From Vibrio lentus (lineage in GTDB: Bacteria > Pseudomonadota > Gammaproteobacteria > Enterobacterales > Vibrionaceae): a DNA stretch of 64,000 nt. Below the pieces are notes generated by a model that did no database searches, was not told where the DNA came from, and was given only the letters and a program-made list of their open reading frames with translations. Position 1 is the first letter of the stretch; the number at the start of each line of letters is the position of its first letter. Position numbers and translations under genes: made by a program. Location: the NCBI RefSeq assembly GCF_030409755.1, contig NZ_JAUFQE010000001.1, positions 1,612,001 through 1,676,000 of the forward strand. The letters run 5' to 3'. Below are positions 1 through 64,000 of the stretch, one piece after another.

Positions 1-1171
1 AGGTGTGTGCAACACCAGAAGGGCAACATGTTACTGCTACGATGTCGTACTCGCCTTCACCTGCTACAGGAGCTGTTTGAGCTTGTACTGGCGCTTCAAC
101 CATGTCTTCTTCGGTTTCAACCGCTACTGGCTTCCAGAAGCCAACGATAACTGCTGTGGTTAGCGAGCCAAGTGCAATACCAACTACGTACATTGGAATG
201 TTGCTTGATACTGGTGCAGTGATTAGGCCGCCCCAAGGTGCGTGCAGTAGAACGTCTGTCATGAAGCCGAATACACAGCCCACGATACCACCGGCAACGA
301 TTGAAGGAAGTACGCGCATTGGGTCGTTCGCTGCGAATGGGATAGCACCTTCAGAGATACCGATAGAACCCATAATTGCTGCTGCTTTACCTGCTTCTTG
401 CTCTTGTTTAGAGAACTTGTTTTTGAATAGGAACGTCGCCAGTGCCATGCCTAGAGGTGGTGTACAAATCGCGATGCCTACGCCTCCCATTAGCCAAGGT
501 TGCGTGTCTACTTGAGTTTGAGCAAATAGGGTCGCTACTTTGTTGATAGGGCCGCCCATATCAAACGCCGTCATACCACCAAGGATTGTGCCCAGAACCA
601 TCTTAGATGCGCCAGCCATTGAAGCTAGGAACTCGTTCATTGAAGACATGAACAGTTTGATTGGCTCACCGATGCCCCACAGTACGATACCTGCAGAGAT
701 TAACGTACCTAGAAGCGGGTAGATGAAGTAAGCACCCAGCGCCGTCATGTTTGCAGAAAGCGGGATCTTCTTAAGTTGGAACACTACGCCACCGGCGATG
801 AAGCCTGCCACGATACAGCCAAGGAAGCCGCCGCCCATGTCAGCCATGATGCCAGAAGAGATCATCGCAGGTGCCAGTGCTGGTTTGTCTGCAATAGAGT
901 AACCAATAAAGCCGCCAAGAATGATTGGGAAAAGAACAAGGCCCTTGATACCGATATTAGAGATGTCTGCCAGCAAACCGTCGGCCGGAACCGCACCTTT
1001 GCCTGATGCCATGACCGCTAAAGCCAGCAGAACACCACCGGCTACGATGAAAGGTAGCATGTGTGATGTACCGAAAAGCAGATGGCCTTTCATGGTACTA
1101 AGGATTTTTTTAAAGTCGCTACTACTATTTTTATTATTTGTATTCGTAGCTTGAGTTGTTAGGGTGCTCAT
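1..1171 (-). CDS. PTS fructose-family EIIBC component (EIIC then EIIB; C-terminus cut by the window edge)
   Basis: Sugar-specific membrane permease of the fructose PTS superfamily, which imports and phosphorylates a hexose or hexitol. The start ATG is at 1171. About 340 residues form the EIIC permease, with the family's GTSHMLPFIVAGG entry motif, the FDMGGPINK loop and the GISEGAIPFAA signature. A linker rich in Glu, Val and Ala follows. The EIIB domain begins near residue 375, with the phosphocysteine motif TCCPSGVAHT (Cys383 by analogy with its paralogues) at the window edge, so most of EIIB is missing. The EIIA gene lies 13 bp upstream and is co-oriented, giving an EIIA-EIIBC operon. Its EIIC is strikingly close to that of the 7706-9571 protein, so the two are paralogues. 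Family assignment is firm; the substrate is not known from sequence. Confidence 0.93.
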   Translation of the reverse strand, partial: MSTLTTQATNTNNKNSSSDFKKILSTMKGHLLFGTSHMLPFIVAGGVLLALAVMASGKGAVPADGLLADISNIGIKGLVLFPIILGGFIGYSIADKPALAPAMISSGIMADMGGGFLGCIVAGFIAGGVVFQLKKIPLSANMTALGAYFIYPLLGTLISAGIVLWGIGEPIKLFMSSMNEFLASMAGASKMVLGTILGGMTAFDMGGPINKVATLFAQTQVDTQPWLMGGVGIAICTPPLGMALATFLFKNKFSKQEQEAGKAAAIMGSIGISEGAIPFAANDPMRVLPSIVAGGIVGCVFGFMTDVLLHAPWGGLITAPVSSNIPMYVVGIALGSLTTAVIVGFWKPVAVETEEDMVEAPVQAQTAPVAGEGEYDIVAVTCCPSGVAHT

Positions 1172-1184
1172 AATTTTCTACGCC

Positions 1185-1625
1185 TTATGAATTAATTAAA
1201 ATATTAAGGATTTGCTGTTCGTCTTTTGCGTTATGGATATTTTGAATAAATTCATCGCTGAATTTTCCAAATAGTTCTTGTAGTACATAAATATGATGGT
1301 CAGCACCGTTATCGGGTGATGCAATCATAAAAAAAACGGTTGGGTTAATGCCGTCTTCATCGCCATACTCAATGCCTTCGCGCTTAACACCGACAGCGAT
1401 AGCTGGCTCTGTTACTGCCTTGCTTTTTGAATGTGGGTAAGCGATGCCGTCCATTGAGGTAATGCTTTGAGATTCACGAATTTCGATGTCTGCCAAGAAG
1501 GCTTCTTTATTACTGATTCGGTTGTTCTCAAATAACATTTCTGCCAATTCTTCAAACAGTTCTTTTTTATTATTCGCTTGAAGATTGTTATTAATTAAGT
1601 TGACGTTAGTTAGCTGTGTGATCAT
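1185..1625 (-). CDS. PTS fructose-family EIIA protein
   Basis: Soluble EIIA phosphocarrier of 146 residues, the usual size for a single-domain fructose/mannitol-type EIIA. It takes phosphate from HPr (or FPr) and passes it to the EIIB domain of the permease encoded just downstream. The active-site histidine is His65 in GIAYPHSKS; the conserved FFMIASPDNG strand and following HHI are present. The ATG at 1625 is the first codon of the canonical EIIA N-terminus. Its 5' region holds two tandem CRP-like sites (1738-1776), in keeping with catabolite control. Resembles the V. cholerae VC1820 gene in type and in order with the EIIBC gene (recalled, not searched). Confidence 0.92.
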   Translation of the reverse strand: MITQLTNVNLINNNLQANNKKELFEELAEMLFENNRISNKEAFLADIEIRESQSITSMDGIAYPHSKSKAVTEPAIAVGVKREGIEYGDEDGINPTVFFMIASPDNGADHHIYVLQELFGKFSDEFIQNIHNAKDEQQILNILINS

Positions 1626-1737
1626 TTATTAACTCATTCACTATTGAAGTTCTTGAATTAAAATTAATGGATTAACCCGATTCGCGAAATAGCAAATAAA
1701 AGCCCTTCACTGTACATTTGTATCCAGCAAAATTAAG

Positions 1738-1776
1738 TGTGATTTGCATCATTAATGCAGTGTGAGATGGGTCATA
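1738..1776. promoter_or_regulatory. Two tandem CRP-like sites upstream of the EIIA-EIIBC operon
   Basis: TGTGA-N6-TCATT at 1738-1753 and TGTGA-N6-TCATA at 1761-1776 match the CRP consensus TGTGA-N6-TCACA at 8 and 9 of 10 core positions. Their centres are 23 bp apart, about two helical turns. They lie about 120-145 bp upstream of the EIIA start codon. Binding is inferred from the match and the PTS context. Confidence 0.5.
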
Positions 1777-1829
1777 TTTGATGGCGTCTTGATTATGTTT
1801 TTGACACGCTAATAAGTTTCGTCAGAAAC

Positions 1830-1854
1830 AAAAATGCCCCACAAAGCAGGGCAT
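1830..1854 (-). terminator. Rho-independent terminator of manA
   Basis: On the minus strand a 6-bp stem ATGCCC/GGGCAT with a 9-nt loop is followed by a run of five T. It lies about 50 bp after the manA stop. Confidence 0.75.
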
Positions 1855-1901
1855 GATCAGTGTTTGTATTTACTCGGGAGAGCTAGATTTACTTTGTAGA
1901 G

Positions 1902-3119
1902 CTAGCTGTAAGCTCGCGCGACACGTCCAACGCAATCGAGTTTGTAGCTCTCTGCGTAAGCCGGAATGAACACCGACTGGCCTTTCTCTATCACGCAGGT
2001 TTCGCCGCACTGGTGAGTAAGCACCATAGATTCGTCGAGAGGTAGTAGGATCTCGGCACCTTCGGTAGTGATCTGTCGCTGATGTGAGTTTTGCACGATA
2101 GAGAACTTAAAATCCTCGACTGGAATTTGATATTCCATCACATCACCTTGCTCAATCGGGCTGAGCAATAATTTATCCGCAGGCTTTTCATTAAATCGAG
2201 TACAAGAAACCAGCTCATTCACGTCCATGTATTTAGGCGTCAACCCAGCGCGCAATACATTGTCTGAGTTCGCCATGATCTCTAAGCCCGTACCTTTGAT
2301 GTAAGCATGGGGAGTCTCGGCATCTAGATACATGGCTTGCCCCGGCTTTAGAGTGATCACGTTCAATAGCAGTGGAGCAAACAACCCGACATCACCCGGG
2401 TATTGCTCTTCCAGTTCTGAAATCAACTGGAACACAGGTGTATCTGAAAGCTTCGCCTTCACCAGCAACATGGTCAGCGCCATGCCTTTTTGTTCTCCTT
2501 GCAAAGACAATAAGCTCGCGAAGAAGCTCGCTAATCCATTGGGAGTTTGGTCGCCCTCTAGGTCATTGACCATCGAATGCAGCTCTGGAATATCAAGGTA
2601 GTGGAAGTGCTCAAGGATCTCGCTGATTGATCTAAAACCATTCATCGCGGTGTAGTCAGTTAGGGCATACACCAGTTCTGGCTTGTGGTTGGCATCCTTG
2701 TAATTACGATTGCCAGCCGTCATCGGAATGCCTTGCTTCTCTTCAAGAGCGTAGCCAGATTCCGCTTGTTGCTTGTTCGGGTGAACTTGCACCGATAGCG
2801 CTTTCTCTGCTGCTAACACCTTGAATAGATATGGCAGCTCACCAAAACGACTTGCTACTTTTTCGCTTAGAAACAGGCTTAGGTTCTTCGAAATCAGGTT
2901 CGACAATGTGGTTTGCTGACCATTATCGGTCACCATTGAGCAACCATTCGGGTGAGCCCCCATCCAGATCTCCGCTTGCGGTTCTCCAGATTGGTTATCA
3001 ATACCAAACAGTTGGCTAAACGAAGAAGGGCTACCCCATGCGTAGTTTTGAATCACGTTGGTCATAGGGTAGAAAAAGCGTTGTACGAACGAGTCGTTCG
3101 CTAAAGAAAAATCAGACAT
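1902..3119 (-). CDS. manA: Mannose-6-phosphate isomerase, class I
   Basis: Zinc enzyme that interconverts mannose 6-phosphate and fructose 6-phosphate in the cytoplasm. The N-terminal NVIQNYAWGS motif, the SVQVHPNK zinc-ligand segment, AMNGFR and the C-terminal signature YLDAETPHAYIKGTGLE with NSDNVLRAGLTPKY are all present. Length is about 405 residues, normal for class I ManA. The start is uncertain: ATG 3119 has GGTGA five bases upstream, ATG 3143 would add 8 residues, and ATG 3065 begins exactly at the conserved MTNVIQNYAWG. It lies about 90 bp downstream of an EIIABC transporter in the same direction, so that transporter probably imports mannose as mannose 6-phosphate and ManA feeds it to glycolysis. 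Confidence 0.95.
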   Translation of the reverse strand: MSDFSLANDSFVQRFFYPMTNVIQNYAWGSPSSFSQLFGIDNQSGEPQAEIWMGAHPNGCSMVTDNGQQTTLSNLISKNLSLFLSEKVASRFGELPYLFKVLAAEKALSVQVHPNKQQAESGYALEEKQGIPMTAGNRNYKDANHKPELVYALTDYTAMNGFRSISEILEHFHYLDIPELHSMVNDLEGDQTPNGLASFFASLLSLQGEQKGMALTMLLVKAKLSDTPVFQLISELEEQYPGDVGLFAPLLLNVITLKPGQAMYLDAETPHAYIKGTGLEIMANSDNVLRAGLTPKYMDVNELVSCTRFNEKPADKLLLSPIEQGDVMEYQIPVEDFKFSIVQNSHQRQITTEGAEILLPLDESMVLTHQCGETCVIEKGQSVFIPAYAESYKLDCVGRVARAYS

Positions 3120-3209
3120 CGAAATCACCATGAAGGGAAACATGGCTTGAGCTCTACTCGTTCCTACAAAGGACAGTAGAAGGGCTCAAGCCATTGGAGT
3201 TGAAATGGC

Positions 3210-5114
3210 TTAAGCCGCTGCTGTTGTTAGCTTGGCTTTGCGGAGATTTTTAAGCGCGATACATGTAACCGCCGTCACACCCGCACCAGACGCCATGCAC
3301 AGAAGCGCCAGCATTGGGTAGTTCATAGCGCCTAGCAGAGCAACTACTGGACCACCGTGAGCAACGCTGTTGGTGATACCAAATGAGAACGCCATAACCG
3401 CTGCAGTCATTGAACCAAGCACGTTGGCTGGGATAACCGACATCGGATCTTGAGCGGCGAAAGGAATCGCACCTTCAGAGATACCTACTAAGCCCATCGC
3501 ACCTGCTGCTTTGCCTGCTTCAATTTCAGAAGATTCGAACAGGTCGAACTTACGGCCCAATCTGGTTGCGATAGCCATACCAAGAGGAGCGACAGGGATT
3601 GCACACGCCATCGCACCCATGAATTGGGTTTGACCGCTGGCAATCATGCCGACTGAGAATAGGAACGCCACCTTGTTGAACGGGCCACCCATATCAAAGC
3701 CAGCCATACCACCCAATACGATGCCTAGTAGAACCACGTTGCCTGTGCTCATGCTAGTAAGTAGGGCAGTAAGGGCATCCATCAACCCCGCGATAGGCGC
3801 GCCGATAACAAAGATGAACAGACCCGCGATGAATAGAGAGCCAGTGATCGGAGCGATCATGATAGGCACAAGCGGCTGAACGAACTTGTGGTAGTTAAAC
3901 GAAGTAATCCATTTAACGAAGTAACCCACTAATAGGCCTGCGATGATTGCGCCGATGAAGCCTGTACCTGCGTCAGCGCCGTAGAAAGAACCGTTGTTGG
4001 CAATCCAACCGCCAATCAAACCTGGGGTTAGAGCAGGGCGGTCAGCAATCGCGTAAGCAATGTAGCCCGCCAAGATTGGGATCATCAATGTGAAGGCAAC
4101 CACACCGACTTCTAGAATTTGGTTCCACATGCTGCCAGCAGGAATTGCCATGCCTGATTCACTTGGCTCGCCGCCAATCGCCAGTGCTAGGGCAATCAAA
4201 AGGCCGCCAGTGACTACGAATGGGATCATGTGTGATACGCCATTCATCAGGTAACGATAAAGGTCTGAACGCGCTTGTGAGGCTTTTTCTACAACGGATT
4301 GGTTGGTCGGTGTTTGTTCAGCTTGGTAACTAGGTGCATTGAGAGCTTCCTTAATCAAGCCTTGTGCGTCTTTGATTGGTGCTTTTACGTTGGTGCTGAT
4401 GACGCGTTTTCCGGCAAAGCGAGCCATGTCGACCTGTTTATCACAAGCCACGACAATCGCGTCTGCACGTTCGATATCTTCTTGAGTCGGGCTGTTTTTA
4501 ACACCAATAGAACCGTTAGTTTCGACCTTGATGTCGTAGCCAAGAGCCGCTGCGCCTTTCTCTAGTGCTTCAGCTGCCAAATAAGTGTGTGCAACGCCAG
4601 CTGGGCAGCCTGTCACACCAATGATGAAGCCTTGTTTCTCAACGTTGGTTTCCGTTTCTGAAGGCTCAGGCTTGCTAAGCAGTAGTTCTAATGCTTCTTG
4701 TTCAGATTGAGCATTCATGAAGCTTTCGATAAAGCCTTCTTCAATCAGTTTTGAAGAAAGCTCTGCCAATACTTCGATATGGTGATTATCGCCGCCATCA
4801 GGAGAGGCAATCATGAAGAACAGTTTTGATGGCTGACCGTCATCGGCGCCGTACTCGATGCCCTGTTGATGGACGCCGATAACAACCGCGGGTTTGATCA
4901 CCGCAGCGCTTTTCGCATGTGGCAGAGCAATACCTTCTTCAAATCCGGTATTGCCTTGTTCTTCTCTAGCCTTAATGTCGGCAAGAAACTGTACTTTGTC
5001 TGAGATTCGGCCTTGTGCGTACAGCACGTCTATCAGCTCTTTAAATACGTCTTCTTTTGAATTAGCGCTAAGCGAAAGCTTAATCAAATCTTGATTGATC
5101 AATGTCGTGATCAT
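3210..5114 (-). CDS. PTS EIIABC transporter, fructose superfamily, probably mannose-specific
   Basis: A 634-residue permease with all three PTS domains in the order A-B-C. EIIA has its phospho-histidine at His66 in GIALPHAKS. EIIB starts near residue 162 with Cys170 in VTGCPAGVAHT. EIIC runs from about 290 to the end, with GVSHMIPFVVTGG, FDMGGPFNK and GISEGAIPFAA. The ATG at 5114 has a strong ribosome-binding site (AGTAGGGGT, 5-nt spacing), which is one arm of a 7-bp inverted repeat in the leader. manA follows directly, which points to mannose; the V. cholerae counterpart VC1826 is, to my memory, a mannose transporter. The divergent AraC regulator is the likely activator. Confidence 0.93.
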   Translation of the reverse strand: MITTLINQDLIKLSLSANSKEDVFKELIDVLYAQGRISDKVQFLADIKAREEQGNTGFEEGIALPHAKSAAVIKPAVVIGVHQQGIEYGADDGQPSKLFFMIASPDGGDNHHIEVLAELSSKLIEEGFIESFMNAQSEQEALELLLSKPEPSETETNVEKQGFIIGVTGCPAGVAHTYLAAEALEKGAAALGYDIKVETNGSIGVKNSPTQEDIERADAIVVACDKQVDMARFAGKRVISTNVKAPIKDAQGLIKEALNAPSYQAEQTPTNQSVVEKASQARSDLYRYLMNGVSHMIPFVVTGGLLIALALAIGGEPSESGMAIPAGSMWNQILEVGVVAFTLMIPILAGYIAYAIADRPALTPGLIGGWIANNGSFYGADAGTGFIGAIIAGLLVGYFVKWITSFNYHKFVQPLVPIMIAPITGSLFIAGLFIFVIGAPIAGLMDALTALLTSMSTGNVVLLGIVLGGMAGFDMGGPFNKVAFLFSVGMIASGQTQFMGAMACAIPVAPLGMAIATRLGRKFDLFESSEIEAGKAAGAMGLVGISEGAIPFAAQDPMSVIPANVLGSMTAAVMAFSFGITNSVAHGGPVVALLGAMNYPMLALLCMASGAGVTAVTCIALKNLRKAKLTTAAA

Positions 5115-5119
5115 AATGA

Positions 5120-5150
5120 ACCCCTACTCTGTTTTTATTTTGTTAGGGGT
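5120..5150 (-). promoter_or_regulatory. Inverted repeat that can pair with the ribosome-binding site of the mannose-type PTS gene
   Basis: ACCCCTA (5120-5126) and TAGGGGT (5144-5150) are perfect 7-bp complements separated by 17 nt. Read on the minus strand, the promoter-proximal arm comes first and the second arm is the Shine-Dalgarno sequence itself, five bases before the ATG at 5114. In RNA this would hide the ribosome-binding site; in DNA it could instead be an operator. Confidence 0.5.
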
Positions 5151-5227
5151 ATTCTGGAATCTACGGCTTACCTTCTGTAGTGAAGAAAAAATGCATTTAC
5201 TGGATGATTGTTGCGTTATAAATGGAG

Positions 5228-5424
5228 TGTGATTTTGATCGGTCGAGTGGTCGTTTTTAGGGCGGTGTTGACAGACTTTAAGATGTGTTGAGGCTTTTAT
5301 TTATAAGGGCTGTAGCGTATTTGTTTATCATGGTGGGAACGTGCTATGTCAGTTTCATTACTGGAAATTTATTTCCGTAACTGGATTTTTGTAACCTAGA
5401 TCTCAAATTGTGATTTTGCTCAAT
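5228..5424. promoter_or_regulatory. Divergent control region between the mannose PTS and its AraC regulator
   Basis: Three kinds of signal are visible. CRP-like sites: TGTGA-N6-TCGGT at 5228-5243 (weak) and TGTGA-N6-TCAAT at 5409-5424. An AraC-style direct repeat: TTACTGGAAATTT at 5358-5370 and TAACTGGATTTTT at 5378-5390, 10 of 13 identical and 20 bp apart. An inverted repeat: GGAAAT-TT-ATTTCC at 5363-5376. The arrangement suits an AraC activator acting with CRP; no binding is proven. Confidence 0.4.
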
Positions 5425-5492
5425 AGCGCTATGTTTCGCTAAGGGGTATATCTATTCCCGTAGCCTTATTGCTGCCCACTAGAGTTCGAATA

Positions 5493-6332
5493 ATGATATT
5501 TAATGACTTAATCTCGTCTGTGTTAAATGAGCGAGAACCGTTTCACAACATCTGGTTTGCTGGAGATTTTCATACGCCTTCAGCATGCAGTTATCAGGTG
5601 AACTTTCCACGTTTAGAGCTAGTGCTAGACGGAGAGTATATTAATGAAATGGAGAGTCATGATCGCAAAATCACCAACGTTATTGCCAAAGCCGGAGATG
5701 CGATTTTCATCCCTCCGAACTGTTGGAATAAACCTAACTGGGATACTGACTGCTCGGTTCTGAGCATGCTATTTGGTCGTCGTCAGTTGGGTTTAAGTTT
5801 GGTGAGTAAGCGCAAAGGCGAGGAGAGCTTTTTCGATATTCAAAAGCACAGTATTCAGACTCGTTCAGGGTTTGCGATTGATAACATTTTGGAGGCGCTC
5901 AGCTCGTTAGCGAGAGAGAGTAACAAGCAGCCGATGGATGAGTTATTGCTGCAAGCTCTACTGCAATACAGTAAAACCATGCTGGAAGCGCCCGTCGAAA
6001 AATCTCATAGCCGAGTACAGGATGTGTATCAGGGGATTTGTATCTACATTCAAGAGAACTTCCACCGCCAGATCACCCGTGACAGCATTGCCTCACGTTT
6101 TAGTATTTCATCCAACCATTTGTCTCGAATGTTCCGCCAACAAGGCCATATGACGTTGGCCGAGTACATCACGCGCGTACGAGTCGACCGCGCTAAGTTC
6201 ATGCTCAAAAAGTACAACTTCAAGCTCAATGAAGTGGCATTGCGTTGTGGCTTTAAGGATGTGAACTATTTTTGTCGAGTATTTAAGAATCGCACCGGAA
6301 GAACGCCGACTGAATATCGAGGCTCTATTTAG
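5493..6332 (+). CDS. AraC-family transcriptional regulator of the PTS island
   Basis: A 279-residue regulator with an N-terminal cupin-like ligand domain (about 1-165; note GDAIFIPPNCWNKP) and a C-terminal pair of helix-turn-helix motifs (about 185-275): first ITRDSIASRFSISSNHLSRMF, then LNEVALRCGFKDVNYFCRVFK and the family's RTGRTPTEYR ending. ATG 5493 is preferred; an upstream TTG at 5469 is in frame but has no ribosome-binding site. It is divergent from the EIIABC-manA operon and central in the PTS cluster, as VC1825 is in V. cholerae, so it probably responds to a sugar phosphate and activates these operons. Confidence 0.9.
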   Translation: MIFNDLISSVLNEREPFHNIWFAGDFHTPSACSYQVNFPRLELVLDGEYINEMESHDRKITNVIAKAGDAIFIPPNCWNKPNWDTDCSVLSMLFGRRQLGLSLVSKRKGEESFFDIQKHSIQTRSGFAIDNILEALSSLARESNKQPMDELLLQALLQYSKTMLEAPVEKSHSRVQDVYQGICIYIQENFHRQITRDSIASRFSISSNHLSRMFRQQGHMTLAEYITRVRVDRAKFMLKKYNFKLNEVALRCGFKDVNYFCRVFKNRTGRTPTEYRGSI

Positions 6333-6378
6333 TTAAGCCGTATTTTTTAGTTGGGACCGTACTTTTGAGTGAGTAGCC

Positions 6379-7152
6379 TTAAAGCAGGCGAGATGAGATG
6401 TACATCAACAGTGCTTGTAAATCGACACTGCTTCTGGTTTTTTGCAGACGTTCATTTACCTGATCGTGGAGCAGGTTTCGCGTTAAATTGGTGGCTGCCA
6501 CAATATGTTCTCGTTGTGGTTTAGTTGGCAGAACGAGTGCGATGGCAACGTGTACTTGGCCAATTTGAGATGCCCAATCAATCGCTTCGTCGCTGACGAT
6601 CACCGCAATCGAGAGATCTTGAGTCGATTCAAACATCACATGGGGCAGTGCGATGCCCGGTGACACGCAGGTTGAAGAGCGCTCTTCTCGCTTAATAAAC
6701 GCCAGAATCAGCTCATCTGGATCTTCTGGATAAACGAGGTGAGCGAGCCCTTTCAAGCACTCAAATTTGGTCAGCTGAGTTTGTGCTTTGGCATGGTGCC
6801 ATTTGATGTCACACGGTGGACATATCTGCGGCATGCGTTGGACTAAATCTTTAGAGAATTCGTGGTTTACTTGCGAGCCAACCATGGCGTAATGCTCGGC
6901 GATTACGTCTTTGAGAACGAAACAGGCCAGCTCTGCATCAATACCGACCGCGGTGATCTGACATAAATCACCACGAAGTAAACCCACTTGTAGCATCGCG
7001 ACAGATTTGGATAGATCGGCGGTTCGGTTTTGAGTGATGTTGATAATGCGGATGGTACTTTTGAACTTCTTCGCTAAGCGAGTAAGCGGCTGCGCGACGT
7101 GTGAGTTCGCGGCAGGGTCGTCAACGAAGAAGGTGATCTGGTATTCGTTCAT
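6379..7152 (-). CDS. HPr-like domain fused to a fructose-type PTS EIIA domain
   Basis: A 257-residue protein. Residues 1-90 align along their whole length with HPr (compare LTRLAKKF, MLQVGLLRGD and ITAVGIDAE with the HPr helices and strands). The phospho-histidine of HPr (His15) falls on Asn16 in a gap-free alignment and Arg17 on His18, so the domain probably cannot carry phosphate in the usual way. Residues about 125-257 are an EIIA domain with phospho-histidine His171 in GIALPHVMF. ATG 7152 is chosen over the in-frame upstream codon at 7197 because it leaves a 7-nt gap after the EIIB gene instead of a 38-nt overlap. Organisation matches the V. cholerae VC1824 type. A regulatory or specialised phosphotransfer role is inferred. 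Confidence 0.8.
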   Translation of the reverse strand: MNEYQITFFVDDPAANSHVAQPLTRLAKKFKSTIRIINITQNRTADLSKSVAMLQVGLLRGDLCQITAVGIDAELACFVLKDVIAEHYAMVGSQVNHEFSKDLVQRMPQICPPCDIKWHHAKAQTQLTKFECLKGLAHLVYPEDPDELILAFIKREERSSTCVSPGIALPHVMFESTQDLSIAVIVSDEAIDWASQIGQVHVAIALVLPTKPQREHIVAATNLTRNLLHDQVNERLQKTRSSVDLQALLMYISSRLL

Positions 7153-7159
7153 GAAAGGA

Positions 7160-7462
7160 TCAAGCCCGACAATGCTTGATAAAGACTTTATCCACACTCA
7201 ACAACACTTCTTCCATAGGAATGAATACGGTTTTAGTTGGGTCGAATCGGTTTGGTTGTTCGATGGCGATATCTGAGACGATCAACACTTTGTCCGCGAG
7301 GGTAATATCTTGGGCTGTTAGTAAATTTTCAATCCCCATAGCACCTTGCGTTTCAACCTTGATTGAAACGTTGAACTTAGGGGCTGTTTTATTTAGTGCA
7401 TCAGCTGCCATGTATGTATGCGCAATGCCTGTAGGGCACGCAGTTACCGCTACAATTCTCAT
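7160..7462 (-). CDS. PTS fructose-family EIIB protein
   Basis: A free-standing EIIB of 100 residues. The phosphocysteine is Cys9 in VTACPTGIAHTYMAAD, the fructose-family motif, and the typical VETQGAMGIENLL strand follows. It precedes the HPr-like/EIIA gene by 7 nt, so the two form a dicistron providing A and B functions without a membrane EIIC. The EIIA-EIIC-EIIB gene is divergent, 243 bp away. The pair may feed that permease or serve as a phosphorylation-state reporter. The function beyond phosphotransfer is unknown. Confidence 0.88.
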   Translation of the reverse strand: MRIVAVTACPTGIAHTYMAADALNKTAPKFNVSIKVETQGAMGIENLLTAQDITLADKVLIVSDIAIEQPNRFDPTKTVFIPMEEVLLSVDKVFIKHCRA

Positions 7463-7705
7463 TATTATTCTCGGTGTACTTAGATCGACAGTTTACTTGG
7501 ATCGATAGGGCTATCTGAATCTGTGAATTTTATGGATTCCCGTTTTTAATTCAAAGGTGGACGTCACACTCTAGATTCTTGGTTACAATAATCCAGTTAA
7601 TGCACCTTTCGTCCTATATATTGAGCGGGCTTGCATCGTTAATCTTTTCATATCATTAACCTCTTTATCTCATTTACTTAAATTGGTACTCGGACGAGGC
7701 AGCAC

Positions 7706-9571
7706 ATGGACATCACTAACATCATAGAGCCTGAGATTATCTGCTTAGATTTGAAGGCAGACTCTAAGCAAGCGGTATTTGAAGAGCTTGCTGAGATGCT
7801 TGATTCAGCGGGAAAGCTCTCCAGTAAAAGTGATTTCCTTGTTGATTTGTGGAAGCGAGAAACCATAGGTAATACAGGCTTTGATGATGGTATTGCGATA
7901 CCACATGCGAAAAGTTCTGCTGTCGCTAAACCATCAGTGGCGGTGGGAGTTAGCCGGTCGGGTATTGATTATGGCGCAGACGGCGGTGAACTGTCGGATG
8001 TATTTTTCATGCTTGCATCGCCAGACAATAGTGATGACCACCACATTGAAGTGCTGGCTCAGATCTCGACTCGATTGATTGAAGATGGCTTTGTTACAAA
8101 ATTGAAGGCGGCTGAGTCAGTAGAAGAAGCGCAACAACTGTTCATTGAAGCGAATTCTGAATCTTTCGATAGCTACGCTTCTAGCCATCATGAAGTGTAC
8201 AGCGAACCATTAAGCCCTTGGGCACAATCTCTTAATCGTCTCAAAGAACACTTGTTATACGGCACTTCGCACATGATCCCATTCGTGGTCGCGGGCGGTG
8301 TGCTCTTATCTTTGTCTGTGATGATGTCTGGCCATGGCGCAGTACCAGAAAGTGGTGTGCTTGCTGATATCGCACAGATGGGCATCGCGGGCTTAACGCT
8401 TTTCACGGCGGTATTGGGAGGCTACATCGCCTACTCAATGGCGGATAAGCCGGGTTTAGCGCCAGGAATGATTGGTTCTTGGGTGGCGGTGAACCAATAC
8501 AACACCGGTTTTCTTGGAGCGATTGTAGTCGGTTTCTTCGCAGGCTTTGCGGTTAATCTACTTAAGAAGATCAAACTGCCAGACAGCATGATCTCTCTGA
8601 GTTCTATCTTCATCTATCCCTTAGTTGGCACCTTCATTACCTGTGGCGCCGTGATGTGGGTGATAGGTTCTCCTATCGCGTATGTGATGCTTGAGATGAA
8701 CCAAATGCTCACTGGCATGGCGGGCTCAGGGAAAGTGGTGTTGGGCAGTATTTTGGGGGCGATGACGGCCTTTGATATGGGTGGCCCAATCAACAAAGTG
8801 GCGACGCTGTTTGCTCAAACGCAGGTGAACACTCAACCTTGGCTGATGGGGGGCGTCGGTATTGCCATTTGTACGCCACCATTAGGCATGGCTCTTGCCA
8901 CTTTCATATCACCTAAGAAATTCAAACGAGACGAACGCGAAGCCGGAAAAGCAGCGGGTATTATGGGAATGATCGGCATCAGTGAAGGTGCAATCCCATT
9001 TGCAGCGGCTGATCCTGCACGTGTTCTGCCCGCGGTTGTTGCTGGTGGCATTGTCGGTAATGTGGTTGGCTTTATGTTCCATGTTATCAACCATGCACCA
9101 TGGGGCGGTTGGATCATATTGCCAGTGGTTGATGGCAAAATTGGCTATATTGTCGGAACATTAGCGGGCGCGCTGACAACAGCCTTTATTGTGATACTGC
9201 TGAAAAAGAATGTCGTTGAAGACGAGTCGCGATTGAATCGAACAACAGGTGGTTCAGTCACGGAAGAAGGGTTGGCTGATGTGCTGGCTGTTACTTCTTG
9301 TCCATCTGGTGTTGCACATACGTTTCTTGCGGCTAAGTCTTTGGAAAAGGCTGCTCATCATCTCGGGGTCAGAATAAAAGTTGAAACGCAGGGCGCCAGC
9401 GGGATTGGCAATCGCATCACACAAAAAGATATTGAACGGGCGAGGTTGGTGATCTTCGCTCACGACGTGGCGATTAAAGAAGTAGAACGTTTTGCGAACG
9501 TCAAAACCTTAGATGTCAGCACCAAAGAAGCCATGCTCAATGCGCAGGCGTTGATTATGAGGAAAGTATAA
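7706..9571 (+). CDS. PTS fructose-family transporter with domain order EIIA-EIIC-EIIB
   Basis: A 621-residue transporter. EIIA occupies about 1-150 with His67 in GIAIPHAKS. EIIC runs from about 170 to 510, with GTSHMIPFVVAGGV, FDMGGPINKVATLF and GISEGAIPFAA. EIIB is at the C-terminus with Cys532 in VTSCPSGVAHTFLAAK. The order A-C-B differs from the A-B-C of the 3210-5114 protein. Its EIIC shares long near-identical stretches with the EIIBC at 1-1171 (for example WLMGGVGIAICTPPLGMALA), so the two arose by duplication. ATG 7706 follows an AT-rich promoter region. Substrate unknown. Confidence 0.92.
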   Translation: MDITNIIEPEIICLDLKADSKQAVFEELAEMLDSAGKLSSKSDFLVDLWKRETIGNTGFDDGIAIPHAKSSAVAKPSVAVGVSRSGIDYGADGGELSDVFFMLASPDNSDDHHIEVLAQISTRLIEDGFVTKLKAAESVEEAQQLFIEANSESFDSYASSHHEVYSEPLSPWAQSLNRLKEHLLYGTSHMIPFVVAGGVLLSLSVMMSGHGAVPESGVLADIAQMGIAGLTLFTAVLGGYIAYSMADKPGLAPGMIGSWVAVNQYNTGFLGAIVVGFFAGFAVNLLKKIKLPDSMISLSSIFIYPLVGTFITCGAVMWVIGSPIAYVMLEMNQMLTGMAGSGKVVLGSILGAMTAFDMGGPINKVATLFAQTQVNTQPWLMGGVGIAICTPPLGMALATFISPKKFKRDEREAGKAAGIMGMIGISEGAIPFAAADPARVLPAVVAGGIVGNVVGFMFHVINHAPWGGWIILPVVDGKIGYIVGTLAGALTTAFIVILLKKNVVEDESRLNRTTGGSVTEEGLADVLAVTSCPSGVAHTFLAAKSLEKAAHHLGVRIKVETQGASGIGNRITQKDIERARLVIFAHDVAIKEVERFANVKTLDVSTKEAMLNAQALIMRKV

Positions 9572-9608
9572 AAGCAATCGGCTTTAAGATTGGCTCAAAA
9601 GCGATAAA

Positions 9609-9655
9609 TAAAAAGACGCCCAAGTATTGGTAATAATACTTGGGCGTCTTTTTGT
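9609..9655. terminator. Bidirectional terminator between the PTS gene and the TetR gene
   Basis: A 14-bp perfect stem, GACGCCCAAGTATT with its complement (9615-9628 and 9635-9648), a 6-nt loop, A-tract before and T-tract after. It can end transcription from both converging genes. Confidence 0.9.
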
Positions 9656-9682
9656 AGGTTTGAGCTTATATAAGCTCAGCTG

Positions 9683-10267
9683 CTAAAAAGGGTGGTACTT
9701 GAAGATGTCTTCAACCATTGAGTTGAGTAGTTCTGTGTCATCGCAGGTTTTTGCATAAGTGCGTAGCCCTGCAATTTGAACTTGAACGTGGCGAGCAAGT
9801 TTTGCGGGTTCTCGATCTTTACTTACCTCATCTAAATCTTGCGCTTCGGCAATCAGTTTGGCGAACTCGCCTTCCATGATTTTGAGTGATTTCTTTGCTT
9901 CGCCCAACAATTCCGCGTGTTCATCCGTCAGTTCAGCTACGGTTTTAGCCAGCATACACATGCCGTTGGGCGCACTCTGTTTAGATTCAACCACCGCGCG
10001 TTTGATAAAGCTTTCAAGCGCTTTAATCGGAGAGCCTGTCTCACTTCGGAAGCGGTTCAAATTGAGAATGCCGAGTTCGGTATAGCGAGCCAATGTCTCT
10101 TTAAACAAACCTTCTTTGCTACCAAAAGTCGCGTAGATACTGCCCGGACGCATATCAATTACGTCCTGTAAGTTGCGCATAGAAGTCGCGTGAAAGCCTT
10201 TTTCCCAATACAGGTTGGTGGCTCTGTCTACAACATCTTGTCTATCGAACTTTGCGGTTTTGGCCAT
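9683..10267 (-). CDS. TetR-family transcriptional regulator
   Basis: A 194-residue repressor. The N-terminal helix-turn-helix (about 8-55) reads VDRATNLYWEKGFHATSMRN then GSIYATFGSKEGLFKETLARY, the standard TetR DNA-binding segment. The C-terminal half is a helical ligand domain with Cys in GMCMLAKT and KTCDD. The start ATG at 10267 opens at the typical distance before the first helix. Its own promoter region carries the palindrome GAACGTTC in the context TGAACGTTCGTTCTAGT (10312-10328). The same 17-mer, with one change, is in front of the AhpD-like gene at 23068, so that gene is a probable target. Inducer unknown. Confidence 0.9.
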   Translation of the reverse strand: MAKTAKFDRQDVVDRATNLYWEKGFHATSMRNLQDVIDMRPGSIYATFGSKEGLFKETLARYTELGILNLNRFRSETGSPIKALESFIKRAVVESKQSAPNGMCMLAKTVAELTDEHAELLGEAKKSLKIMEGEFAKLIAEAQDLDEVSKDREPAKLARHVQVQIAGLRTYAKTCDDTELLNSMVEDIFKYHPF

Positions 10268-10288
10268 AACATCTACTTCATTGGTCTG

Positions 10289-10328
10289 AACATATGTTTA
10301 ATATTTTATGCTGAACGTTCGTTCTAGT
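10289..10328. promoter_or_regulatory. Candidate TetR operators upstream of the TetR gene
   Basis: AACATATGTT (10289-10298, perfect palindrome) and TGAACGTTCGTTCTAGT (10312-10328) lie 22-61 bp before the start codon. The second is 16/17 identical to 22958-22974. Confidence 0.55.
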
Positions 10329-10390
10329 AAAGAAGAGCCAGCAAGAAAATAAGCTGCTCAGTTTAGTTATTTGCTAAGTATTTGAAACAA

Positions 10391-10408
10391 AGCGACCAGT
10401 GTGTCGCT
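10391..10408 (-). terminator. Probable terminator of the zinc-ribbon gene
   Basis: On the minus strand AGCGAC-6 nt-GTCGCT is followed by TTGTTT. It sits 14 bp after the stop codon. The T-tract is short. Confidence 0.5.
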
Positions 10409-10421
10409 ACAAGGCTGTAAT

Positions 10422-10595
10422 TTACGCGTCGACCACTTCTACGGTCTTGTGTTGCGCGCCATAATAGGTGCCTTCATCGATGGTATACATCAAGGTTTCT
10501 TCACACTCTGGGCAATCGAATTCTTCATTCGGTTCAATTGCTGCCTCTTCAACCCATTCCCAACCGATTTGCTCTTCGCAAGCGGGACAATTCAT
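10422..10595 (-). CDS. Small zinc-ribbon protein, 57 residues
   Basis: An acidic protein opening MNCPACEEQIGWEW and continuing with FDCPECEET; the two CPxC knuckles (Cys3/Cys6 and Cys28/Cys31) form a zinc ribbon of four cysteines. The ORF ends ...KTVEVVDA at a TAA at 10422. AGAGG sits about 7 bases before the ATG at 10595, and a hairpin follows the stop. It is monocistronic between the TetR gene and a chemoreceptor. Function is not recognised; small CPxC ribbons often bind nucleic acid or protein, but nothing specific can be said here. Confidence 0.75.
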   Translation of the reverse strand: MNCPACEEQIGWEWVEEAAIEPNEEFDCPECEETLMYTIDEGTYYGAQHKTVEVVDA

Positions 10596-11115
10596 AAAAT
10601 ACCTCTCAGTTGTTGGCGCATATTTGCTGCGAGCCTCAATTTCACAAGCTCGGCATTATACATATTTAGTGAGTAAGGAGTAGATAGTTAGTCCGTATAG
10701 AGTAGACAGATCGTTAGCAAGGAATAGACAGCCAGTTAACGCAGAAATAGATACTATTTCTGCGCTGAACGAACAATCATTGACGAATATGTTGCTAGCC
10801 GTGAGCACATAATTGGTGCAAGACTACCCCTTTGGGATTATAAAAAAGATGTCAATTTTCAGACGCTTACGTCAATAAAATGTTGTTGCACGTACTTTTC
10901 GCACAGTTAAGTCGGTTAGCTAACAGTTTTGTCGATAATCCAATGTATTTTATAAGGTTAAATGTTATTTTCACCGGCTACCGATCTGTGTGGCTCGGTA
11001 ATTGAACTCCATTGATTAAGTTGAATAATTATCCAGTCACCACTAAGGCGCGCCCACTAGAAGTGTGCCTAGTTCGATGGCTGAGAGAGACTTGTTAGCT
11101 GCTAGGGAAATAATA
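10596..11115. other. Intergenic region with a long hairpin
   Basis: About 520 bp without a gene. It holds a perfect 11-bp inverted repeat with a 3-nt spacer at 10740-10764 (arm CGCAGAAATAG) that has no T-tract. The remainder is AT-rich promoter-like DNA before the chemoreceptor gene; I see no ORF with a plausible start. Confidence 0.6.
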
Positions 11116-13095
11116 ATGAATTTAACCGATATGTCTTTTAAGCAAAAAATCATCGCTTTGCTTATTTTACCGATCTTAGGTTTTCTATGGCTTAGTGTTT
11201 CTGCGATTTCGAAAGGCGTAGAAACCACCAGTGAAATGTCGTCATTAAACCAACTTACGCGTTTGTCGGTTGTGTACAGTGAACTTGTGCATGAGTTGCA
11301 AAAAGAACGTGGTATGACGGCTGGCTTTATTGGCTCACAGGGTACAAAGTTTGTGAGTGAATTGAGCTCACAACGAGTTAGCGCAGACAAAAGACGCACT
11401 CAGAGAACAGAATACTGGCAGTCTGCTGAGATCGATCTACCTCAGATCAATCGCTTGAATAATGAAATAAGCCAAAGCTTAAATCAAATCACTTCTATTC
11501 GTAATCGAGTGGATTCTCAATCGATTCCGCTTTCTGAAGCGCTGGGCTATTACACAAAACTTAACGCCAAGCTGCTCAGTGTCTCTGCACTTATTGCAGA
11601 GCTGAGTTCTGATGCCGCCATCACCACAGAAACCATCGCTTACTACAACTTCTTGCAAGGAAAGGAACGCGCAGGTATCGAACGTGCAGTGTTAAACAAT
11701 ACCTTTTCCAAAAATGAGTTTGGCCCAGGTATGTTGGTGAAATTCATCTCTTTGGTAACCGAGCAAGATACGTATTTCGCCAACTTTGAAGTGCTTAGTA
11801 ACCAAGCCAACGTTGATTTCTTTAAACAGCAACTGAATGATCGCTCGGTGGCAGAAGTGGAAAAACTTCGTGATCTCGCTGAATCGAAAATGAGTGGTTT
11901 TGATGTTGACCCTGTTTACTGGTTCTCTCAATCAACGGCTCGAATTGTTCAGTTAAAGAAAACAGAGAATCAACTTGCGGACTCATTGATTGCTTTGACT
12001 GAGCAAAAAACTCAGGACGCTCAATCAGCGATGATGGCCAGCATTGTGATGTTTGTGGTGATCACCCTGTTCGCCACGTTTGTGAGCTTTAAAGCGATCA
12101 CTGACCTAACGACACGAGTTAAAGATCTAACGCGAGTGCTATCTAAAGTTCGTAATGACAATGACTTAACCGTTCGTGCGACTTATGCAGGCAACAGCGA
12201 ATTGGGTCAGATATCTTCATCGCTTAATGAAACACTAGAGAAGTTCTCTGGGGTTATTGATAGCTTATCTCAATCTAGCCTGACACTGGCTTCAGCAGCA
12301 GAAGAGACGGCGCAAACTTGCCAATACAACTCTAATACCTTGGTTGAGCAACAAGACCAAATCGGCTTGATTGCTACGGCAACAGAAGAGCTATCGGCAA
12401 CGGTGAGCGAAGTCGCGGCTAAAACACAGCAAACAGCAAGTTCAGCTAAGTTGGCTGATGAGCAATCACAAGCCGGCTTGAATACCGTTCTGCACTCTTA
12501 CCAATCGATTGAAACTTTAGCATCTGAGATTAACGGCCTTGCCGAGAAAATCACTCATTTACACGAAAGCAGCAATAACATTAACAGTGTGATTGATGTG
12601 ATTAAGTCGGTTGCCGACCAAACCAACTTGTTGGCATTGAATGCGGCGATCGAAGCGGCTCGTGCAGGTGAACAAGGTCGTGGTTTTGCCGTCGTTGCCG
12701 ATGAAGTTCGTACTCTGGCACAACGTACTCAAGAGTCTACTTTGGAAATTGAAGGCTTCATTAGCTCTTTACAATCAGACGTGCAAACCGCGTTCAATGT
12801 GATTGATAACAGCAAGAAGATGTCTTCAAGAGCGGTTGAAGATTCACGAGGAGTAGAGCAGACGCTGCAAGATATTTCAGGTGCGGTGAGCGAGATATTC
12901 AGCATGACAGAGCAGATCGCAACTGCAACGGAAGAGCAAGCCGTGGTCACTCAAGACATTGCTCAAAACGTTATGGCGGTCGAGCAGAAGTCGACAGAGT
13001 CTACGACCGGTGCAACGCAAATTGCGGCGACAGCGAAAGAACAAGCTGAATTGGCAACATCGCTGAAAGAGCTCTCGAATACGTTTAAGAGTTAA
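11116..13095 (+). CDS. Methyl-accepting chemotaxis protein with a NIT (nitrate/nitrite-sensing) type ligand domain
   Basis: A 659-residue transmembrane chemoreceptor. One membrane helix lies near residues 10-30. The periplasmic part (about 40-310) opens with [21 protein letters not shown], the hallmark of the NIT domain, so nitrate or nitrite is a reasonable ligand guess. A second helix is around [20 protein letters not shown], then HAMP and the cytoplasmic signalling domain with the hairpin tip [23 protein letters not shown] 11116 is preferred to earlier in-frame codons because AGGGAA stands 7-8 bases before it. It is monocistronic with its own terminator. It would act with the polar CheA/CheW arrays encoded elsewhere. 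Confidence 0.93.
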
Positions 13096-13129
13096 CATTC
13101 CTGAGTTAGAAGTTTTCTATCTTATATAA

Positions 13130-13160
13130 AAATGTCCCGCCTAGTGCGGGACATTTTTTT
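13130..13160 (+). terminator. Terminator of the NIT-type chemoreceptor gene
   Basis: Stem ATGTCCCGC/GCGGGACAT (13132-13153) with loop CTAGT, then seven T; A-rich on the other side, so it may also serve the converging oxygenase gene. Confidence 0.88.
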
Positions 13161-13185
13161 GGAGTGAAACGATCAGTAGAATCGC

Positions 13186-13965
13186 TTAGAGCTCGAATAG
13201 TACGTCTGTGCGAATAATGTATTTCGTCCCAGAAAGTATCGGCGCAGAACCGTGAATACAATGGGCGGGGTGCGTACCGTGAGGAAAACAAAGCACGCTG
13301 CCGCTTGGTGTTCTAACCGATTCTATATTCGCGTTCTCCTGATGATGCCCTTGACGACGAGCAGGCTTACTCGGGTCATTACGGTTAACCATAAATTGGG
13401 TTTCGCCACCAACGAAGTCATCACTCAATAGAATCAAGAAGGTATACATGCTCCAACGGTCACCATACGCGTCATCGACTAGCTGTTCATTAACCACCTG
13501 ACTGCCGGGCCACGACCCATCAGTGTGCATCTTAAAGAAATCCCCTTCATCGTAACGATAGAAGCGAAAACGACCGTTAATACCCAAAGGCTTTACACCA
13601 GCAAAGTGATTGTACTTATCGACGAAATGATCTTGGCAACGCTTCCAAATTACGTCGAGCGTTTCAGTATCTGCGATCAAGTTGAGATTCTGATTGTGGC
13701 GAACTTCTCTTGGTAGAGAAACGGCCGCATCTTCCGTAAAGCCAAGTTGATTGGCTCCATCTAGTATGCGCTGAACTTCTTCAGGGAGTAGCACATCGAG
13801 TAACTGAAAAGCTCCCGGTACATTGTTTACTTCAGCGCGTGATACCGCGTTAACGTTCTTATCAAGTGCAAATGGGTTTGCGGACTTTGGTGCCCAAACG
13901 GGAAGGTCACTGCGCTGAGTACCAGACTCGCGTCGAACGACATAAAAATTTTCTTTGTTATTCAT
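13186..13965 (-). CDS. 2-oxoglutarate/Fe(II)-dependent oxygenase, prolyl 4-hydroxylase-like
   Basis: A 259-residue cytoplasmic oxygenase. The metal and cosubstrate residues are visible: His and Asp in FFKMHTDGSWPG, the distal His in the AHCIHGSAPILSGTKYIIRTDV segment, and the Arg that binds the 2-oxoglutarate carboxylate in IIRTDV. FLILLSDDFVGGETQF is the core strand of the P4Hc fold. ATG 13965 has AGAGG six bases upstream; ATG 13968 is possible. It starts 9 bp after the aldehyde dehydrogenase stop, so both are translated from one message. Substrate unknown: hydroxylation of a small molecule or a protein residue are both possible. Confidence 0.85.
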   Translation of the reverse strand: MNNKENFYVVRRESGTQRSDLPVWAPKSANPFALDKNVNAVSRAEVNNVPGAFQLLDVLLPEEVQRILDGANQLGFTEDAAVSLPREVRHNQNLNLIADTETLDVIWKRCQDHFVDKYNHFAGVKPLGINGRFRFYRYDEGDFFKMHTDGSWPGSQVVNEQLVDDAYGDRWSMYTFLILLSDDFVGGETQFMVNRNDPSKPARRQGHHQENANIESVRTPSGSVLCFPHGTHPAHCIHGSAPILSGTKYIIRTDVLFEL

Positions 13966-13974
13966 CATCAACCT

Positions 13975-15315
13975 CTATCTTGAAACCACTTTTACTTGTG
14001 CAAACTGACGGTGTCCGTCAACCGAGCCGTGGTAACCAAGGCCACTCTGTTTCGCACCCACCCATGGAGCATCACCACTGCCGCCTTGTCCTTGATTAAT
14101 GCCAACCATGCCAGCATCAAGTTCGTCAGCAACGTCATTGACGCCTTGGTTTCCGAATACCACGGCACCCAACCCGTACTCGCTGTCATTAGCGCGCTCA
14201 ATCGCATCATCAATGTTTGAGTAACGACTGATAGCAACAACCGGACCAAAGGTTTCTTCTGTTTCCAGCTTCATTTCTGCTGTCATTCCGGTGATAACCG
14301 TAGGGCGGATATAACGCTCGGGCTGCTCAGAACTGCCTAAAAGAAAAGTGGCTCCTTTCTGTTGCGCGTCTTCTAGCTGGTCGACAATCTTAGCGTGTTG
14401 TGTCGCGTTGATGATTGGTCCGATATTGACGTTCGGCATATCCCACGGGCCAATCTGGTACATGTTGGCGATCTCGGTGACACGTTGTTCAAATTTTTCT
14501 GCGATACGATCATCAACATAAATACGTTCAATCGAAGTACACATTTGCCCTGAGTTCTCAAAGCTGCCCGCGACGGCAAAGCGAGCGGCCTGTTCTAGGT
14601 TGGCATCACGCATTACAATCATTGGGTCTTTGCCACCTAACTCCATGACCAAGCGTTTTACCTTGCTCGCGGCACGTCTCATGATGTCTTGGCCTGTTGC
14701 TTTTGAGCCAGTGAACGCGATCATTTGGATGTCGCCTTCAACTAATGCTTTGCCTGTTTCACTATCGCCTTGCATCACAGTCAAGACATTCTCTGGTAAG
14801 TGCTTTTGCAGTTCACCAAAGAATGCTTCAGCGATGAGAGGTGTCTCTTCTGAAGGTTTTAGAATCACGCTATTGCCCGCGACCAGAGCTGGCACAATGA
14901 GGTTGTTTGCCATCATCACAGGGTAGTTCCAAGGAGATATAACTCCGACAACACCTAGTGGGCGGTATTGAAGTTCTGTTGAACCGGACAATTTTCGTGT
15001 GTTGAGTGCACGTTGAGCATCCTCTGCATAGTGCTGACCCATGTAGATTGCACCGGTTGCTTCTCCGGTCGCGCGACGAATGTCTTTACCCATTTCACGA
15101 GCAAGTAACTGTGAGAGGGATTCTTCGTACTTATCAAGTTGTTGATAGGCTTTGAGAATGATCCGCACTCGCTCGTTCATTGAGAGTTGACGCCATGCTT
15201 TTTGCGCAGCTTTTGCTTTGTGAATGGTTTGAGTGACTTCTTCAGCTGAAGTTTGGTTTACCTCGCCAAGGAGTTCACCGTTACTTGGGTCAAAGGATTG
15301 AATGGACTTGCTCAT
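13975..15315 (-). CDS. NAD(P)-dependent aldehyde dehydrogenase, succinate-semialdehyde dehydrogenase-like
   Basis: A 446-residue member of the ALDH superfamily, slightly short against the usual 455-490. The cofactor-binding FTGSKATGQDIMRRAA, the general-base Glu in LVMELGGKDP and the catalytic Cys in SFENSGQMCTSIERIYV are all present, as is TEETFGPVVAISRY. It oxidises an aldehyde to its acid. The ATG at 15315 has GGAG about nine bases upstream. It is first in a two-gene operon with the oxygenase, downstream of an ArsR regulator whose operator-like sequences recur in the ALDH promoter. The pairing suggests that the oxygenase and the dehydrogenase act on the same compound; this is inference. 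Confidence 0.9.
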   Translation of the reverse strand: MSKSIQSFDPSNGELLGEVNQTSAEEVTQTIHKAKAAQKAWRQLSMNERVRIILKAYQQLDKYEESLSQLLAREMGKDIRRATGEATGAIYMGQHYAEDAQRALNTRKLSGSTELQYRPLGVVGVISPWNYPVMMANNLIVPALVAGNSVILKPSEETPLIAEAFFGELQKHLPENVLTVMQGDSETGKALVEGDIQMIAFTGSKATGQDIMRRAASKVKRLVMELGGKDPMIVMRDANLEQAARFAVAGSFENSGQMCTSIERIYVDDRIAEKFEQRVTEIANMYQIGPWDMPNVNIGPIINATQHAKIVDQLEDAQQKGATFLLGSSEQPERYIRPTVITGMTAEMKLETEETFGPVVAISRYSNIDDAIERANDSEYGLGAVVFGNQGVNDVADELDAGMVGINQGQGGSGDAPWVGAKQSGLGYHGSVDGHRQFAQVKVVSR

Positions 15316-15373
15316 GTTTGTCGGCTCCGCTGCATTTTTAGTATCTGCATCATCATCATTATTATTAAATAGC

Positions 15374-15404
15374 TCGATAACTAGATATCTAAAAATCTCG
15401 ATAT
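15374..15404. promoter_or_regulatory. Candidate ArsR operator at the aldehyde dehydrogenase promoter
   Basis: The palindrome AGATATCT at 15383-15390 is flanked by TCGATA (15374-15379) and TCGATAT (15398-15404). The GATAT and CGATA words are the same as those in the ArsR gene's own upstream repeat at 15867-15888. Confidence 0.45.
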
Positions 15405-15507
15405 GTTAATTTTTAATAAATGATATTCGTCATAAAGGATGGCGTGAATCCATCCAGTTTTCATCGTGCTATCTAACTGTTGTTCTGTTGATTTTTGTTC
15501 TTTTCAA

Positions 15508-15816
15508 CTATAGGGAATCAGACAGCGCTTTTAGGAATTTCTCGATGTATTCGTCATTACGCTTGTAGTAAGTCCACGAGCCAATGCGTTTTGATGTCAC
15601 TAACTTTGCACGCTGTAGGTTCGAGAGGTAAGAAGAAACAGTAGATTGAGATAAGCCACTCTTCTCCTGAATAATGCTAACGCATACCCCCTCAACATCA
15701 GTATCAACGAGTTGTTTCTCTAGGTTAAAGTGCTCTTGAGGCGACTTAAGCCAATGAAGAATATCTCGGCGTACAGGGTTGTTGATGGATTTTAAAATTT
15801 CGTTCACGTCTGACAT
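15508..15816 (-). CDS. ArsR-family transcriptional regulator
   Basis: A 102-residue winged-helix repressor. The N-terminus EILKSINNPVRRDILHWLK is the first ArsR helix, and IIQEKSGLSQSTVSSYLSNLQRAKLVTSKR is the recognition helix plus wing. The classical CxC metal site of ArsR/SmtB is absent from the recognition helix, though a lone Cys lies at GVCVSI, so the inducer may not be a metal. It is co-oriented with and 192 bp upstream of the aldehyde dehydrogenase/oxygenase operon, and shares operator-like repeats with it. It probably represses both. Confidence 0.9.
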   Translation of the reverse strand: MSDVNEILKSINNPVRRDILHWLKSPQEHFNLEKQLVDTDVEGVCVSIIQEKSGLSQSTVSSYLSNLQRAKLVTSKRIGSWTYYKRNDEYIEKFLKALSDSL

Positions 15817-15866
15817 GGTGTTTGACTGCTATTTCTGATTTAAGTGAAATATACCCTTGAAACTAA

Positions 15867-15888
15867 GATATCGCAATATATCGATATC
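15867..15888. promoter_or_regulatory. Inverted repeat upstream of the ArsR gene (candidate autoregulatory operator)
   Basis: GATATCG (15867-15873) and CGATATC (15882-15888) are perfect complements with an 8-bp spacer, 51 bp before the ArsR start codon. Confidence 0.55.
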
Positions 15889-15972
15889 TATTTTCGTGTC
15901 TGCCAATCTGGCGTTACGGTATTTGAGTATCGATTTTTTTGGTAAAGCTTGTTCGCTATTTGCCTATGAACA

Positions 15973-16012
15973 ATTCCTAAGTTACTCGCTCAAAGCAAAG
16001 TAACTTAGGAAT
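15973..16012. repeat. 14-bp inverted repeat downstream of ohr
   Basis: Arms ATTCCTAAGTTACT and AGTAACTTAGGAAT (15973-15986, 15999-16012) are perfect complements with a 12-nt loop, 65 bp after the ohr stop. There is no T-tract on either side, so it is not a classical terminator. Confidence 0.6.
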
Positions 16013-16076
16013 AAGGCTCAATTTTAGACGTATACTGACATCTCTATAAGCGTATCTTTCTGGTTTAACTTTGAGA

Positions 16077-16499
16077 CTAAAGCGCTTGTCCGTTAATCGA
16101 CAATTTCACATCTATGTTACCGCGAACAGCATTTGAGTAAGGGCAAACTTGGTGCGCCGTTTTCACAAGCGTCACAGCTTGTTCTTGCTCTAGATCCAGT
16201 TCAATCGATAGAGCAACAGTTAAAGCAAAGCCGCCGTTTTCATTTGGTCCGATACCGACTGTTGCAGTCGTTGGCGCCGATGCGATTTTGATTTTCATCT
16301 CTTTAGCTACATGAAGTAGAGCATTTGAGAAACACGCAGAGTAACCCGCAGCAAACAGTTGCTCAGGGTTTGTCGCTTCACCTGTTCCGCCCATTTCTTT
16401 AGGGTAGCTCAACGCTACTGAAAGCAGGTTGTCATCAGTAGAAACTTGGCCGTTACGACCTGCAGTAGCTGTAGCAGAAGTTGTGTAGAGTGTTGTCAT
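16077..16499 (-). CDS. ohr: Organic hydroperoxide reductase, Ohr/OsmC family
   Basis: A 140-residue thiol peroxidase that reduces organic and fatty-acid hydroperoxides in the cytoplasm, typically recycled by lipoylated proteins. The two catalytic cysteines are in GYSACFSNAL and HQVCPYSNAVRGN, and the family's Arg and Glu (ATNPEQLFAAGY) are present. Length is normal. It is divergent from the MarR-type OhrR gene, and each gene has an ATTG-palindrome operator in the shared 127-bp region, the standard ohr-ohrR arrangement: peroxide oxidises OhrR and releases ohr. Confidence 0.96.
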   Translation of the reverse strand: MTTLYTTSATATAGRNGQVSTDDNLLSVALSYPKEMGGTGEATNPEQLFAAGYSACFSNALLHVAKEMKIKIASAPTTATVGIGPNENGGFALTVALSIELDLEQEQAVTLVKTAHQVCPYSNAVRGNIDVKLSINGQAL

Positions 16500-16533
16500 T
16501 GTCTTAGTCCTTATTTGAATTGTGCGAAACTAT

Positions 16534-16604
16534 ATTGCGTGCAATTTAATTTTAAAGCTAGCTTAATTGATAAAATTCGAGCGCGCAAGTATATTGTGCA
16601 CAAT
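16534..16604. promoter_or_regulatory. Two OhrR operators
   Basis: ATTGCGTGCAAT (16534-16545, one mismatch in the symmetry) faces ohr and ATTGTGCACAAT (16593-16604, perfect palindrome) faces ohrR. Both are in the context TATATTG...CAATTTAAT. Confidence 0.75.
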
Positions 16605-16626
16605 TTAATTTATTGGTGAGGTGATC

Positions 16627-17064
16627 ATGAGCGACCAAGATGACTATCTAAAACTGGATAATCAGGTGTGTTTTGCGCTGTATAGTGCATCGAATGCAAT
16701 GAGTAGAGCGTATCAACCTTTACTGAACGCGCTTGACCTTACTTACTTGCAGTACATTGTGATGATGGTGCTGTGGGACGAAAAAGAGATAAATGTCAAA
16801 GCCCTAGGCGCAAAAACGCATTTGGATTCAGGTACGTTGACGCCTTTACTCAAGCGCTTGGAAACGAAAGGTTACGTGCTTAGAACTCGCAGTGCTGAAG
16901 ATGAACGAGTACGAGTTATTACACTGACGCCTGCAGGGGTAGAGCTCAAAGAGCAAGCGCAAACCGTGCCAGTAGAAATGCTTTGTCTTTCTAAGATGAA
17001 TGAAGATGAGCTTAAATCGCTAAAAGCACAGTGTGAGCAGTTGCTTGGCAATTTGACCAAGTAA
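16627..17064 (+). CDS. ohrR: MarR-family organic peroxide sensor OhrR
   Basis: A 145-residue winged-helix repressor. The peroxide-sensing cysteine is Cys15 in LDNQVCFALYSAS, exactly where OhrR proteins have it, and the wing DERVRVITLTPAG and recognition helix HLDSGTLTPLLKRLETKGYV match the family. ATG 16627 is chosen over GTG 16621 because GAGGTG precedes it at the right distance. It is divergent from ohr; the shared operators indicate control of both genes. A second Cys (ML-C-LS near the C-terminus and one in KAQCEQL) could form a disulfide, as in two-Cys OhrR types. Confidence 0.94.
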   Translation: MSDQDDYLKLDNQVCFALYSASNAMSRAYQPLLNALDLTYLQYIVMMVLWDEKEINVKALGAKTHLDSGTLTPLLKRLETKGYVLRTRSAEDERVRVITLTPAGVELKEQAQTVPVEMLCLSKMNEDELKSLKAQCEQLLGNLTK

Positions 17065-17099
17065 GCACTTTTAGTTTTGGCCATGGTAATCAGAAAGTA

Positions 17100-17150
17100 A
17101 AAAAGCCCGTTAGTCCGGCTGGTAATAATCGGACTAACGGGCTTCTTGTA
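17100..17150. terminator. Bidirectional terminator between ohrR and the permease gene
   Basis: A 15-bp perfect stem, AAGCCCGTTAGTCCG with its complement (17103-17117 and 17130-17144), with A-tract and T-rich flanks. Confidence 0.85.
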
Positions 17151-17195
17151 TCTGCTGCCTTCTAAATGGCAACAGATAGTCTATTCAATTGGGCT

Positions 17196-18365
17196 CTACC
17201 CCATAAACCAAGAGATAAAAATCAACGCGCCAAAACCGAATGTTGCCATCAATGCCGTATCGCCACCAGCTGCTGTGTAGCTGCCTTCGGTTTGTAGGTG
17301 AGGGAAATCAGGTCTACGAACCTTAACTACCATCGCCAGAGGCCCCCAGATAGCTAAGAACACCAATACCATGCCCGCATAATCTAGCATGCTCACGAAC
17401 TGGCTTGCGAACAGTTCAGCGAGTACCAAAGGCAAAACAAAGGTTAGAGCGTAAGCCAATAGTTTGTTATTGGTAACAGCGTCTTTGTTTTGGTCATACA
17501 GCGCCATGGACACACCAAGGAAAGAGGTTACCAGTGCCAATGCTGAGAACAGCGCAATCACGACTTTCAACCAAGAAGATTGGCCGCTAAACGCTGAGAT
17601 CAGTTCTGAAATGTTATGGAACTGGCTGATAGCGTCTGTGCCAAGGTTACCGATAATCGCAAACAACCAAGTTAGGTAGCAGATTAGTGGAATCACCGAG
17701 CCCAGCAGAATCATATTGCGGATCTGTTTTTGAGTCGCTTCTCGGTTGTAGATAACCAGTGACGGGATAACTACCATAGAGGCAAAACTGGTAAAGATAA
17801 CTGCGCTGTACTGTACTACATCATTAGCCGTGTATTTGCTGGCTTGAGTCAGGTAATCAAGGCGAATATTGCTAAATAAAGAGGCGATAACGATAAACAG
17901 CATCACCACCATCATGATGAATAAACCGCGATTCAATTTGTCGATATACGATTTACCCGCCACCACAATCACACCCATCAATAGGCTGAAAACGGTATAA
18001 GCAACGGATGCAGAGATGTCTATTCCCACATCGAGCAATAGCTTATGAATGATGTCGCCAACACCCAAGATATAAGCGATCAGCATGCAGACCAGCAGCA
18101 GGTAAAAGAGTGCATTGATAAAGTGTTTACCTTTGCTGCCTAGAGTTAGGTAAGCAACACTGCTCATGCCACTGTTGTCTTTAGTTTTGGTACACGCTTC
18201 TGCCAGTAGGAGTGCAGAGTAAGTGGTGCCGATAAAGATAAGTAGCATCAGCACTGAGCTGATCATGAAGCCAAATTGGGCCAACACCATGGGAATGGCA
18301 AGCATACCAGCCCCTAATGCAGTTCCTGAAAGAATCAAAGAACTGCCGAATAATTTCATATTCAA
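17196..18365 (-). CDS. Aromatic amino acid permease, HAAAP family (TyrP/Mtr/TnaB-like)
   Basis: A 389-residue inner membrane transporter with about 11 hydrophobic segments. The N-terminal GSSLILSGTALGAGMLAIPMV matches the TyrP-type opening of the hydroxy/aromatic amino acid permease family, so tyrosine or tryptophan uptake by proton symport is likely. The start is an open question: TTG at 18365 has GAGG at the best distance (about 9 bases), while the in-frame ATG at 18359 would place it 14 bases away. It is monocistronic and convergent with ohrR. Which aromatic amino acid it carries cannot be told from sequence. Confidence 0.88.
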   Translation of the reverse strand: MNMKLFGSSLILSGTALGAGMLAIPMVLAQFGFMISSVLMLLIFIGTTYSALLLAEACTKTKDNSGMSSVAYLTLGSKGKHFINALFYLLLVCMLIAYILGVGDIIHKLLLDVGIDISASVAYTVFSLLMGVIVVAGKSYIDKLNRGLFIMMVVMLFIVIASLFSNIRLDYLTQASKYTANDVVQYSAVIFTSFASMVVIPSLVIYNREATQKQIRNMILLGSVIPLICYLTWLFAIIGNLGTDAISQFHNISELISAFSGQSSWLKVVIALFSALALVTSFLGVSMALYDQNKDAVTNNKLLAYALTFVLPLVLAELFASQFVSMLDYAGMVLVFLAIWGPLAMVVKVRRPDFPHLQTEGSYTAAGGDTALMATFGFGALIFISWFMG

Positions 18366-18795
18366 GAAAACAACCTCGAGGTATCCAATTAATTTTTAGT
18401 TGGATTGTAAATATTTGTTGCCAAGACTAACAAATTACTCAGCAAAGTTAGGGGTTAAATTCTAATAATTTTTGAATTTTTCTAAAAAATTTAAGTATGG
18501 ATTTATTGTGGATATGAGTGGTCAATTTAAGTATTCATGTGGTGATTTTATTTATCGTTCTGATAACTTTTGGAAATTGTTCGCTGCTTAATGGTCTGCG
18601 GTTTATAGCTGATAAATCGGTGTCTTAATTTCATCCGAATTGAGTCAAAACCTTGCTTATTTCGTTAATTCTTGTCTATCGCCTTTTCCACATACTAATG
18701 GTTTGTCGTAAATGGAAAGATCCGTTGTCGTAGATGCCACTCGGTAGTTTGGCGTTTCGCTCTTATTATCCTCACACCAATTATGTGGGGGTGTT
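18366..18795. other. Intergenic region between permease and mdtL
   Basis: About 430 bp, AT-rich, holding the divergent promoters of both genes. No convincing ORF or strong repeat was found. Confidence 0.6.
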
Positions 18796-20007
18796 ATGTA
18801 TCGTTTTCTGTTTTGTAGTTTTGCGCTCGTTCTCTTGTATCCAACAGCCATTGATTTGTATCTGGTTGGCTTACCTCAAATCGCAGCGGACTTAAATGCC
18901 TCTGAGGCGCAGCTTCATGTCGCGTTCTCCATCTATCTCGCGGGCATGGCAACTACGATGTTGTTTGCGGGTAAATTTGCCGACAGTGTAGGCAGAAAAC
19001 CTGTCGCGATTTTCGGTGCAATTGTCTTTGCGATCTCTTCGATGTTAGGCGGAATCGTGACCAGTGCGGAGCCGTTTCTTGCGGTGCGTTTTTTCCAAGG
19101 TGTTGGCGCGGGGTCTTGTTACGTGGTGGCATTCGCCATATTGCGAGATGTGTTAGACGATCAAAAACGCGCTAAGGTGTTGTCGATGATGAATGGTATT
19201 ACCTGCATCGTACCAGTACTTGCGCCTGTGATTGGCCACTTAATAATGACGGTTTACCCGTGGCCGAGTTTGTTCACGACAATGGCTAGCATGGGAGTGG
19301 TGGTGTGTGTGTTGTCGGTGCTCGTGTTAAAAGAGACTAAACCTAAGGCTACAGAGTCGGTGTTAGTAAAAGCTTCCTTACCTGAGACATCTCAATCAAC
19401 TTCAACCGAAACGTTCAAAGACCCGCTGTTTATAAGCCGTGTGATTATGACCAGCTTAGGTGTGACGGCGATTTTGACTTACGTGAATGTGTCTCCAATG
19501 CTGATCATGACAGAGCTTGGCTTCGACCGAGGTCAGTATTCTTACACCATGGCACTCACCGCTTTGGTGAGCATGTTGGTTTCCTTCTCTGCTCCGTTTG
19601 CTTTGAATGTGTTTAAACAAAAGAACCTCATGCTGACTTCACAAGCGTGCTTCGTTATGGCGGCCATTTTGTTGTTTGCGTCGATTTATGGCGGATTAGG
19701 CCATTATGTAACCCTGCTAGGCTTTGCTTTTGTGTGTGGTGGTTTCTCGTTAGGTTTTGGTGTTGCGATGAGCCAAGCGTTGAGTTGCTATTCACAAAGA
19801 GCAGGCGTGGCAAGTTCGATACTGGGCGTTTCTCAGGTGTGCACGTCGGCATTGTTTATCTGGTTGATGGGCGTTATCGGGCTAAGTGCATTGAATATGT
19901 TGGTATTTATATTGGCTGCTGGTGGAGTTATCAGTATTGCTCTAATACTATGGGTAGGTCCTTGCCAAGTTAAAAGTGATTATGAAGAAGCCACTAGCCC
20001 GTCTTGA
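18796..20007 (+). CDS. mdtL: MdtL-type multidrug efflux transporter (MFS, DHA1)
   Basis: A 403-residue 12-helix major facilitator. From residue 1 it follows E. coli MdtL closely as I remember it ([55 protein letters not shown]), and the MFS loop motif [11 protein letters not shown] is intact. It exports drugs such as phenicols by proton antiport in E. coli. It overlaps the LysR gene yidZ by 26 nt, and E. coli also has mdtL beside yidZ, supporting both names. ATG 18796 opens at the family N-terminus, with GGGGGTG just before. Confidence 0.92.
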
Positions 20008-20968
20008 TCTGAACCTGTTGTTCACTCTGCAATTGCTGTTGCAAGAGAAGAGTGTTTCGAAAGCTGCCAAAAAGCTCAACGTCACGCCTTCAACGGTGAG
20101 CAAATCACTTACTAAACTTCGAGACTGGTTTGATGATCCTTTATTTGTAAAGACACCAAGAGGTTTAACGCCAACACCACTTGCGCTGAGCATGGTAAAA
20201 GATCTTCAAGATTGGTTGCAGATCGGTAGCCAAATATTGACGACTCGTGGCGACGATGCCCCAAAAGATCTGCGTTTGAATCTCGAGGCAGAATCTCCTC
20301 TGTCGCTAATTATGCTCAATGAGCTGACGCAAAGCGTGTATCAACGCTACCCAGACGCAAAAATCAAAATGCGTAATTGGGATTATGACTCGATTGATGC
20401 CATTGTTCGTGGGGAATCTGACATTGGGTTTTCTGGGCGAGAAAGCCACCCGCGTTCGAAAGAATCTCTAGACGCTCTGCCATATTTCATCGATTTTGAA
20501 GTTCTGTTCCACGACTTACCAGTCGTGTATCTAAGAAAAGACCATCCAGCGCTACAAGAAGAGTGGAATCTTGAGGCTTTCCTTAAATACCCTCACATCA
20601 ATATTGTGTGGGAGAAAAGCGAAACATGGGCATTAGATGAAGTGCTTACTGACCTACAACTAGACCGAAATATCGTACTGACTTTAGCTGGCTTCGAGCA
20701 GTCATTATTTATGACAGCTCAGTCAAACCACACCATGACTACTGTTGCGCCGAATTACTGTCGACGTTACGTAGAACAACTTCACCCTAATCTTACCTGT
20801 TTACCTATCCCTTTAGATGAAGAACATATCAAAAAGCTACTGATCCCGTTCACCATGATTTGGCACAAACGCAATGCTTACAACCCCATCGTTCTATGGT
20901 TAAAAGACACGCTCAGAGAGCTTTACCAATTTGAAGCTCAACAAGGACAGGATAAGAAAAATGTTTAA
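19982..20968 (+). CDS. yidZ: LysR-family regulator YidZ
   Basis: A 328-residue LysR regulator. The N-terminal winged helix ([20 protein letters not shown] then [20 protein letters not shown]) is followed by a ligand domain that matches E. coli YidZ in distinctive runs ([40 protein letters not shown]). In E. coli YidZ is linked to anaerobic nitric oxide resistance. ATG 19982 gives the [10 protein letters not shown] start seen in the homologue, in preference to GTG 19976. Its start lies inside the end of mdtL, so the two are probably co-transcribed and translationally coupled. Confidence 0.9.
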
Positions 20969-20975
20969 TGGGCCG

Positions 20976-21006
20976 TTGACCTGACTACAGCTTCATAGTT
21001 TATCTT
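20976..21006 (+). promoter_or_regulatory. MerR-type promoter with a 19-bp spacer
   Basis: A -35 box TTGACC (20976-20981) and a -10 box TATCTT (21001-21006) are separated by 19 bp, longer than normal, with an inverted repeat ACTA-8-TAGT (20984-20999) in the spacer. This is the layout of promoters activated by MerR-family proteins through DNA distortion. It lies 26 bp before the MerR gene. Confidence 0.6.
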
Positions 21007-21032
21007 TGCTACCGAAATGAGAGGGGAAGTGC

Positions 21033-22265
21033 ATGTATCGTATCTCTGAACTGGCCGATTTAGTTGGGCTGAGTCGCTCGACATTGTTGTATTACGGCAA
21101 GCTAGGTTTGATTGAAGCTCAACGCCAGAGTAATGGTTATCGTCTGTATTCTGAAAAGGATCTGCAACGTGTTCGGTTGTTACAACAACTGCAAGCGGGC
21201 GGTTTAACACTCAAAGAGTGCCAAGCCTGTTTAGATGCCAAGATAGAACGCAGCCTGTTGGAAAATCGCCTTAAGCAGTTGGATGAAGAGCTAATACAAA
21301 AGCAGCGTTCACGAGATCTATTAGCCGCAATGCTGGGCGAAGGTGGTCTAGAAGAGTGGCATGAGTCGATGGATAAGCTTGCGCCAGATGCACACCTCGA
21401 TTGGTTAATTAAGCAGGGTTTTGATGAGAAACAAGCGCTGCGATTGAAGTGGTTATCGAAAGACATGAATGAACATGATCAATACATGGCGGATTTTGGC
21501 GCTATCTTCGAAGGGTTAGAACGATTAGGGCCGGGAACGGCTGAAGATACCTTAGCAGCATTAGCACAAGTTCCGATTTCACCTAAGCGCGTACTCGAGA
21601 TTGGTTGTGGTAAAGGCATCGCAACCAATGTGTTAGCGAAAGCCATCAAAAAGCACCAAACTGATGTACACATTATTGCGGTCGACAATGATCAACCGAG
21701 TTTGGATATTCTAACTCAGCAAGCGCAAGCATCTGGCTTAGAAAGTAATGTTCAAACCGTGTGCGCAAGCATGATCGATTTACCGTTTGAAGCTAAGTCG
21801 TTCGACCTAATCTGGTCAGAAGGTAGCGCTTACATTATGGGTGTCCAGAAGGCACTTAAGCAGTGGCGGAAGCTACTTACCGATGATGGCATCTTGGTTA
21901 TGAATGATTTGGTCTGGAACACCGAGAAGCCAAGTGAATCAATCAAAGCGTTCTGGCAGAAAGAGTACCCAGATATGACCACGGTCGCTGAGCGTATCAA
22001 GCATGCGAAGGCAGCGGGTTACCAAATTTTGGGTGACTTTACGATGAGCGATGAAGGCTGGCTTGCCTATTATCAGCCTTTGCAAAAGCAAGTCGAGTCT
22101 TTGAAAGCGACGGTGCCAAACTCAAAAGCGCTCGCAGATTGCGACAATGAAATTAAACAATTCTTCAATAACAGCAGGCTTAAGAGCGAATCTTTCGAAG
22201 GTTCTCAAGGCTCAGCTAAGCGTGATTTTGATTATCACTTTTTTGTGTTGAAGAAAGTACAGTAA
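21033..22265 (+). CDS. MerR-family regulator fused to a SAM-dependent methyltransferase
   Basis: A 410-residue two-part protein. Residues 1-70 are a MerR winged helix (YRISELADLVGLSRSTLLYYGKLGL with the wing NGYRLYSEKDLQRV), followed by a dimerisation coiled coil (about 75-115). From about 185 a class I methyltransferase fold appears: motif I VLEIGCGKGIATNV, the acidic strand-2 end IIAVDND, motif post-I CASMIDLPFEAKSFDLIWSEG, and GILVMNDLVW. The start ATG 21033 follows AGAGGGGAAG. A MerR-type promoter lies directly upstream and a GNAT acetyltransferase follows at once, so the operon may sense a compound and modify it. The methyl acceptor is unknown. Confidence 0.88.
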   Translation: MYRISELADLVGLSRSTLLYYGKLGLIEAQRQSNGYRLYSEKDLQRVRLLQQLQAGGLTLKECQACLDAKIERSLLENRLKQLDEELIQKQRSRDLLAAMLGEGGLEEWHESMDKLAPDAHLDWLIKQGFDEKQALRLKWLSKDMNEHDQYMADFGAIFEGLERLGPGTAEDTLAALAQVPISPKRVLEIGCGKGIATNVLAKAIKKHQTDVHIIAVDNDQPSLDILTQQAQASGLESNVQTVCASMIDLPFEAKSFDLIWSEGSAYIMGVQKALKQWRKLLTDDGILVMNDLVWNTEKPSESIKAFWQKEYPDMTTVAERIKHAKAAGYQILGDFTMSDEGWLAYYQPLQKQVESLKATVPNSKALADCDNEIKQFFNNSRLKSESFEGSQGSAKRDFDYHFFVLKKVQ

Positions 22266-22277
22266 GTGAAGAACACT

Positions 22278-22829
22278 ATGAAATTTAGACAACATGATTC
22301 AAGCGAGATCGAAGCGATCACTCAACTTTTTACTCAAACCTTTACCGATTCAGAAGGCGAGAACGAGGGTAAAACAGTAGGTAAGCTTGCGAACGATCTT
22401 TTAACGACCACAGATCCAACAGAGCTACTTTGCTTTGTTGCGGAAGATGATTCTATTGAATCTGACAGCACGATTGTGGGTGCGATTATTTTTACTCCGC
22501 TTTCATTTAACGATGAAACCAAGGCGTATTTGCTCTCACCAGTCGCGGTGAGCACTCAGGTTCAAAAGCGCGGTATTGGCCAACAGCTGATTAACTTCGG
22601 CTTACAGACTCTAAAAGAGCAAGGTGTTGAGCTTGCAGTGACGTATGGTGATCCTAGCTACTATTCAAAAGTCGGCTTTGAACCAATCACTGTCGAACAA
22701 ATCCCAGCGCCATTTGAGTTGAGCTACCCACATGGTTGGCTAGCTCAATCATTGATTGGCAGTGAGATTAAAGTGGCGAGTCAACAGTCGAGTTGTGTTG
22801 AAGGTTTGGCTTACGCAGAATACTGGTAA
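22278..22829 (+). CDS. GNAT-family N-acetyltransferase
   Basis: A 183-residue acetyltransferase of the YhbS-like subgroup. The acetyl-CoA binding motif is LSPVAVSTQVQKRGIGQQLI, with the Q/RxxGxG/A pattern intact, and VTYGDPSYYSKVGFEP is the following strand. ATG 22278 begins at MKFRQHDSSEIEAI; a GTG at 22266, abutting the stop of the methyltransferase fusion, is an alternative start. Being 0-12 nt from that gene, it is in the same operon. Substrate unknown; small molecules or protein N-termini are both possible. Confidence 0.85.
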   Translation: MKFRQHDSSEIEAITQLFTQTFTDSEGENEGKTVGKLANDLLTTTDPTELLCFVAEDDSIESDSTIVGAIIFTPLSFNDETKAYLLSPVAVSTQVQKRGIGQQLINFGLQTLKEQGVELAVTYGDPSYYSKVGFEPITVEQIPAPFELSYPHGWLAQSLIGSEIKVASQQSSCVEGLAYAEYW

Positions 22830-22859
22830 CCGCTTGCAATAAAAATTGAGAAATCGAGA

Positions 22860-22893
22860 AAGCCCATCAGGTGTTGCCTGTTGGGCTTTTTTG
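22860..22893 (+). terminator. Terminator after the acetyltransferase gene
   Basis: Stem AAGCCCA/TGGGCTT extended by CAGG/CCTG, followed by six T. Confidence 0.85.
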
Positions 22894-22932
22894 TTATGAG
22901 CAAAAGATATTAGAAAGGTTCTAATCTGAAGT

Positions 22933-22974
22933 TTGAACGATTGTTCAAAATAACACTTGAACGATCGTTCTAGT
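22933..22974. promoter_or_regulatory. Two TetR-type operators upstream of the AhpD-like gene
   Basis: TTGAACGATTGTTCAA (22933-22948) and TGAACGATCGTTCTAGT (22958-22974) are near-identical palindromes 24 bp apart. The second has the perfect core GAACGATCGTTC and matches 10312-10328, in front of the TetR gene, at 16 of 17 positions. Confidence 0.7.
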
Positions 22975-23067
22975 TTGATCTATATTGTTTTCACACCAAC
23001 GGAGAACAGTCATTAATTGCTCCGTGATTGAATAACTTTAGAATCATAAATTGCTAGGGATAAAACA

Positions 23068-23616
23068 ATGAGCAACTTCAAAATTCATTCAGTAGAATCA
23101 GCGCCAGAGAAAAGCCAACCTATTCTTGAAGGTGCTAAAAAGCAGATGGGCAGAGTACCGGGTCTTTTCGGTGTGTTGGCTGAATCTCCAAACACACTTA
23201 AGGCTTACACTCAGCTTCATCAGGCGTTTAGTGACTCATCTTTTGATGCCGAGGAGCTTACCGTTGTTTGGCAAACCATTAACGTTGAACATGAGTGTCA
23301 CTACTGCGTACCTGCACACACTGGCATTGCGCACTCAATGAAGGTTGATCCTGCGATCACTGAAGCACTGCGTAATCGCACAGCCATGCCAACTGAGAAG
23401 TTGCAAGCACTGCACGACTTCACGCTAAGCATGGTTCGTAAACGTGGCAATGTGTCTGAAAGTGAAATGACAGCATTCTTTGAGGCGGGTTATGGTCAAC
23501 AACAAGTGTTAGAAGTGATTCTTGGCCTGTCTCAGAAAGTGATCAGTAACTATGTAAACCGTGTTGCTGAAACGCCAGTAGACAAGGTGTTCGAACAGTT
23601 TGCTTGGCAAGGTTAA
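23068..23616 (+). CDS. Carboxymuconolactone decarboxylase / AhpD-like family protein
   Basis: A 182-residue protein of the CMD/AhpD fold. The redox motif is the CxxC in HECHYCVPAHTG with the downstream His that relays protons in AhpD, so a peroxidase or disulfide-linked antioxidant role is more likely than decarboxylation. It is monocistronic, with two TetR-type operators 94-135 bp upstream and its own terminator. Such proteins often serve in defence against electrophiles or peroxides under a TetR repressor; here the matching repressor gene is 12.8 kb away at 9683-10267. The exact substrate is unknown. Confidence 0.88.
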   Translation: MSNFKIHSVESAPEKSQPILEGAKKQMGRVPGLFGVLAESPNTLKAYTQLHQAFSDSSFDAEELTVVWQTINVEHECHYCVPAHTGIAHSMKVDPAITEALRNRTAMPTEKLQALHDFTLSMVRKRGNVSESEMTAFFEAGYGQQQVLEVILGLSQKVISNYVNRVAETPVDKVFEQFAWQG

Positions 23617-23650
23617 TTTACCTTTAAATAAGTAAATAGTAAGAATGATG

Positions 23651-23682
23651 AAAGCCCCGCTCAGTTGAGTGGGGCTTTGTTG
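23651..23682 (+). terminator. Terminator after the AhpD-like gene
   Basis: Stem AAAGCCCC/GGGGCTTT (23651-23678), strengthened by inner CTCA/TGAG pairing, then TGTTGTTT. A-tract on the other strand is short. Confidence 0.75.
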
Positions 23683-23710
23683 TTTGGAGTGGATGACGTT
23701 TTCTAGTTAC

Positions 23711-24886
23711 TTACTTATCTACAGCTAATGCTACTTTTAGTCGTACCAAAGCGTCTGCTAATACTTCTGCAGGGCACCCTAGATTCAATCGAATAAACCC
23801 TGAACCTTCTTCGCCAAAGGCACAACCCATACTCGGTACAATACCGGCTGCAATGAGTTGTTGCTCAAGCTCTGCATCGCTTAGTTTCATTGCACGGCAA
23901 TTTAGCCATGCAAGATACGTCGCTTCGGGTTTAGTGAAACGAATATGAGGTAGTTCTGCTTTCAAGAATCCATGCAGCGTTTCGATGTTGTCTTGCAGAT
24001 AGTGTTTTAAGCCCATCAACCAAGTTTCACACTCTTGATACGCCGTGGTCGCCGCAGACATGGATAGGCTGTTGAAGCAATCCATGCCATGCGCATCCAA
24101 ACGGCGAACAAACTGCTCCTTCAACTCCGAATTTGGAATGATGAAGTTTGAGATTCTTAATGATGACAAACCAAACGTTTTACTGGCCGCGGTCGCCACA
24201 ATAAGTTTGTCGGTTAGCGAACTTGGCAAGCTTAACGTCGAATGGAATACATTAGGTGTTAGCGTTAGGTCACTCCAAATTTCATCACTGATCAGCCATA
24301 CATCGTGTTTTCTACACAGCTCTGCAACTTGCGTTATCTCTTGCTCGTTCCATGCTCTGCCTGTTGGGTTGTGAGGATTACAGAAGATCAATGCCTTTGC
24401 ACCACTGGCAAAGCAGTCTTCCAAGTGAGCAAAATCAAGCTGGTAGTGACCATCAGATTCAATCAACGGGTTGTTCAAAACTCTGCGGTCATTTAGTTCG
24501 ATGATCTTACGAAATGAACCGTAGCCTGGGCTTTGAATAACGATCTGGTCATTCTCTTGAGTGAGCATTTGCAGCGCCATTGCGATACCCGGTAACACAC
24601 CATGTATCGTGGTTATCCACTCTTTTTTTATTTCAGTGTTATGTTGGTTTTTAAACCAATCAATCACAACTTGGTAATAGTCATCCTGACGTTCTGAGTA
24701 CCCAAAAATACCATGAGCGATATCTTGAGCTAAACGGTCGAGCACTTGCTGAGGAGCTTGGAAATCGTAGTCTGATACCCACATTGGCAGCAAGTCAGAT
24801 CCTTCCAATCCTAGCTTCTGCTCCATAAAGTCCCACTTTACCGACCCTGTATTTCGGCGGTTAATCGTATTGTCGAAAGAATTCAT
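23711..24886 (-). CDS. PLP-dependent cystathionine beta-lyase, PatB/MalY type
   Basis: A 391-residue fold-type I PLP enzyme. The Schiff-base lysine is in ATAASKTFGLSSLRISN, with the upstream FCNPHNPTGRAW and ISDEIWSDL cofactor motifs, and the MalY-type opening GSVKWDFMEQ and LPMWVSDYDF. Members cleave C-S bonds in cystathionine and related sulfur amino acids, giving homocysteine or thiol, pyruvate and ammonia. It lies 12 bp after an NhaC antiporter gene in the same operon, so the antiporter may import or export the substrate or product. The operator under a LacI regulator precedes the operon. Confidence 0.9.
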   Translation of the reverse strand: MNSFDNTINRRNTGSVKWDFMEQKLGLEGSDLLPMWVSDYDFQAPQQVLDRLAQDIAHGIFGYSERQDDYYQVVIDWFKNQHNTEIKKEWITTIHGVLPGIAMALQMLTQENDQIVIQSPGYGSFRKIIELNDRRVLNNPLIESDGHYQLDFAHLEDCFASGAKALIFCNPHNPTGRAWNEQEITQVAELCRKHDVWLISDEIWSDLTLTPNVFHSTLSLPSSLTDKLIVATAASKTFGLSSLRISNFIIPNSELKEQFVRRLDAHGMDCFNSLSMSAATTAYQECETWLMGLKHYLQDNIETLHGFLKAELPHIRFTKPEATYLAWLNCRAMKLSDAELEQQLIAAGIVPSMGCAFGEEGSGFIRLNLGCPAEVLADALVRLKVALAVDK

Positions 24887-24898
24887 AGGATGTGAGCC

Positions 24899-26362
24899 TT
24901 ACTTAGTGCTGTGAGCTAGAGAAGTTTCTGCGGAGTCTTCTGACTGTTCTGGTTTTGCACGTGCAATACCAAACCCAGTGAAGCCATAAATCAGAGCGAA
25001 AACGACACCGGTGTAACATTGGATTGCCCAAGGTAGGTAATCTAGCGTCGCTACACCTAGTGTGCTTGCCATGTAAATACCCGCAGCTGTCCAAGGAACC
25101 AGTGGCTCAATAATCGTGCCTGCGTCTTCGATGGTTCTTGATAGGTTTTTAGTATCTAGCCCCATTTTACGGTAAGCGTTTTGGAACAATTCACCTGGAA
25201 TAAGAAGTGCGAGTTTGCCATCTGATGTCGTGAAAACTACGGTAATCGTCGCGATCACTGTTGATGCGATAAGCTGTCCTGTTGAGTGAATCATATGTAA
25301 GAAACGACCTAGTACCACATTCAATGCACCGGTTAGGCTTAAAACACCTGCAAAAGAGAACGCACAGAAAACCAATAGGATGGTGCTCATCATTGAGAAC
25401 AAACCACCACGGTTTAGCAGCTTAGATACATCAGGGATTAGGCCGTCAATCGCTGTACCTTTCGCTTCAAACAGAGCGACATTGAAGCCGTCGACATAAG
25501 CTTGGAAACCTTGTTGTAGAGAGAAACCTTGTAGAACCATACCTAATACAATCGCAAGGGCAGACGCACCTAGCATCAGTGGCAGAACAGGCTTTTTGGT
25601 TAATGCACCCCAAAGAATCATTACTGGTGGGATAATCAGAAGAATGTTGAAGTTATAAAGGCTATCTAGCCCAGCAAGAATTTGAGTCACTTTTTCTGGC
25701 TCGCCAACCGTGCTGATATCGGCACTTTGGCCTGCGAAGAAAAAGACAACAGAAGCAATCACAAAGCCCGGTAGCGTTGTGTAAAGCATGTGTTGAATGT
25801 GTTCGTATAAGGTAGTGCCTGAAACGACAGGTGCAAAGTTGGTTGAGTCTGAAAGAGGCGAGATCTTATCGCCAAAATATGCGCCAGAAACAACGGCGCC
25901 GGCAGCAGCAGCCAGTGATACATCTAAACCTGCCGCAACACCCATCAGTGCAACACCAACGGTACCCGCAGATCCCCAAGAAGTACCAGTACATACAGAG
26001 ACAACAGAAGTAACAAAAAAGGCAGCAATGAGTATGTATTCAGCACTGATGACTTTAAGTCCCCAGTAAACCATGTAAGGGATGGTGCCACTGATCATCC
26101 AGCTCGCGATAAGGCCGCCCACTGAAACCAATATCAAAATAACAGGCATCGCTTTTGCGAGTTTCTCAACAATTGCGTTGATGATGTCATCCCAGTTGTA
26201 GCCCATCTTCCAAGCAATGCATGCTGTGAAAGCCGCGGAAATGAGTAGCAGAACTTCAATGCGAAGTCCTAAAACACCGTATCCAATAGCAAGCAGCGCA
26301 AACATAACGGCTATAGGTGCTAATGCTAATCCGAACGATGGTAGAGGCTTTGAGTTATTCAT
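24899..26362 (-). CDS. Na+/H+ antiporter family protein, NhaC type
   Basis: A 487-residue membrane protein with about 11-12 helices. The family's central SWGSAGTVGVALMGVA and SGAYFGDKISPLSDSTNFAP motif, with the ion-binding acidic residues, is complete, as is the second repeat region with TSDGKLALLIPG. Classical NhaC exchanges sodium and protons, but relatives such as MleN exchange organic acids. Because the gene is followed at 12 bp by a PatB/MalY lyase, an amino-acid or carboxylate antiport role fits. ATG 26362 opens at the usual N-terminus. Likely repressed by the LacI protein encoded upstream. Confidence 0.88.
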   Translation of the reverse strand: MNNSKPLPSFGLALAPIAVMFALLAIGYGVLGLRIEVLLLISAAFTACIAWKMGYNWDDIINAIVEKLAKAMPVILILVSVGGLIASWMISGTIPYMVYWGLKVISAEYILIAAFFVTSVVSVCTGTSWGSAGTVGVALMGVAAGLDVSLAAAAGAVVSGAYFGDKISPLSDSTNFAPVVSGTTLYEHIQHMLYTTLPGFVIASVVFFFAGQSADISTVGEPEKVTQILAGLDSLYNFNILLIIPPVMILWGALTKKPVLPLMLGASALAIVLGMVLQGFSLQQGFQAYVDGFNVALFEAKGTAIDGLIPDVSKLLNRGGLFSMMSTILLVFCAFSFAGVLSLTGALNVVLGRFLHMIHSTGQLIASTVIATITVVFTTSDGKLALLIPGELFQNAYRKMGLDTKNLSRTIEDAGTIIEPLVPWTAAGIYMASTLGVATLDYLPWAIQCYTGVVFALIYGFTGFGIARAKPEQSEDSAETSLAHSTK

Positions 26363-26450
26363 ATTTGTTGTCCTCAGGTGAATGTAGGGTTTGTTCGGAA
26401 TGGATAATAAGCGTGCTCTGAAATCGAAAGTGCGACTTCAATACTGTTTT

Positions 26451-26468
26451 CATGTAAGCGGTTACATG
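26451..26468. promoter_or_regulatory. LacI-type operator in front of the nhaC-patB operon
   Basis: CATGTAA-GCGG-TTACATG, 7-bp perfect arms with the central CG typical of LacI/GalR operators, 89 bp before the NhaC start codon. Confidence 0.65.
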
Positions 26469-26507
26469 AGGTGTGTACATGAGATTTTGGTCACATTTTG
26501 TCTCATT

Positions 26508-27512
26508 TTAGTGCTTGATTGACTTAACTGTCTGCCTTTCAACCAGTGTCGCTTCGAATTTATGTTGTTTGGGAGGCGCGTATCCTGCGGCTTTAAGTTT
26601 AATGGCAAGGTTAGCCGCATAAGTCGACATCTCGTCGATAGGATTGTGCATGGTGGTTAACCGAGGGTAAAGGTAGCGAGCGAGTAAAACATCATCAAAA
26701 CCGATGACTGAAATATCGTTGGGAACCGAGATACCTTGATCTTGTAAGCTCGTCATTAATCCGGCTGCCATAACATCATTAAAGGTGACGGCGGCTGTGA
26801 CCTCTGGGCATTGGTTTACCAAGATATCACCTGCCGCTTCACCACCTGATTCACTAAAGTTTTGGTTGATGATCCAGTTTGATTTTATTTCGATATTGGC
26901 CGCTTTCATGGCTTCTTGGTAGCCTTGCAAACGGTCTGTTCTATCTTGGATTGGAAGGTCGCTCGAGACATAGGCAATTTTTCGATGTCCGAGTGCAATC
27001 AAATGTTGCACCGAGACTTGAGATCCGAGTTTGTTGTCTACCCACACTGAGCGATTTGATATCTGAGCAATAGTGCGATTGAGTAGCACCATTGCTGGCA
27101 GTTGAGAGGAGTAGCGAAGTAAGGTCACATCATCGAGCATTTTCGAGTGAATCACCATTGCCTCACAGCCTTGGCTGATTAGGAAGTCGAGGCCTTCTTT
27201 CTCTCGCTGAGCATTGTGCCCGCCACTCACCACAACCAGCTGGTATCCGTTTGTTCTCGCGACTTCTTCAACGCTCTTGGCAACAAGCGCAAAGAAAGGG
27301 TCAGCTAAGTTGCCCGTCAATAAGCCTAACGTGTTGCTACTTCGACTTGCTAAAGCCGTGGCACGTGCATCTCGGTGGTAATTGAGTTCTTTGATTGCAC
27401 GTTCTACGCGCTCCAACGTGATAGGTTCGACATAGCAGGTACGGTTCATTACTCGTGAAACGGTTGCTGTTGAAACTCCGGCAAGTGCTGCTACATCTTT
27501 GATAGTTGCCAC
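26508..27512 (-). CDS. LacI/GalR-family transcriptional regulator
   Basis: A 334-residue repressor. The helix-turn-helix IKDVAALAGVSTATVSRVMN and hinge helix RATALASRSSN are canonical. The periplasmic-binding-like effector domain (about 60-334) contains LADPFFALVAKSVEEVA, IGFDDVLLARYLYPRLTTM and the C-terminal VERQTVK. It is co-oriented with and just upstream of the NhaC/PatB operon; the intervening 145 bp holds a LacI-type operator, so it most likely controls that operon in response to a sulfur amino acid or related compound, an unusual effector class for LacI proteins. That effector is inferred only from context. Confidence 0.92.
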   Translation of the reverse strand: MATIKDVAALAGVSTATVSRVMNRTCYVEPITLERVERAIKELNYHRDARATALASRSSNTLGLLTGNLADPFFALVAKSVEEVARTNGYQLVVVSGGHNAQREKEGLDFLISQGCEAMVIHSKMLDDVTLLRYSSQLPAMVLLNRTIAQISNRSVWVDNKLGSQVSVQHLIALGHRKIAYVSSDLPIQDRTDRLQGYQEAMKAANIEIKSNWIINQNFSESGGEAAGDILVNQCPEVTAAVTFNDVMAAGLMTSLQDQGISVPNDISVIGFDDVLLARYLYPRLTTMHNPIDEMSTYAANLAIKLKAAGYAPPKQHKFEATLVERQTVKSIKH

Positions 27513-27631
27513 GTCGAACTCCGCTAGGCATAGAAAGGCTGCGAGTGTAGCGAATCTTTGCTGTTGAAAATGTTAATAAGGTCAAAGCTTGTTAACGCCA
27601 ATTCTATGAGTTTAGCTAGGTCTAGCGATAT

Positions 27632-29059
27632 TTAGCACGTATGTTTGGCGATTATCCGAGCCAACATCACCACGCCTTCTTTCCACTCTTTGCTCTCTTC
27701 TATGTTTGCTACGGTGAAACGCAAGCAGTGTTTGTATTGGTCGTGTGTGCCAAATACTGTGCCGGGTAAGATGCCTAATTTGTGTTTCAAGCAATCTTGA
27801 TAGACGGCATAGCTGTCGACCGATTCTGGCAGTGTTATCCAGTTGAGAAATGAGCCTTCCGGCTTTGACAAATGGTAGCGACCAACAAGGTGCGGGTAGC
27901 TATCCAGAGCTTGTATTAACAGGCTTTGAAACTGTTTTTGATTGGTTTGATAGAGCCGTTTCATCTTGGATAAATGACTGCGGTATTTGCCCGTTGTGAG
28001 AAATTGCCCAACCGCTGATTGCATCAGGTTGGAACTGCCCATGTTGTCGCATAGTAGATACTTCTCGACTAAGGGTTGATAGCGCCCCGACAGTAACCAA
28101 CCGATTCGCAAGCGTGAGTCTAAGGTTTTAGACAGTGAGTTGACGTAGATGACTCTATCTTGATCATCAAGCTCTTTGAGGCTCGCGATTGGTGTATCGA
28201 ATGCCAAGCTACCGAATACATCGTCTTCGATAATCGGCAAAGATCCTGTGATCTCCAGTAACGCCTTTCGATTAGCCAATGGCATCCGTGAGCCGGTTGG
28301 ATTGGTAAAATTTGGCGTCAGAAGTAGAGTCTTCACTTCCCATTTGTCCAACGCACTCTGTAGTGATGGAATATCGATTCCGTGACTAACACTGCTTGGT
28401 ATTTCTAGGGCTTGTAAACCAAGTGATTCGAGTAAAAGTAAATTACCGAAGTAACACGGTGACTCTACGGCCACGATGTCACCCGGTTTGGTGAGTGCAC
28501 GTAAAGCCAAACTGATTGCCTGTTGAGCACCGTGAGTAATCGCAATCTCTTTCGATCCCGCGGGAACACCTAGATCATGGGTGATCTTTAACAATTGCTT
28601 TACTAATTGTTCGTCGCCGGGGGGAAGTTGGTAATAACCGGGCAACTGAGTTTGCAAACGACTATGGCGACCGATTTCAGCGTACAAGCTACGAATCGCA
28701 GGATTGTTGATGTTCGGGTGTGCAGAACCAGCAAGTAGCTTCAAGCGACCTTTCGGACGAGAGAGTACAGATTTGGTGACAGACAAGAGGTCGACTTTTT
28801 GAGGCTGGCTGGGCGCATCCCAACTTGTGGTGTTCGGTGCTTTGACGCGATAACCCGACTTGGGAACCGAGTACACCCAGCCTGTCGCTTCCAATTCTTG
28901 ATAGGCGCGAATCACGGTGTTCTTGCTCACGCCAAGCTGTTCGCTTAGTTGACGAATTGAGGGAAGGCGATCGTCTGGATGAAAAAGCCCTTTATCAATC
29001 TGAGCCTTAATATGTTGTTCGGTAGCAAGATATTTATTGCCGCTGAGTTCTGCTTCCAC
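27632..29059 (-). CDS. MocR-type regulator: GntR helix-turn-helix fused to an aminotransferase domain
   Basis: A 475-residue MocR protein. Residues about 10-75 are a GntR winged helix (LPSIRQLSEQLGVSKNTVIRAYQELE and TGWVYSVPKSGYRV). From about 110 a fold-type I aminotransferase domain follows, with the PLP lysine in YVNSLSKTLDSRLRIGWL and the TPNFTNPTGSRMP motif. The start is GTG 29059, with GAGGG eight bases upstream. MocR proteins usually regulate a divergent gene; here that gene would be the EamA transporter at 29805, but an IS200-type element now separates them. The substrate-binding domain probably senses an amino acid or vitamin B6 vitamer. Confidence 0.92.
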   Translation of the reverse strand: MEAELSGNKYLATEQHIKAQIDKGLFHPDDRLPSIRQLSEQLGVSKNTVIRAYQELEATGWVYSVPKSGYRVKAPNTTSWDAPSQPQKVDLLSVTKSVLSRPKGRLKLLAGSAHPNINNPAIRSLYAEIGRHSRLQTQLPGYYQLPPGDEQLVKQLLKITHDLGVPAGSKEIAITHGAQQAISLALRALTKPGDIVAVESPCYFGNLLLLESLGLQALEIPSSVSHGIDIPSLQSALDKWEVKTLLLTPNFTNPTGSRMPLANRKALLEITGSLPIIEDDVFGSLAFDTPIASLKELDDQDRVIYVNSLSKTLDSRLRIGWLLSGRYQPLVEKYLLCDNMGSSNLMQSAVGQFLTTGKYRSHLSKMKRLYQTNQKQFQSLLIQALDSYPHLVGRYHLSKPEGSFLNWITLPESVDSYAVYQDCLKHKLGILPGTVFGTHDQYKHCLRFTVANIEESKEWKEGVVMLARIIAKHTC

Positions 29060-29206
29060 GTTGTTTTCCCTCGTTGCTCATTTTTAATCTGTAACCATTT
29101 AAAGTGTTATATCTGTATCTTTATTGGCTCCTCAAAACCACCGCCTAGGGCGGTGGTGATTGTTCCTTGAGGCTATAGCCTGAAGAAGTGCCCATGTTAG
29201 AAGTAA

Positions 29207-29232
29207 CCTCTTATTCACCACAAGTAAGAGGA
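29207..29232 (+). promoter_or_regulatory. Hairpin hiding the transposase ribosome-binding site
   Basis: CCTCTTA (29207-29213) pairs with TAAGAGG (29225-29231), which contains the Shine-Dalgarno sequence of tnpA. IS200 elements are known to repress transposase translation this way. Confidence 0.6.
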
Positions 29233-29241
29233 AACAACCAC

Positions 29242-29679
29242 ATGGGCGATTACAGAAGTTCATCACATGTCTATTGGCGTTGCAAATACCATATAGTTTG
29301 GACTCCAAAGTACAGATATAAGATTTTGAAAGATAAGGTAGGAAAGGAGCTTTATCGTTCAATCTATATTTTGTGCAATATGAAAGACTGCGAAGTTTTA
29401 GAATTAAATGTTCAACCAGATCATGTTCATCTTGTTGTCATTATTCCTCCCAAGTTATCAGTATCGAGTTTGTTAGGAGTTTTAAAAGGCCGAACAGCAA
29501 TTCGACTTTTCAATAGATTCCCACATATACGTAAGAAATTATGGGGAAATCACTTTTGGGCTAGAGGGTATTTTGTAGATACGGTCGGTGTGAATGAAGA
29601 AGTCATTCGGCGATATGTACGACACCAAGATAAGCAGGACATAGAGTATGAACAACAATTACAGTTATTGAAGAACTGA
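29242..29679 (+). CDS. tnpA: IS200-type transposase TnpA (Y1 HUH transposase)
   Basis: A 145-residue transposase, normal for IS200. The HUH metal-binding motif is in NVQPDHVHLVVIIPP (His-Val-His), and the nucleophilic tyrosine is in WARGYFVDTVGVNEEVIRRYV. It cuts and rejoins single-stranded DNA through a 5'-phosphotyrosine bond. ATG 29242 is preferred over ATGs further upstream (29194 and before), because AAGAGGA lies nine bases before it and because homologues start with a short MGDYRSSSH-like peptide. The reading frame is intact with a normal stop, so the element may still be active. Confidence 0.93.
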   Translation: MGDYRSSSHVYWRCKYHIVWTPKYRYKILKDKVGKELYRSIYILCNMKDCEVLELNVQPDHVHLVVIIPPKLSVSSLLGVLKGRTAIRLFNRFPHIRKKLWGNHFWARGYFVDTVGVNEEVIRRYVRHQDKQDIEYEQQLQLLKN

Positions 29680-29804
29680 TAGCGCGGACGCCCCCTTTTA
29701 GGGGGTTATAAAGCAAAACCGCCTTCTAAGAAGGCGGATATTTTTTAGTTATCTGTACCCAACTAAGGTAACAGCATTGATGAAGAGTTGACCAGAGGTT
29801 TGTA

Positions 29805-30710
29805 ATGCTGATTAAAATGATTCCGTTCGTGTTTGTAATATTGTGGTCGTCAGGCTTTGTTGGCGCACGCCTTGGCGTGGAATACGCCGAACCCGCAACA
29901 TTGCTTTCACTTAGGATGGTGGCCAACGTGGCGCTGTTCTTAGTTTTAATTACCATTCTTAAACGTCGTATCCCTCGTGGTCGCGCATTCTTTCATGCTT
30001 GTGTGGTCGGAATTTTGATTCATGGTTTCTACCTTGGTGGCACTTATCTTGCGATTGATATGGGTATGCCCGCTGGGTTGAGTTCGCTACTTGTTGGCTT
30101 ACAACCGATTCTGACGGCCTTGATTATGATCAGCTGTACTTCACAGCGTTTTAATTTCGCACAATGGCTGGGCTTAGTGCTTGGTTTTGCTGGAATTAGC
30201 TTGGTATTGATGGGCAATATTGAATGGCAGTCTGACGACCAAAAAGGCTTGGCAACGTTATTATGTTTGGTTTCTTTGGTGGGTATTACGGTCGGTACTT
30301 TGTATCAGAAGCGCTTTTGTAAAGGCACAGATATGGTAGGTGGCGCGATGGTTCAATATTTGGCATCGGCGGCATTGTTCCTTCCTTTTGCTATGCGTTA
30401 CGAAACCATGCAAGTGAACTGGACTCTCGAATTCACGCTAACCCTTGCTTGGTTAGTGATTGTTCTATCGTGTATCGCCATCTTATTGTTGCTTTACATG
30501 GTAGAGCACGGCGCTTCTTCAAGTGTTGCATCTGTGTTTTACTTGGTTCCACCGACGACTGCAATTCAAGCGTGGCTTATCTTTGGTGAGTCGTTCGACA
30601 TCTATGGTGCAATGGGCTTTGCGTTGTCTGCCGCCGCGGTTTATCTGGTAGTGAGGAAACCTGAACTGATTAAGTTTCGACAACAAACGGCTTTAAATAG
30701 ATCGCGCTAA
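29805..30710 (+). CDS. EamA/DMT-family transporter
   Basis: A 301-residue inner membrane protein with ten predicted helices in two EamA repeats. The first begins MIPFVFVILWSSGFVGARLGVEYAEPATLLSLR, the classical RhaT/EamA opening, and the second is around LYQKRFCKGTDMVGGAMVQYLA. These transporters export amino acids or related metabolites. The MocR regulator is divergent on the far side of the IS200 element; MocR-EamA pairs are common, so this gene is its probable target. The promoter immediately upstream now begins at IS-derived sequence. Substrate unknown. Confidence 0.9.
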   Translation: MLIKMIPFVFVILWSSGFVGARLGVEYAEPATLLSLRMVANVALFLVLITILKRRIPRGRAFFHACVVGILIHGFYLGGTYLAIDMGMPAGLSSLLVGLQPILTALIMISCTSQRFNFAQWLGLVLGFAGISLVLMGNIEWQSDDQKGLATLLCLVSLVGITVGTLYQKRFCKGTDMVGGAMVQYLASAALFLPFAMRYETMQVNWTLEFTLTLAWLVIVLSCIAILLLLYMVEHGASSSVASVFYLVPPTTAIQAWLIFGESFDIYGAMGFALSAAAVYLVVRKPELIKFRQQTALNRSR

Positions 30711-30791
30711 TCACCAAGGTTAAAGGTTAACAGTGTGGATAAGATCCGGTGTAAAGTAGCGCTAGCGAGCTAATTAATATCAAGAGGACAT

Positions 30792-31262
30792 ATGGCAAGG
30801 GTCAGTGCTGAAGAGATACAACGTAAGCGAAAGATGTACGATGAATGCATCCTCAACCTGTTTTTGACAGAAGGTTGGGATGCAGTGACCTATGATCGAA
30901 TTGCCAAAGAAATGGGGATAACCAAGTCATCTCTACAACGTTATTACGCTAATAAGATGCAATTTGCCTATGCGTTAGAAGGGCAAGTATTCCAGCAAGC
31001 AACTAAGTTGTTGGACTTTACTGACAGGGATTCTTTTCTCGATTCATGGAAGCAGTCGCTGAATGATAATCAGATTTTCCGTGAATGCCTGCATATTATT
31101 ATGACCAATGCATTAGCACCTGTTTCTGCTGCAGCGACTACAAAAGCGGTGACTCGTCTAACTGGTGTACTCGCGAATAATATCGGTAAAGTGGAAGCAC
31201 AAGATACGGTGGATCTAGCCTTAGGTCGTAGTCTTATTTCGTATATGAACAATAAGTTATAG
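30792..31262 (+). CDS. TetR-family transcriptional regulator, short form
   Basis: A 156-residue protein, shorter than the usual TetR length of about 190. The N-terminal helix-turn-helix is clear: CILNLFLTEGWDAVTYDRIA then GITKSSLQRYYANKMQFAYAL. The C-terminal ligand domain is short and shows no family I recognise. AAGAGGA lies before the ATG at 30792. It follows the EamA gene by 81 bp and is co-oriented. A terminator ends it. What it controls is unknown; the 30-bp palindrome at 31361-31390 is a candidate operator nearby, but it lies downstream of the gene. Confidence 0.85.
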   Translation: MARVSAEEIQRKRKMYDECILNLFLTEGWDAVTYDRIAKEMGITKSSLQRYYANKMQFAYALEGQVFQQATKLLDFTDRDSFLDSWKQSLNDNQIFRECLHIIMTNALAPVSAAATTKAVTRLTGVLANNIGKVEAQDTVDLALGRSLISYMNNKL

Positions 31263-31321
31263 TAATAGTTTGTTCGTTATTTAACCTTGTTCTTATGTGT
31301 TAATACTCTATAATGCGAATG

Positions 31322-31360
31322 GGTGCCCATATCTAGGATGTTGATATGGGCATTTTTTTG
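31322..31360 (+). terminator. Terminator of the short TetR gene
   Basis: Stem TGCCCATATC/GATATGGGCA (31324-31333, 31343-31352) followed by seven T. Confidence 0.88.
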
Positions 31361-31390
31361 ACATTATTGAGTACTAGTACTCAATAATGT
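31361..31390. repeat. Perfect 30-bp palindrome
   Basis: Fifteen-base arm ACATTATTGAGTACT followed without spacer by its exact complement. It starts right after the T-tract of the TetR terminator and ends 25 bp before the TMEM43-like gene. No unpaired centre, no mismatch. Confidence 0.9.
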
Positions 31391-31415
31391 ATTGCATTAA
31401 TGACTAGGGGAACCA

Positions 31416-32546
31416 ATGACTGACCATGATAGCTCCAATAGCGAAGAGCCAAGCTTTGACACTAATGAGGATATGTATTCCGAATCACAATGCTATGACG
31501 GTGATGGACAAGAGTATTCGGTAATCAAAGAACGAACCTGGAGCCAAAGAGTGAAGGCTTCTATTAGTGATTTGGGTTTTGGTGTATTTCTGATTTCTTT
31601 TGCTCTATTTATTCTATATGCCAATGAGCATCGTTCTGACCATCGTGAAAAAGTGCTTAAGCAAGGAGAGAAAGCCGCTATTTCTATTGCATCTGATCAG
31701 CGTGATTGGAACAACAATCAGAAGTTGGTTCATACTCATGGTTTAGCTACTACAAAGGACACCTTGGTGGACCCCGAATTCGGTATTAAAGCCGTTGGTA
31801 TCCATTTAAAACGAAGAGTTCAGGTGTATCAATGGAAAGAGTCTCGTCGAACTTACATGCAAAAATTGTCTGATGGGACAGAGAAAGAAGTTACAACTTA
31901 CACTTATCGCAAGGTTTGGTCAGAACGTTTGCGAGACTCGACGGTTTTTAAGCAAAAACAGTATCGTAATCCTGAATCAGTGGCTTTCAAAACCACAATT
32001 TATAATGCTGAGAATATGCGTTTTGGTGGTTTCGAATTTCCGTATGAGCTCTCTCGTATGATGAGTCGATACGTGGGAATTAAGGCTGATTCAGACTTGT
32101 TGGTTGGTGAGCAAGTATATGGTCACGTAACTAAAGATAAACAAGGGTACTACATAGGTAGTGATCCGGATGCACCAAATATCGGAGATATGAAGGTCAC
32201 TTTTCATATTGTTGAGCCTGCAGTCGTCTCCATTGTGGCTCAGCAGATTGAGGACGGGTTTCGTGCTTGGAATACTAAAAATGGCCCATTGAGTTTGCTG
32301 CAATATGGTGTGAAAACTAAAGATGAGATGTTTGAAAAGGCTCATAGCGAAAACACGTTTGCGACTTGGGCGTTGCGTTTGGGAGGGTTTGTGTTTATGT
32401 GGGCGGGCTTTTTTCTATTACTGCGCCCCATTATTGTAGTAGCTAGCGTCATTCCTGTCATCGGTACCGTAATAGGTGGTGGAATGGCTCTGATTTCGTT
32501 TAGCCTAGCGGCTTTAGGCACCTTAATTACGGTTATCGTTGTGTAA
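31416..32546 (+). CDS. TMEM43-family membrane protein
   Basis: A 376-residue protein resembling the TMEM43 (PF07787) family found from bacteria to animals. After an acidic N-terminal tail (about 1-45) a membrane helix follows (FGVFLISFALFILYAN). A long extracytoplasmic or lumenal-type domain comes next, with the family's DQRDWNNNQKLVHTHG and DPEFGIKAVGIHLKRRVQVYQW motif. Near the C-terminus there are three or four helices, including ALRLGGFVFMWAGFFLLLRP. The bacterial function is unknown; a link to membrane stress is only an analogy. ATG 31416 has GGGG nearby. A perfect 30-bp palindrome lies in its promoter region. Confidence 0.8.
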   Translation: MTDHDSSNSEEPSFDTNEDMYSESQCYDGDGQEYSVIKERTWSQRVKASISDLGFGVFLISFALFILYANEHRSDHREKVLKQGEKAAISIASDQRDWNNNQKLVHTHGLATTKDTLVDPEFGIKAVGIHLKRRVQVYQWKESRRTYMQKLSDGTEKEVTTYTYRKVWSERLRDSTVFKQKQYRNPESVAFKTTIYNAENMRFGGFEFPYELSRMMSRYVGIKADSDLLVGEQVYGHVTKDKQGYYIGSDPDAPNIGDMKVTFHIVEPAVVSIVAQQIEDGFRAWNTKNGPLSLLQYGVKTKDEMFEKAHSENTFATWALRLGGFVFMWAGFFLLLRPIIVVASVIPVIGTVIGGGMALISFSLAALGTLITVIVV

Positions 32547-32565
32547 CGCTTACCGAAACAGAATA

Positions 32566-32600
32566 TAAAAAAGAGCCTGTAATAACAGGCTCTTTCTCTA
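32566..32600. terminator. Bidirectional terminator between the TMEM43-like and DUF3010 genes
   Basis: Stem AAGAGCCTGT/ACAGGCTCTT (32571-32580, 32585-32594), loop AATA, A-tract left and T-rich right. Confidence 0.85.
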
Positions 32601-32625
32601 TCAATAGCATTTTAGCGACTATGGA

Positions 32626-33051
32626 TTAGCGTTGCATTAAGCAAGCGTATGCCGTTGTAAACGGTGCTTCTTGGTATTGCTTAAGGCCAGTCTCTTTGAA
32701 CTTCATCATAAGAGGGTTGCGCTTAAGGCTTTCTTTGATGTCAGCTGGTGACACAACCGTTACATCTAGGCCATCGATCAACTGAATTGCTGCTTCTAGT
32801 TTGAAGCCGAAGCCGCCGCCAGCAAATTTGCCTTTAGTTTGGCGCTGACGAATGACCACTTTATCTACTTGGTAATCTTCCATCAGTTTTGCGAAAGAGA
32901 ATTGAAAATCTTTCATGTTTTGCGTGTCGTTTGCATCGCCAATTGCGACTTTTGAAACGCGACAATCAGGAATGTTAAATACGCCATCAGAAAGAGAAAG
33001 TAGACAAATGATTGCATCATTACCTTTGATTTCAACGCCACAAATTTTCAT
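32626..33051 (-). CDS. DUF3010 family protein
   Basis: A 141-residue cytoplasmic protein of unknown function that I recognise as DUF3010, common in Vibrio, Shewanella and Pseudoalteromonas. It opens MKICGVEIKGNDAIICLLS, a strand pair like that of RNase H-fold ATPases, and contains KVVIRQRQTKGKFAGGGFGF and LDVTVVSPADIK, which suits a RuvC/RNase H-like fold. No catalytic set can be assigned with certainty. It is monocistronic and convergent with the TMEM43-like gene. Confidence 0.75.
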   Translation of the reverse strand: MKICGVEIKGNDAIICLLSLSDGVFNIPDCRVSKVAIGDANDTQNMKDFQFSFAKLMEDYQVDKVVIRQRQTKGKFAGGGFGFKLEAAIQLIDGLDVTVVSPADIKESLKRNPLMMKFKETGLKQYQEAPFTTAYACLMQR

Positions 33052-33311
33052 GTTTATACCTATTTACTTTTGAGCCGTACATTATGGTGCTATTTCTCAC
33101 ACTTCTCCAGTAATAGCGTTCCTAAGTAGCAAATAAGTACATAAAAAACGCGTGTACTGTATCCGCATCGTTGGTTGTTCGTTAAGTAAACGTCAACCAA
33201 TTGGGCGACATCGTTTGCTTTGAGAGAGGCTTCACAAATTCATAGCGTGTCTTAATATTTGTACGGTATATTATGCGGGAGTCCCTATCTATTGTGTGGT
33301 TATTAACCCCT

Positions 33312-34949
33312 ATGAGTATCAACAACCTTTCTATTAAGAGTAAAATTGCGATCCCGCTAATGGTGATTGTTATTGTGTTTTCTACAGTTACGGTTTTGAA
33401 CGTTATCAAATCTAACGCTCAAGCTGCTATCAACCACGAGTTGAATAATGTGGTTCAGCCGGTATTGGATAATCTGGAAGATGGTTATCGCGATATCTAC
33501 CAAGTCATTTCGTCTGCTCAAGGCCTGTTGTTAGCAAAAGATCAAGCCGCGATTGATTACCAAAAGTTTGAGTTTAAAGACAACGCTTACAAAGCCGTTC
33601 CTCGCTTTGAAAGTGTGTTAACGCTTTATTCTGCAGGAGTGCTCGATCCTTCTTCACGAGGAGAGGTTACTAAGTTAGTGGATGCGATGAGCAAGTGGGT
33701 TGCGTTACACGAACCGCTGTTTGCTGATCCAGAGAATGCTCACCAATACAATATCGACTATTCGCCAGCTTTGGATGCAGAATTTGCGATCATTCGTGAA
33801 CAGCTTCGTTCAGTACGTAGCTTGATTGAAGCTAAGCAAATTGAGTTACGCAAGCAAGCCAACGAGTCGATTGAATCAAGCAAGATGATCATCGAAATAG
33901 GCATGGGTGTTGCGATCTTAGCGGCTATTTTTGCGCTGTGGCTGTCGAATCGTTTTATAGTTAAGCCGATTCAAAATGTAGAAAAAGCCATGGCTGAAAT
34001 TGCATCTGGTGATGGCGATCTTTCTCAGCGTATGAACGTAGAAGGCAGTGATGAAATTGCGCGTCTTAGCTCTGCATTTAACCAATTCGTTGGCAAAATC
34101 CATGTGACAATCGAGCAGGTTATTATCACCTCTAATGCTGTACGTGCAGAGATGGAAAACATCAAATCTCTAACACAAGGCGTTGCTGAGTTTTCATCGA
34201 ACCAACAGAAAGAGAGCGAGGTGGTGGCTGCGGCTGTTCATGAAATGCAAGCGACCAGTGAAGCGGTAAGTGGCAATGCATTAGAAGCGGCTTCAGCGAG
34301 CAACACGGCTAATCGTGAAGTGGAATCAGCGGATAAAACCTTGGGCTTAACAGTGAGTTCAATTGAACGTCTAGCACATGACATTGAAAACGCGAGTGGC
34401 GTGGTTCATGAACTCGATAGTGATGTGAAAAATATAGCGTCAATCTTAGGCGTAATCCGAGGTATTGCCGAGCAAACTAACTTATTGGCATTGAATGCGG
34501 CTATTGAAGCTGCACGTGCGGGCGAACAAGGTCGTGGCTTTGCGGTTGTTGCGGATGAAGTAAGAGCCTTAGCAAGTAAAACACAAGACAGTACGGGTGA
34601 AATTCAATCGATGATCGAGCGTCTTGAAGTGGGCGCAAAGCAAGCGGTTGGCGTGATGAACGAAAGCAAAGTTAGCGGTGAGAAAACCATTGTTCAGGCG
34701 GGTACTGCGGCGTCTTCTTTGAGCGAGATTCGTAACTCTATCGGTATGATGAACGAAATGAACACTCAAATCGCGACTTCGGCTTCTCAACAGTCCCAAG
34801 TGTCTGAAGAAGTGAATAAGAATGTTCAACGCATAGCAGAAAGCACGATGCAAATGGTTGAAATGGCGAGCAGCGCTGAGAATGCTTGCATGGCATTGGC
34901 GGAGCAATGTGAAGCGCTTGATAGCCTTGTTTCTCAATTTGAAGTTTAA
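33312..34949 (+). CDS. Methyl-accepting chemotaxis protein
   Basis: A 545-residue chemoreceptor. Helix 1 is at about 10-32 ([21 protein letters not shown]), the periplasmic four-helix-type domain spans about 33-195, and helix 2 is [24 protein letters not shown] follows ([26 protein letters not shown]) and then the signalling domain with the tip [20 protein letters not shown]. The start is uncertain: ATG 33312 gives the usual short cytoplasmic leader, while ATG 33273 would add 13 residues; neither has a strong ribosome-binding site. No C-terminal CheR-binding pentapeptide. The ligand cannot be told from sequence. Confidence 0.9.
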
Positions 34950-35026
34950 TTATTTAAAATAAGCTGATAAACATGATCTGCCAATGGTTGCTCGTTCTGG
35001 ATTCTATTAACTAGCACTGAACGACA

Positions 35027-35062
35027 AAAAAGCCCGTACTCAATGAGTACGGGCTTTCTTTT
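35027..35062. terminator. Bidirectional terminator after the chemoreceptor gene
   Basis: A 13-bp stem AAAGCCCGTACTC with its complement (35029-35041, 35045-35057) and loop AAT, flanked by A and T tracts; it also faces the DUF3316 gene. Confidence 0.88.
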
Positions 35063-35104
35063 TGGATGCGTGATCGGTTTTTAGAACTGATCAATCATTC
35101 GGTG

Positions 35105-35452
35105 TTAGCTGCTACGACCGTCTTTGTATGTGTAACGGTAGTCAACTTTTACGTTCGCTTGGTAATGGATGTCGCCGCTCATGTTAGTGATTTTTTTCAC
35201 TTCCATATTCGCGTCATCAATCTTGAACGAATCGTATTTTGTTGTTTGTTGGAACTGTGGCAGTTCTCTAGAAAGCTCAAAAGGTGTCTTTGCGCTTAGC
35301 TCATCCATAAGGTTTGTTCCTGCATCGTATGCTTCCGCTTCAGTAACAAATGTATCAGATTTTAGCGTTGTTTCTTGAATCGTTGTTTTGGTTGCTGCAA
35401 ACGCCGTGGTGCTGAGTACAAGAGTTGATGCAAGTATGATTAATTTTTTCAT
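35105..35452 (-). CDS. DUF3316-like secreted protein
   Basis: A 115-residue exported protein. The signal peptide MKKLIILASTLVLSTTAFA ends at an AFA-A cleavage site. The mature part has a YDAGTNLMDELS segment and ends with a strand-rich VKVDYRYTYKDGR stretch, a pattern I associate with the Vibrio DUF3316 family, which has no known function. The ATG at 35452 is preceded by AGGAGT-like sequence. It is monocistronic and shares a terminator with the chemoreceptor. The family name is given with moderate certainty. Confidence 0.7.
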   Translation of the reverse strand: MKKLIILASTLVLSTTAFAATKTTIQETTLKSDTFVTEAEAYDAGTNLMDELSAKTPFELSRELPQFQQTTKYDSFKIDDANMEVKKITNMSGDIHYQANVKVDYRYTYKDGRSS

Positions 35453-35714
35453 AGGAGTACCTTACTTTGTTGAAGTACCTGTGTTCCGGTACAGAACCAA
35501 CATATCAATGAAGTGGTAGGAGGAGTGTCAGGGGAGACGACGATTTTGTTAGTGTTCGGTAAGGAATAATGAGAAATGTCAGCAGTTGGTTGGAATGATT
35601 TTGGCCGATTGTAGGTGGCGAAAATTTATGCGCAGCGCATATCAAGCAAGGTGACACTGATATCTATCTTCAATACACTGTATGGGTAACCAAAGTTCAG
35701 CATAGGGTAAAGGT

Positions 35715-36584
35715 ATGGCCAATTGGGAAGGGGTAAGTGAGTTTGTTGCAGTGGCAGAGCGTGAAAGCTTTACTGGTGCCGCGCAGAAGCTCGCTACGTC
35801 GGTGGCTCAAATCAGTCGCAGAGTCGCAAACCTCGAAGAGCGCCTCGCAGTGAAACTACTCAATCGAACGACTCGTAAGGTTTCTCTAACAGAGGCGGGG
35901 CAACTCTATTATCAACAGTGTAAGTTGCTGGTTGAGGGCTTAGAAATTGCTGAGCTTGCAGTCACGCAGATGCAATCCACACCGAAAGGCTTGTTGAAAG
36001 TGACGGCCCCCGTGACTTATGGAGAGCGCCAACTTGCACCGATACTTCACCAGTTCTTAAAGCTTCACCCACAAGTAGAGTTAGAGCTAATGCTGACTAA
36101 CCAAAAGCTCGACCTTATTGATTCCGGTGTTGATGTGGCGATTCGTCTTGGTCGTTTAGAAGACTCAAGCCTTGTGGCTAAGAAGCTCTCTCAACGCCAA
36201 CTCTATGTATGTGCCAGCCCTGAATACATTGAACGCTATGGTGAGCCGCATACGCTCTCTGAATTGAGTCACCATCAATGTTTAGTGGGTGGCTTTGAAC
36301 ATTGGCGCTTTAAAGAAAATGGTCGCCCTCGCTCAGTTCGTGTTAATGGACGAATCAAGTGTAATAGTGGCCTAGCTTTACTAGATGCAGCAAAACAGAG
36401 CATTGGCTTGGTTCAGTTGCCAGAGTACTACGTGAGTGAAGATCTTGATTCGGGAGAGTTGATTGAGGTGCTGTCTGATTATCGAGACGACAAGGAGGGG
36501 ATCTGGGCACTTTATCCGCAGAACCGTAACCTGTCTTCAAAGGTTCGCTTGTTAGTCGATTTTCTATCTGAGCAATTGGATTAG
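35715..36584 (+). CDS. LysR-family transcriptional regulator
   Basis: A 289-residue LysR protein of the broad DhcR/YafC-like subgroup. The winged helix ([18 protein letters not shown] then [34 protein letters not shown]) is complete. The effector domain includes [18 protein letters not shown] and [20 protein letters not shown], the typical sequence of this subgroup. ATG 35715 opens at the family start. The glycosylase gene begins 4 bp after its stop, so the two are probably co-transcribed although no functional link is evident. Its target is unknown. Confidence 0.9.
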
Positions 36585-36588
36585 TTCT

Positions 36589-37266
36589 ATGACGCCAAGT
36601 CATCATAATTTAGTCAGCCAAAATGAACTGATACTCAGTGTGTTCGATACACTTGAGCAGCACTATGGCTATTTTGAATGGTGGCAAAGGAACGATCCTT
36701 ACGAGATCGTTTTAGGCGCTATTTTGGTTCAAAACACTAATTGGAAGAATGCAGAGAAAGCACTGACTAATTTGGGCGATAAGTGTAATCCAAGGTCAGT
36801 TGCAGATATGGAGATCGATGAGCTTGCTCAAAAGATTCGTTCGAGTGGCTACTACAATCAGAAAGCCATTAAGCTTAAGGCCGTGACTGAGTGGTTTGCG
36901 AAATACCAATACGATATTTCTGCCGTTCGTGCTCAGGATAAGGATCAACTGCGTAAAGAGCTACTGGAAGTCAAAGGAATTGGTGGCGAAACCGCCGACG
37001 CGATTCTGGTGTATGCGATAGGTAAGCCATCTTTTGTGATTGATGCGTACGCGAGAAGGATCTTCATTCGCAATGGGTTGGATGTCCCTAAATCGTATGA
37101 AAAATTTCGAGCTTTAATGGAAAACGTGATTCCTCCGGATACAAAAAAGTACGGTTATTATCATGGCTTACTCGTCGAACATGGCCAGCAGTTTTGTAAC
37201 CCTAAGCCAAAGTGTCAAGATTGCCCGCTGAATCAAGATTGCATTAAGGCTGAAGTTGGATCTTAG
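36589..37266 (+). CDS. Endonuclease III-like DNA glycosylase (HhH-GPD, COG2231/MagIII type)
   Basis: A 225-residue base-excision repair glycosylase. The helix-hairpin-helix is LLEVKGIGGETADAILVYAIG, the catalytic Asp is in SFVIDAYARRIF, and four cysteines at the C-terminus (C-x5-C-x2-C-x5-C in CNPKPKCQDCPLNQDC) form a [4Fe-4S] site. The Lys that gives EndoIII its lyase activity (in GVGRKTA) is absent here (GIGGETA), so a monofunctional glycosylase such as Helicobacter MagIII, which removes 3-methyladenine, is the better model. It begins 4 bp after a LysR gene and ends before a strong terminator. Confidence 0.85.
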   Translation: MTPSHHNLVSQNELILSVFDTLEQHYGYFEWWQRNDPYEIVLGAILVQNTNWKNAEKALTNLGDKCNPRSVADMEIDELAQKIRSSGYYNQKAIKLKAVTEWFAKYQYDISAVRAQDKDQLRKELLEVKGIGGETADAILVYAIGKPSFVIDAYARRIFIRNGLDVPKSYEKFRALMENVIPPDTKKYGYYHGLLVEHGQQFCNPKPKCQDCPLNQDCIKAEVGS

Positions 37267-37310
37267 GTTCTACTCAGCGTGATTCCTTTTATTCAAACAT
37301 CCTTAGATAA

Positions 37311-37350
37311 AAAATCGGGCTTCAGAATGATGATTCTGAAGCCCGACTGC
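37311..37350. terminator. Hairpin between the glycosylase and chemoreceptor genes
   Basis: A 14-bp perfect stem TCGGGCTTCAGAAT with its complement (37315-37328, 37333-37346) and loop GATG. On the minus strand it is followed by TTTTT, so it fits the converging chemoreceptor gene best. Confidence 0.75.
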
Positions 37351-37415
37351 ATTTGATACAAAAAGCTTTTAACTTTTTGTCGCGTTTACTTGTTATTTAA
37401 TCGAACGTAAATGGT

Positions 37416-39077
37416 CTAGACCGTGAAGCGATCCACCAAGTGGTATAGCTCATTGGCGCGGGTGTTTAGGTTTTGGCTACCCGTACGGTTTTGATTTGCG
37501 AGTGATGCCGATTGCGAGCTTTGATCGGATATAACTACAATGCGCTGCGAGATCTCTTGCCCAACAATATTTTGTTGCTCCGTCGCAGTAGCAATTAACG
37601 AGTTCATGTCCATGATGGTATCAATCGATGCTTGGATCTTCGCCAGTGCAGCGGCTGCGGCATTCGCTTCTTCCACGGTTTGAGCACTTCGATTTTGGCT
37701 CGAATCCATGGCTTTTACGGCGGCATCTGAAGCGGCTTTTAACTGCTGAATCATTTTGTGGATGTCACCTGTACTTTCTTGAGTACGGCTTGCTAGTTTA
37801 CGAACCTCATCGGCTACCACTGCAAATCCACGCCCTTGTTCACCTGCACGTGCGGCTTCAATCGCAGCATTCAGTGCCAATAAGTTGGTTTGTTCTGCAA
37901 TGTCTTGAATGACTGTCAGTGAAGACGAGATATTTTGTACATCACCTTCGAGTCTTGATACCACGGTGTTCGCTTCTGATACTTCACTAGCAAGGCCTGC
38001 AACCGAGTTTGCAGCAGCATTGACAATCTGTTGAGCTTCTTTAGCGTTAGTTTCTGCCTGTTTAGCTGAATCAGCTGCTTGGCTAGCATTGCTTGAGATC
38101 TCTTGTGCTGTCGTGGTCATCTCCGTCATAGCGGTTGCCACTTGCTCTGTTTCTTCGCGCTGACCTGTTGCAATTTCATCAACTTGTGCGGCACGAGAAG
38201 ACATGCTGGTGGTCTCGGATACGACTTGCTGGCCAACATCACTAACACTTCGAATGATGGTTTGCAGGCTGGCAACAAAGGCATTGAAGTTCTCACTGAG
38301 CTTGGTGAACTCTGGCGCTTTGAAATGTTCCATACGAGCTGTTAAATCGGCCTCACCGCTAGCAAAAGCGCTAATCGAGCGATCAAATTGTTCGAGTGGT
38401 TGCATGATAGTGCGGTTCACGGCGACAGCGAAAACCGCCACTACAAGTGCAATCAAACCACAGAAAATAGCGATGGCAGTGAGTGAGCTTTGCAGTGCGA
38501 CATTTGAGCTCTCTTTCATTTCAGCAATCACCGCGTCGATATCATCGGTATAGAAACCCGTGCCGAGCATTAAATCCCACTGCGGAATGAAAATTGAATA
38601 GCTGAGCTTAGGTAGAGCTTCTGATTGACCAAGTTTTGGAAAGTAGTAGGTAGTGAATTCACCAAGCTTTGAGTTCTTGATAAGGTCGCGGATTAAGTAG
38701 TTGCCTTTTTTGTCTTGAAGGTCGTAGTAGTTTTTACCAATACCATCACTGTTTTGACCAACAACAACTCGAACGCCTTTAGAGTCGTAGCCAAAAATAT
38801 AGCCAGACTCACCATATTCTAGAGTTTTGAGTGTTGGTAAGGCTTCTTCTAGTGTTGCCCCTTTATCTAAAAATGGGCTGATCGAGGAGTAGGCCATTTG
38901 TAGGTATGCTTTGAGTTCCTTTTCTTTCATCGCCATCATATTGCTACGCGTCGATTCTACTTGTTGTGCGGTTAGCTCGGTGCTCTTCATATAAGTCACG
39001 CTCATCATCCCAATTGCCATTAGTAACAAGGGAATGAAAGAGAGTATATAAAGGCGGTTTTTGATGGTTAGGGTCAT
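37416..39077 (-). CDS. Methyl-accepting chemotaxis protein with a single Cache domain
   Basis: A 553-residue chemoreceptor. Helix 1 is at about 8-29. The periplasmic part (about 30-190) is an sCache-type domain, seen in [18 protein letters not shown] and [18 protein letters not shown], the pattern that usually binds small carboxylates. Helix 2 is [22 protein letters not shown], then HAMP and the signalling region with the tip [23 protein letters not shown] 39077 is well placed before helix 1. It is monocistronic. The actual ligand is unknown. Confidence 0.92.
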
Positions 39078-39352
39078 TTAGCGCTTCCTGTGCAATTGTT
39101 CAATGCGGTTTTGACCACATTATTAATGTGATTTAAAAATGTAAATGGACTTGTTGTCTAATTGTTACCCTAGAATGTTTTTGTTTTATAAATATGATAG
39201 TGGTTAGGTTTTTTATGAGAGATGCCTTGCAACTAGGGGCTTAAGAAAGAAAAAGTGAGATTACTTCGATGCTTTTGAATTCGGCGCTGCTTTGTTAGAA
39301 TGCGACGCTTTGTAGCACCCTGCTATGTCTATTCGTTAAGTGAGAAAGATTC

Positions 39353-39865
39353 ATGAACAAAAGCCATGTGACTATTGGTTTAACTAACCCAAAGAGCCCG
39401 ACTAACGTTGGTGCTGTTATGCGCGCGGCTGGCTGTTACCAAGTCGACGAAGTTAAATACACAGGGCAACGCTACGAAAAAGCGGCTAAATTCCATACCG
39501 ATACCAAGAGTGCAACGCGCACCATCCCACTAACGGGTGTTGAGTCGTTTTTGGATAACCTTGATTCTGAAACCAAGATCGTTTGTGTGGAACTAGCAGA
39601 AGGTGCAACACCACTGCCGCGTTTTAAACACCCAGAAAACGCTATCTATATCTTTGGCCCTGAAGACGGCTCTATTTCTCAAGATGTTGCAGATAGAGCG
39701 GATCACGTTGTGTACGTACCAACGGTTGGCTGCATGAATTTAGCCGCGACAGTGAATGTGCTGCTTTACGATCGCCTTGCAAAGTCTGATGAAATGGATG
39801 AGAGCAACGAGCTGATCAAGAAAAGCCGTGATAACCGTAATCACTTGTTGATTAAAGAAAAGTAA
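39353..39865 (+). CDS. TrmH/SpoU-family RNA 2'-O-methyltransferase
   Basis: A 170-residue SPOUT methyltransferase consisting of the catalytic knot domain only. The three knot motifs are visible: SPTNVGAVMRAAG, IYIFGPEDGSIS and VYVPTVGCMNLAATVNVLLYDR. It would transfer a methyl group from S-adenosylmethionine to a ribose 2'-OH in tRNA or rRNA; the target nucleotide cannot be read from sequence. The ATG at 39353 follows GTGAGAAAG. A promoter region of about 275 bp separates it from the divergent chemoreceptor, and an SGNH hydrolase follows 86 bp downstream. Confidence 0.88.
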   Translation: MNKSHVTIGLTNPKSPTNVGAVMRAAGCYQVDEVKYTGQRYEKAAKFHTDTKSATRTIPLTGVESFLDNLDSETKIVCVELAEGATPLPRFKHPENAIYIFGPEDGSISQDVADRADHVVYVPTVGCMNLAATVNVLLYDRLAKSDEMDESNELIKKSRDNRNHLLIKEK

Positions 39866-39951
39866 TTCTCGACTTATAGTGTTATCTATCCCGTAAGCAA
39901 TCGGATATTATCTGAGCTCATCATCAGAGAATTGAAGGGTTAGATAACACC

Positions 39952-40788
39952 ATGGAAGACAAGCAATTACTTGCGGCGCTGCAACAACACCCTGTCCTCG
40001 ATCTGTATCAGTTATTCCAAGAAGTTGGTCAAAACCGCTCTCTGTATGCATTGCTAGAGAGGCTGTCTTCCCTTAAAGAACACCACCAACTGAGCACTTG
40101 CCTTAGCCCATTAAAACCGCATATCGAAGGTGTACTTTCTCAGTTCGATAGCACTACACCGGATAGCGAAATCCTCAAAGCAGTTTCAATCCAATCTGAG
40201 ATTCAGCAACGAGGCCACAGCATGAGTCGTTACATCATGACATCAGATAATCATCGACATTTCTCTCCGAATGCAGACTTAGTCATGTTTGGTGATTCGA
40301 TCACCGAGTGGGCACCTTGGGCGGATATTTTTCGGGATGTTTCGATGGTCAATCGTGGCTTAGCGGGTGACACCACAACTGGCATGTTGCGCCGTATTGA
40401 TACCACGTTGAATGTGAAGCCAAAGTTGGTGTGCTTTATGGCTGGGATAAACGATTTAGCGCAGGGTTATGATGTCGACCATATCTACCAGAACTACGTT
40501 GATATGCTTAAAGTGTGGCAAGAAAATGATATTCGAATCTTGGTGCAATCAACGCTTTATGTCGGCTCTAAACTGCAAGGTTTAAACCCTTCAGTGGAAC
40601 TGCTCAATAGCAAAGTAAGCGAGTACTGCACTCAACAAGGCATTACGTTCTTAGATGTGAATTCAGTATTGTCACCTAACAAGCTTTTGTCGAATGAATA
40701 CTCGTGTGATGACTTACACTTGAATGCGAAGGCTTACCAAGCTTGGGCTGAGGTTCTTCAACCTACGGTAACTGAGCTACTGAAATAG
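39952..40788 (+). CDS. SGNH/GDSL-family hydrolase with an N-terminal helical extension
   Basis: A 278-residue protein. Residues about 1-95 are a helical region unlike any part I recognise. The esterase domain starts around residue 103: block I VMFGDSITEW with the catalytic Ser, block II Gly in VNRGLAGDTT, block III GIND in FMAGINDLAQ, and block V DDLHLNAKAY with Asp and His. It resembles platelet-activating-factor-type acylhydrolases and would cleave esters or acetyl groups. No signal peptide, so it acts in the cytoplasm. Substrate and role of the extension are unknown. Confidence 0.85.
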   Translation: MEDKQLLAALQQHPVLDLYQLFQEVGQNRSLYALLERLSSLKEHHQLSTCLSPLKPHIEGVLSQFDSTTPDSEILKAVSIQSEIQQRGHSMSRYIMTSDNHRHFSPNADLVMFGDSITEWAPWADIFRDVSMVNRGLAGDTTTGMLRRIDTTLNVKPKLVCFMAGINDLAQGYDVDHIYQNYVDMLKVWQENDIRILVQSTLYVGSKLQGLNPSVELLNSKVSEYCTQQGITFLDVNSVLSPNKLLSNEYSCDDLHLNAKAYQAWAEVLQPTVTELLK

Positions 40789-40891
40789 ACTCACGAAAAA
40801 AGCTAAATAGATAGCTAGACCGATAAACAGCTTAACTCATACAAGAAAAGCCAAACCCTAGATTTTTTTCGCGAACCATAAGGACATCAAT

Positions 40892-41782
40892 TTGAACCTA
40901 AGACAGTTGGAAGTCTTCTACGCCATTATGCAGACCGGAACCGTATCTGGAGCCGCACGTAATCTGCATGTGTCACAACCTAATGTGACTCGTATTTTGG
41001 CGCATACAGAGCAACAACTTGGTTTTGGATTGTTCGAGCGTGTCAAAGGGCGATTGGTGCCTACGGTTGAAGCGAAAACCTTGCTGCCAGAAGCAGAAAA
41101 GGTCTATCAACAGCTGGGGCAATTTCGATCTCTGACCAACAAAGTGAAGCAAGGCCATCAGCATTTACGTATTGGTGCGCCGCCGATACTGGCGACCAAA
41201 TTGCTGACACCAGTAATAGCCCAAATGTCTTGCGAACAAGATCTCTCTTTTGAGTTACTAACAGCAAACCGTGATGAACTTTGTGCTGGATTATTAAAGC
41301 ATGAGCTTGATATTGCCATCGCGTTTGGCGATGAAACACCGCCTGCCATATTAAGTGAAATGCTATTAACCGAATCACTCAAGGCTTTAGTGCCAGCCAA
41401 TACGGTTGAACACTTGCCCGCAGAATTAACTCTTGAAGACCTGATCGATTATCCGTTGCCAATCATCGGACTTGATAGTCGTGACCCACTGGGGTTGCTG
41501 CTCCACCAAAGCTTGATTGCGCGAGATGAGCATTATCACCATCCGATATCTGTACGTGGATACAGCGCGGCGGCGGAACTGGTTAAGTACCAAGCAGGCT
41601 TTGCGATTGTCGATCCGTGGACGGCAGAGCAGTATCAAAATGACGACTCGGTTTACGTGCTTTCACTGCAGCCGGATATCCAATTCTCGGTATCGATGCT
41701 TTGTGCAGAGCACACCCCTCAATCTATTTCCGTTAAGCAATTTATCGCTTCATTGAAAAGCCATACTCACCCTATAACTTAA
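40892..41782 (+). CDS. dgcR: LysR-family regulator, probably DgcR of D-glutamate catabolism
   Basis: A 296-residue LysR protein. It starts at TTG 40892, supported by AGGA eight bases before; the first in-frame ATG would delete part of the helix-turn-helix (NLRQLEVFYAIMQTGTVSGAARNL, VSQPNVTRILAHTEQQLG). The effector domain ends at about 290. It is co-oriented with dgcN and dgcA, 91 bp upstream. In marine Proteobacteria the dgcN-dgcA pair is governed by a LysR protein named DgcR that responds to D-glutamate, so the name follows from context. Confidence 0.75.
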   Translation: MNLRQLEVFYAIMQTGTVSGAARNLHVSQPNVTRILAHTEQQLGFGLFERVKGRLVPTVEAKTLLPEAEKVYQQLGQFRSLTNKVKQGHQHLRIGAPPILATKLLTPVIAQMSCEQDLSFELLTANRDELCAGLLKHELDIAIAFGDETPPAILSEMLLTESLKALVPANTVEHLPAELTLEDLIDYPLPIIGLDSRDPLGLLLHQSLIARDEHYHHPISVRGYSAAAELVKYQAGFAIVDPWTAEQYQNDDSVYVLSLQPDIQFSVSMLCAEHTPQSISVKQFIASLKSHTHPIT

Positions 41783-41873
41783 GGTTATAGGCTCGCGATA
41801 AATAGGTATTCGGCAGCTTCTAAGTTCTTAATTAAAGTAAATCCATACAAGGACTTATTAATTAGGAATGCTC

Positions 41874-42881
41874 ATGTCTATCGCTCAACCTTACCTTCTT
41901 TTTCTTGGGGATGTTACCGACCCACTTGCAGCAAAAACAGCTCGTGGTATTCATCAATGGCGACCAGAAATTTGCCTAGGTCAGCTTCGTTTAACAGACG
42001 ATACTGTTTCACTTGGCTTAACGGACATGACCTTACAAGAGGCGCAAGCACGGGGCGCGAAAACGCTAGTGATTGGCACGGCAAACCCAGGTGGTGTTAT
42101 TCCTGACTCTTGGCAGCCAACCATAATGGCAGCTGCAGAAATGGGATTTGAGATTGCATCTGGCATGCACCAACGACTGAGTGAATTTTCACCGCTTGCT
42201 GACATGCAGCAACACGGATTGACTAAGCTTCATGATGTACGACACTTTGATGGAGCTCTCAAGGTTGGTAACGGCAAGCCTCGTAAAGGTAAGCGCTTGC
42301 TTACTGTCGGAACAGATTGCTCAGTAGGCAAAATGTTCTCGGCATTGGCGATTGAAAAGTCGCTTAAACAAGCGGGAACATCTGCTCAGTTCAAAGCGAC
42401 AGGACAGACGGGTATCTTGATTGAAGGTTGTGGTATTTCGATTGATGCTGTGGTCGCGGATTTCATTTCCGGCGCGGTTGAAGCGATTAGCCCCGATTTT
42501 ACTGACCACGAATGGGACATCATTGAAGGCCAAGGTTCGTTGTTCAATCCGTCTTTTGCAGGCGTGAGTTTAGGGTTGTTGCATGGCGCACAAGCTGATG
42601 CTTTGGTGTTGTGTCATGAAGTCGGGCGACCACATATTCGCAACCTTCCTCATGCGCGATTGCCAAGCATAGAACAGACCATTGAAGCTAACTTGCAAGC
42701 CGCGCGGTTGACGAATCCAGACGTGAAACTGGTCGGCATTTGTTTGAACACGTCGGCGATTAGCACTGAAGACGCTGAGACATTATGCCAAGAATGGACC
42801 ACACTTTATCAAGTACCAGTGACGGACCCGGTTCGTTTTGGTGTACAACACATTACTGATCATTTGCGACATTCACTTTAA
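41874..42881 (+). CDS. dgcN: D-glutamate N-acetyltransferase DgcN (DUF1611)
   Basis: A 335-residue cytoplasmic enzyme of the DUF1611 family. It contains the family's N-terminal Rossmann-like part (LVIGTANPGGVIP) and a P-loop-like C-terminal part with VGTDCSVGKMFSALAIEKSL, ATGQTGILIEGCGI and WDIIEGQGSLFNPSFAGVSLGLLHG. DgcN acetylates D-glutamate as the first step of a pathway described in marine bacteria and haloarchaea. ATG 41874 has AGGA seven bases upstream; ATG 41868 is too close to it. The racemase gene dgcA lies 57 bp downstream. Confidence 0.85.
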   Translation: MSIAQPYLLFLGDVTDPLAAKTARGIHQWRPEICLGQLRLTDDTVSLGLTDMTLQEAQARGAKTLVIGTANPGGVIPDSWQPTIMAAAEMGFEIASGMHQRLSEFSPLADMQQHGLTKLHDVRHFDGALKVGNGKPRKGKRLLTVGTDCSVGKMFSALAIEKSLKQAGTSAQFKATGQTGILIEGCGISIDAVVADFISGAVEAISPDFTDHEWDIIEGQGSLFNPSFAGVSLGLLHGAQADALVLCHEVGRPHIRNLPHARLPSIEQTIEANLQAARLTNPDVKLVGICLNTSAISTEDAETLCQEWTTLYQVPVTDPVRFGVQHITDHLRHSL

Positions 42882-42938
42882 CGATTTCATCATTTCTACG
42901 TTTCCATTTGTTAAAGCGAACATCAACCGAGTGAAATT

Positions 42939-43925
42939 ATGAAGATTACAGCAGAACCCATTACTATCGCGATGCAAACACCTTTTCGCATCTCTCGTGG
43001 CAGCCGAACGGAGTGTCACGTTGTTCGTGTTTACATTGAACATGGTGGCAAACAAGCTCAGGGCGAATGCACGCCTTACCCACGATACGGCGAGTCATCG
43101 GAGTCTGTGTTAGCGCAAATTCAACAAGCGTCTAGTGCCCTTGAAGCTATGTTTGAACGAGGCGTTACCGATCCCGCAGAGCTAAGAGATCATCTTCAGT
43201 CTTTATTGACTGGAGGAGCAGCGCGAAATGCGGTCGATTGTGCGCTTTGGGATTTTGAAGCGCAGCAGAACGAACAGACGTTTCCAAATAGCTTGTTTGA
43301 GTTACCTGATCAAATCGTTACTGCAATGACAGTCTCCATTGGCACACCGGAAGCGATGGCGACACAAGCTCGAGATTATGTGGGAAATGGGGCGAAACTT
43401 CTAAAAGTGAAGCTTGATGGCGAGCAGGTAGTAGAGCGTGTTCGTGCAGTGCGAGAAGCGGCGCAGGATGTTCAGATTGTACTGGATGCCAATGAAGCGT
43501 GGACAGGGTTAAATCTCGAAGAGTTGTTCAATCAACTTACTGAGTTTGATATCGCGATGATCGAACAGCCGTTACCCCAGCAGCATGATGCCTCACTGGC
43601 ACATATCAATCACCCGATCCCACTGTGTGCTGATGAAAGCTGTCATACCACTTCACAACTTTCACCTTTGTTAGGCAAGTATGAAATGGTCAACATCAAG
43701 CTCGATAAAACGGGCGGTTTGACCGAAGCCTTGGTACTTGCTGAAGAAGCTCAAAGGCTCGGCTTTACTCTGATGTCGGGTTGTATGCTAGGTACCTCAT
43801 TGGCGATGCGTGCAGCATTACCTATTGCGGTTCAATCTGAGATTGTCGACCTCGATGGCCCTGTGTTGCTCGGGCAAGATGTTTCGCCAGCACTGACTTA
43901 TAGAGATGGGATGATCATTCTCTAA
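42939..43925 (+). CDS. dgcA: N-acetyl-D-glutamate racemase DgcA (enolase superfamily)
   Basis: A 328-residue enolase-superfamily enzyme close to dipeptide epimerases. The catalytic Lys pair is in LLKVKLDGEQ (KxK) and NIKLDKTGG, and the metal ligands are Asp in IVLDANEAW, Glu in AMIEQPLPQ and Asp in LCADESCHT. After DgcN acetylates D-glutamate, DgcA racemises the product to N-acetyl-L-glutamate, which is then deacetylated. An L-Ala-D/L-Glu epimerase of cell-wall recycling is the alternative, but linkage to dgcN favours the name given. Confidence 0.85.
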   Translation: MKITAEPITIAMQTPFRISRGSRTECHVVRVYIEHGGKQAQGECTPYPRYGESSESVLAQIQQASSALEAMFERGVTDPAELRDHLQSLLTGGAARNAVDCALWDFEAQQNEQTFPNSLFELPDQIVTAMTVSIGTPEAMATQARDYVGNGAKLLKVKLDGEQVVERVRAVREAAQDVQIVLDANEAWTGLNLEELFNQLTEFDIAMIEQPLPQQHDASLAHINHPIPLCADESCHTTSQLSPLLGKYEMVNIKLDKTGGLTEALVLAEEAQRLGFTLMSGCMLGTSLAMRAALPIAVQSEIVDLDGPVLLGQDVSPALTYRDGMIIL

Positions 43926-43965
43926 GATCGTTAAGCTTCGGGTTAGTCGATGGGCATGCCATAAA

Positions 43966-44002
43966 TGAAATCGCACGAGTGAAAGCTTGTGCGATTTTTT
44001 TG
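43966..44002 (+). terminator. Terminator of the dgcNA operon
   Basis: Stem AAATCGCAC/GTGCGATTT (43967-43975, 43988-43996) followed by more T. Confidence 0.85.
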
Positions 44003-44314
44003 GTATCAATAAACCTTAACTGATTAATATTACGTGAGTTTTACTGCTTGATTGAGACTGGTGAATTCACTTTACTCGGCTGGTATTGATAAAGTAATCA
44101 CGTTTCTGTCGGTGAGGTCACTTTCTATTATCGCAAAACAGACAGCTCAAGCTTTATAAAATAATTGTTATGATATCTTATGTGAAATGTTAATGATTAC
44201 TCTTCGTTTAATAGTTTCACTAAAGCTATTAGATCTAAGATTAAATAGGTAAACCACCTAACTGATTGAATCATTGACGGATCCTGTTGATTTTATGATG
44301 AGAAGGTGGAGCGA
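44003..44314. other. Promoter region of the two-component system
   Basis: About 310 bp without a gene, AT-rich. I see no -24/-12 promoter and no clean copy of the 15-bp motif found in front of the phosphodiesterase and importer genes, so the sensor/regulator pair is probably expressed from an ordinary promoter. Confidence 0.5.
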
Positions 44315-46279
44315 GTGAGTAGTCATGTCTCCGAGGTGATAGAAAACAAAGACAGTTTTGAACGCCCGTTTTCGATCAAAATCCCGCGTCGTAAGTGGTT
44401 TGGTTGGAAAGGCATTGAACTGCGCTTGGTGTTGGTATTGGCTATGTTATCGATGACCACCATCTTTCTGTCAGTTGTATCGAGCTTCACCTTTGACGAT
44501 TTAAACCAACGCCTTGTTGAATTAAAAGAGAGTGAAATCCCCGCCTTAGATAACGCTGCACGCCTCAATGATATGGTGCGTGTGATTATTACGACCTCAT
44601 CTCAGCTCAGTGACGCTGAATCGAATATAGAACGTAAGCAGGCGATGCTTAAAATTGAAGAGGCCATTTCAGTGATGAATAGCGTTATGGTTCAATTCCC
44701 TGATTATCACGCCTATTTTAAAGACCTTATCGCCCAAGTTAACAATAGTCTGAGTCTATTGTATCAAAGTGAGATTGAGTCAGAACAACTCAATCAAGAA
44801 CTTCGTAATTTGCTTGAAGGCTTTTATCCTCTATTGCAACAAGCCAGTGATTCACTCGATAGTTTGCCTGAGTCAGCCAAAGATCAAATCCAATATACTC
44901 AGTTGAAATCTCTGCTTTATTACCAATTAGGCTTAGTAGAGAAGCTGTATAACGACTCAAGCTTTAATGAGCTCGATTACACTAGCTACCGTCTAGAGCA
45001 GGTAGGGGAAGAGTGGTGGAAGCTCTGGGTCAGTGGTGATTTAAGAAGTGATTTTCCTGAATTAGATCATCAACTCACGGTGATTTATAACCTTGCCTCA
45101 AGTGATAGCAGCTTGTATGGGATGAAAAACAAAGCGCTCGATCATCTTTATCAAGAGCAATACTTCCTGCAAAACAGCCGCGAGCATTTGAACCAATTAA
45201 CCGTGCAGATCGAAAGCAACACCAGCAAGGTGAATAGCAATATTGATCAATCGATTCAGCAAGCGCAGCTGTCTTTACAATCGAATCAGCAACTCTCTCT
45301 TTTTCTTTCCTTGTTTAGCGTGTTGGCTGCCGCTGCCATTTCGTGGTTCTACGTGCGTAAGAGTATTTTAGAAAGGCTTCTACAGCTCAAAGACAACATG
45401 TTCGCGATTTCTACCGGCCATTTAGATACCGAGGTTTCTATTCGGGGAAAAGACGAAGTGACGCAAATGGCCAAGTACCTAAAGGTATTCCAGACCACGG
45501 CCAAAGTCGTTAAGCAAACCAATCGAAAATTAGAGGCTGAGGTTGAAGAGCGCACCTTAGCCGAAGCCAAACTACGAGTAACCCAAGACGAGCTAATCCA
45601 AGCCGGAAAATTGGCCGCGCTAGGGCAATTGAGTGTCGGGATCACGCACGAGATCAATCAACCTCTGACGGCAGTAAACAGTCACGTTCGAAGCGCGCAG
45701 CTTTGGTTAGGCAAGCAAAGGCCAGACAGGGCAGAAGAGAACCTAAAAAAGATCGAGATCTTGTTAGACAAAGTGGCTGCGATTACTCGTCACCTAAAGG
45801 CCTTCTCACGTAAGAGTGATGGCAAGATTGATAACGTTGAATTGGATAAGGTTGTCGGTGATGCGATTGACCTGTTTGAAACCAGACAGAGCAAGGTCTC
45901 GATTCAGTATTCACCACAAAGCGACCAGATGGTTCGAGCCAACAGCATTCGCTTAGAACAGGTATTGGTGAATTTGATCAGCAATGCTCTGGATGCCATC
46001 GAACACAGAGAGCAACCAGAGCTCAGCATCTCTACTCAAGGGCATTCGAATACCATTCAGATTTTGGTGATGGACAACGGGTTAGGGATACCTGAAGAGG
46101 ACATTCCGCATCTGTTTGACCCATTTTATACCCGCAAGACAACAGGTAAGGGGCTTGGGCTCGGTTTGTCTATCGCATACAACATCATAAAAGACTTTGG
46201 CGGCTCGATTCACGTGGAATCAGTTGAACACCAAGGCAGTACTTTTATCGTCACTCTACCAAAAGGCATAGCCTCATGA
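44315..46279 (+). CDS. Sensor histidine kinase (DctB/PgtB-like)
   Basis: A membrane kinase of about 654 residues. Helix 1 is near 30-55 (LRLVLVLAMLSMTTIFLSVV), followed by a large helical periplasmic sensor of roughly 290 residues with no PAS fold I can recognise. Helix 2 is FLSLFSVLAAAAISWFYV, then HAMP, a coiled coil and the HisKA domain with phospho-accepting His445 in VGITHEINQPLTA. The ATP-binding domain has the N box (VNLISNALDA), G1 (MDNGLGIP) and G2 (KGLGLGLSIAYNI). Starts GTG: 44315 has GGAG just before it and AAGG nine bases away; GTG 44306 is also in frame. The stop overlaps the regulator start (ATGA). The signal is probably an organophosphate, by context. Confidence 0.9.
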   Translation: MSSHVSEVIENKDSFERPFSIKIPRRKWFGWKGIELRLVLVLAMLSMTTIFLSVVSSFTFDDLNQRLVELKESEIPALDNAARLNDMVRVIITTSSQLSDAESNIERKQAMLKIEEAISVMNSVMVQFPDYHAYFKDLIAQVNNSLSLLYQSEIESEQLNQELRNLLEGFYPLLQQASDSLDSLPESAKDQIQYTQLKSLLYYQLGLVEKLYNDSSFNELDYTSYRLEQVGEEWWKLWVSGDLRSDFPELDHQLTVIYNLASSDSSLYGMKNKALDHLYQEQYFLQNSREHLNQLTVQIESNTSKVNSNIDQSIQQAQLSLQSNQQLSLFLSLFSVLAAAAISWFYVRKSILERLLQLKDNMFAISTGHLDTEVSIRGKDEVTQMAKYLKVFQTTAKVVKQTNRKLEAEVEERTLAEAKLRVTQDELIQAGKLAALGQLSVGITHEINQPLTAVNSHVRSAQLWLGKQRPDRAEENLKKIEILLDKVAAITRHLKAFSRKSDGKIDNVELDKVVGDAIDLFETRQSKVSIQYSPQSDQMVRANSIRLEQVLVNLISNALDAIEHREQPELSISTQGHSNTIQILVMDNGLGIPEEDIPHLFDPFYTRKTTGKGLGLGLSIAYNIIKDFGGSIHVESVEHQGSTFIVTLPKGIAS

Positions 46280-47628
46280 CTGCAGAAAAACACATAGTTC
46301 TTATCGATGATGAAATCGATGTCGTTGAAGCCGTGAGTGAAATGTTGGAGCTAGAAGGGTTTAGTGTCACCACTTTTACCGACCCTAACCTTGGCCTTAA
46401 ATCGCTCAAAGCAAACAGCCCGTCGGTTGTATTGTGTGATGTACGAATGCCACAGGTGGATGGGCTTACGTTGCTGAGTTCAATTCAACATAGAGCCGCT
46501 AACGTCCCTGTATTGTTGATGAGTGGCCATGGCGATATTCCCATGGCGATAGAGGCAATTAAGCTAGGGGCGTTCGACTTTTTAGAAAAGCCACTTAATG
46601 CGAGTGAGTTGGTAGAGAAGCTCGATTTAGCGTTGGCACAATCTCAGCACAACTGCCCAGCAATTATAGGCGGCGATGAGGAAACGGAGTTACCGATTGA
46701 AACGGTGGTTATTGGCCAATCAAAAGCGATGGATACGATACGTAAGCAAGTGCTTGCGCTGTCTCATACTGGTGTTGATACCATCATCAACGGCGAAACA
46801 GGAACGGGCAAAGAAGTCATTGCTCGCGCGTTGCATCAATTTAGCCGTCGTAAGGCGAAGCCCTTTGTCGCGATCAACTGTGGCGGCATGACAGAAAGCA
46901 TTATCGAAAGTGAGTTGTTTGGTCATGAAGCGGGCTCGTTTACCAATGCCAACAAGAAGCGCATTGGCAAAATAGAACAAGCCAATGGCGGTACTCTGTT
47001 TCTTGATGAAATAGAAAGTATGCCAATTGCGGTGCAAATTAAACTGTTGCGCGTCATTCAAGAACGAGTGATTGAGCGCGTTGGTGGTAACGAGCTAATT
47101 CCGGTCGATATTGTGGTGGTAGCTGCCAGCAAAGCTGATCTCGCGAGCTTGAGTGAAACGGGTGAGTTCAGAGCCGATCTCTTCTATCGCCTCAATATTG
47201 CTAGCTTAAACCTTCCCGCATTGCGTCAACGCAAAGAGGACATTCAGGTGTTGTTCCGTCATTTTGTGATTCAAGCGAGCCACAAATACAAGACACGCCC
47301 ATCAACGATCTATCCCGAACAAATACAGCAGCTATGTCGACACGAATGGCCGGGTAACGTGCGCGAACTGCGTAATGTCGCCGACCGATTTGTACTTGGT
47401 ATTGTTGGTGATGGCTTCGATCTTCAATCACCAATTTGTGAAACGTCCGGAGAAGATTTTGCCTTTGAAAAACAGATGGAGCAGTACGAACGAAATGTTC
47501 TGACTGAGGCGCTTATTGAAAGCGCAGGCAACATCAATGAGGTCTCAAGCAAGCTGAACCTGCCACGCAAAACACTTTATCGAAAAATGAAGAAACACCA
47601 ATTGGATAAAGAGAGCTTCAAGGCCTAA
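46276..47628 (+). CDS. Sigma-54-dependent response regulator (DctD/PgtA-like) with a variant GAFTGA loop
   Basis: A 450-residue activator. The receiver domain (1-120) has the phosphorylated Asp55 in VVLCDVRMP and Lys105 in FLEKPL. The AAA+ domain (about 145-380) has Walker A GETGTGKE (173-180) and Walker B LFLDEIES (241-248). The sigma-54 contact loop at 220-225 is GSFTNA in place of GAFTGA, keeping the key Phe-Thr. A Fis-type helix-turn-helix ends the protein (NINEVSSKLNLPRKTLYRKM). Its start overlaps the kinase stop. Two sigma-54 promoters with shared upstream motifs lie in the next 2 kb, the likely targets. Confidence 0.93.
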   Translation: MTAEKHIVLIDDEIDVVEAVSEMLELEGFSVTTFTDPNLGLKSLKANSPSVVLCDVRMPQVDGLTLLSSIQHRAANVPVLLMSGHGDIPMAIEAIKLGAFDFLEKPLNASELVEKLDLALAQSQHNCPAIIGGDEETELPIETVVIGQSKAMDTIRKQVLALSHTGVDTIINGETGTGKEVIARALHQFSRRKAKPFVAINCGGMTESIIESELFGHEAGSFTNANKKRIGKIEQANGGTLFLDEIESMPIAVQIKLLRVIQERVIERVGGNELIPVDIVVVAASKADLASLSETGEFRADLFYRLNIASLNLPALRQRKEDIQVLFRHFVIQASHKYKTRPSTIYPEQIQQLCRHEWPGNVRELRNVADRFVLGIVGDGFDLQSPICETSGEDFAFEKQMEQYERNVLTEALIESAGNINEVSSKLNLPRKTLYRKMKKHQLDKESFKA

Positions 47629-47660
47629 TTGGTTCATTCATTCGCTTAATAAAAGCACAA

Positions 47661-47675
47661 GACAACAATGACCCA
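47661..47675 (+). promoter_or_regulatory. Candidate upstream activator site for the phosphodiesterase promoter
   Basis: GACAACAATGACCCA. It shares 13/15 bases with 49254-49268 and 12/15 with 49288-49302. Its centre is 70 bp upstream of the GG of the -24 box at 47738. Confidence 0.6.
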
Positions 47676-47736
47676 TTTAACTTTTAGTCGAATGGTTAAC
47701 CGTTTCAAGTAATTGTAATAAAAGGGCTTTAACATT

Positions 47737-47752
47737 TGGCACAATGCGTGCA
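47737..47752 (+). promoter_or_regulatory. Sigma-54 promoter of the glycerophosphodiesterase gene
   Basis: TGGCAC-N5-GTGCA: the GG and GC are at the invariant spacing of the -24/-12 consensus TGGCAC-N5-TTGCA, with a single mismatch. It predicts a transcript start near 47764, leaving a leader of about 140 nt before the ATG at 47904. Confidence 0.8.
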
Positions 47753-47786
47753 ATCACTACATTGTGGCATACGTTCACATGAGGTT

Positions 47787-47850
47787 ATTCGGTGCTGAGT
47801 CAAAATATATATGACAGCTATCTATCTATGACAGCTATCCAACACCGAAT
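47787..47850 (+). repeat. Direct and inverted repeats in the phosphodiesterase leader
   Basis: TATGACAGCTATC occurs at 47810-47822 and exactly again at 47827-47839, a 17-bp period. This pair is framed by ATTCGGTG (47787-47794) and its complement CACCGAAT (47843-47850). All lie between the sigma-54 promoter and the start codon. Confidence 0.8.
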
Positions 47851-47903
47851 GATCGAATAAAGGAAGTTAGAAAAATAATTGCTTGTTGCAAGGAGATACA
47901 AAC

Positions 47904-49124
47904 ATGAAGCAAATACTGAAAGGTTCGATTGCTCTGATACTAGGTGTGAGCTCGATGACGGCATGGGCCGCAGCAGAATCAGCCGACTTAGGTCCTCGTC
48001 CCCTCTTTTTAGTGAACAATATGGATGAGAGCCCTTTGAAAACCAAGCTGTTGAGTTGCAGTGAAGGACCTTTTCATCGTAGTGATTTTTCTATTGGACA
48101 TCGCGGAGCTGCGATGCAGTTTCCTGAACACACCAAGGAATCCTACTTAGCAGCGATTCAAATGGGCGCGGGCGTCGTGGAGTGCGATGTGACTTTCACT
48201 AAAGATAAGGCGTTGGTATGTCGTCACTCGCAAAGTGATCTGCACACCACAACCGATGTTTTAGCACATCCCGATCTTGCTAAGAAGTGTTCAACACCGT
48301 TCACGCCAGCTAACCCAGCGACAGGCGAAGATGCACAGGTTGAGTGTCGTACTTCTGATTTCACGCTAGCGGAGTTTAAGACCCTGAAAGGGAAAATGGA
48401 TGGTGCGAACCCAAAAGCAACCACGGTCGAAGAGTACATGAATGGCACACCTGGTTGGAGAACCGACCTTTACAGCCAAAGTGGAACACTGATGACACAC
48501 GCCGAAAGTGCGGCATTGTTTAAAGAGCACGGCGTGAAGGTGACTCCTGAATTGAAATCAGCGGCGGTAGAAATGCCTTTCAATGGCTTTAGCCAAGAGA
48601 TGTACGCGCAGAAGCTGGTGGATGAGCTGAAAGAGGCGGGCTTTGAGCCTTCGGAGGCTTACCTGCAGTCATTCAACTTGGATGATGTGAAGTATTGGGT
48701 TAAGGAGACGCCTAAGTTCGGCAAGCAAGCCGTTTACCTTGACGACCGTGTCTATGAGCAAGCGGACTTTGTTGCGTCTGTGGAGAACATGAAAGAGCTG
48801 CACGATGCGGGTGTGAATATCATCGCGCCACCTCTGTTTGCTTTGGTTGAGCTAGGCGAGAACAACGAATTGGTTGCGTCTAACTACGCGAAACTGGCAA
48901 AAGATGCTGATCTTGAGATTATTGCATGGACACTTGAGCGTTCAGGCCCGCTAGCGCAAGGCGGCGGTTGGTATTACCAAAGCGTGAAAGATGGTATCAA
49001 CAATGATGGCGACATGATGAAAATGCTTGATGTACTGGCGCAAGATGTCGGTGTTATGGGCGTATTCAGCGATTGGCCTGCAACGGTAACTTACTACGCT
49101 AACTGCATGGACAGCGACGCTTAG
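47904..49124 (+). CDS. Secreted glycerophosphodiester phosphodiesterase (GlpQ-like)
   Basis: A 406-residue enzyme that hydrolyses glycerophosphodiesters (deacylated phospholipid headgroups) to glycerol 3-phosphate and an alcohol, in the periplasm or outside the cell. A signal peptide ends at AWA-A (about residue 22). The GDPD active site is clear: His66-Arg67 in [10 protein letters not shown], Glu93 and Asp95 in VECDVTF, and His108 in VCRHSQ. ATG 47904 has AGGAG nine bases upstream and is preferred over TTG 47883. It is preceded by a sigma-54 promoter and followed by a terminator; the regulator pair lies upstream and the PhnDCEE-type importer downstream. Confidence 0.92.
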
Positions 49125-49210
49125 GCTGTTGTGGTCTCGCTTTACATAGCAATTATAGCGTTTGTATAGAGAGCACTTAGCCAAAGAATAATAAGAGAAA
49201 AAGCAGTGAA

Positions 49211-49238
49211 CCAAAGAGCCTTCGGGCTCTTTTTTTAC
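49211..49238 (+). terminator. Terminator of the glycerophosphodiesterase gene
   Basis: AGAGCC-TTCG-GGCTCT (49215-49230), a stable UUCG tetraloop hairpin, followed by eight T (49230-49237). Confidence 0.92.
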
Positions 49239-49253
49239 CACTGAAATTGGTGG

Positions 49254-49302
49254 GACAGAAATGACCCAAATAGAGACTTCTCGGTTGGACAGTAATGACA
49301 CA
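49254..49302 (+). promoter_or_regulatory. Tandem candidate activator sites for the importer promoter
   Basis: GACAGAAATGACCCA (49254-49268) and GACAGTAATGACACA (49288-49302), 34 bp apart. Together with flanking bases, 19 of 22 positions agree (49249-49270 against 49283-49304). The nearer site is centred 68 bp before the GG of the -24 box at 49363, close to the spacing at the phosphodiesterase promoter. Confidence 0.7.
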
Positions 49303-49361
49303 AAAGTAATTTTCCAATTTAGGGCTTCCTTTAAGCTATTGAAATTAAATAAATTAAAAGG

Positions 49362-49377
49362 TGGCACAAAGGCTGCA
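49362..49377 (+). promoter_or_regulatory. Sigma-54 promoter of the PhnDCEE-type importer operon
   Basis: TGGCAC-N5-CTGCA, the same spacing as the phosphodiesterase promoter and one mismatch from consensus. Predicted start near 49389, 34 nt before the phnD-like start codon. Confidence 0.85.
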
Positions 49378-49422
49378 ATAGCGAAGGTGACTTTCAACAA
49401 TAAGTAAAAGTAAGGTTTGAAT

Positions 49423-50463
49423 ATGAAAATCAGTGTTAAAGGACTGTTAATCGCTAGCTCATTACTACTTTCTTCAATGGCTATGGCAAGCGACTGCTCT
49501 AGTCGTGGTGTGTTAGACGATCGATACTGTGATGAAAACCAAGATTTGGTCGCCGATTCACCAAAGAACCCAGACGAGTGGAATGACCCAAGTACGCTTG
49601 TGTTTACTTACACTCCGGTAGAAGACCCTGCGTTATACAAAGATGCGTTTGCAGATTTCCAAGCTCACCTAAGTAAAATCACGGGTAAACGAGTGATTTA
49701 CTACACAGTTCACTCGAACTCTGCGCAAGTAGAAGCGATGCGTTCTGGTCGACTGCACGTTGCAGGTTTCTCTACGGGCCCAACAGGCTACGCAGTTAAT
49801 TTAGCAGGTTACGTTCCAATTGCGGTGAAGGGCGATGAGTCTGGTTTTCAAGGCTACAACCTAATCACAATTGTGCGTAAAGACAGCGGCATTAACAAAA
49901 TGTCTGATCTGAAAGGTAAAAAGGTTGCACACACTTCTGCATCTTCCAACTCTGGCAACCTAGCTCCACGTGCGTTATTCCCAGCGAAAGGCCTAGTGCC
50001 AGATGAAGATTACAAAGTGCTTTACTCAGGTAAGCATGACCAATCGATTCTAGGCGTCTTCAATGGAGATTATGACGCAGCACCTGTGGCATCGGACGTT
50101 TATGACCGCATGGTCGCAGCAGGTCGTGTTGACGATTCTGAACTGAAGATCATCTACCGTAGCCCACGCTTCCCAACGTCTGCATTTGGGTATGCTTACA
50201 ACCTAAAACCAGAACTGGTTGAGAAGATCAACGAAGCTTTCTTTAGCTACCGCTTTACACCAGAGATGAGCGCATCATTCAAAGGTGCCGACCGTTTCTC
50301 GCCAATCAGCTACAAAGAAGAGTGGGATGTGATTCGTGATATTGCTCATGCGACAGGTACGGCTTACACCAAAACTGGCCTTAAGAAGTTAGCTGAAAAA
50401 GATGCGGCTAAACGTGCAAAGAAAAAAGCCGCTGAGCTAGCAAAACAAGCAAACAACGGCTAA
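49423..50463 (+). CDS. phnD: PhnD-type phosphonate/organophosphate-binding protein of an ABC importer
   Basis: A 346-residue periplasmic binding protein. The signal peptide ends near AMA-S (residue 22). The domain carries the PhnD motifs: LVFTYTPVEDPALYKDAF (phosphate-binding strand), SGRLHVAGFSTGPTGYAV, and LKGKKVAHTSASSNSGNLAPRALF. The C-terminus has an unusual Lys/Ala-rich tail (KDAAKRAKKKAAELAKQ). ATG 49423 opens the signal peptide. It is first in an operon with an ATPase and two permeases under a sigma-54 promoter. The ligand may be a phosphonate, phosphite or organophosphate; the neighbouring phosphodiesterase suggests a phosphodiester or its product. Confidence 0.9.
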   Translation: MKISVKGLLIASSLLLSSMAMASDCSSRGVLDDRYCDENQDLVADSPKNPDEWNDPSTLVFTYTPVEDPALYKDAFADFQAHLSKITGKRVIYYTVHSNSAQVEAMRSGRLHVAGFSTGPTGYAVNLAGYVPIAVKGDESGFQGYNLITIVRKDSGINKMSDLKGKKVAHTSASSNSGNLAPRALFPAKGLVPDEDYKVLYSGKHDQSILGVFNGDYDAAPVASDVYDRMVAAGRVDDSELKIIYRSPRFPTSAFGYAYNLKPELVEKINEAFFSYRFTPEMSASFKGADRFSPISYKEEWDVIRDIAHATGTAYTKTGLKKLAEKDAAKRAKKKAAELAKQANNG

Positions 50464-50530
50464 CTCTTTTTCTATTAGAAGACTAAGTTTTCGAAAGACT
50501 TAGTTCTTTAAATACTTACCTTAACTAAAA

Positions 50531-50559
50531 ATCTATGCCCTCGCGGGTAGGGCATAGAT
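50531..50559 (+). repeat. Intercistronic hairpin between phnD and phnC
   Basis: An 11-bp perfect stem ATCTATGCCCT with its complement and a 7-nt loop, 30 nt before the phnC start. No T-tract follows. A weaker hairpin (ACTAAGT/ACTTAGT, 50482-50504) precedes it. These could keep binding-protein message more abundant than permease message. Confidence 0.7.
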
Positions 50560-50589
50560 CATTCTAAAATTCGCACAAGGAAATGCAGT

Positions 50590-51360
50590 ATGGCCGTAGC
50601 AAGCTATGAAGGAATAAAGATAAACAACCTTTTCCACGAATATGTGGCAGGCAAGCCAATCCTTAAAGGCATTAATATTGATATCGATGAGCCAGGCATC
50701 ATCGCGATCATTGGTCCATCTGGTACCGGTAAAAGTACGCTTCTGCGCTGTATCAACCGCCTCAACGATCCAAGCCAAGGCGAAATCATTTTTGATGGCG
50801 CAGACCTGACTCAATTAAAAGGCCAAGCGCTACGTAAACAGCGTCGACACATCGGCATGGTGTTTCAAGAATATAACCTCGTGGAACGTTTAACGGTTAT
50901 CGAGAACGTGTTGAGTGGCCGTTTAGGCTACATGACGGCTTGGAATGCGTGGCGTCGTAACTATTCTCCACAAGATTTAGCAAAAGCGTTCGAGTTACTT
51001 GAATTTGTTGGCCTACAAGACTTTGCTAACCAACGTGCCGACAGTTTGTCAGGTGGCCAAAGACAGCGTGTCGGTATCGCTCGCGCCGTTATGCAAGACC
51101 CATATATCTTATTGGCGGATGAACCAACGTCATCACTCGACCCAAAAACCGCGGTTGAGATCATGGAGTTGATGGAGACATTCGCAGAACAGAAAAACAT
51201 TCCCGTGTTGGTGAATATCCATGATGTGAACTTGGCCAAGCGTTATGCCAAGCGCATCATCGGCATGTGTAATGGCAAGGTGCATTACGATGGCAGCCCT
51301 GAAGGTATTTCAGAAGAAGACCTAAAAATCATTTATGGGGGTGAGTCATGGCTGGATTAA
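50590..51360 (+). CDS. phnC: PhnC-type ABC transporter ATPase
   Basis: A 256-residue ATP-binding subunit. Walker A is [11 protein letters not shown], the Q loop [15 protein letters not shown], the signature [14 protein letters not shown], Walker [14 protein letters not shown], and the H loop [13 protein letters not shown]. The sequence corresponds to the phosphonate-importer ATPase family. ACAAGGAAA precedes the ATG at 50590. It overlaps the first permease gene by 13 nt. It powers import of the ligand bound by the PhnD-type protein. Confidence 0.92.
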
Positions 51361-52172
51361 ATCCAAGCTCGTCGCCAAGCGTTTCATCAAGCACATCGCC
51401 AGCGAAGTACGAAAATCCGTTCAAAACCTCATGGACTAACCGTGCCATTATCGCTGCAATCATTGGCTACTTGTTTTACAGCTTTGCGACGTTAGGGCTG
51501 ACCTTTGATCGTTTGGTCATCGGTTTTGGTGAAAGTGAGCGGTTACTATCAAGAATGTTTCCGCCAGATTTTTCGCGTACTAATTTACTGCTAAGTGGCT
51601 TAGCGGAGAGCTTACAGATAGCGATCATTTCGAGTTTCTTCGGCATCGTCATCTCACTGTTTATTGGCTTACTTGCTGCAAGAAACATGATGCCTTCGAT
51701 TGTATCGACACCAATTCGTGGCTTTATCGCATTGTGTCGTTCTTTCCACCCAGTGATCATCGCAATCCTATTTGTGAAAGCGGTGGGCTTTGGAGCTCTG
51801 GCGGGGATCCTGACTTTGGTATTTGCATCCATTGGTTTCATCGCCAAGTTGTTTGCAGAAGCGATTGAAGAGATCTCTTTTAAACCGGTTGAAGCGATTA
51901 AAGCGACGGGGGCGAGCTTTGTCAGCGTCATCCTGTACGCGGTGATGCCTCAGGTATTTACTCGTTTCATAGGCTTTGCAAGCTACCAATTGGACTCAAA
52001 CTTACGTAACTCAACCATGGTTGGCATCGTGGGTGCGGGTGGTCTTGGCGGTACGCTTTTCTCGGCATTCCAACGTTTTGATTACGACTTCGTTGCCGCT
52101 ATTTTGATCACCATCATCGCACTGATTCTTGTCGGTGAATTTCTTTCCAATATTGTTAGGAGAATCTTCTAA
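51348..52172 (+). CDS. phnE: PhnE-type ABC transporter permease, first subunit
   Basis: A 274-residue inner membrane permease with about six helices after a Ser-rich N-terminal tail of 25 residues. The EAA-type coupling loop is [31 protein letters not shown], typical of PhnE proteins, and the C-terminal [20 protein letters not shown] is conserved. It overlaps the ATPase gene by 13 nt and the second permease by 1 nt. Two different PhnE subunits suggest a heterodimeric channel. Confidence 0.9.
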
Positions 52173-52975
52173 TGACAACTGCATCTATCGATAGAGAGTG
52201 GCAGCGCTTTACACCCAACGAACGCGTGGCTCGATTTGCTGTTTACCTGAGCTTAGTGTGTGCGATTGTTTGGTCTTGGCAAACCGTTGAAGTGATTCCT
52301 GAGTTTCTATACGACGCACCAGCCCAGTTTGCTGACATGTTCGAACGAATGGTACCAATGGACTACGCGTTCTATCCTGAGTCGATTCACGCAGCGATGA
52401 TTGAGACACTGCACATCGCGACGTTAGGTACCTTGTTTACCTTGGTATTTGCTATCCCTTTGGCGCTGATGAACGCGCCAAATATCACTCCGAATAAAGC
52501 CTTGAACTGGATTGCTCAATTCTTTCTCGTGTCTTCACGTTCTGTGAACTCATTGGTTTGGGCATTGCTGTTCATCGCACTTTTTGGCCCCGGTGTTCTC
52601 GCAGGCATCATGGCGATTGCCATTCGTAGTATCGGCTTTGTAGGGAAGCTGTTAGCGGAAGCAATTGCCGAAGTGAACATGGGGCCTATTGAAGCTTTAC
52701 GCGCGACAGGCGCTTCTTGGATGAGCGTTTTACTTAAAGGTTATTGGCCACAAGTGATGCCAGCGTTCTATTCCATCGTGTTATTCCGTTGGGACATCAA
52801 TGTACGTGAATCTGCGGTACTGGGTTTGGTGGGTGCTGGTGGTATTGGCGTGGTGCTAAACGATGCGCAGAACCTTTTTGAATGGCAAAAAGTTTCGATG
52901 GTATTAGTGAGTATCTTCGCAGTGGTTATCGTTGCAGAAGCGGTGGTGATCCAAATCCGTAATAAACTCATATAG
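52172..52975 (+). CDS. phnE: PhnE-type ABC transporter permease, second subunit
   Basis: A 267-residue permease paralogous to its neighbour. Its coupling loop is AIAEVNMGPIEALRATGASWMSVLLKGYWPQ and its ending has GLVGAGGIGVVLNDAQNLFEW. The start codon overlaps the previous stop (TAATG), so translation is coupled. It completes a PhnD-PhnC-PhnE-PhnE operon, followed by a strong terminator. There are no C-P lyase genes, so the imported compound, if a phosphonate, is degraded elsewhere or is really a phosphate ester. Confidence 0.9.
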   Translation: MTTASIDREWQRFTPNERVARFAVYLSLVCAIVWSWQTVEVIPEFLYDAPAQFADMFERMVPMDYAFYPESIHAAMIETLHIATLGTLFTLVFAIPLALMNAPNITPNKALNWIAQFFLVSSRSVNSLVWALLFIALFGPGVLAGIMAIAIRSIGFVGKLLAEAIAEVNMGPIEALRATGASWMSVLLKGYWPQVMPAFYSIVLFRWDINVRESAVLGLVGAGGIGVVLNDAQNLFEWQKVSMVLVSIFAVVIVAEAVVIQIRNKLI

Positions 52976-53023
52976 ACAATATGTTGTGTGAAAGTTCAGA
53001 GCTTATCTAGCATTTTGAAGCTC

Positions 53024-53068
53024 AAACGACCCTAGGTACTTCGGTCTACCTAGCGGTCGTTTTTTTAT
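53024..53068 (+). terminator. Terminator of the importer operon
   Basis: AAACGACC with CTAGGTA, then the complement TACCTAG with GGTCGTTT (one bulge), followed by seven T. Confidence 0.9.
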
Positions 53069-53104
53069 CTATAAAGACAATTGGTTGGAGTGGTGAGTGC
53101 TTTT

Positions 53105-53260
53105 TTAGAAAATACAATGCTTGGCAAAATCACCGGCTTCATTAGCGGTCCAGTCACCTTTAGGCTTCTCTTTCATATCCGCACACCAAGCTTCACTGCC
53201 AACTTCGGTACAAGCCATTAACTGAGTGGCTAGGAAAAGTATCAACGTGACTTTCTTCAT
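53105..53260 (-). CDS. DUF3012 lipoprotein, 51 residues
   Basis: A small lipoprotein. The signal sequence MKKVTLILFLATQLMAC has a lipobox (Leu-Met-Ala-Cys, lipidated Cys17), and the mature part GSEAWCADMKEKPKGDWTAN with GDFAKHC is the sequence I recognise as DUF3012, a Vibrio/Shewanella family with no known function. It ends at a TAA at 53105; the ATG is at 53260. Two further Cys (in AWCAD and KHC) could form a disulfide. It is monocistronic. Confidence 0.85.
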   Translation of the reverse strand: MKKVTLILFLATQLMACTEVGSEAWCADMKEKPKGDWTANEAGDFAKHCIF

Positions 53261-53413
53261 AACAAATATTCCGTTTTGGTCTAGATTTCGGATAACTCTA
53301 CCAAATACTATCCGTGATTGTTATAGCAACCAGATACTTAAGGGATTTAAAGAAGACATGAGTGTGAGCCGAATCTGAGGTTTGATAGCGAGAGGATTGC
53401 TCCGTCTAAAGAT

Positions 53414-53443
53414 CGAAAAAGCCAGCAACATGTGCTGGCTTTG
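53414..53443 (-). terminator. Terminator of the hibernation factor gene
   Basis: On the minus strand AAAGCCAGCA-5 nt-TGCTGGCTTT followed by TT, 45 bp past the stop. Confidence 0.8.
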
Positions 53444-53488
53444 CAATTCTTGTGCGCTGCTATTCGTTAGCGCGCTTCTACTGTGGAG

Positions 53489-53845
53489 TTATACCAACTT
53501 CATCTCTTGGATGATATCTGAAGCGATTTCTGGCTTCGTGCTGGTTGGCTTCTCGTGTAGATCCGATTTCAACTGTCCCTTACGGTTACTTAGGCCTGCT
53601 TCAAGTTTCTTAAGCGCTGCAGCGATAGCTGGGTACATAACATCGTCTGTAGATTTTGCTGTTACTCGTACACCTTCGTAGTTTGTGAATACTTCAACCT
53701 GATGTTGACCGTGTTCTTTAGTAATGATGATGTCGCAGCTAATCAGTGATGGGAAATGGTTAGATATCTTCTCGAATTTACCTTCGATGTCTTTGCGTGA
53801 CTCGTCGTTAATTGATACATGATGTGTTTGAACATTTATTTTCAT
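53489..53845 (-). CDS. Ribosome hibernation factor, HPF/RaiA family
   Basis: A 118-residue short-form hibernation factor. The beta-alpha fold is seen in INVQTHHVSINDESRKDIEGKF (first strand and helix), DIIITKEHGQHQVEVFTNYEG and KSTDDVMYPAIAAALKKLEAGL, and basic residues that contact 16S rRNA are in the second helix. It binds the 30S decoding site of idle ribosomes. The C-terminal tail is longer than in E. coli HPF (about 25 residues after the last helix), so it may be nearer YfiA/RaiA in action. It is monocistronic. Confidence 0.88.
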   Translation of the reverse strand: MKINVQTHHVSINDESRKDIEGKFEKISNHFPSLISCDIIITKEHGQHQVEVFTNYEGVRVTAKSTDDVMYPAIAAALKKLEAGLSNRKGQLKSDLHEKPTSTKPEIASDIIQEMKLV

Positions 53846-54263
53846 AAATCATACCTTTCCAATGACTGTGTCATTTAAACGTAGCAAACATCGCATAGAT
53901 TAACCAACTGAGAATTAGCACATGTGTGATTCACTTCAGTGTTATCAAATATTCTCTTGTTACTCCCTTGAAAGTCCGATGAACTGATCGCATATTATGT
54001 TTCGTGAATTTCAAACGTGTTTAAAAAAACCTCATTCTCGAAATATTGCTCCAGTTGACTTCGCTCACTTAGATTTTATCGCCTTAATCAAGCTGCACCT
54101 CAATGACTTATTCTAGTCTTAAATTTATAAATCGCCTGTTATTCCCCACAAATTCCAATCTTTACCTCGTTATCACAATTACTGATATAAAGAACAATGA
54201 CTGATTGAGATACGGTCTAGTACGGGATACTCTAACAGCTATATTCTATTTGGATCCGTTATC
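53846..54263. other. Intergenic region, AT-rich
   Basis: About 420 bp holding the divergent promoters of the hibernation factor and secreted-protein genes. No ORF with a plausible start and no strong repeat was found. Confidence 0.6.
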
Positions 54264-54848
54264 ATGAAAATGCCTGTTAAATTCGCTGCAATTGCAGCTT
54301 CCCTTTCTTTTGCTTTTAATGCCTTTGCAGCCCCTGTTGAATTTCAGAAGATCCCTGAGATCATGCAGCAATTTGAAACTGCGGAACTGTACGTTAAGAA
54401 GTCAGTCACTCTAGGTCGTTTACCAGCAGAGTCTGAGATTGGCATTGATTTCCCTACTTATGTTTCAGACGGTAAGGACGGTTACAGCTTAGAGACAAAC
54501 AACGTAATGACGGGCGATGTGGTTATCGCAAGCATGCCGAAAGCGATTGTTGATGATGTTTTCAACCAATGGCTAGTACCAAAAGAGACGTGGATCAGCA
54601 GCTATGGTTCATTGCCAACCTCGACCACTGAATTTGAGCCGTTTAAGCGCATTAAAACTATCAAAGCCATTAAGATTGATGCAGAAATGCTTGAGCTGTT
54701 AGGTAGTGAAGATGGCAACACGGCGATGATCAAAGTGAGCTGGGATGAGAAGGGGATGAAGGTTTATAAGGATGGTTACTTAGCGGATTATGAGTACGGG
54801 ATTGCCCCACATGAGATGCAAGAAAACTACGAATTAGCACCTAAGTAG
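54264..54848 (+). CDS. Secreted protein of unknown function
   Basis: A 194-residue exported protein that I do not recognise. A signal peptide of about 22 residues ends at AFA-A. The mature part is acidic and has no cysteine and no known catalytic motif; blocks are FQKIPEIMQQFETAELYVKK, FPTYVSDGKDGYSLETNN and a C-terminal DGYLADYEYGIAPHEMQ. It is monocistronic, starts at ATG 54264 and has its own terminator. No function is proposed. Confidence 0.75.
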   Translation: MKMPVKFAAIAASLSFAFNAFAAPVEFQKIPEIMQQFETAELYVKKSVTLGRLPAESEIGIDFPTYVSDGKDGYSLETNNVMTGDVVIASMPKAIVDDVFNQWLVPKETWISSYGSLPTSTTEFEPFKRIKTIKAIKIDAEMLELLGSEDGNTAMIKVSWDEKGMKVYKDGYLADYEYGIAPHEMQENYELAPK

Positions 54849-54864
54849 TTCGATTCAATTTAGG

Positions 54865-54898
54865 AAAGCGCCCTGTTTTTATGGGGCGCTTTTTTGTA
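54865..54898 (+). terminator. Terminator of the secreted-protein gene
   Basis: AAAGCGCCC and its complement GGGGCGCTTT around an 8-9 nt loop, then a run of T. Confidence 0.85.
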
Positions 54899-54944
54899 GG
54901 TAAAGGGGTTGTTACTGAAGAATATTGAGTGACCAGTATTAGAG

Positions 54945-56168
54945 TTAAGACTCATTAAACTCGTAAGAAGACGGCACCACAATCACGCCTTGTTTTGATA
55001 TGTGGAAGCGTTTCGCATCAGCAAGGCTATCGACACCGATCTGGGTTCCATCTGGCACCTTAACGTTCTTATCGATGATGCAGTTCTGAATATGGCAGTG
55101 TCGCCCAATCTCAACGTCCTCAAACAGAATACTATCAATCACAATCGCGGCATTGCTGACTTTTACCTTAGGGAAGAAGATAGAGTTTTGCGCTGAACCA
55201 CCTTCAATCACCACCCCATTCGCGATCATCGAGTTGATGAATATCCCTTGGTTTCCTTCTACCGAAGCGATGGTTCGTGCTGGCGGAAGTTGCGGATCAT
55301 AGGTGCGAATCGCCCAATCCGGTTGGTATAAATCAATAGGCGAGGCTGGTTTCAACAAGTCCATATTCGATTGGTAATATGAGTCGATTGTACCCACATC
55401 TCTCCAGTAAGCATCTTGTGTTACGCGTCCTTCTTCATCACCAAACTTATGTGCGTAAACGCTGTTGTTGCCGACCAACTTGGGAATAATGTCTTTACCA
55501 AAATCGTGGCTTGAGTCTGGATCTTCTGCGTCTGCCAATAATGCCAGTGTCAGTACTTCCTTATCAAAGATGTAAATCCCCATTGAAGCCATGCTTCGAG
55601 TGGGCCTACCGGGTACGCACGCAGGGTAACGAGGCTTCTCGGTAAAGTTATTGATCTGCAGAGTTTCGTCTATCTCCATCACACCAAATTCTTTGGCTTC
55701 ATCAATCGAAACCTCCATGCACGCTACCGTTAAATCGGCTTCATTCTGCTTGTGTTGCTTGAGCATTGGGGCGTAATCCATGCGATAGATATGGTCGCCA
55801 GACAACACCACCACATGTTTAGCTTCACTGCGAGACAGTAAATACAAGTTTTGATAAATCGCATCAGCCGTCCCGCTGTACCAGCTATCACCCGTTCGCA
55901 TTTGTGGGGGAACATTGGTGATGTATTCGCCGAGCTCGGGGTTAAGCACTGACCAACCATCCCTTAAATGTTTTTGCAAAGAGTGCGACTTGTACTGAGT
56001 CAGCACCAAAATTTGGCGAAGCCCAGAATGTAGGCAGTTCGCGAGTGTGAAATCGATTATTCGATATTTGCCACCAAAGGGTACCGCAGGTTTTGCACGG
56101 TTATCGGTGAGGGGAGAAAGCCGAGAGCCAACACCGCCGGCCAGAACGATTGTTAGAGTGTCTTGCAT
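54945..56168 (-). CDS. glgC: Glucose-1-phosphate adenylyltransferase
   Basis: A 407-residue enzyme that makes ADP-glucose for glycogen synthesis. The N-terminal nucleotide motif TIVLAGGVGSRLSPLTDNRA, the substrate-binding KPAVPFGGKYRIIDF, ATAD-like SGTADAIYQNL and VVLSGDHIYRMDY, EKPRYPACVPGR (regulatory/active lysine region) and the C-terminal beta-helix are all present. ATG 56168 begins MQDTLTIVLAGG with GAGG nine bases upstream; an in-frame ATG at 56213 would add 15 residues of poor fit. It stands alone, without glgA or glgB beside it, as one of the two GlgC forms found in some vibrios. Confidence 0.95.
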   Translation of the reverse strand: MQDTLTIVLAGGVGSRLSPLTDNRAKPAVPFGGKYRIIDFTLANCLHSGLRQILVLTQYKSHSLQKHLRDGWSVLNPELGEYITNVPPQMRTGDSWYSGTADAIYQNLYLLSRSEAKHVVVLSGDHIYRMDYAPMLKQHKQNEADLTVACMEVSIDEAKEFGVMEIDETLQINNFTEKPRYPACVPGRPTRSMASMGIYIFDKEVLTLALLADAEDPDSSHDFGKDIIPKLVGNNSVYAHKFGDEEGRVTQDAYWRDVGTIDSYYQSNMDLLKPASPIDLYQPDWAIRTYDPQLPPARTIASVEGNQGIFINSMIANGVVIEGGSAQNSIFFPKVKVSNAAIVIDSILFEDVEIGRHCHIQNCIIDKNVKVPDGTQIGVDSLADAKRFHISKQGVIVVPSSYEFNES

Positions 56169-56570
56169 AGTCAGAACCTCAATGTATTTATGATTATGAA
56201 CAGAGACTTGCAAGCACTAAGCCAAATGTAACTCATTGAATATTAAACGAGGAGAGGGTGATTATTGTGGGAATGCACCAAATTGATGCGTACGGGATAT
56301 TGGCTTGCTCTATTTTGATCCAAAGAGATCGGTTCAAAGTGGAGGGGTTGTTCTTAACAAAATGACGCACGGAAAAGTTGCATTACAAAACTGTCAATAA
56401 AATGAAGGAATAAAGTGATCAGGTCGATATAAATTTACATAAACAATCACAACTTTTCACAAATTGATTTCCATCAATAAAGTAGGGTTATTCTATGCTA
56501 CCTTGCACGCAAAATAAGAAATGATTACTCATTCACCAATAAAGAATTAAGCCCTCAAAAGGAAATTATA
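56169..56570. promoter_or_regulatory. Divergent region of glgC and ompW with an FNR-type box
   Basis: TTGAT-TTCC-ATCAA (56464-56477) is an exact match to the FNR consensus TTGAT-N4-ATCAA. A possible -10 TATGCT is at 56494-56499, placing the box roughly 36-41 bp before the ompW transcript start, the position for FNR activation. The rest is AT-rich without a gene. Confidence 0.65.
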
Positions 56571-57200
56571 ATGAAAAAAACAGTATGTGGTATTGCGGTT
56601 ATTGCGGCTCTTATGTCAACCAATGTTCTTGCTCATAAAGAAGGTGATTTCATCATCCGTGCAGGTGCAGCAACGGTATCTCCAAACGAAAGCAGTGGCC
56701 CTGTTGCTGGTAGTTCAAGCACTAAGTTCTCTTTAGATTCGAATACACAGCTTGGCTTAACATTTGGTTATATGTTTACAGATAACATCAGCTTTGAAGT
56801 ATTAGCTGCAACCCCATTTTCTCACAATATTTCTGCGACTGGTCTTGGTGAAATAGCTGATACCAAACATTTACCACCAACGTTTATGGTTCAGTATTAC
56901 TTTGGCACCGCAGAGAGTGACTTCCGTCCTTATGTAGGCGGCGGCATAAACTACACGGTATTCTTTGACGAAGGTTCGAAGATCGATGGATTGAGCGATG
57001 TATCACTTGATGACTCTTGGGGCTTGGCGGCTAACATCGGTATGGATTACATGATCAACGACGATTGGTTCTTGAATGCGTCAGTTTGGTATATAGATAT
57101 TGATACGACGGCTAAATATAATTTGGGCGGTACTGATTACTCTACAGACGTTGATATTGACCCATGGGTATTCATGATTGGTGGTGGTTACAACTTCTAA
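56571..57200 (+). CDS. ompW: OmpW-family outer membrane protein
   Basis: A 209-residue, eight-stranded outer membrane beta-barrel. The signal peptide ends near VLA-H (residue 22). The family pattern is clear: FIIRAGAATVSPNES, LGLTFGYMFTDNISFEVLAATPF, HLPPTFMVQYYF, FRPYVGGGINYT, WGLAANIGMDY and the terminal VFMIGGGYNF with Phe at the C-terminus. OmpW forms a hydrophobic channel and is often raised by anaerobiosis or salt. The FNR-type box upstream supports oxygen control here. Divergent from glgC. Confidence 0.94.
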   Translation: MKKTVCGIAVIAALMSTNVLAHKEGDFIIRAGAATVSPNESSGPVAGSSSTKFSLDSNTQLGLTFGYMFTDNISFEVLAATPFSHNISATGLGEIADTKHLPPTFMVQYYFGTAESDFRPYVGGGINYTVFFDEGSKIDGLSDVSLDDSWGLAANIGMDYMINDDWFLNASVWYIDIDTTAKYNLGGTDYSTDVDIDPWVFMIGGGYNF

Positions 57201-57219
57201 TCTCCCTATTCAGTTTACT

Positions 57220-57258
57220 AAAGGCGCTCAAGCACCAGCCAGTTTGGGCGCTTTTTTT
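57220..57258 (+). terminator. Terminator of ompW
   Basis: AAAGGCGC...GGCGCTTT stem with inner CAA/TTG pairing, then eight T. Confidence 0.85.
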
Positions 57259-57402
57259 TGCTTGCTTGTTAATGAATTACTTAATCTAACTTACTGTTGT
57301 TATGGGTAAAGCAAACTGATTGTCGTCATTTATTGTTAATAAAAGAGAAAGATAACTGTCATAACAGCCCTCTATGATCGCGGTTCTAATTATGGAGGAT
57401 AT

Positions 57403-59211
57403 ATGAATCGTAAATTTAATAAGCTGACTTTATTACTGCCTATCGCGGTAAGCTCTGCTCTGGCTGGATGCTCTCAGTCAACTTCAACGACTGCAGCATC
57501 ATCTCAAACATCGCTTGATGCTTTTAGCCTTCAATGCCAATCCATCCAACAACCGAACAAAACAGATGCTGCTGTGACCGGGATTAGTCTGGTTGGTCGT
57601 GCTATTGCTGACGCCCCGTTTGATACTTCTGCAGCCGAAATCGTCAGCTACGATTCATGTACCGATAAGCTTTATGTGGTAAACGCTCAAGCACAGAAAG
57701 TTGATGTGCTATCGATGGACGCTGACAGCGCCCCAACATCTGAAGGCTCTATCGATCTTCAATCAGCAGCCGCAGCTTCTGGTATTGATATCGGTGCAGC
57801 AAACAGTGTGTCTACTCATCAAGGCCTGGTTGCGGTCGCGATTGAAAACGCCGACAAACAACAAAACGGCATTATTGCGCTGTATCGCTCAGACACACTA
57901 GAGCTGATCACCACTTACACTGCTGGTGCATTGCCAGACATGGTGAGCTTTTCGAAAGACGGCCGTTACATAGCATCAGCAAACGAAGGCGAGCCGAATT
58001 CGGATTACAGCATTGATCCTGAAGGCTCAGTCACACTGGTTGATTTAACCAACGGTCCTCTGCACGCGAAAGTGACTCAAATTGATTTTAAGGCATTCAA
58101 TCAAGGGCAGTCTCGCCATGCAGAGCTAACCGACAAGGTTCGAATCTCGGCGCCTAATGCAACCGTTGCTCAAGATCTAGAACCTGAATATCTGACGTTT
58201 GCTGATAACGGAAAACTCTACGTAGCCCTTCAAGAGAATAATGCATTAGCAGCGATTGACGTGGCGAGTGCAGAAGTGGATGCGATTCTGGGACTAGGCG
58301 GCAAACCTTGGGATACCACTCAGTTGGATGCGTCAAACAAAGACAAAAACATCGGTAACCTACAAAGTTACGCAATGCTAGAAGGCCTTTATATGCCAGA
58401 TAGCATTACCAGTTACAGTGTTGATGGCAACACTTACATCGTGACGGCGAATGAAGGTGACGGCCGTGAGTATGGCATCAAGACCACACAAGAAATGTGT
58501 GACGAGAAAGGTTTTGAGTGGGATGGTGATGACTATAAAGGCACTGAAAACTACACAACAGAAAAAGACTTTTGTATCGCTTATGTCGATGAAGTGCGCG
58601 GCAAGAAGTTAGACGTTGATGCTAACCACCCATTGGCAGGCGCACTCAAAGACAATAATCAATTGGCTCGCCTTAAGGTGATTAAGCCACAAGGGACACT
58701 TGCCGCCGACCAAAAGGTTCAAGCATTTGGTAGTCGCTCTTTCTCTATCTGGAATGAGTCAGGTGAGCTAGTGTTTGATAGCGGTGATGATTTTGCTCGA
58801 ATCGTTCTTGAGCAAGATCCTGCAAACTTCAACAGCACCAACGATAACAACCAAAGTGGTGATGATCGCAGTGATGATAAAGGGGTTGAGCCTGAAGCCA
58901 TTGAAGTGGCTGAGATCAATGGCAAGCAGTATGCCTTTATTGGACTTGAGCGCCAAGGTGGCATCATGGTTTACGACGTAACGCAGCCTAAGAGTGCAAG
59001 TTTCATCAGCTATCTAAACAACCGCGATTTTACACAACCAGTGTGCACCAAGGTTGATGAAGATGGTGATTGCGACAACGATACGTACAACTCGAAAGCG
59101 GGTGACCTAGGCCCAGAGTCAATCAAGTATTTCACTCGTTCTGGCAACCACTTTATTGCGGTTGGCAACGAAGTGAGTGGCAGCACGTCAGTTTACCGCG
59201 TTGAATTTTAA
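57403..59211 (+). CDS. Choice-of-anchor I family lipoprotein
   Basis: A 602-residue lipoprotein. The signal sequence ends with the lipobox LAGC (lipidated Cys22 or so). The remaining protein looks like a beta-propeller of the choice-of-anchor I family, often annotated as alkaline phosphatase-like: SLVGRAIADAPFDTSAAEIVSYD, SKDGRYIASANEGEPNSDYS, TYIVTANEGDGREY and KSASFISYLNNRDF. An Asp/Asn-rich calcium-like loop occurs at about 465-490 (NDNNQSGDDRSDD). The role is unknown; a phosphoesterase role would fit a phosphate-scavenging cell but is not shown. Confidence 0.85.
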   Translation: MNRKFNKLTLLLPIAVSSALAGCSQSTSTTAASSQTSLDAFSLQCQSIQQPNKTDAAVTGISLVGRAIADAPFDTSAAEIVSYDSCTDKLYVVNAQAQKVDVLSMDADSAPTSEGSIDLQSAAAASGIDIGAANSVSTHQGLVAVAIENADKQQNGIIALYRSDTLELITTYTAGALPDMVSFSKDGRYIASANEGEPNSDYSIDPEGSVTLVDLTNGPLHAKVTQIDFKAFNQGQSRHAELTDKVRISAPNATVAQDLEPEYLTFADNGKLYVALQENNALAAIDVASAEVDAILGLGGKPWDTTQLDASNKDKNIGNLQSYAMLEGLYMPDSITSYSVDGNTYIVTANEGDGREYGIKTTQEMCDEKGFEWDGDDYKGTENYTTEKDFCIAYVDEVRGKKLDVDANHPLAGALKDNNQLARLKVIKPQGTLAADQKVQAFGSRSFSIWNESGELVFDSGDDFARIVLEQDPANFNSTNDNNQSGDDRSDDKGVEPEAIEVAEINGKQYAFIGLERQGGIMVYDVTQPKSASFISYLNNRDFTQPVCTKVDEDGDCDNDTYNSKAGDLGPESIKYFTRSGNHFIAVGNEVSGSTSVYRVEF

Positions 59212-59244
59212 TCACGGTTACTGCTTGTAGCTAGACTCAATAAA

Positions 59245-59286
59245 AACAAAAGCGCCATTACTGAATAAGTAGTGGCGCTTTCTATT
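59245..59286. terminator. Bidirectional terminator between the lipoprotein and SDR genes
   Basis: AAAGCGCCATTACT...AGTAGTGGCGCTTT with A and T tracts on the two sides. Confidence 0.82.
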
Positions 59287-59320
59287 TATGCATCACAAAG
59301 GTATGCGTGATAATTAACTT

Positions 59321-60040
59321 CTATGGCTGTTGCTTAGTTGGTGCTAGAGCAATCTCACGGATACATACGTTCTGTGGTTGTTGGTAAGCGAATGATACAG
59401 CGCGAGCGATATCGTCAGCTGCCAATACGCCGCCCATGCCTTCTTTCCAAGAGTCGTAACCGTCTTTGATTTCTTGAGATGTTGTGTGAGACAGAAGTTC
59501 AGTTTCTACAGCACCCGGTGCGATAGTGGTAACACGAACGTTTGAAGCCGCCACTTCTTCACGAACATTTTCAGAGATAGCGTGTACCGCGAATTTAGTA
59601 CCACAGTAAGCTGCGTGGCTTGGGAATGTTTTCTTACCCGCGATAGAGCTGATGTTGATGATAGTACCCGTGTTGCGTTCCATCATCGGAGCAAGTACAG
59701 ACTGCATGCCGTTTAGAAGACCAATCACGTTCACGTCGAACATTGTCTTCCACTCTTGAGCATCTTGAGTATCGATTTGACCAAGAAGCATTGCACCAGC
59801 GTTGTTGATAAGCGCATCTACAGGGCCAAATTTCTCTTCACCTTGTGCGATTGCTGCATCAAAAGACGCTTTGTCTGTTACGTCTACTTTCACAGATAGA
59901 GAGTTTGGTAGGTTAAGCGCTTCAAGGCGGTCAACACGACGAGCTAAAAGTAACAGAGGGTGGCCTTCATCGCTTAGACGACGAGCGATTGCTTCACCAA
60001 TACCAGAGCTTGCACCTGTAATTACGATTAGTTTTTTCAT
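59321..60040 (-). CDS. Short-chain dehydrogenase/reductase, YdfG-like
   Basis: A 239-residue NAD(P)-dependent reductase. The cofactor loop is TGASSGIGEAIA, the NNAG motif is in LINNAGAMLLG, and the catalytic Ser, Tyr and Lys are in NISSIAGKKTFPSHAAYCGTKFA. RRVDRLEAL after the second strand favours NADPH. The close family oxidises or reduces 3-hydroxy acids such as serine or malonic semialdehyde. It is divergent from a LysR gene 210 bp away, which is its likely regulator. Confidence 0.9.
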   Translation of the reverse strand: MKKLIVITGASSGIGEAIARRLSDEGHPLLLLARRVDRLEALNLPNSLSVKVDVTDKASFDAAIAQGEEKFGPVDALINNAGAMLLGQIDTQDAQEWKTMFDVNVIGLLNGMQSVLAPMMERNTGTIINISSIAGKKTFPSHAAYCGTKFAVHAISENVREEVAASNVRVTTIAPGAVETELLSHTTSQEIKDGYDSWKEGMGGVLAADDIARAVSFAYQQPQNVCIREIALAPTKQQP

Positions 60041-60250
60041 TTTATTTCCTCTGTACTTTTATTGCGTCGGTTGGCTACGACGTATTGTTTAAGTGCATTC
60101 GAATCAAGTGCTTGTTGCCTTGCTTCGTTGCGATGGAGGTATATTAAGGAAAATAGCATTGTTGATATATAGCGCTTTACTTGAAACACTATTGCTGTGA
60201 TGCAACAATAAAAGCGTCTATCCCATAACTTCATTAGTAAGCTGGCGACT

Positions 60251-61156
60251 ATGCTCAATCAAATTAACCTGTCTGATATTCGTTCTTTCGTGCTTATCGC
60301 TCGTTTAGGTAACTTTACCAAAGCAGCGGAGGAACTTGATGTGTCGCGCTCCCACGTGTCACGTCAAGTGGGTAGCTTAGAAAAACAGATGGGTGTGACT
60401 CTGTTTATTCGTACTACTCGAACCTTAAGACTGACGCATGCAGGGCAAGATCTGTACGCGAGATGTGAACAAGCCTTAGATAATATAGACCAAGCTCTGA
60501 TTGCTGCTGTGGATGATGTCGAAGAAGTACGTGGCGACATAAAAGTAAACTGTGTTGGCGGTTATCTTGGTGAGGTGATCATCGCGGATTTGGTGAATGA
60601 GTTTATGCAGCTCTACCCAGACATCAGTATTAGCCTTGATTTTAGTAGTAACCGAGTTGATTTGATTGAAGATGCGTTTGATATTGCCTTTCGAATGGGA
60701 AGCTTAGAAGACGCGGGCTTTATCGCAAGAAAGCTTTTAGACATTGAGATGGGAACACTCGCGAGTTCTGAGTATTTCGCTCGTAAAGGGAAGCCAAATC
60801 ATCCTAAAGATCTAATCCACCATGACTGCTTAACGGGATCGGTGCGCAAGTGGAGTTTTCAAGCGTTGGACGATACCAAGAAAACAGTCGATGTGCATGT
60901 GACGGGCAGGCTGCAATGTAAGAATGGACGAGTGTTGGTACAGGGCGCGAAGTCGGGCAACGGGATTATTCGAGTTCCCACCATCTATTGCTTACAAGAA
61001 CTCAATGACGGACAACTAGTGCAAGTGTTTGATGAGTGGGTGGTGCCGAAAGTGGACTTTTCAGCGATCTACCATCGAGACCGCTATCAACCAAGCCGAA
61101 TTCGAACCTTCATTGATTTTGTAAAAGGTCGCTTTGAGCAAATGCCAGTGAGCTAA
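60251..61156 (+). CDS. LysR-family transcriptional regulator
   Basis: A 301-residue LysR protein. The winged helix (SFVLIARLGNFTKAAEEL then VSRSHVSRQVGSLEKQMGVTLFIRTTRTLRLTHAG) is complete, and the effector domain shows FDIAFRMGSLEDAGFIARKL and RVPTIYCLQELNDGQLV, typical of the DhcR-like subgroup. It is divergent from the SDR gene, so autoregulation and SDR control are likely. The inducer is unknown. Confidence 0.9.
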   Translation: MLNQINLSDIRSFVLIARLGNFTKAAEELDVSRSHVSRQVGSLEKQMGVTLFIRTTRTLRLTHAGQDLYARCEQALDNIDQALIAAVDDVEEVRGDIKVNCVGGYLGEVIIADLVNEFMQLYPDISISLDFSSNRVDLIEDAFDIAFRMGSLEDAGFIARKLLDIEMGTLASSEYFARKGKPNHPKDLIHHDCLTGSVRKWSFQALDDTKKTVDVHVTGRLQCKNGRVLVQGAKSGNGIIRVPTIYCLQELNDGQLVQVFDEWVVPKVDFSAIYHRDRYQPSRIRTFIDFVKGRFEQMPVS

Positions 61157-61220
61157 GTGCTGCTTGTTGCCTTCCTTTTTCTGTCTGCTGTTTTTTGGCA
61201 ATAGTTGGACTGGCTCGAAC

Positions 61221-61559
61221 TTACATCTCGTCGATTTCGTTTTGTAGGTTTTCCAGCTGGTCTAGAATCAACAAGAACTTCTCACCGAACGGTGTCACTT
61301 GGTACTCAACTCTTGGTGGCAGTTCGTTGAACATTTGCTTATCTAAAATCCCGAATTCTACATTTCGCTTCAAACATTCATTCAACACCTTGGTCGATAG
61401 CCCTTCGACTGAGCGCACCATTTCACCGGGGCGATTAATGCCATTTGCCAATAATTGGTAAACCGTTAGCGACCATTTACAGCCATAGATGGTTTCTACC
61501 ATGCGAGCTGAGCGCTCTGGTGCTGATTTTCTTGAAAAAAAGTTTTCCTGATTTTTCAT
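61221..61559 (-). CDS. HxlR-family transcriptional regulator
   Basis: A 112-residue winged-helix protein. The HxlR signature is present around [40 protein letters not shown] and the wing [20 protein letters not shown] Cys at GCKW (residue 27 or so) is at the place where redox-sensing HxlR proteins such as YodB/HypR have their active thiol, so it may sense electrophiles. It is divergent from an SDR gene, with inverted-repeat operator candidates in between. The SDR is its probable target. Confidence 0.88.
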
Positions 61560-61565
61560 AAAGAT

Positions 61566-61601
61566 GTACCAATAAGTACCTACCTAACCGATTTGTACTT
61601 A
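61566..61601. promoter_or_regulatory. Candidate HxlR operator
   Basis: TAAGTAC (61573-61579) and GTACTTA (61595-61601) are perfect 7-bp complements; a further GTACC is at 61566-61570. They lie between the HxlR and SDR genes. Confidence 0.5.
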
Positions 61602-61664
61602 CTATTCATAGTGTTAGTTCAAAGCCTAAGATTACCACGTTCACATGACTTAGGAGATAACAAA

Positions 61665-62432
61665 ATGAACTTCACTAAAAATGGTATTGCAGTCGTAATC
61701 GGTGGCACAAGTGGTATGGGCTTTGAAACAGCTAAGCAGTTAGTCGCTCAAAACATCCATGTATTGGTTGTCGGCAATAACCCAACTAAGTTAGATAAAG
61801 CGGTGTCAGAACTGCAATCGTTAGGTCACGCTTCAGGCTGGCAAGCTAACCTTTATGATGATGCGAGTGTGGCTAATCTCATTGCGCATCTAGAGTCGCT
61901 TGAAGAGGGTATTGGTTACCTTGTTAATGCGGCGGGCTACTTCAACCCTAAAGCGTTTATCGAGCATCAAGAATCTGATTACGAGCAATACATGCAGCTC
62001 AATAAAGCAACCTTCTTCATTACTCAAGCGATAAGTAAATTGATGATCAAGAACGGCGGTGGCAGTGTGGTTAACGTTGGCTCTATGTGGGGTAAGCAAG
62101 CAATCAAAGCGACGCCATCTTCTGCCTATTCAATGGCTAAAGCTGGCTTGCACGCATTAACACAGCATATGGCAATGGAACTGGCTGAACATAACATTCG
62201 TGTGAATGCGGTGTCTCCAGCTGTGGTTAAAACGCCGATTTACGAATCTTTCATTAAACCGGAAGAAGTGGATCAAGCGCTAGAAGGCTTTAATGCGTTC
62301 CACCCTATTGGTCGAGTAGGTTCGCCGAAAGACATCGCAAATAGTATCTCTTTCTTACTGTCAGACAGTGCTGATTGGGTAACGGGTGCGATCTGGGATG
62401 TTGATGGCGGTGTGATCGCTGGCCGCAATTAA
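61665..62432 (+). CDS. Short-chain dehydrogenase/reductase (FabG-like)
   Basis: A 255-residue classical SDR. The cofactor motif is [13 protein letters not shown], the NNAG position reads VNAAGYFN, and the catalytic Ser, Tyr and Lys are in [27 protein letters not shown]. The C-terminal [15 protein letters not shown] is standard. ATG 61665 has AGGAG nine bases upstream; an in-frame upstream ATG at 61593 lies within the operator region and is rejected. It is likely repressed by the divergent HxlR regulator. A quinone or carbonyl substrate is plausible. Confidence 0.9.
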
Positions 62433-62566
62433 TTAGGATTCTTTTAGGTGGCTGTCGCGTAGGAAAAATAGCAGCGAGATGGCCTCCTTGATGAGTATTC
62501 GCGTAGAATAAAAGCTAGAAAGATAATAAGAATAATTAAAACGATAACAAGAGTAAGGTCGCCATT

Positions 62567-63220
62567 ATGTTCAACATGGACTTTTCAAAAAAGCTGGTTA
62601 TTGAAACCGAGTCATTAGATTGGATTGCAAGCCCTGCCAAAGGGGTTTGGCGTAAGCCGCTCGAAAGAGAAGAGAAAGAATCGGGCCACACGACCAGTGT
62701 TGTGAAGTACGATCCTGAATCTTCGTTTTCTGAGCACCCGCATCCGCAAGGCGAAGAGATATTCGTATTAGAGGGAGTGTTCTCAGATGAAACTGGAGAT
62801 TTCCCTGCGGGCACTTATATCCGTAATCCCCCGGGCAGTGGGCATTCTCCATCAAGCAAAGATGGCTGCACGATCTTGGTGAAGCTTAATCAGTTTGATG
62901 CGAGAGACTTAACTCAAGTTCGTATCAATACTCTAGAAACGGAATGGCTGCCGGGCATCGGTGGCTTACAAGTGATGCCGCTGCATGGTTTTGAGCACGA
63001 AAATGTGGCCTTGGTGAAATGGCCCATTGGTGAGCGCTTTCAGCCACACCGTCATTTTGGTGGTGAAGAGATCTTTGTGTTGTCAGGCACTTTTAAAGAT
63101 GAACATGGCGAGTATCCAAAACATACTTGGATGCGTAGCCCTCATATGAGCGAGCATTTCCCTTATGTGGAAGAAGAGACGGTTATCCTAGTGAAAACGG
63201 GTCACTTGCCGTTGGATTAA
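62567..63220 (+). CDS. Double-cupin protein, ChrR-like
   Basis: A 217-residue protein made of two homologous cupin repeats. The first has the metal motif HPHPQGEEIFVLEG and ends with PPGSGHSPSS; the second has HRHFGGEEIFVLSG and MRSPHMSEHFPY. Both carry the His/His/Glu/His ligands of ChrR-type cupins. Unlike the ChrR anti-sigma factor it has no N-terminal zinc-binding domain, so it is more likely an enzyme or sensor. It is co-oriented 134 bp after the SDR gene and ends at a terminator. Reaction unknown. Confidence 0.85.
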   Translation: MFNMDFSKKLVIETESLDWIASPAKGVWRKPLEREEKESGHTTSVVKYDPESSFSEHPHPQGEEIFVLEGVFSDETGDFPAGTYIRNPPGSGHSPSSKDGCTILVKLNQFDARDLTQVRINTLETEWLPGIGGLQVMPLHGFEHENVALVKWPIGERFQPHRHFGGEEIFVLSGTFKDEHGEYPKHTWMRSPHMSEHFPYVEEETVILVKTGHLPLD

Positions 63221-63244
63221 AGGAATGCTCAATATAAAGATGAG

Positions 63245-63279
63245 AAAGCCGCATTGTTGTGAACAAGCGGCTTTTTTAG
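63245..63279. terminator. Terminator of the double-cupin gene
   Basis: AAAGCCGC and its complement GCGGCTTT around inner GTTG/CAA pairing, then six T; A-tract on the other side. Confidence 0.85.
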
Positions 63280-63297
63280 TTTTTACATATGAATTGA

Positions 63298-63936
63298 TTA
63301 GTAAGCGACACCAATACGTTGACGTGGGAACTTACCAGCTTCGAGCTCATCAATCATCGCGATAGCGTAGTCGCTGACTGATATTTTGCTGTTGCCATCT
63401 TCGTCGGTGAGCAGTTGATCACCACCTGTGCGGTAGGTTGATAGCTTATCGCCCGGGAAAATTTCTGCCGCTGGGCTAATGAACGTCCAGTTAACCTCGC
63501 TGTTCGATTGCTTGAACACTTCAAGAGCTTCACCCTGTGCTAGTGCTTCGTTTTTGTAATCTGCTGGGAAGTCCGGAACGGTCACTAACGGTACGTTTGG
63601 CGCCACTTCTAATGAACCTGCACCGCCAACCCAAAGTAGGCGCTCGATACCAATGCTTGGCAGTGTCTCAAGCAGCTTAGTTGCTGTGCTTTTTACGATG
63701 TCGTGATTACCCAAAGCACGTCCGCCAATCGAAGTGATTACTGCATCAACGCCGGATAGTGCGCTTGCTAGATTTGCGGTTTCATCTTGTAAATCAAATG
63801 AACGAACCTCAACATTGTTCATTTCTACACGGCTTGCATCTCTTACGACAGCAACCACGTCGTGACCACGAGATTGAGCTTCTTGAGCAATGTGATTACC
63901 AATCCAACCTGATGCGCCTAATACTGCAATTTTCAT
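63298..63936 (-). CDS. NAD(P)-binding oxidoreductase, NmrA/SDR atypical type
   Basis: A 212-residue Rossmann-fold protein. The N-terminal GASGWIGNHIAQEA is the NmrA-type dinucleotide loop, followed by VVAVVRDASRV and the second strand motif DAVITSIGG, and later RLLWVGGAGSLEV. There is no clear Ser-Tyr-Lys triad, so it may be a redox sensor or a flavin/quinone-type reductase of the YwnB class. The ATG at 63936 opens the fold. It is convergent with the cupin gene. Function inferred only at family level. Confidence 0.82.
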   Translation of the reverse strand: MKIAVLGASGWIGNHIAQEAQSRGHDVVAVVRDASRVEMNNVEVRSFDLQDETANLASALSGVDAVITSIGGRALGNHDIVKSTATKLLETLPSIGIERLLWVGGAGSLEVAPNVPLVTVPDFPADYKNEALAQGEALEVFKQSNSEVNWTFISPAAEIFPGDKLSTYRTGGDQLLTDEDGNSKISVSDYAIAMIDELEAGKFPRQRIGVAY

Positions 63937-64000
63937 AATGTCTCTCCAATTATCTAATTTATTGAGTCGTTTTCCCGACAGCCATTGCAGTCTAATAGCT

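Follow-up and report, generated by a model that had tools for sequence, protein, structure and literature searches.

Genes and regulatory elements of the locus

The analyzed stretch of DNA, referred to here as the window, comprises 64,000 nucleotides of Vibrio lentus. Its region 44306-52975 encodes, all on the plus strand, a histidine kinase, an NtrC-type sigma-54 activator, an exported glycerophosphodiester phosphodiesterase (GDPD) and a PhnD-C-E-E importer (Table 1). All the genes of the original prediction, a kinase and a sigma-54 activator beside a secreted GDPD and a PhnDCEE-type importer, are thus present in this region. The kinase and activator genes are joined by an ATGA overlap (46276-46279). 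A stem-loop with a T-run ends the GDPD unit and parts it from the importer unit, so that a separate promoter is probably required for the importer.

Table 1. Genes and predicted regulatory elements of the locus, in window positions.
Feature	Position	Strand	Basis or remark
Sensor histidine kinase	44306..46279	+	TM, periplasmic sensor, HAMP, HisKA, HATPase; HAMP and HisKA below curated cut-offs
NtrC-type response regulator	46276..47628	+	Receiver, PF00158 sigma-54 AAA+ (GSFTNA), Fis-type HTH
Activator site of GDPD promoter, CAAGACAACAATGACCCA	47658..47675	+	3 mismatches; 61 bp above -24 element
Possible IHF site between activator site and GDPD promoter	47703..47715	+	1 mismatch; weak
-24/-12 promoter of GDPD, TGGCACAATGCGTGC	47737..47751	+	TGGYAY-N6-TGC match
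Exported GDPD	47904..49124	+	PF03009; signal peptide read by eye
Terminator-like stem-loop AAAGAGCC-TTCG-GGCTCTTT with T-run	49213..49236	+	Read by eye; absent from a computed listing
Distal activator site of importer promoter, TGGGACAGAAATGACCCA	49251..49268	+	0 mismatches; 93 bp above -24 element
Proximal activator site of importer promoter, TTGGACAGTAATGACACA	49285..49302	+	2 mismatches; 59 bp above -24 element
Possible IHF site before importer promoter, TAAGCTATTGAAA	49332..49344	-	1 mismatch
-24/-12 promoter of importer, TGGCACAAAGGCTGC	49362..49376	+	TGGYAY-N6-TGC match
GpxB-type glycerol-phosphate binding protein, PhnD family (gpxB)	49423..50463	+	Ligand residues, family match
Importer ATPase, PhnC family	50590..51360	+	Family match
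Importer permease 1, PhnE family	51348..52172	+	Family match
Importer permease 2 (PhnE2), PhnE family	52172..52975	+	Family match

Near-consensus -24/-12 promoters had been proposed for both target units and were located at the claimed places. The predicted activator site is an 18-bp imperfect palindrome, TGGGACA-N4-TGWCCCA, present once before the GDPD gene and twice, 34 bp apart, before the importer. The earlier estimate that such a motif lies about 70 bp upstream of each promoter was roughly right (the actual distances are 61, 93 and 59 bp), while the second importer site had gone unmentioned. Possible IHF sites lie between the activator sites and the promoters. The best match before the importer recurs at this position in 51 of the 61 orthologous intervals, and matches with at most one mismatch occur in 52/61 importer and 40/55 GDPD intervals, compared to approximately 24% and 23% of shuffles, respectively. 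We regard these IHF sites as suggestive only.

The three contigs of the genome (5.9 Mb) were scanned for the combined pattern of site, spacer and promoter. Exactly two matches were obtained, both at this locus, and none in the reversed control; the scan covers one genome, with a strict pattern built on the two sites of this locus, so that its information lies in the lack of further matches. With one mismatch allowed, the activator site alone gave nine matches (three of them here) against eight in the reversed control, and is by itself non-specific genome-wide. The activator motif is real, but it stands out only when position, promoter and conservation are taken together with it. The combined signal is unique to the locus in this genome, which supports the predicted self-contained sigma-54 two-component regulon of GDPD and importer.

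Conservation of the regulatory signals

Among 296 Vibrionaceae genomes searched, 86 contained a match to the binding protein at an E-value of 1e-60 or better. Binding proteins 87-100% identical to that of the window, designated clade A, were found in 61 of the 296 genomes, the window's included, and all 60 other clade-A loci were fetched and compared with the window. The kinase and activator were located upstream of the importer in 60 of 60, although the genes are visibly broken in L193 (Veronia), the kinase is split in L184, and the fetched stretch cuts the kinase in L195 and L196. Between activator and importer, the GDPD gene was intact in 54 loci, a fragment in one and absent in five. A peptidase-like ORF (identified by eye) lies on the opposite strand between the GDPD gene and gpxB in L195; the gpxB promoter behind it is still intact.

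With the window included, an exact -24/-12 promoter was present in 58 of the 61 importer upstream regions and one with a single mismatch in the other three. The best activator site had 0-2 mismatches in all 61, at a distance of 93 bp in 50, 59 bp in nine and 101 bp in two. Upstream of the GDPD gene, the promoter was exact in 55/55 regions, and the activator site had 1-3 mismatches in 53 of them (at 59-62 bp in 50 and 49 bp in three) and four in the remaining two. Chance was estimated by shuffling the 300-bp upstream regions in two-base blocks. For the importer, the shuffles gave an exact promoter in approximately 0/61 and a site with at most two mismatches in approximately 0.1/61, versus 58 and 61 observed; for the GDPD gene, the corresponding values were approximately 0.1/55 for the promoter and 1.1/55 for a site with at most four mismatches, versus 55 and 55.

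Clade B, comprising 39 binding-protein matches of approximately 48% identity, served as a control, and 20 of its loci were fetched. No kinase, activator or GDPD match was present in any of the 20 (L225 begins 745 bases before gpxB), and neither an exact promoter nor a site with at most three mismatches was seen in the 18 readable upstream regions. The loci counted are related and hence not independent tests, so it is the near-fixed spacing and the contrast to clade B that carry weight. Autoregulation of the kinase was considered and rejected, as none of the 47 readable regions upstream of the kinase contained an exact -24/-12 promoter or a site with at most three mismatches.

The ten nearest activator relatives among the matches listed (L009-L018) all reside in kinase-activator-gpxBCEE loci, from Vibrio, Moritella, Veronia, Zobellella, Oceanospirillum, Motiliproteus and an Oceanospirillaceae MAG; three of these (L009, L011 and L012) had already been counted among the 60 Vibrionaceae loci. 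A gpxB match was absent from the other 70 of the 80 best activator relatives (at most 48% identity), some of these loci being short. All 16 target upstream regions examined in L009-L018 have an exact -24/-12 promoter and 15 of them a site with at most three mismatches, with just poor sites (4-5 mismatches) in L018. When 369 genomes of the class were sampled, seven gave a match at an E-value of 1e-80 or better. Clade A was represented by the window's own genome only, and the other six encode GpxB-like proteins of 46-58% identity. By this sample, the clade-A system is not common outside Vibrionaceae. The recognition-helix string LPRK (in another frame in L012) pairs with a TGAC right half-site in L009-L013 as well as in the window and the 60 Vibrionaceae loci, and LTRK or LSRK pairs with TGTC in L014-L017, with no such string in L018. 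This covariation of helix and half-site probably represents one evolutionary step.

Importer cargo and the regulator pair

The best solved relative of the binding protein was GpxB (9lf9/9lfb), with a score of 273 bits versus 95 for PtxB, 60 for the alkylphosphonate PhnD and 42 for HtxB. GpxB of marine bacteria was described in December 2025 as a binder of glycerol-1-phosphate and glycerol-3-phosphate (PMC12718374). Eight of its nine ligand residues (T111, G112, Y138, S168, N169, S170, H199, R223 and T247) are identical in the window protein, T247 being replaced by Ser253. Every one of the 70 clade-A rows, from 67 distinct loci, has serine at this position, as do 3 of 20 clade-B proteins, and all 70 keep T, G, Y, S, N, S, H and R at the remaining eight. 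The exchange of T247 to serine across clade A could shift the ligand preference. In a phylogenetic tree, the sigma-54-linked binding proteins formed one group with a support of 100/100; the tree was rooted on a single very long PtxB row, and with this lone outgroup it is unable to test nearness to GpxB versus PtxB, HtxB or PhnD.

Enzymes of the GDPD type release glycerol-3-phosphate and an alcohol from glycerophosphodiesters, of which glycerophosphocholine is an example. The window GDPD scored over the cut-off of PF03009 (86.7 over 23.6) and below that of GlpQ NF008354 (50.6 of 254 bits). In two Zobellella loci (L015 and L017), a GlpQ-type GDPD (named by eye) is found in the same place, with a perfect-arm site TGGGACAACCCTGTCCCA and its own -24/-12 promoter. 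GDPDs of two kinds, that of the window and the GlpQ-type, have thus come under this control. In two further gammaproteobacterial loci, a GDPD of 58-61% identity to that of the window adjoins a canonical gpxB, divergently in L115 and upstream in L116, and neither kinase nor activator accompanies them, indicating that GDPD and GpxB belong together independently of this control. The window's genome also carries a second, stand-alone gpx operon on its larger contig and, elsewhere, a GlpT-like gene adjoining a GlpQ-like GDPD gene (both named by eye). The window importer is therefore an additional, separately wired route for glycerol phosphate and not the only candidate.

In the full-length model of the kinase (pLDDT 70.5), the fold list was filled by the kinase core, and the sensor domain was therefore folded alone. 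The periplasmic sensor of approximately 275 aa was predicted to be all-helical with a TorS-like fold. TorS rows came first with both aligners, with the lower TorS rows tying with McpZ and McpS (15.6 vs 15.4 and 15.3), and a search of the sensor sequence against solved structures gave chance matches only. The TorS Pfam model PF21689 did not match the window kinase; it matched 6 of 11 orthologous sensors, over the cut-off in two of the six rescanned. The kinase stayed below the cut-off of the TorS equivalog (143 of 677 bits) and of its best NCBIfam match, PgtB (229.3 bits vs 1000), as did the activator for PgtA (316.8 bits vs 650). The kinase accompanies gpxB in all 67 distinct loci.

The sigma-54 contact motif of the activator is GSFTNA in the window, GSFTSA in 58 and GAFTSA in two of the 60 Vibrionaceae orthologues. 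Asparagine at position 5 was found in no other activator among 80 activator loci (one unreadable) and the 60 orthologues. For D. vulgaris, GSFTGA and variants with D, E or H at this position were judged able to activate (PMC4641369). As GSFTNA is thus singular among the activators examined, the capacity of the window protein to activate is not assured.

A candidate salvage regulon and its relation to known systems

These findings are likely explained by a dedicated sigma-54 regulon that salvages glycerophosphate from phospholipid remains. The TorS-like helical domain of the kinase would sense the substrate in the periplasm, either directly or via the loaded GpxB-type protein, and the kinase would phosphorylate the activator, as suggested by the gene overlap and the domains. 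Activator hexamers would then bind the TGGGACA-N4-TGWCCCA sites, centred at approximately -94 and -128 for the importer and -96 for the GDPD, and, perhaps helped by an IHF bend, open the two promoters. The sites stand out by their conservation; that the activator binds to them is what we infer. The exported GDPD would, as is known for its family, release glycerol-3-phosphate and the alcohol from glycerophosphodiesters such as glycerophosphocholine, and GpxB-C-E-E, by its likeness to GpxB, would import glycerol-3-phosphate and probably archaeal glycerol-1-phosphate as a source of carbon and phosphorus. A more tentative possibility is that the GpxB-type protein is both transporter subunit and receptor, and that, loaded with glycerol-1-phosphate or glycerol-3-phosphate, it docks on the TorS-like sensor to start the sigma-54 operon and the GDPD. 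If true, such docking would close a positive-feedback loop in which the backbones of bacterial and archaeal lipids are salvaged and no separate protein serves as sensor.

The same regulon could also have another small phosphate ester (for example phosphocholine, phosphoethanolamine or a phosphoglycerate) as its cargo or signal, with glycerol phosphate as a side substrate. Clade A indeed forms a separate, long branch and has serine for Thr247 throughout, the window included. On the other hand, the remaining eight ligand residues are constant, the neighbouring GDPD makes glycerol-3-phosphate, two kinds of GDPD occur under or beside the importer, and for the published GpxB the binding of other C3 phosphates was weak or absent (PMC12718374), which makes this alternative unlikely. 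The PhnDCEE names would suggest a phosphonate importer that feeds a C-P lyase; PhnC and both PhnE proteins score over the NCBIfam Phn cut-offs, and phnJ is present in the genome, approximately 31 kb past the end of the window. However, the binding protein misses the cut-off of the PhnD equivalog TIGR03431 (134.8 of 261.1 bits) and carries GpxB residues at the tail positions, and phnJ is part of a C-P lyase-like operon (C1:1701362 onwards) that contains another PhnD-family protein and its own PhnC- and PhnE-like genes, where all names except PhnJ and the PhnD-family protein were read from the sequence. The ligand residues and the apparent presence of a dedicated importer in the C-P lyase region led us to reject this candidate as extremely unlikely, and phosphonates are probably not what the window importer transports. 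Phosphonate scavenging by this importer, which the original prediction had left as an option, is now unlikely, and its preference for a product of phosphodiester cleavage as the cargo is supported by the likeness to GpxB. Its argument from the absence of C-P lyase genes holds within the window but fails for the genome as a whole, though the C-P lyase-like operon there seems to have PhnCDE of its own.

As to the control, the two units could be regulated mainly by PhoB, as is typical for phosphate scavenging, with the -24/-12 elements secondary or idle. No PHO box with at most four mismatches was present in the two target upstream regions, where the best PHO-like matches had 5/18 (GDPD) and 6/18 (importer) mismatches; the genome-wide scan had no power (18 matches vs 22 in the reversed control), so weak boxes may escape it. 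The spacing of the sigma-54 elements, in contrast, is nearly constant throughout the clade, and related importers that have no activator are devoid of these elements; main control by PhoB therefore appears very unlikely. The kinase might also respond to another signal, such as a C4-dicarboxylate in line with its database name 'DctB', and couple it to lipid salvage. The ranking of the TorS rows and the constant company of gpxB speak against this, and the DctB names look like automatic transfers, so that we find it improbable.

With a glycerol-phosphate salvage regulon of this kind, lipid salvage would be linked to sigma-54 and not to the Pho regulon alone. The authors of the GpxB study call for study of the regulation of this widespread marine importer of lipid backbones of Bacteria and Archaea (PMC12718374), for which the locus, with its dedicated kinase, activator and sites, is a concrete candidate. 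The kinase-activator-gpxB arrangement was found in 61 of the 296 Vibrionaceae genomes searched, as well as in Moritella, Zobellella and part of the Oceanospirillales, and the kinase-activator switch might serve as a glycerol-phosphate biosensor as it stands.

Sigma-54 control of GpxB, or of a GDPD with an importer, was not the topic of any title or abstract start among the literature matches listed, and key terms gave nothing on either in the sigma-54 papers PMC3162934, PMC9817140 and PMC12316311. The published GpxB importer of Phaeobacter sp. MED193 and Marinobacter has the same ligand residues but one, a PhnT-family binding protein and an ABC importer, and Vibrionales are named among the GpxB carriers (PMC12718374). 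No regulator of it was noticed in that paper, whose main text is without the terms 'phosphodiesterase' and 'two-component'. The window clade differs from it as a separate group (100/100) with serine for Thr247.

No separate gene resembling that of PgtC, a periplasmic protein, was noticed among the window genes examined. In Salmonella, PgtC, described as membrane-localized, is the sensor partner in the Pgt system, together with the kinase PgtB and the activator PgtA, which has a domain predicted to contact sigma-54 (PMC11077982, PMC10715179). Pgt thus resembles the window in its dedicated two-component control of organophosphate uptake, but its transporter is of the facilitator type and serves phosphoglycerate, whereas the window has an ABC importer and a GDPD (PMC11077982). 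Both Pgt and Uhp of Salmonella are dedicated, substrate-activated and PhoB-independent organophosphate systems (PMC11077982, PMC10715179). The dedicated regulon of the original prediction is supported, while the different logic ascribed to it has precedents.

The predicted sensor fold of the kinase recalls TorT-TorS; unlike there, an NtrC-type activator follows the kinase here, and the window binding protein belongs to the PhnD family. GDPD and glycerol-3-phosphate uptake are also joined in ugpBAECQ and glpTQ of E. coli and Salmonella, as is predicted for the window, with transporters of families other than that of the window importer; glpTQ is under GlpR control. Ugp is PhoB-controlled in Salmonella (PMC11077982, PMC10715179). 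The GpxB importer, the GDPD and NtrC-type two-component control are thus of already known kinds, and what is new, as far as the literature matches listed show, is a regulator pair and a regulon for a GpxB importer with a GDPD.

Operons elsewhere in the genome and the Veronia locus

The V. lentus genome carries a second, stand-alone gpx operon, whose binding protein is 47-49% identical to that of the window and beside which no matches to the kinase, activator or GDPD were found. A GntR-like gene, recognized by eye, adjoins this operon. A C-P lyase-like operon also lies beyond the window's end; it includes phnCDE-like genes of its own, and its phnJ was confirmed at ~31 kb from that end.

At the Veronia nyctiphanis locus (L012, the same locus as L193), the kinase and activator genes appear broken and no GDPD match was found; gpxB, its promoter and the activator sites are still present. 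The regulon may be in decay at this locus.

Neighbouring genes and candidate elements

The upstream neighbours DgcN and DgcA apparently have no link to the regulon. A ribosome hibernation-type factor belongs to PF02482; the Pfam name of that family, 'Sigma 54 modulation protein', does not tie it to the regulon.

Within the GDPD leader, the tandem repeat was also scored as terminator-like on the minus strand by terminator prediction. Since the leader varies in length among orthologues, the repeat is probably dispensable. The strongly conserved stretch of the kinase sensor is a candidate contact or ligand site, and the three histidine-phosphatase-like genes near gpx operons could possibly encode a glycerol-phosphate phosphatase.

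Features in the window, its genome and other fetched loci
Feature	Position	Remarks
Second gpx operon	C2:1525450 onwards (L109/L238)	own genome
C-P lyase-like operon	C1:1701362 onwards (L236)	own genome; ~25 kb beyond window's end
DgcN + DgcA (N-acetyltransferase, N-acetyl-D-Glu racemase)	41868-43925	both above NCBIfam cut-offs
Ribosome hibernation-type factor	53489-53845 (-)	PF02482
Tandem copy of ATGACAGCTATC	47813-47840	GDPD leader
NDxSFNELDYTxxRLE	44951-44998	kinase residues ~216-231
RHGHSxAN motif	L015 (Zobellella) 15697-16377	by eye
RHGHSxAN motif	L110 8533-9174	by eye
RHGHSxAN motif	L113 4206-4754	by eye
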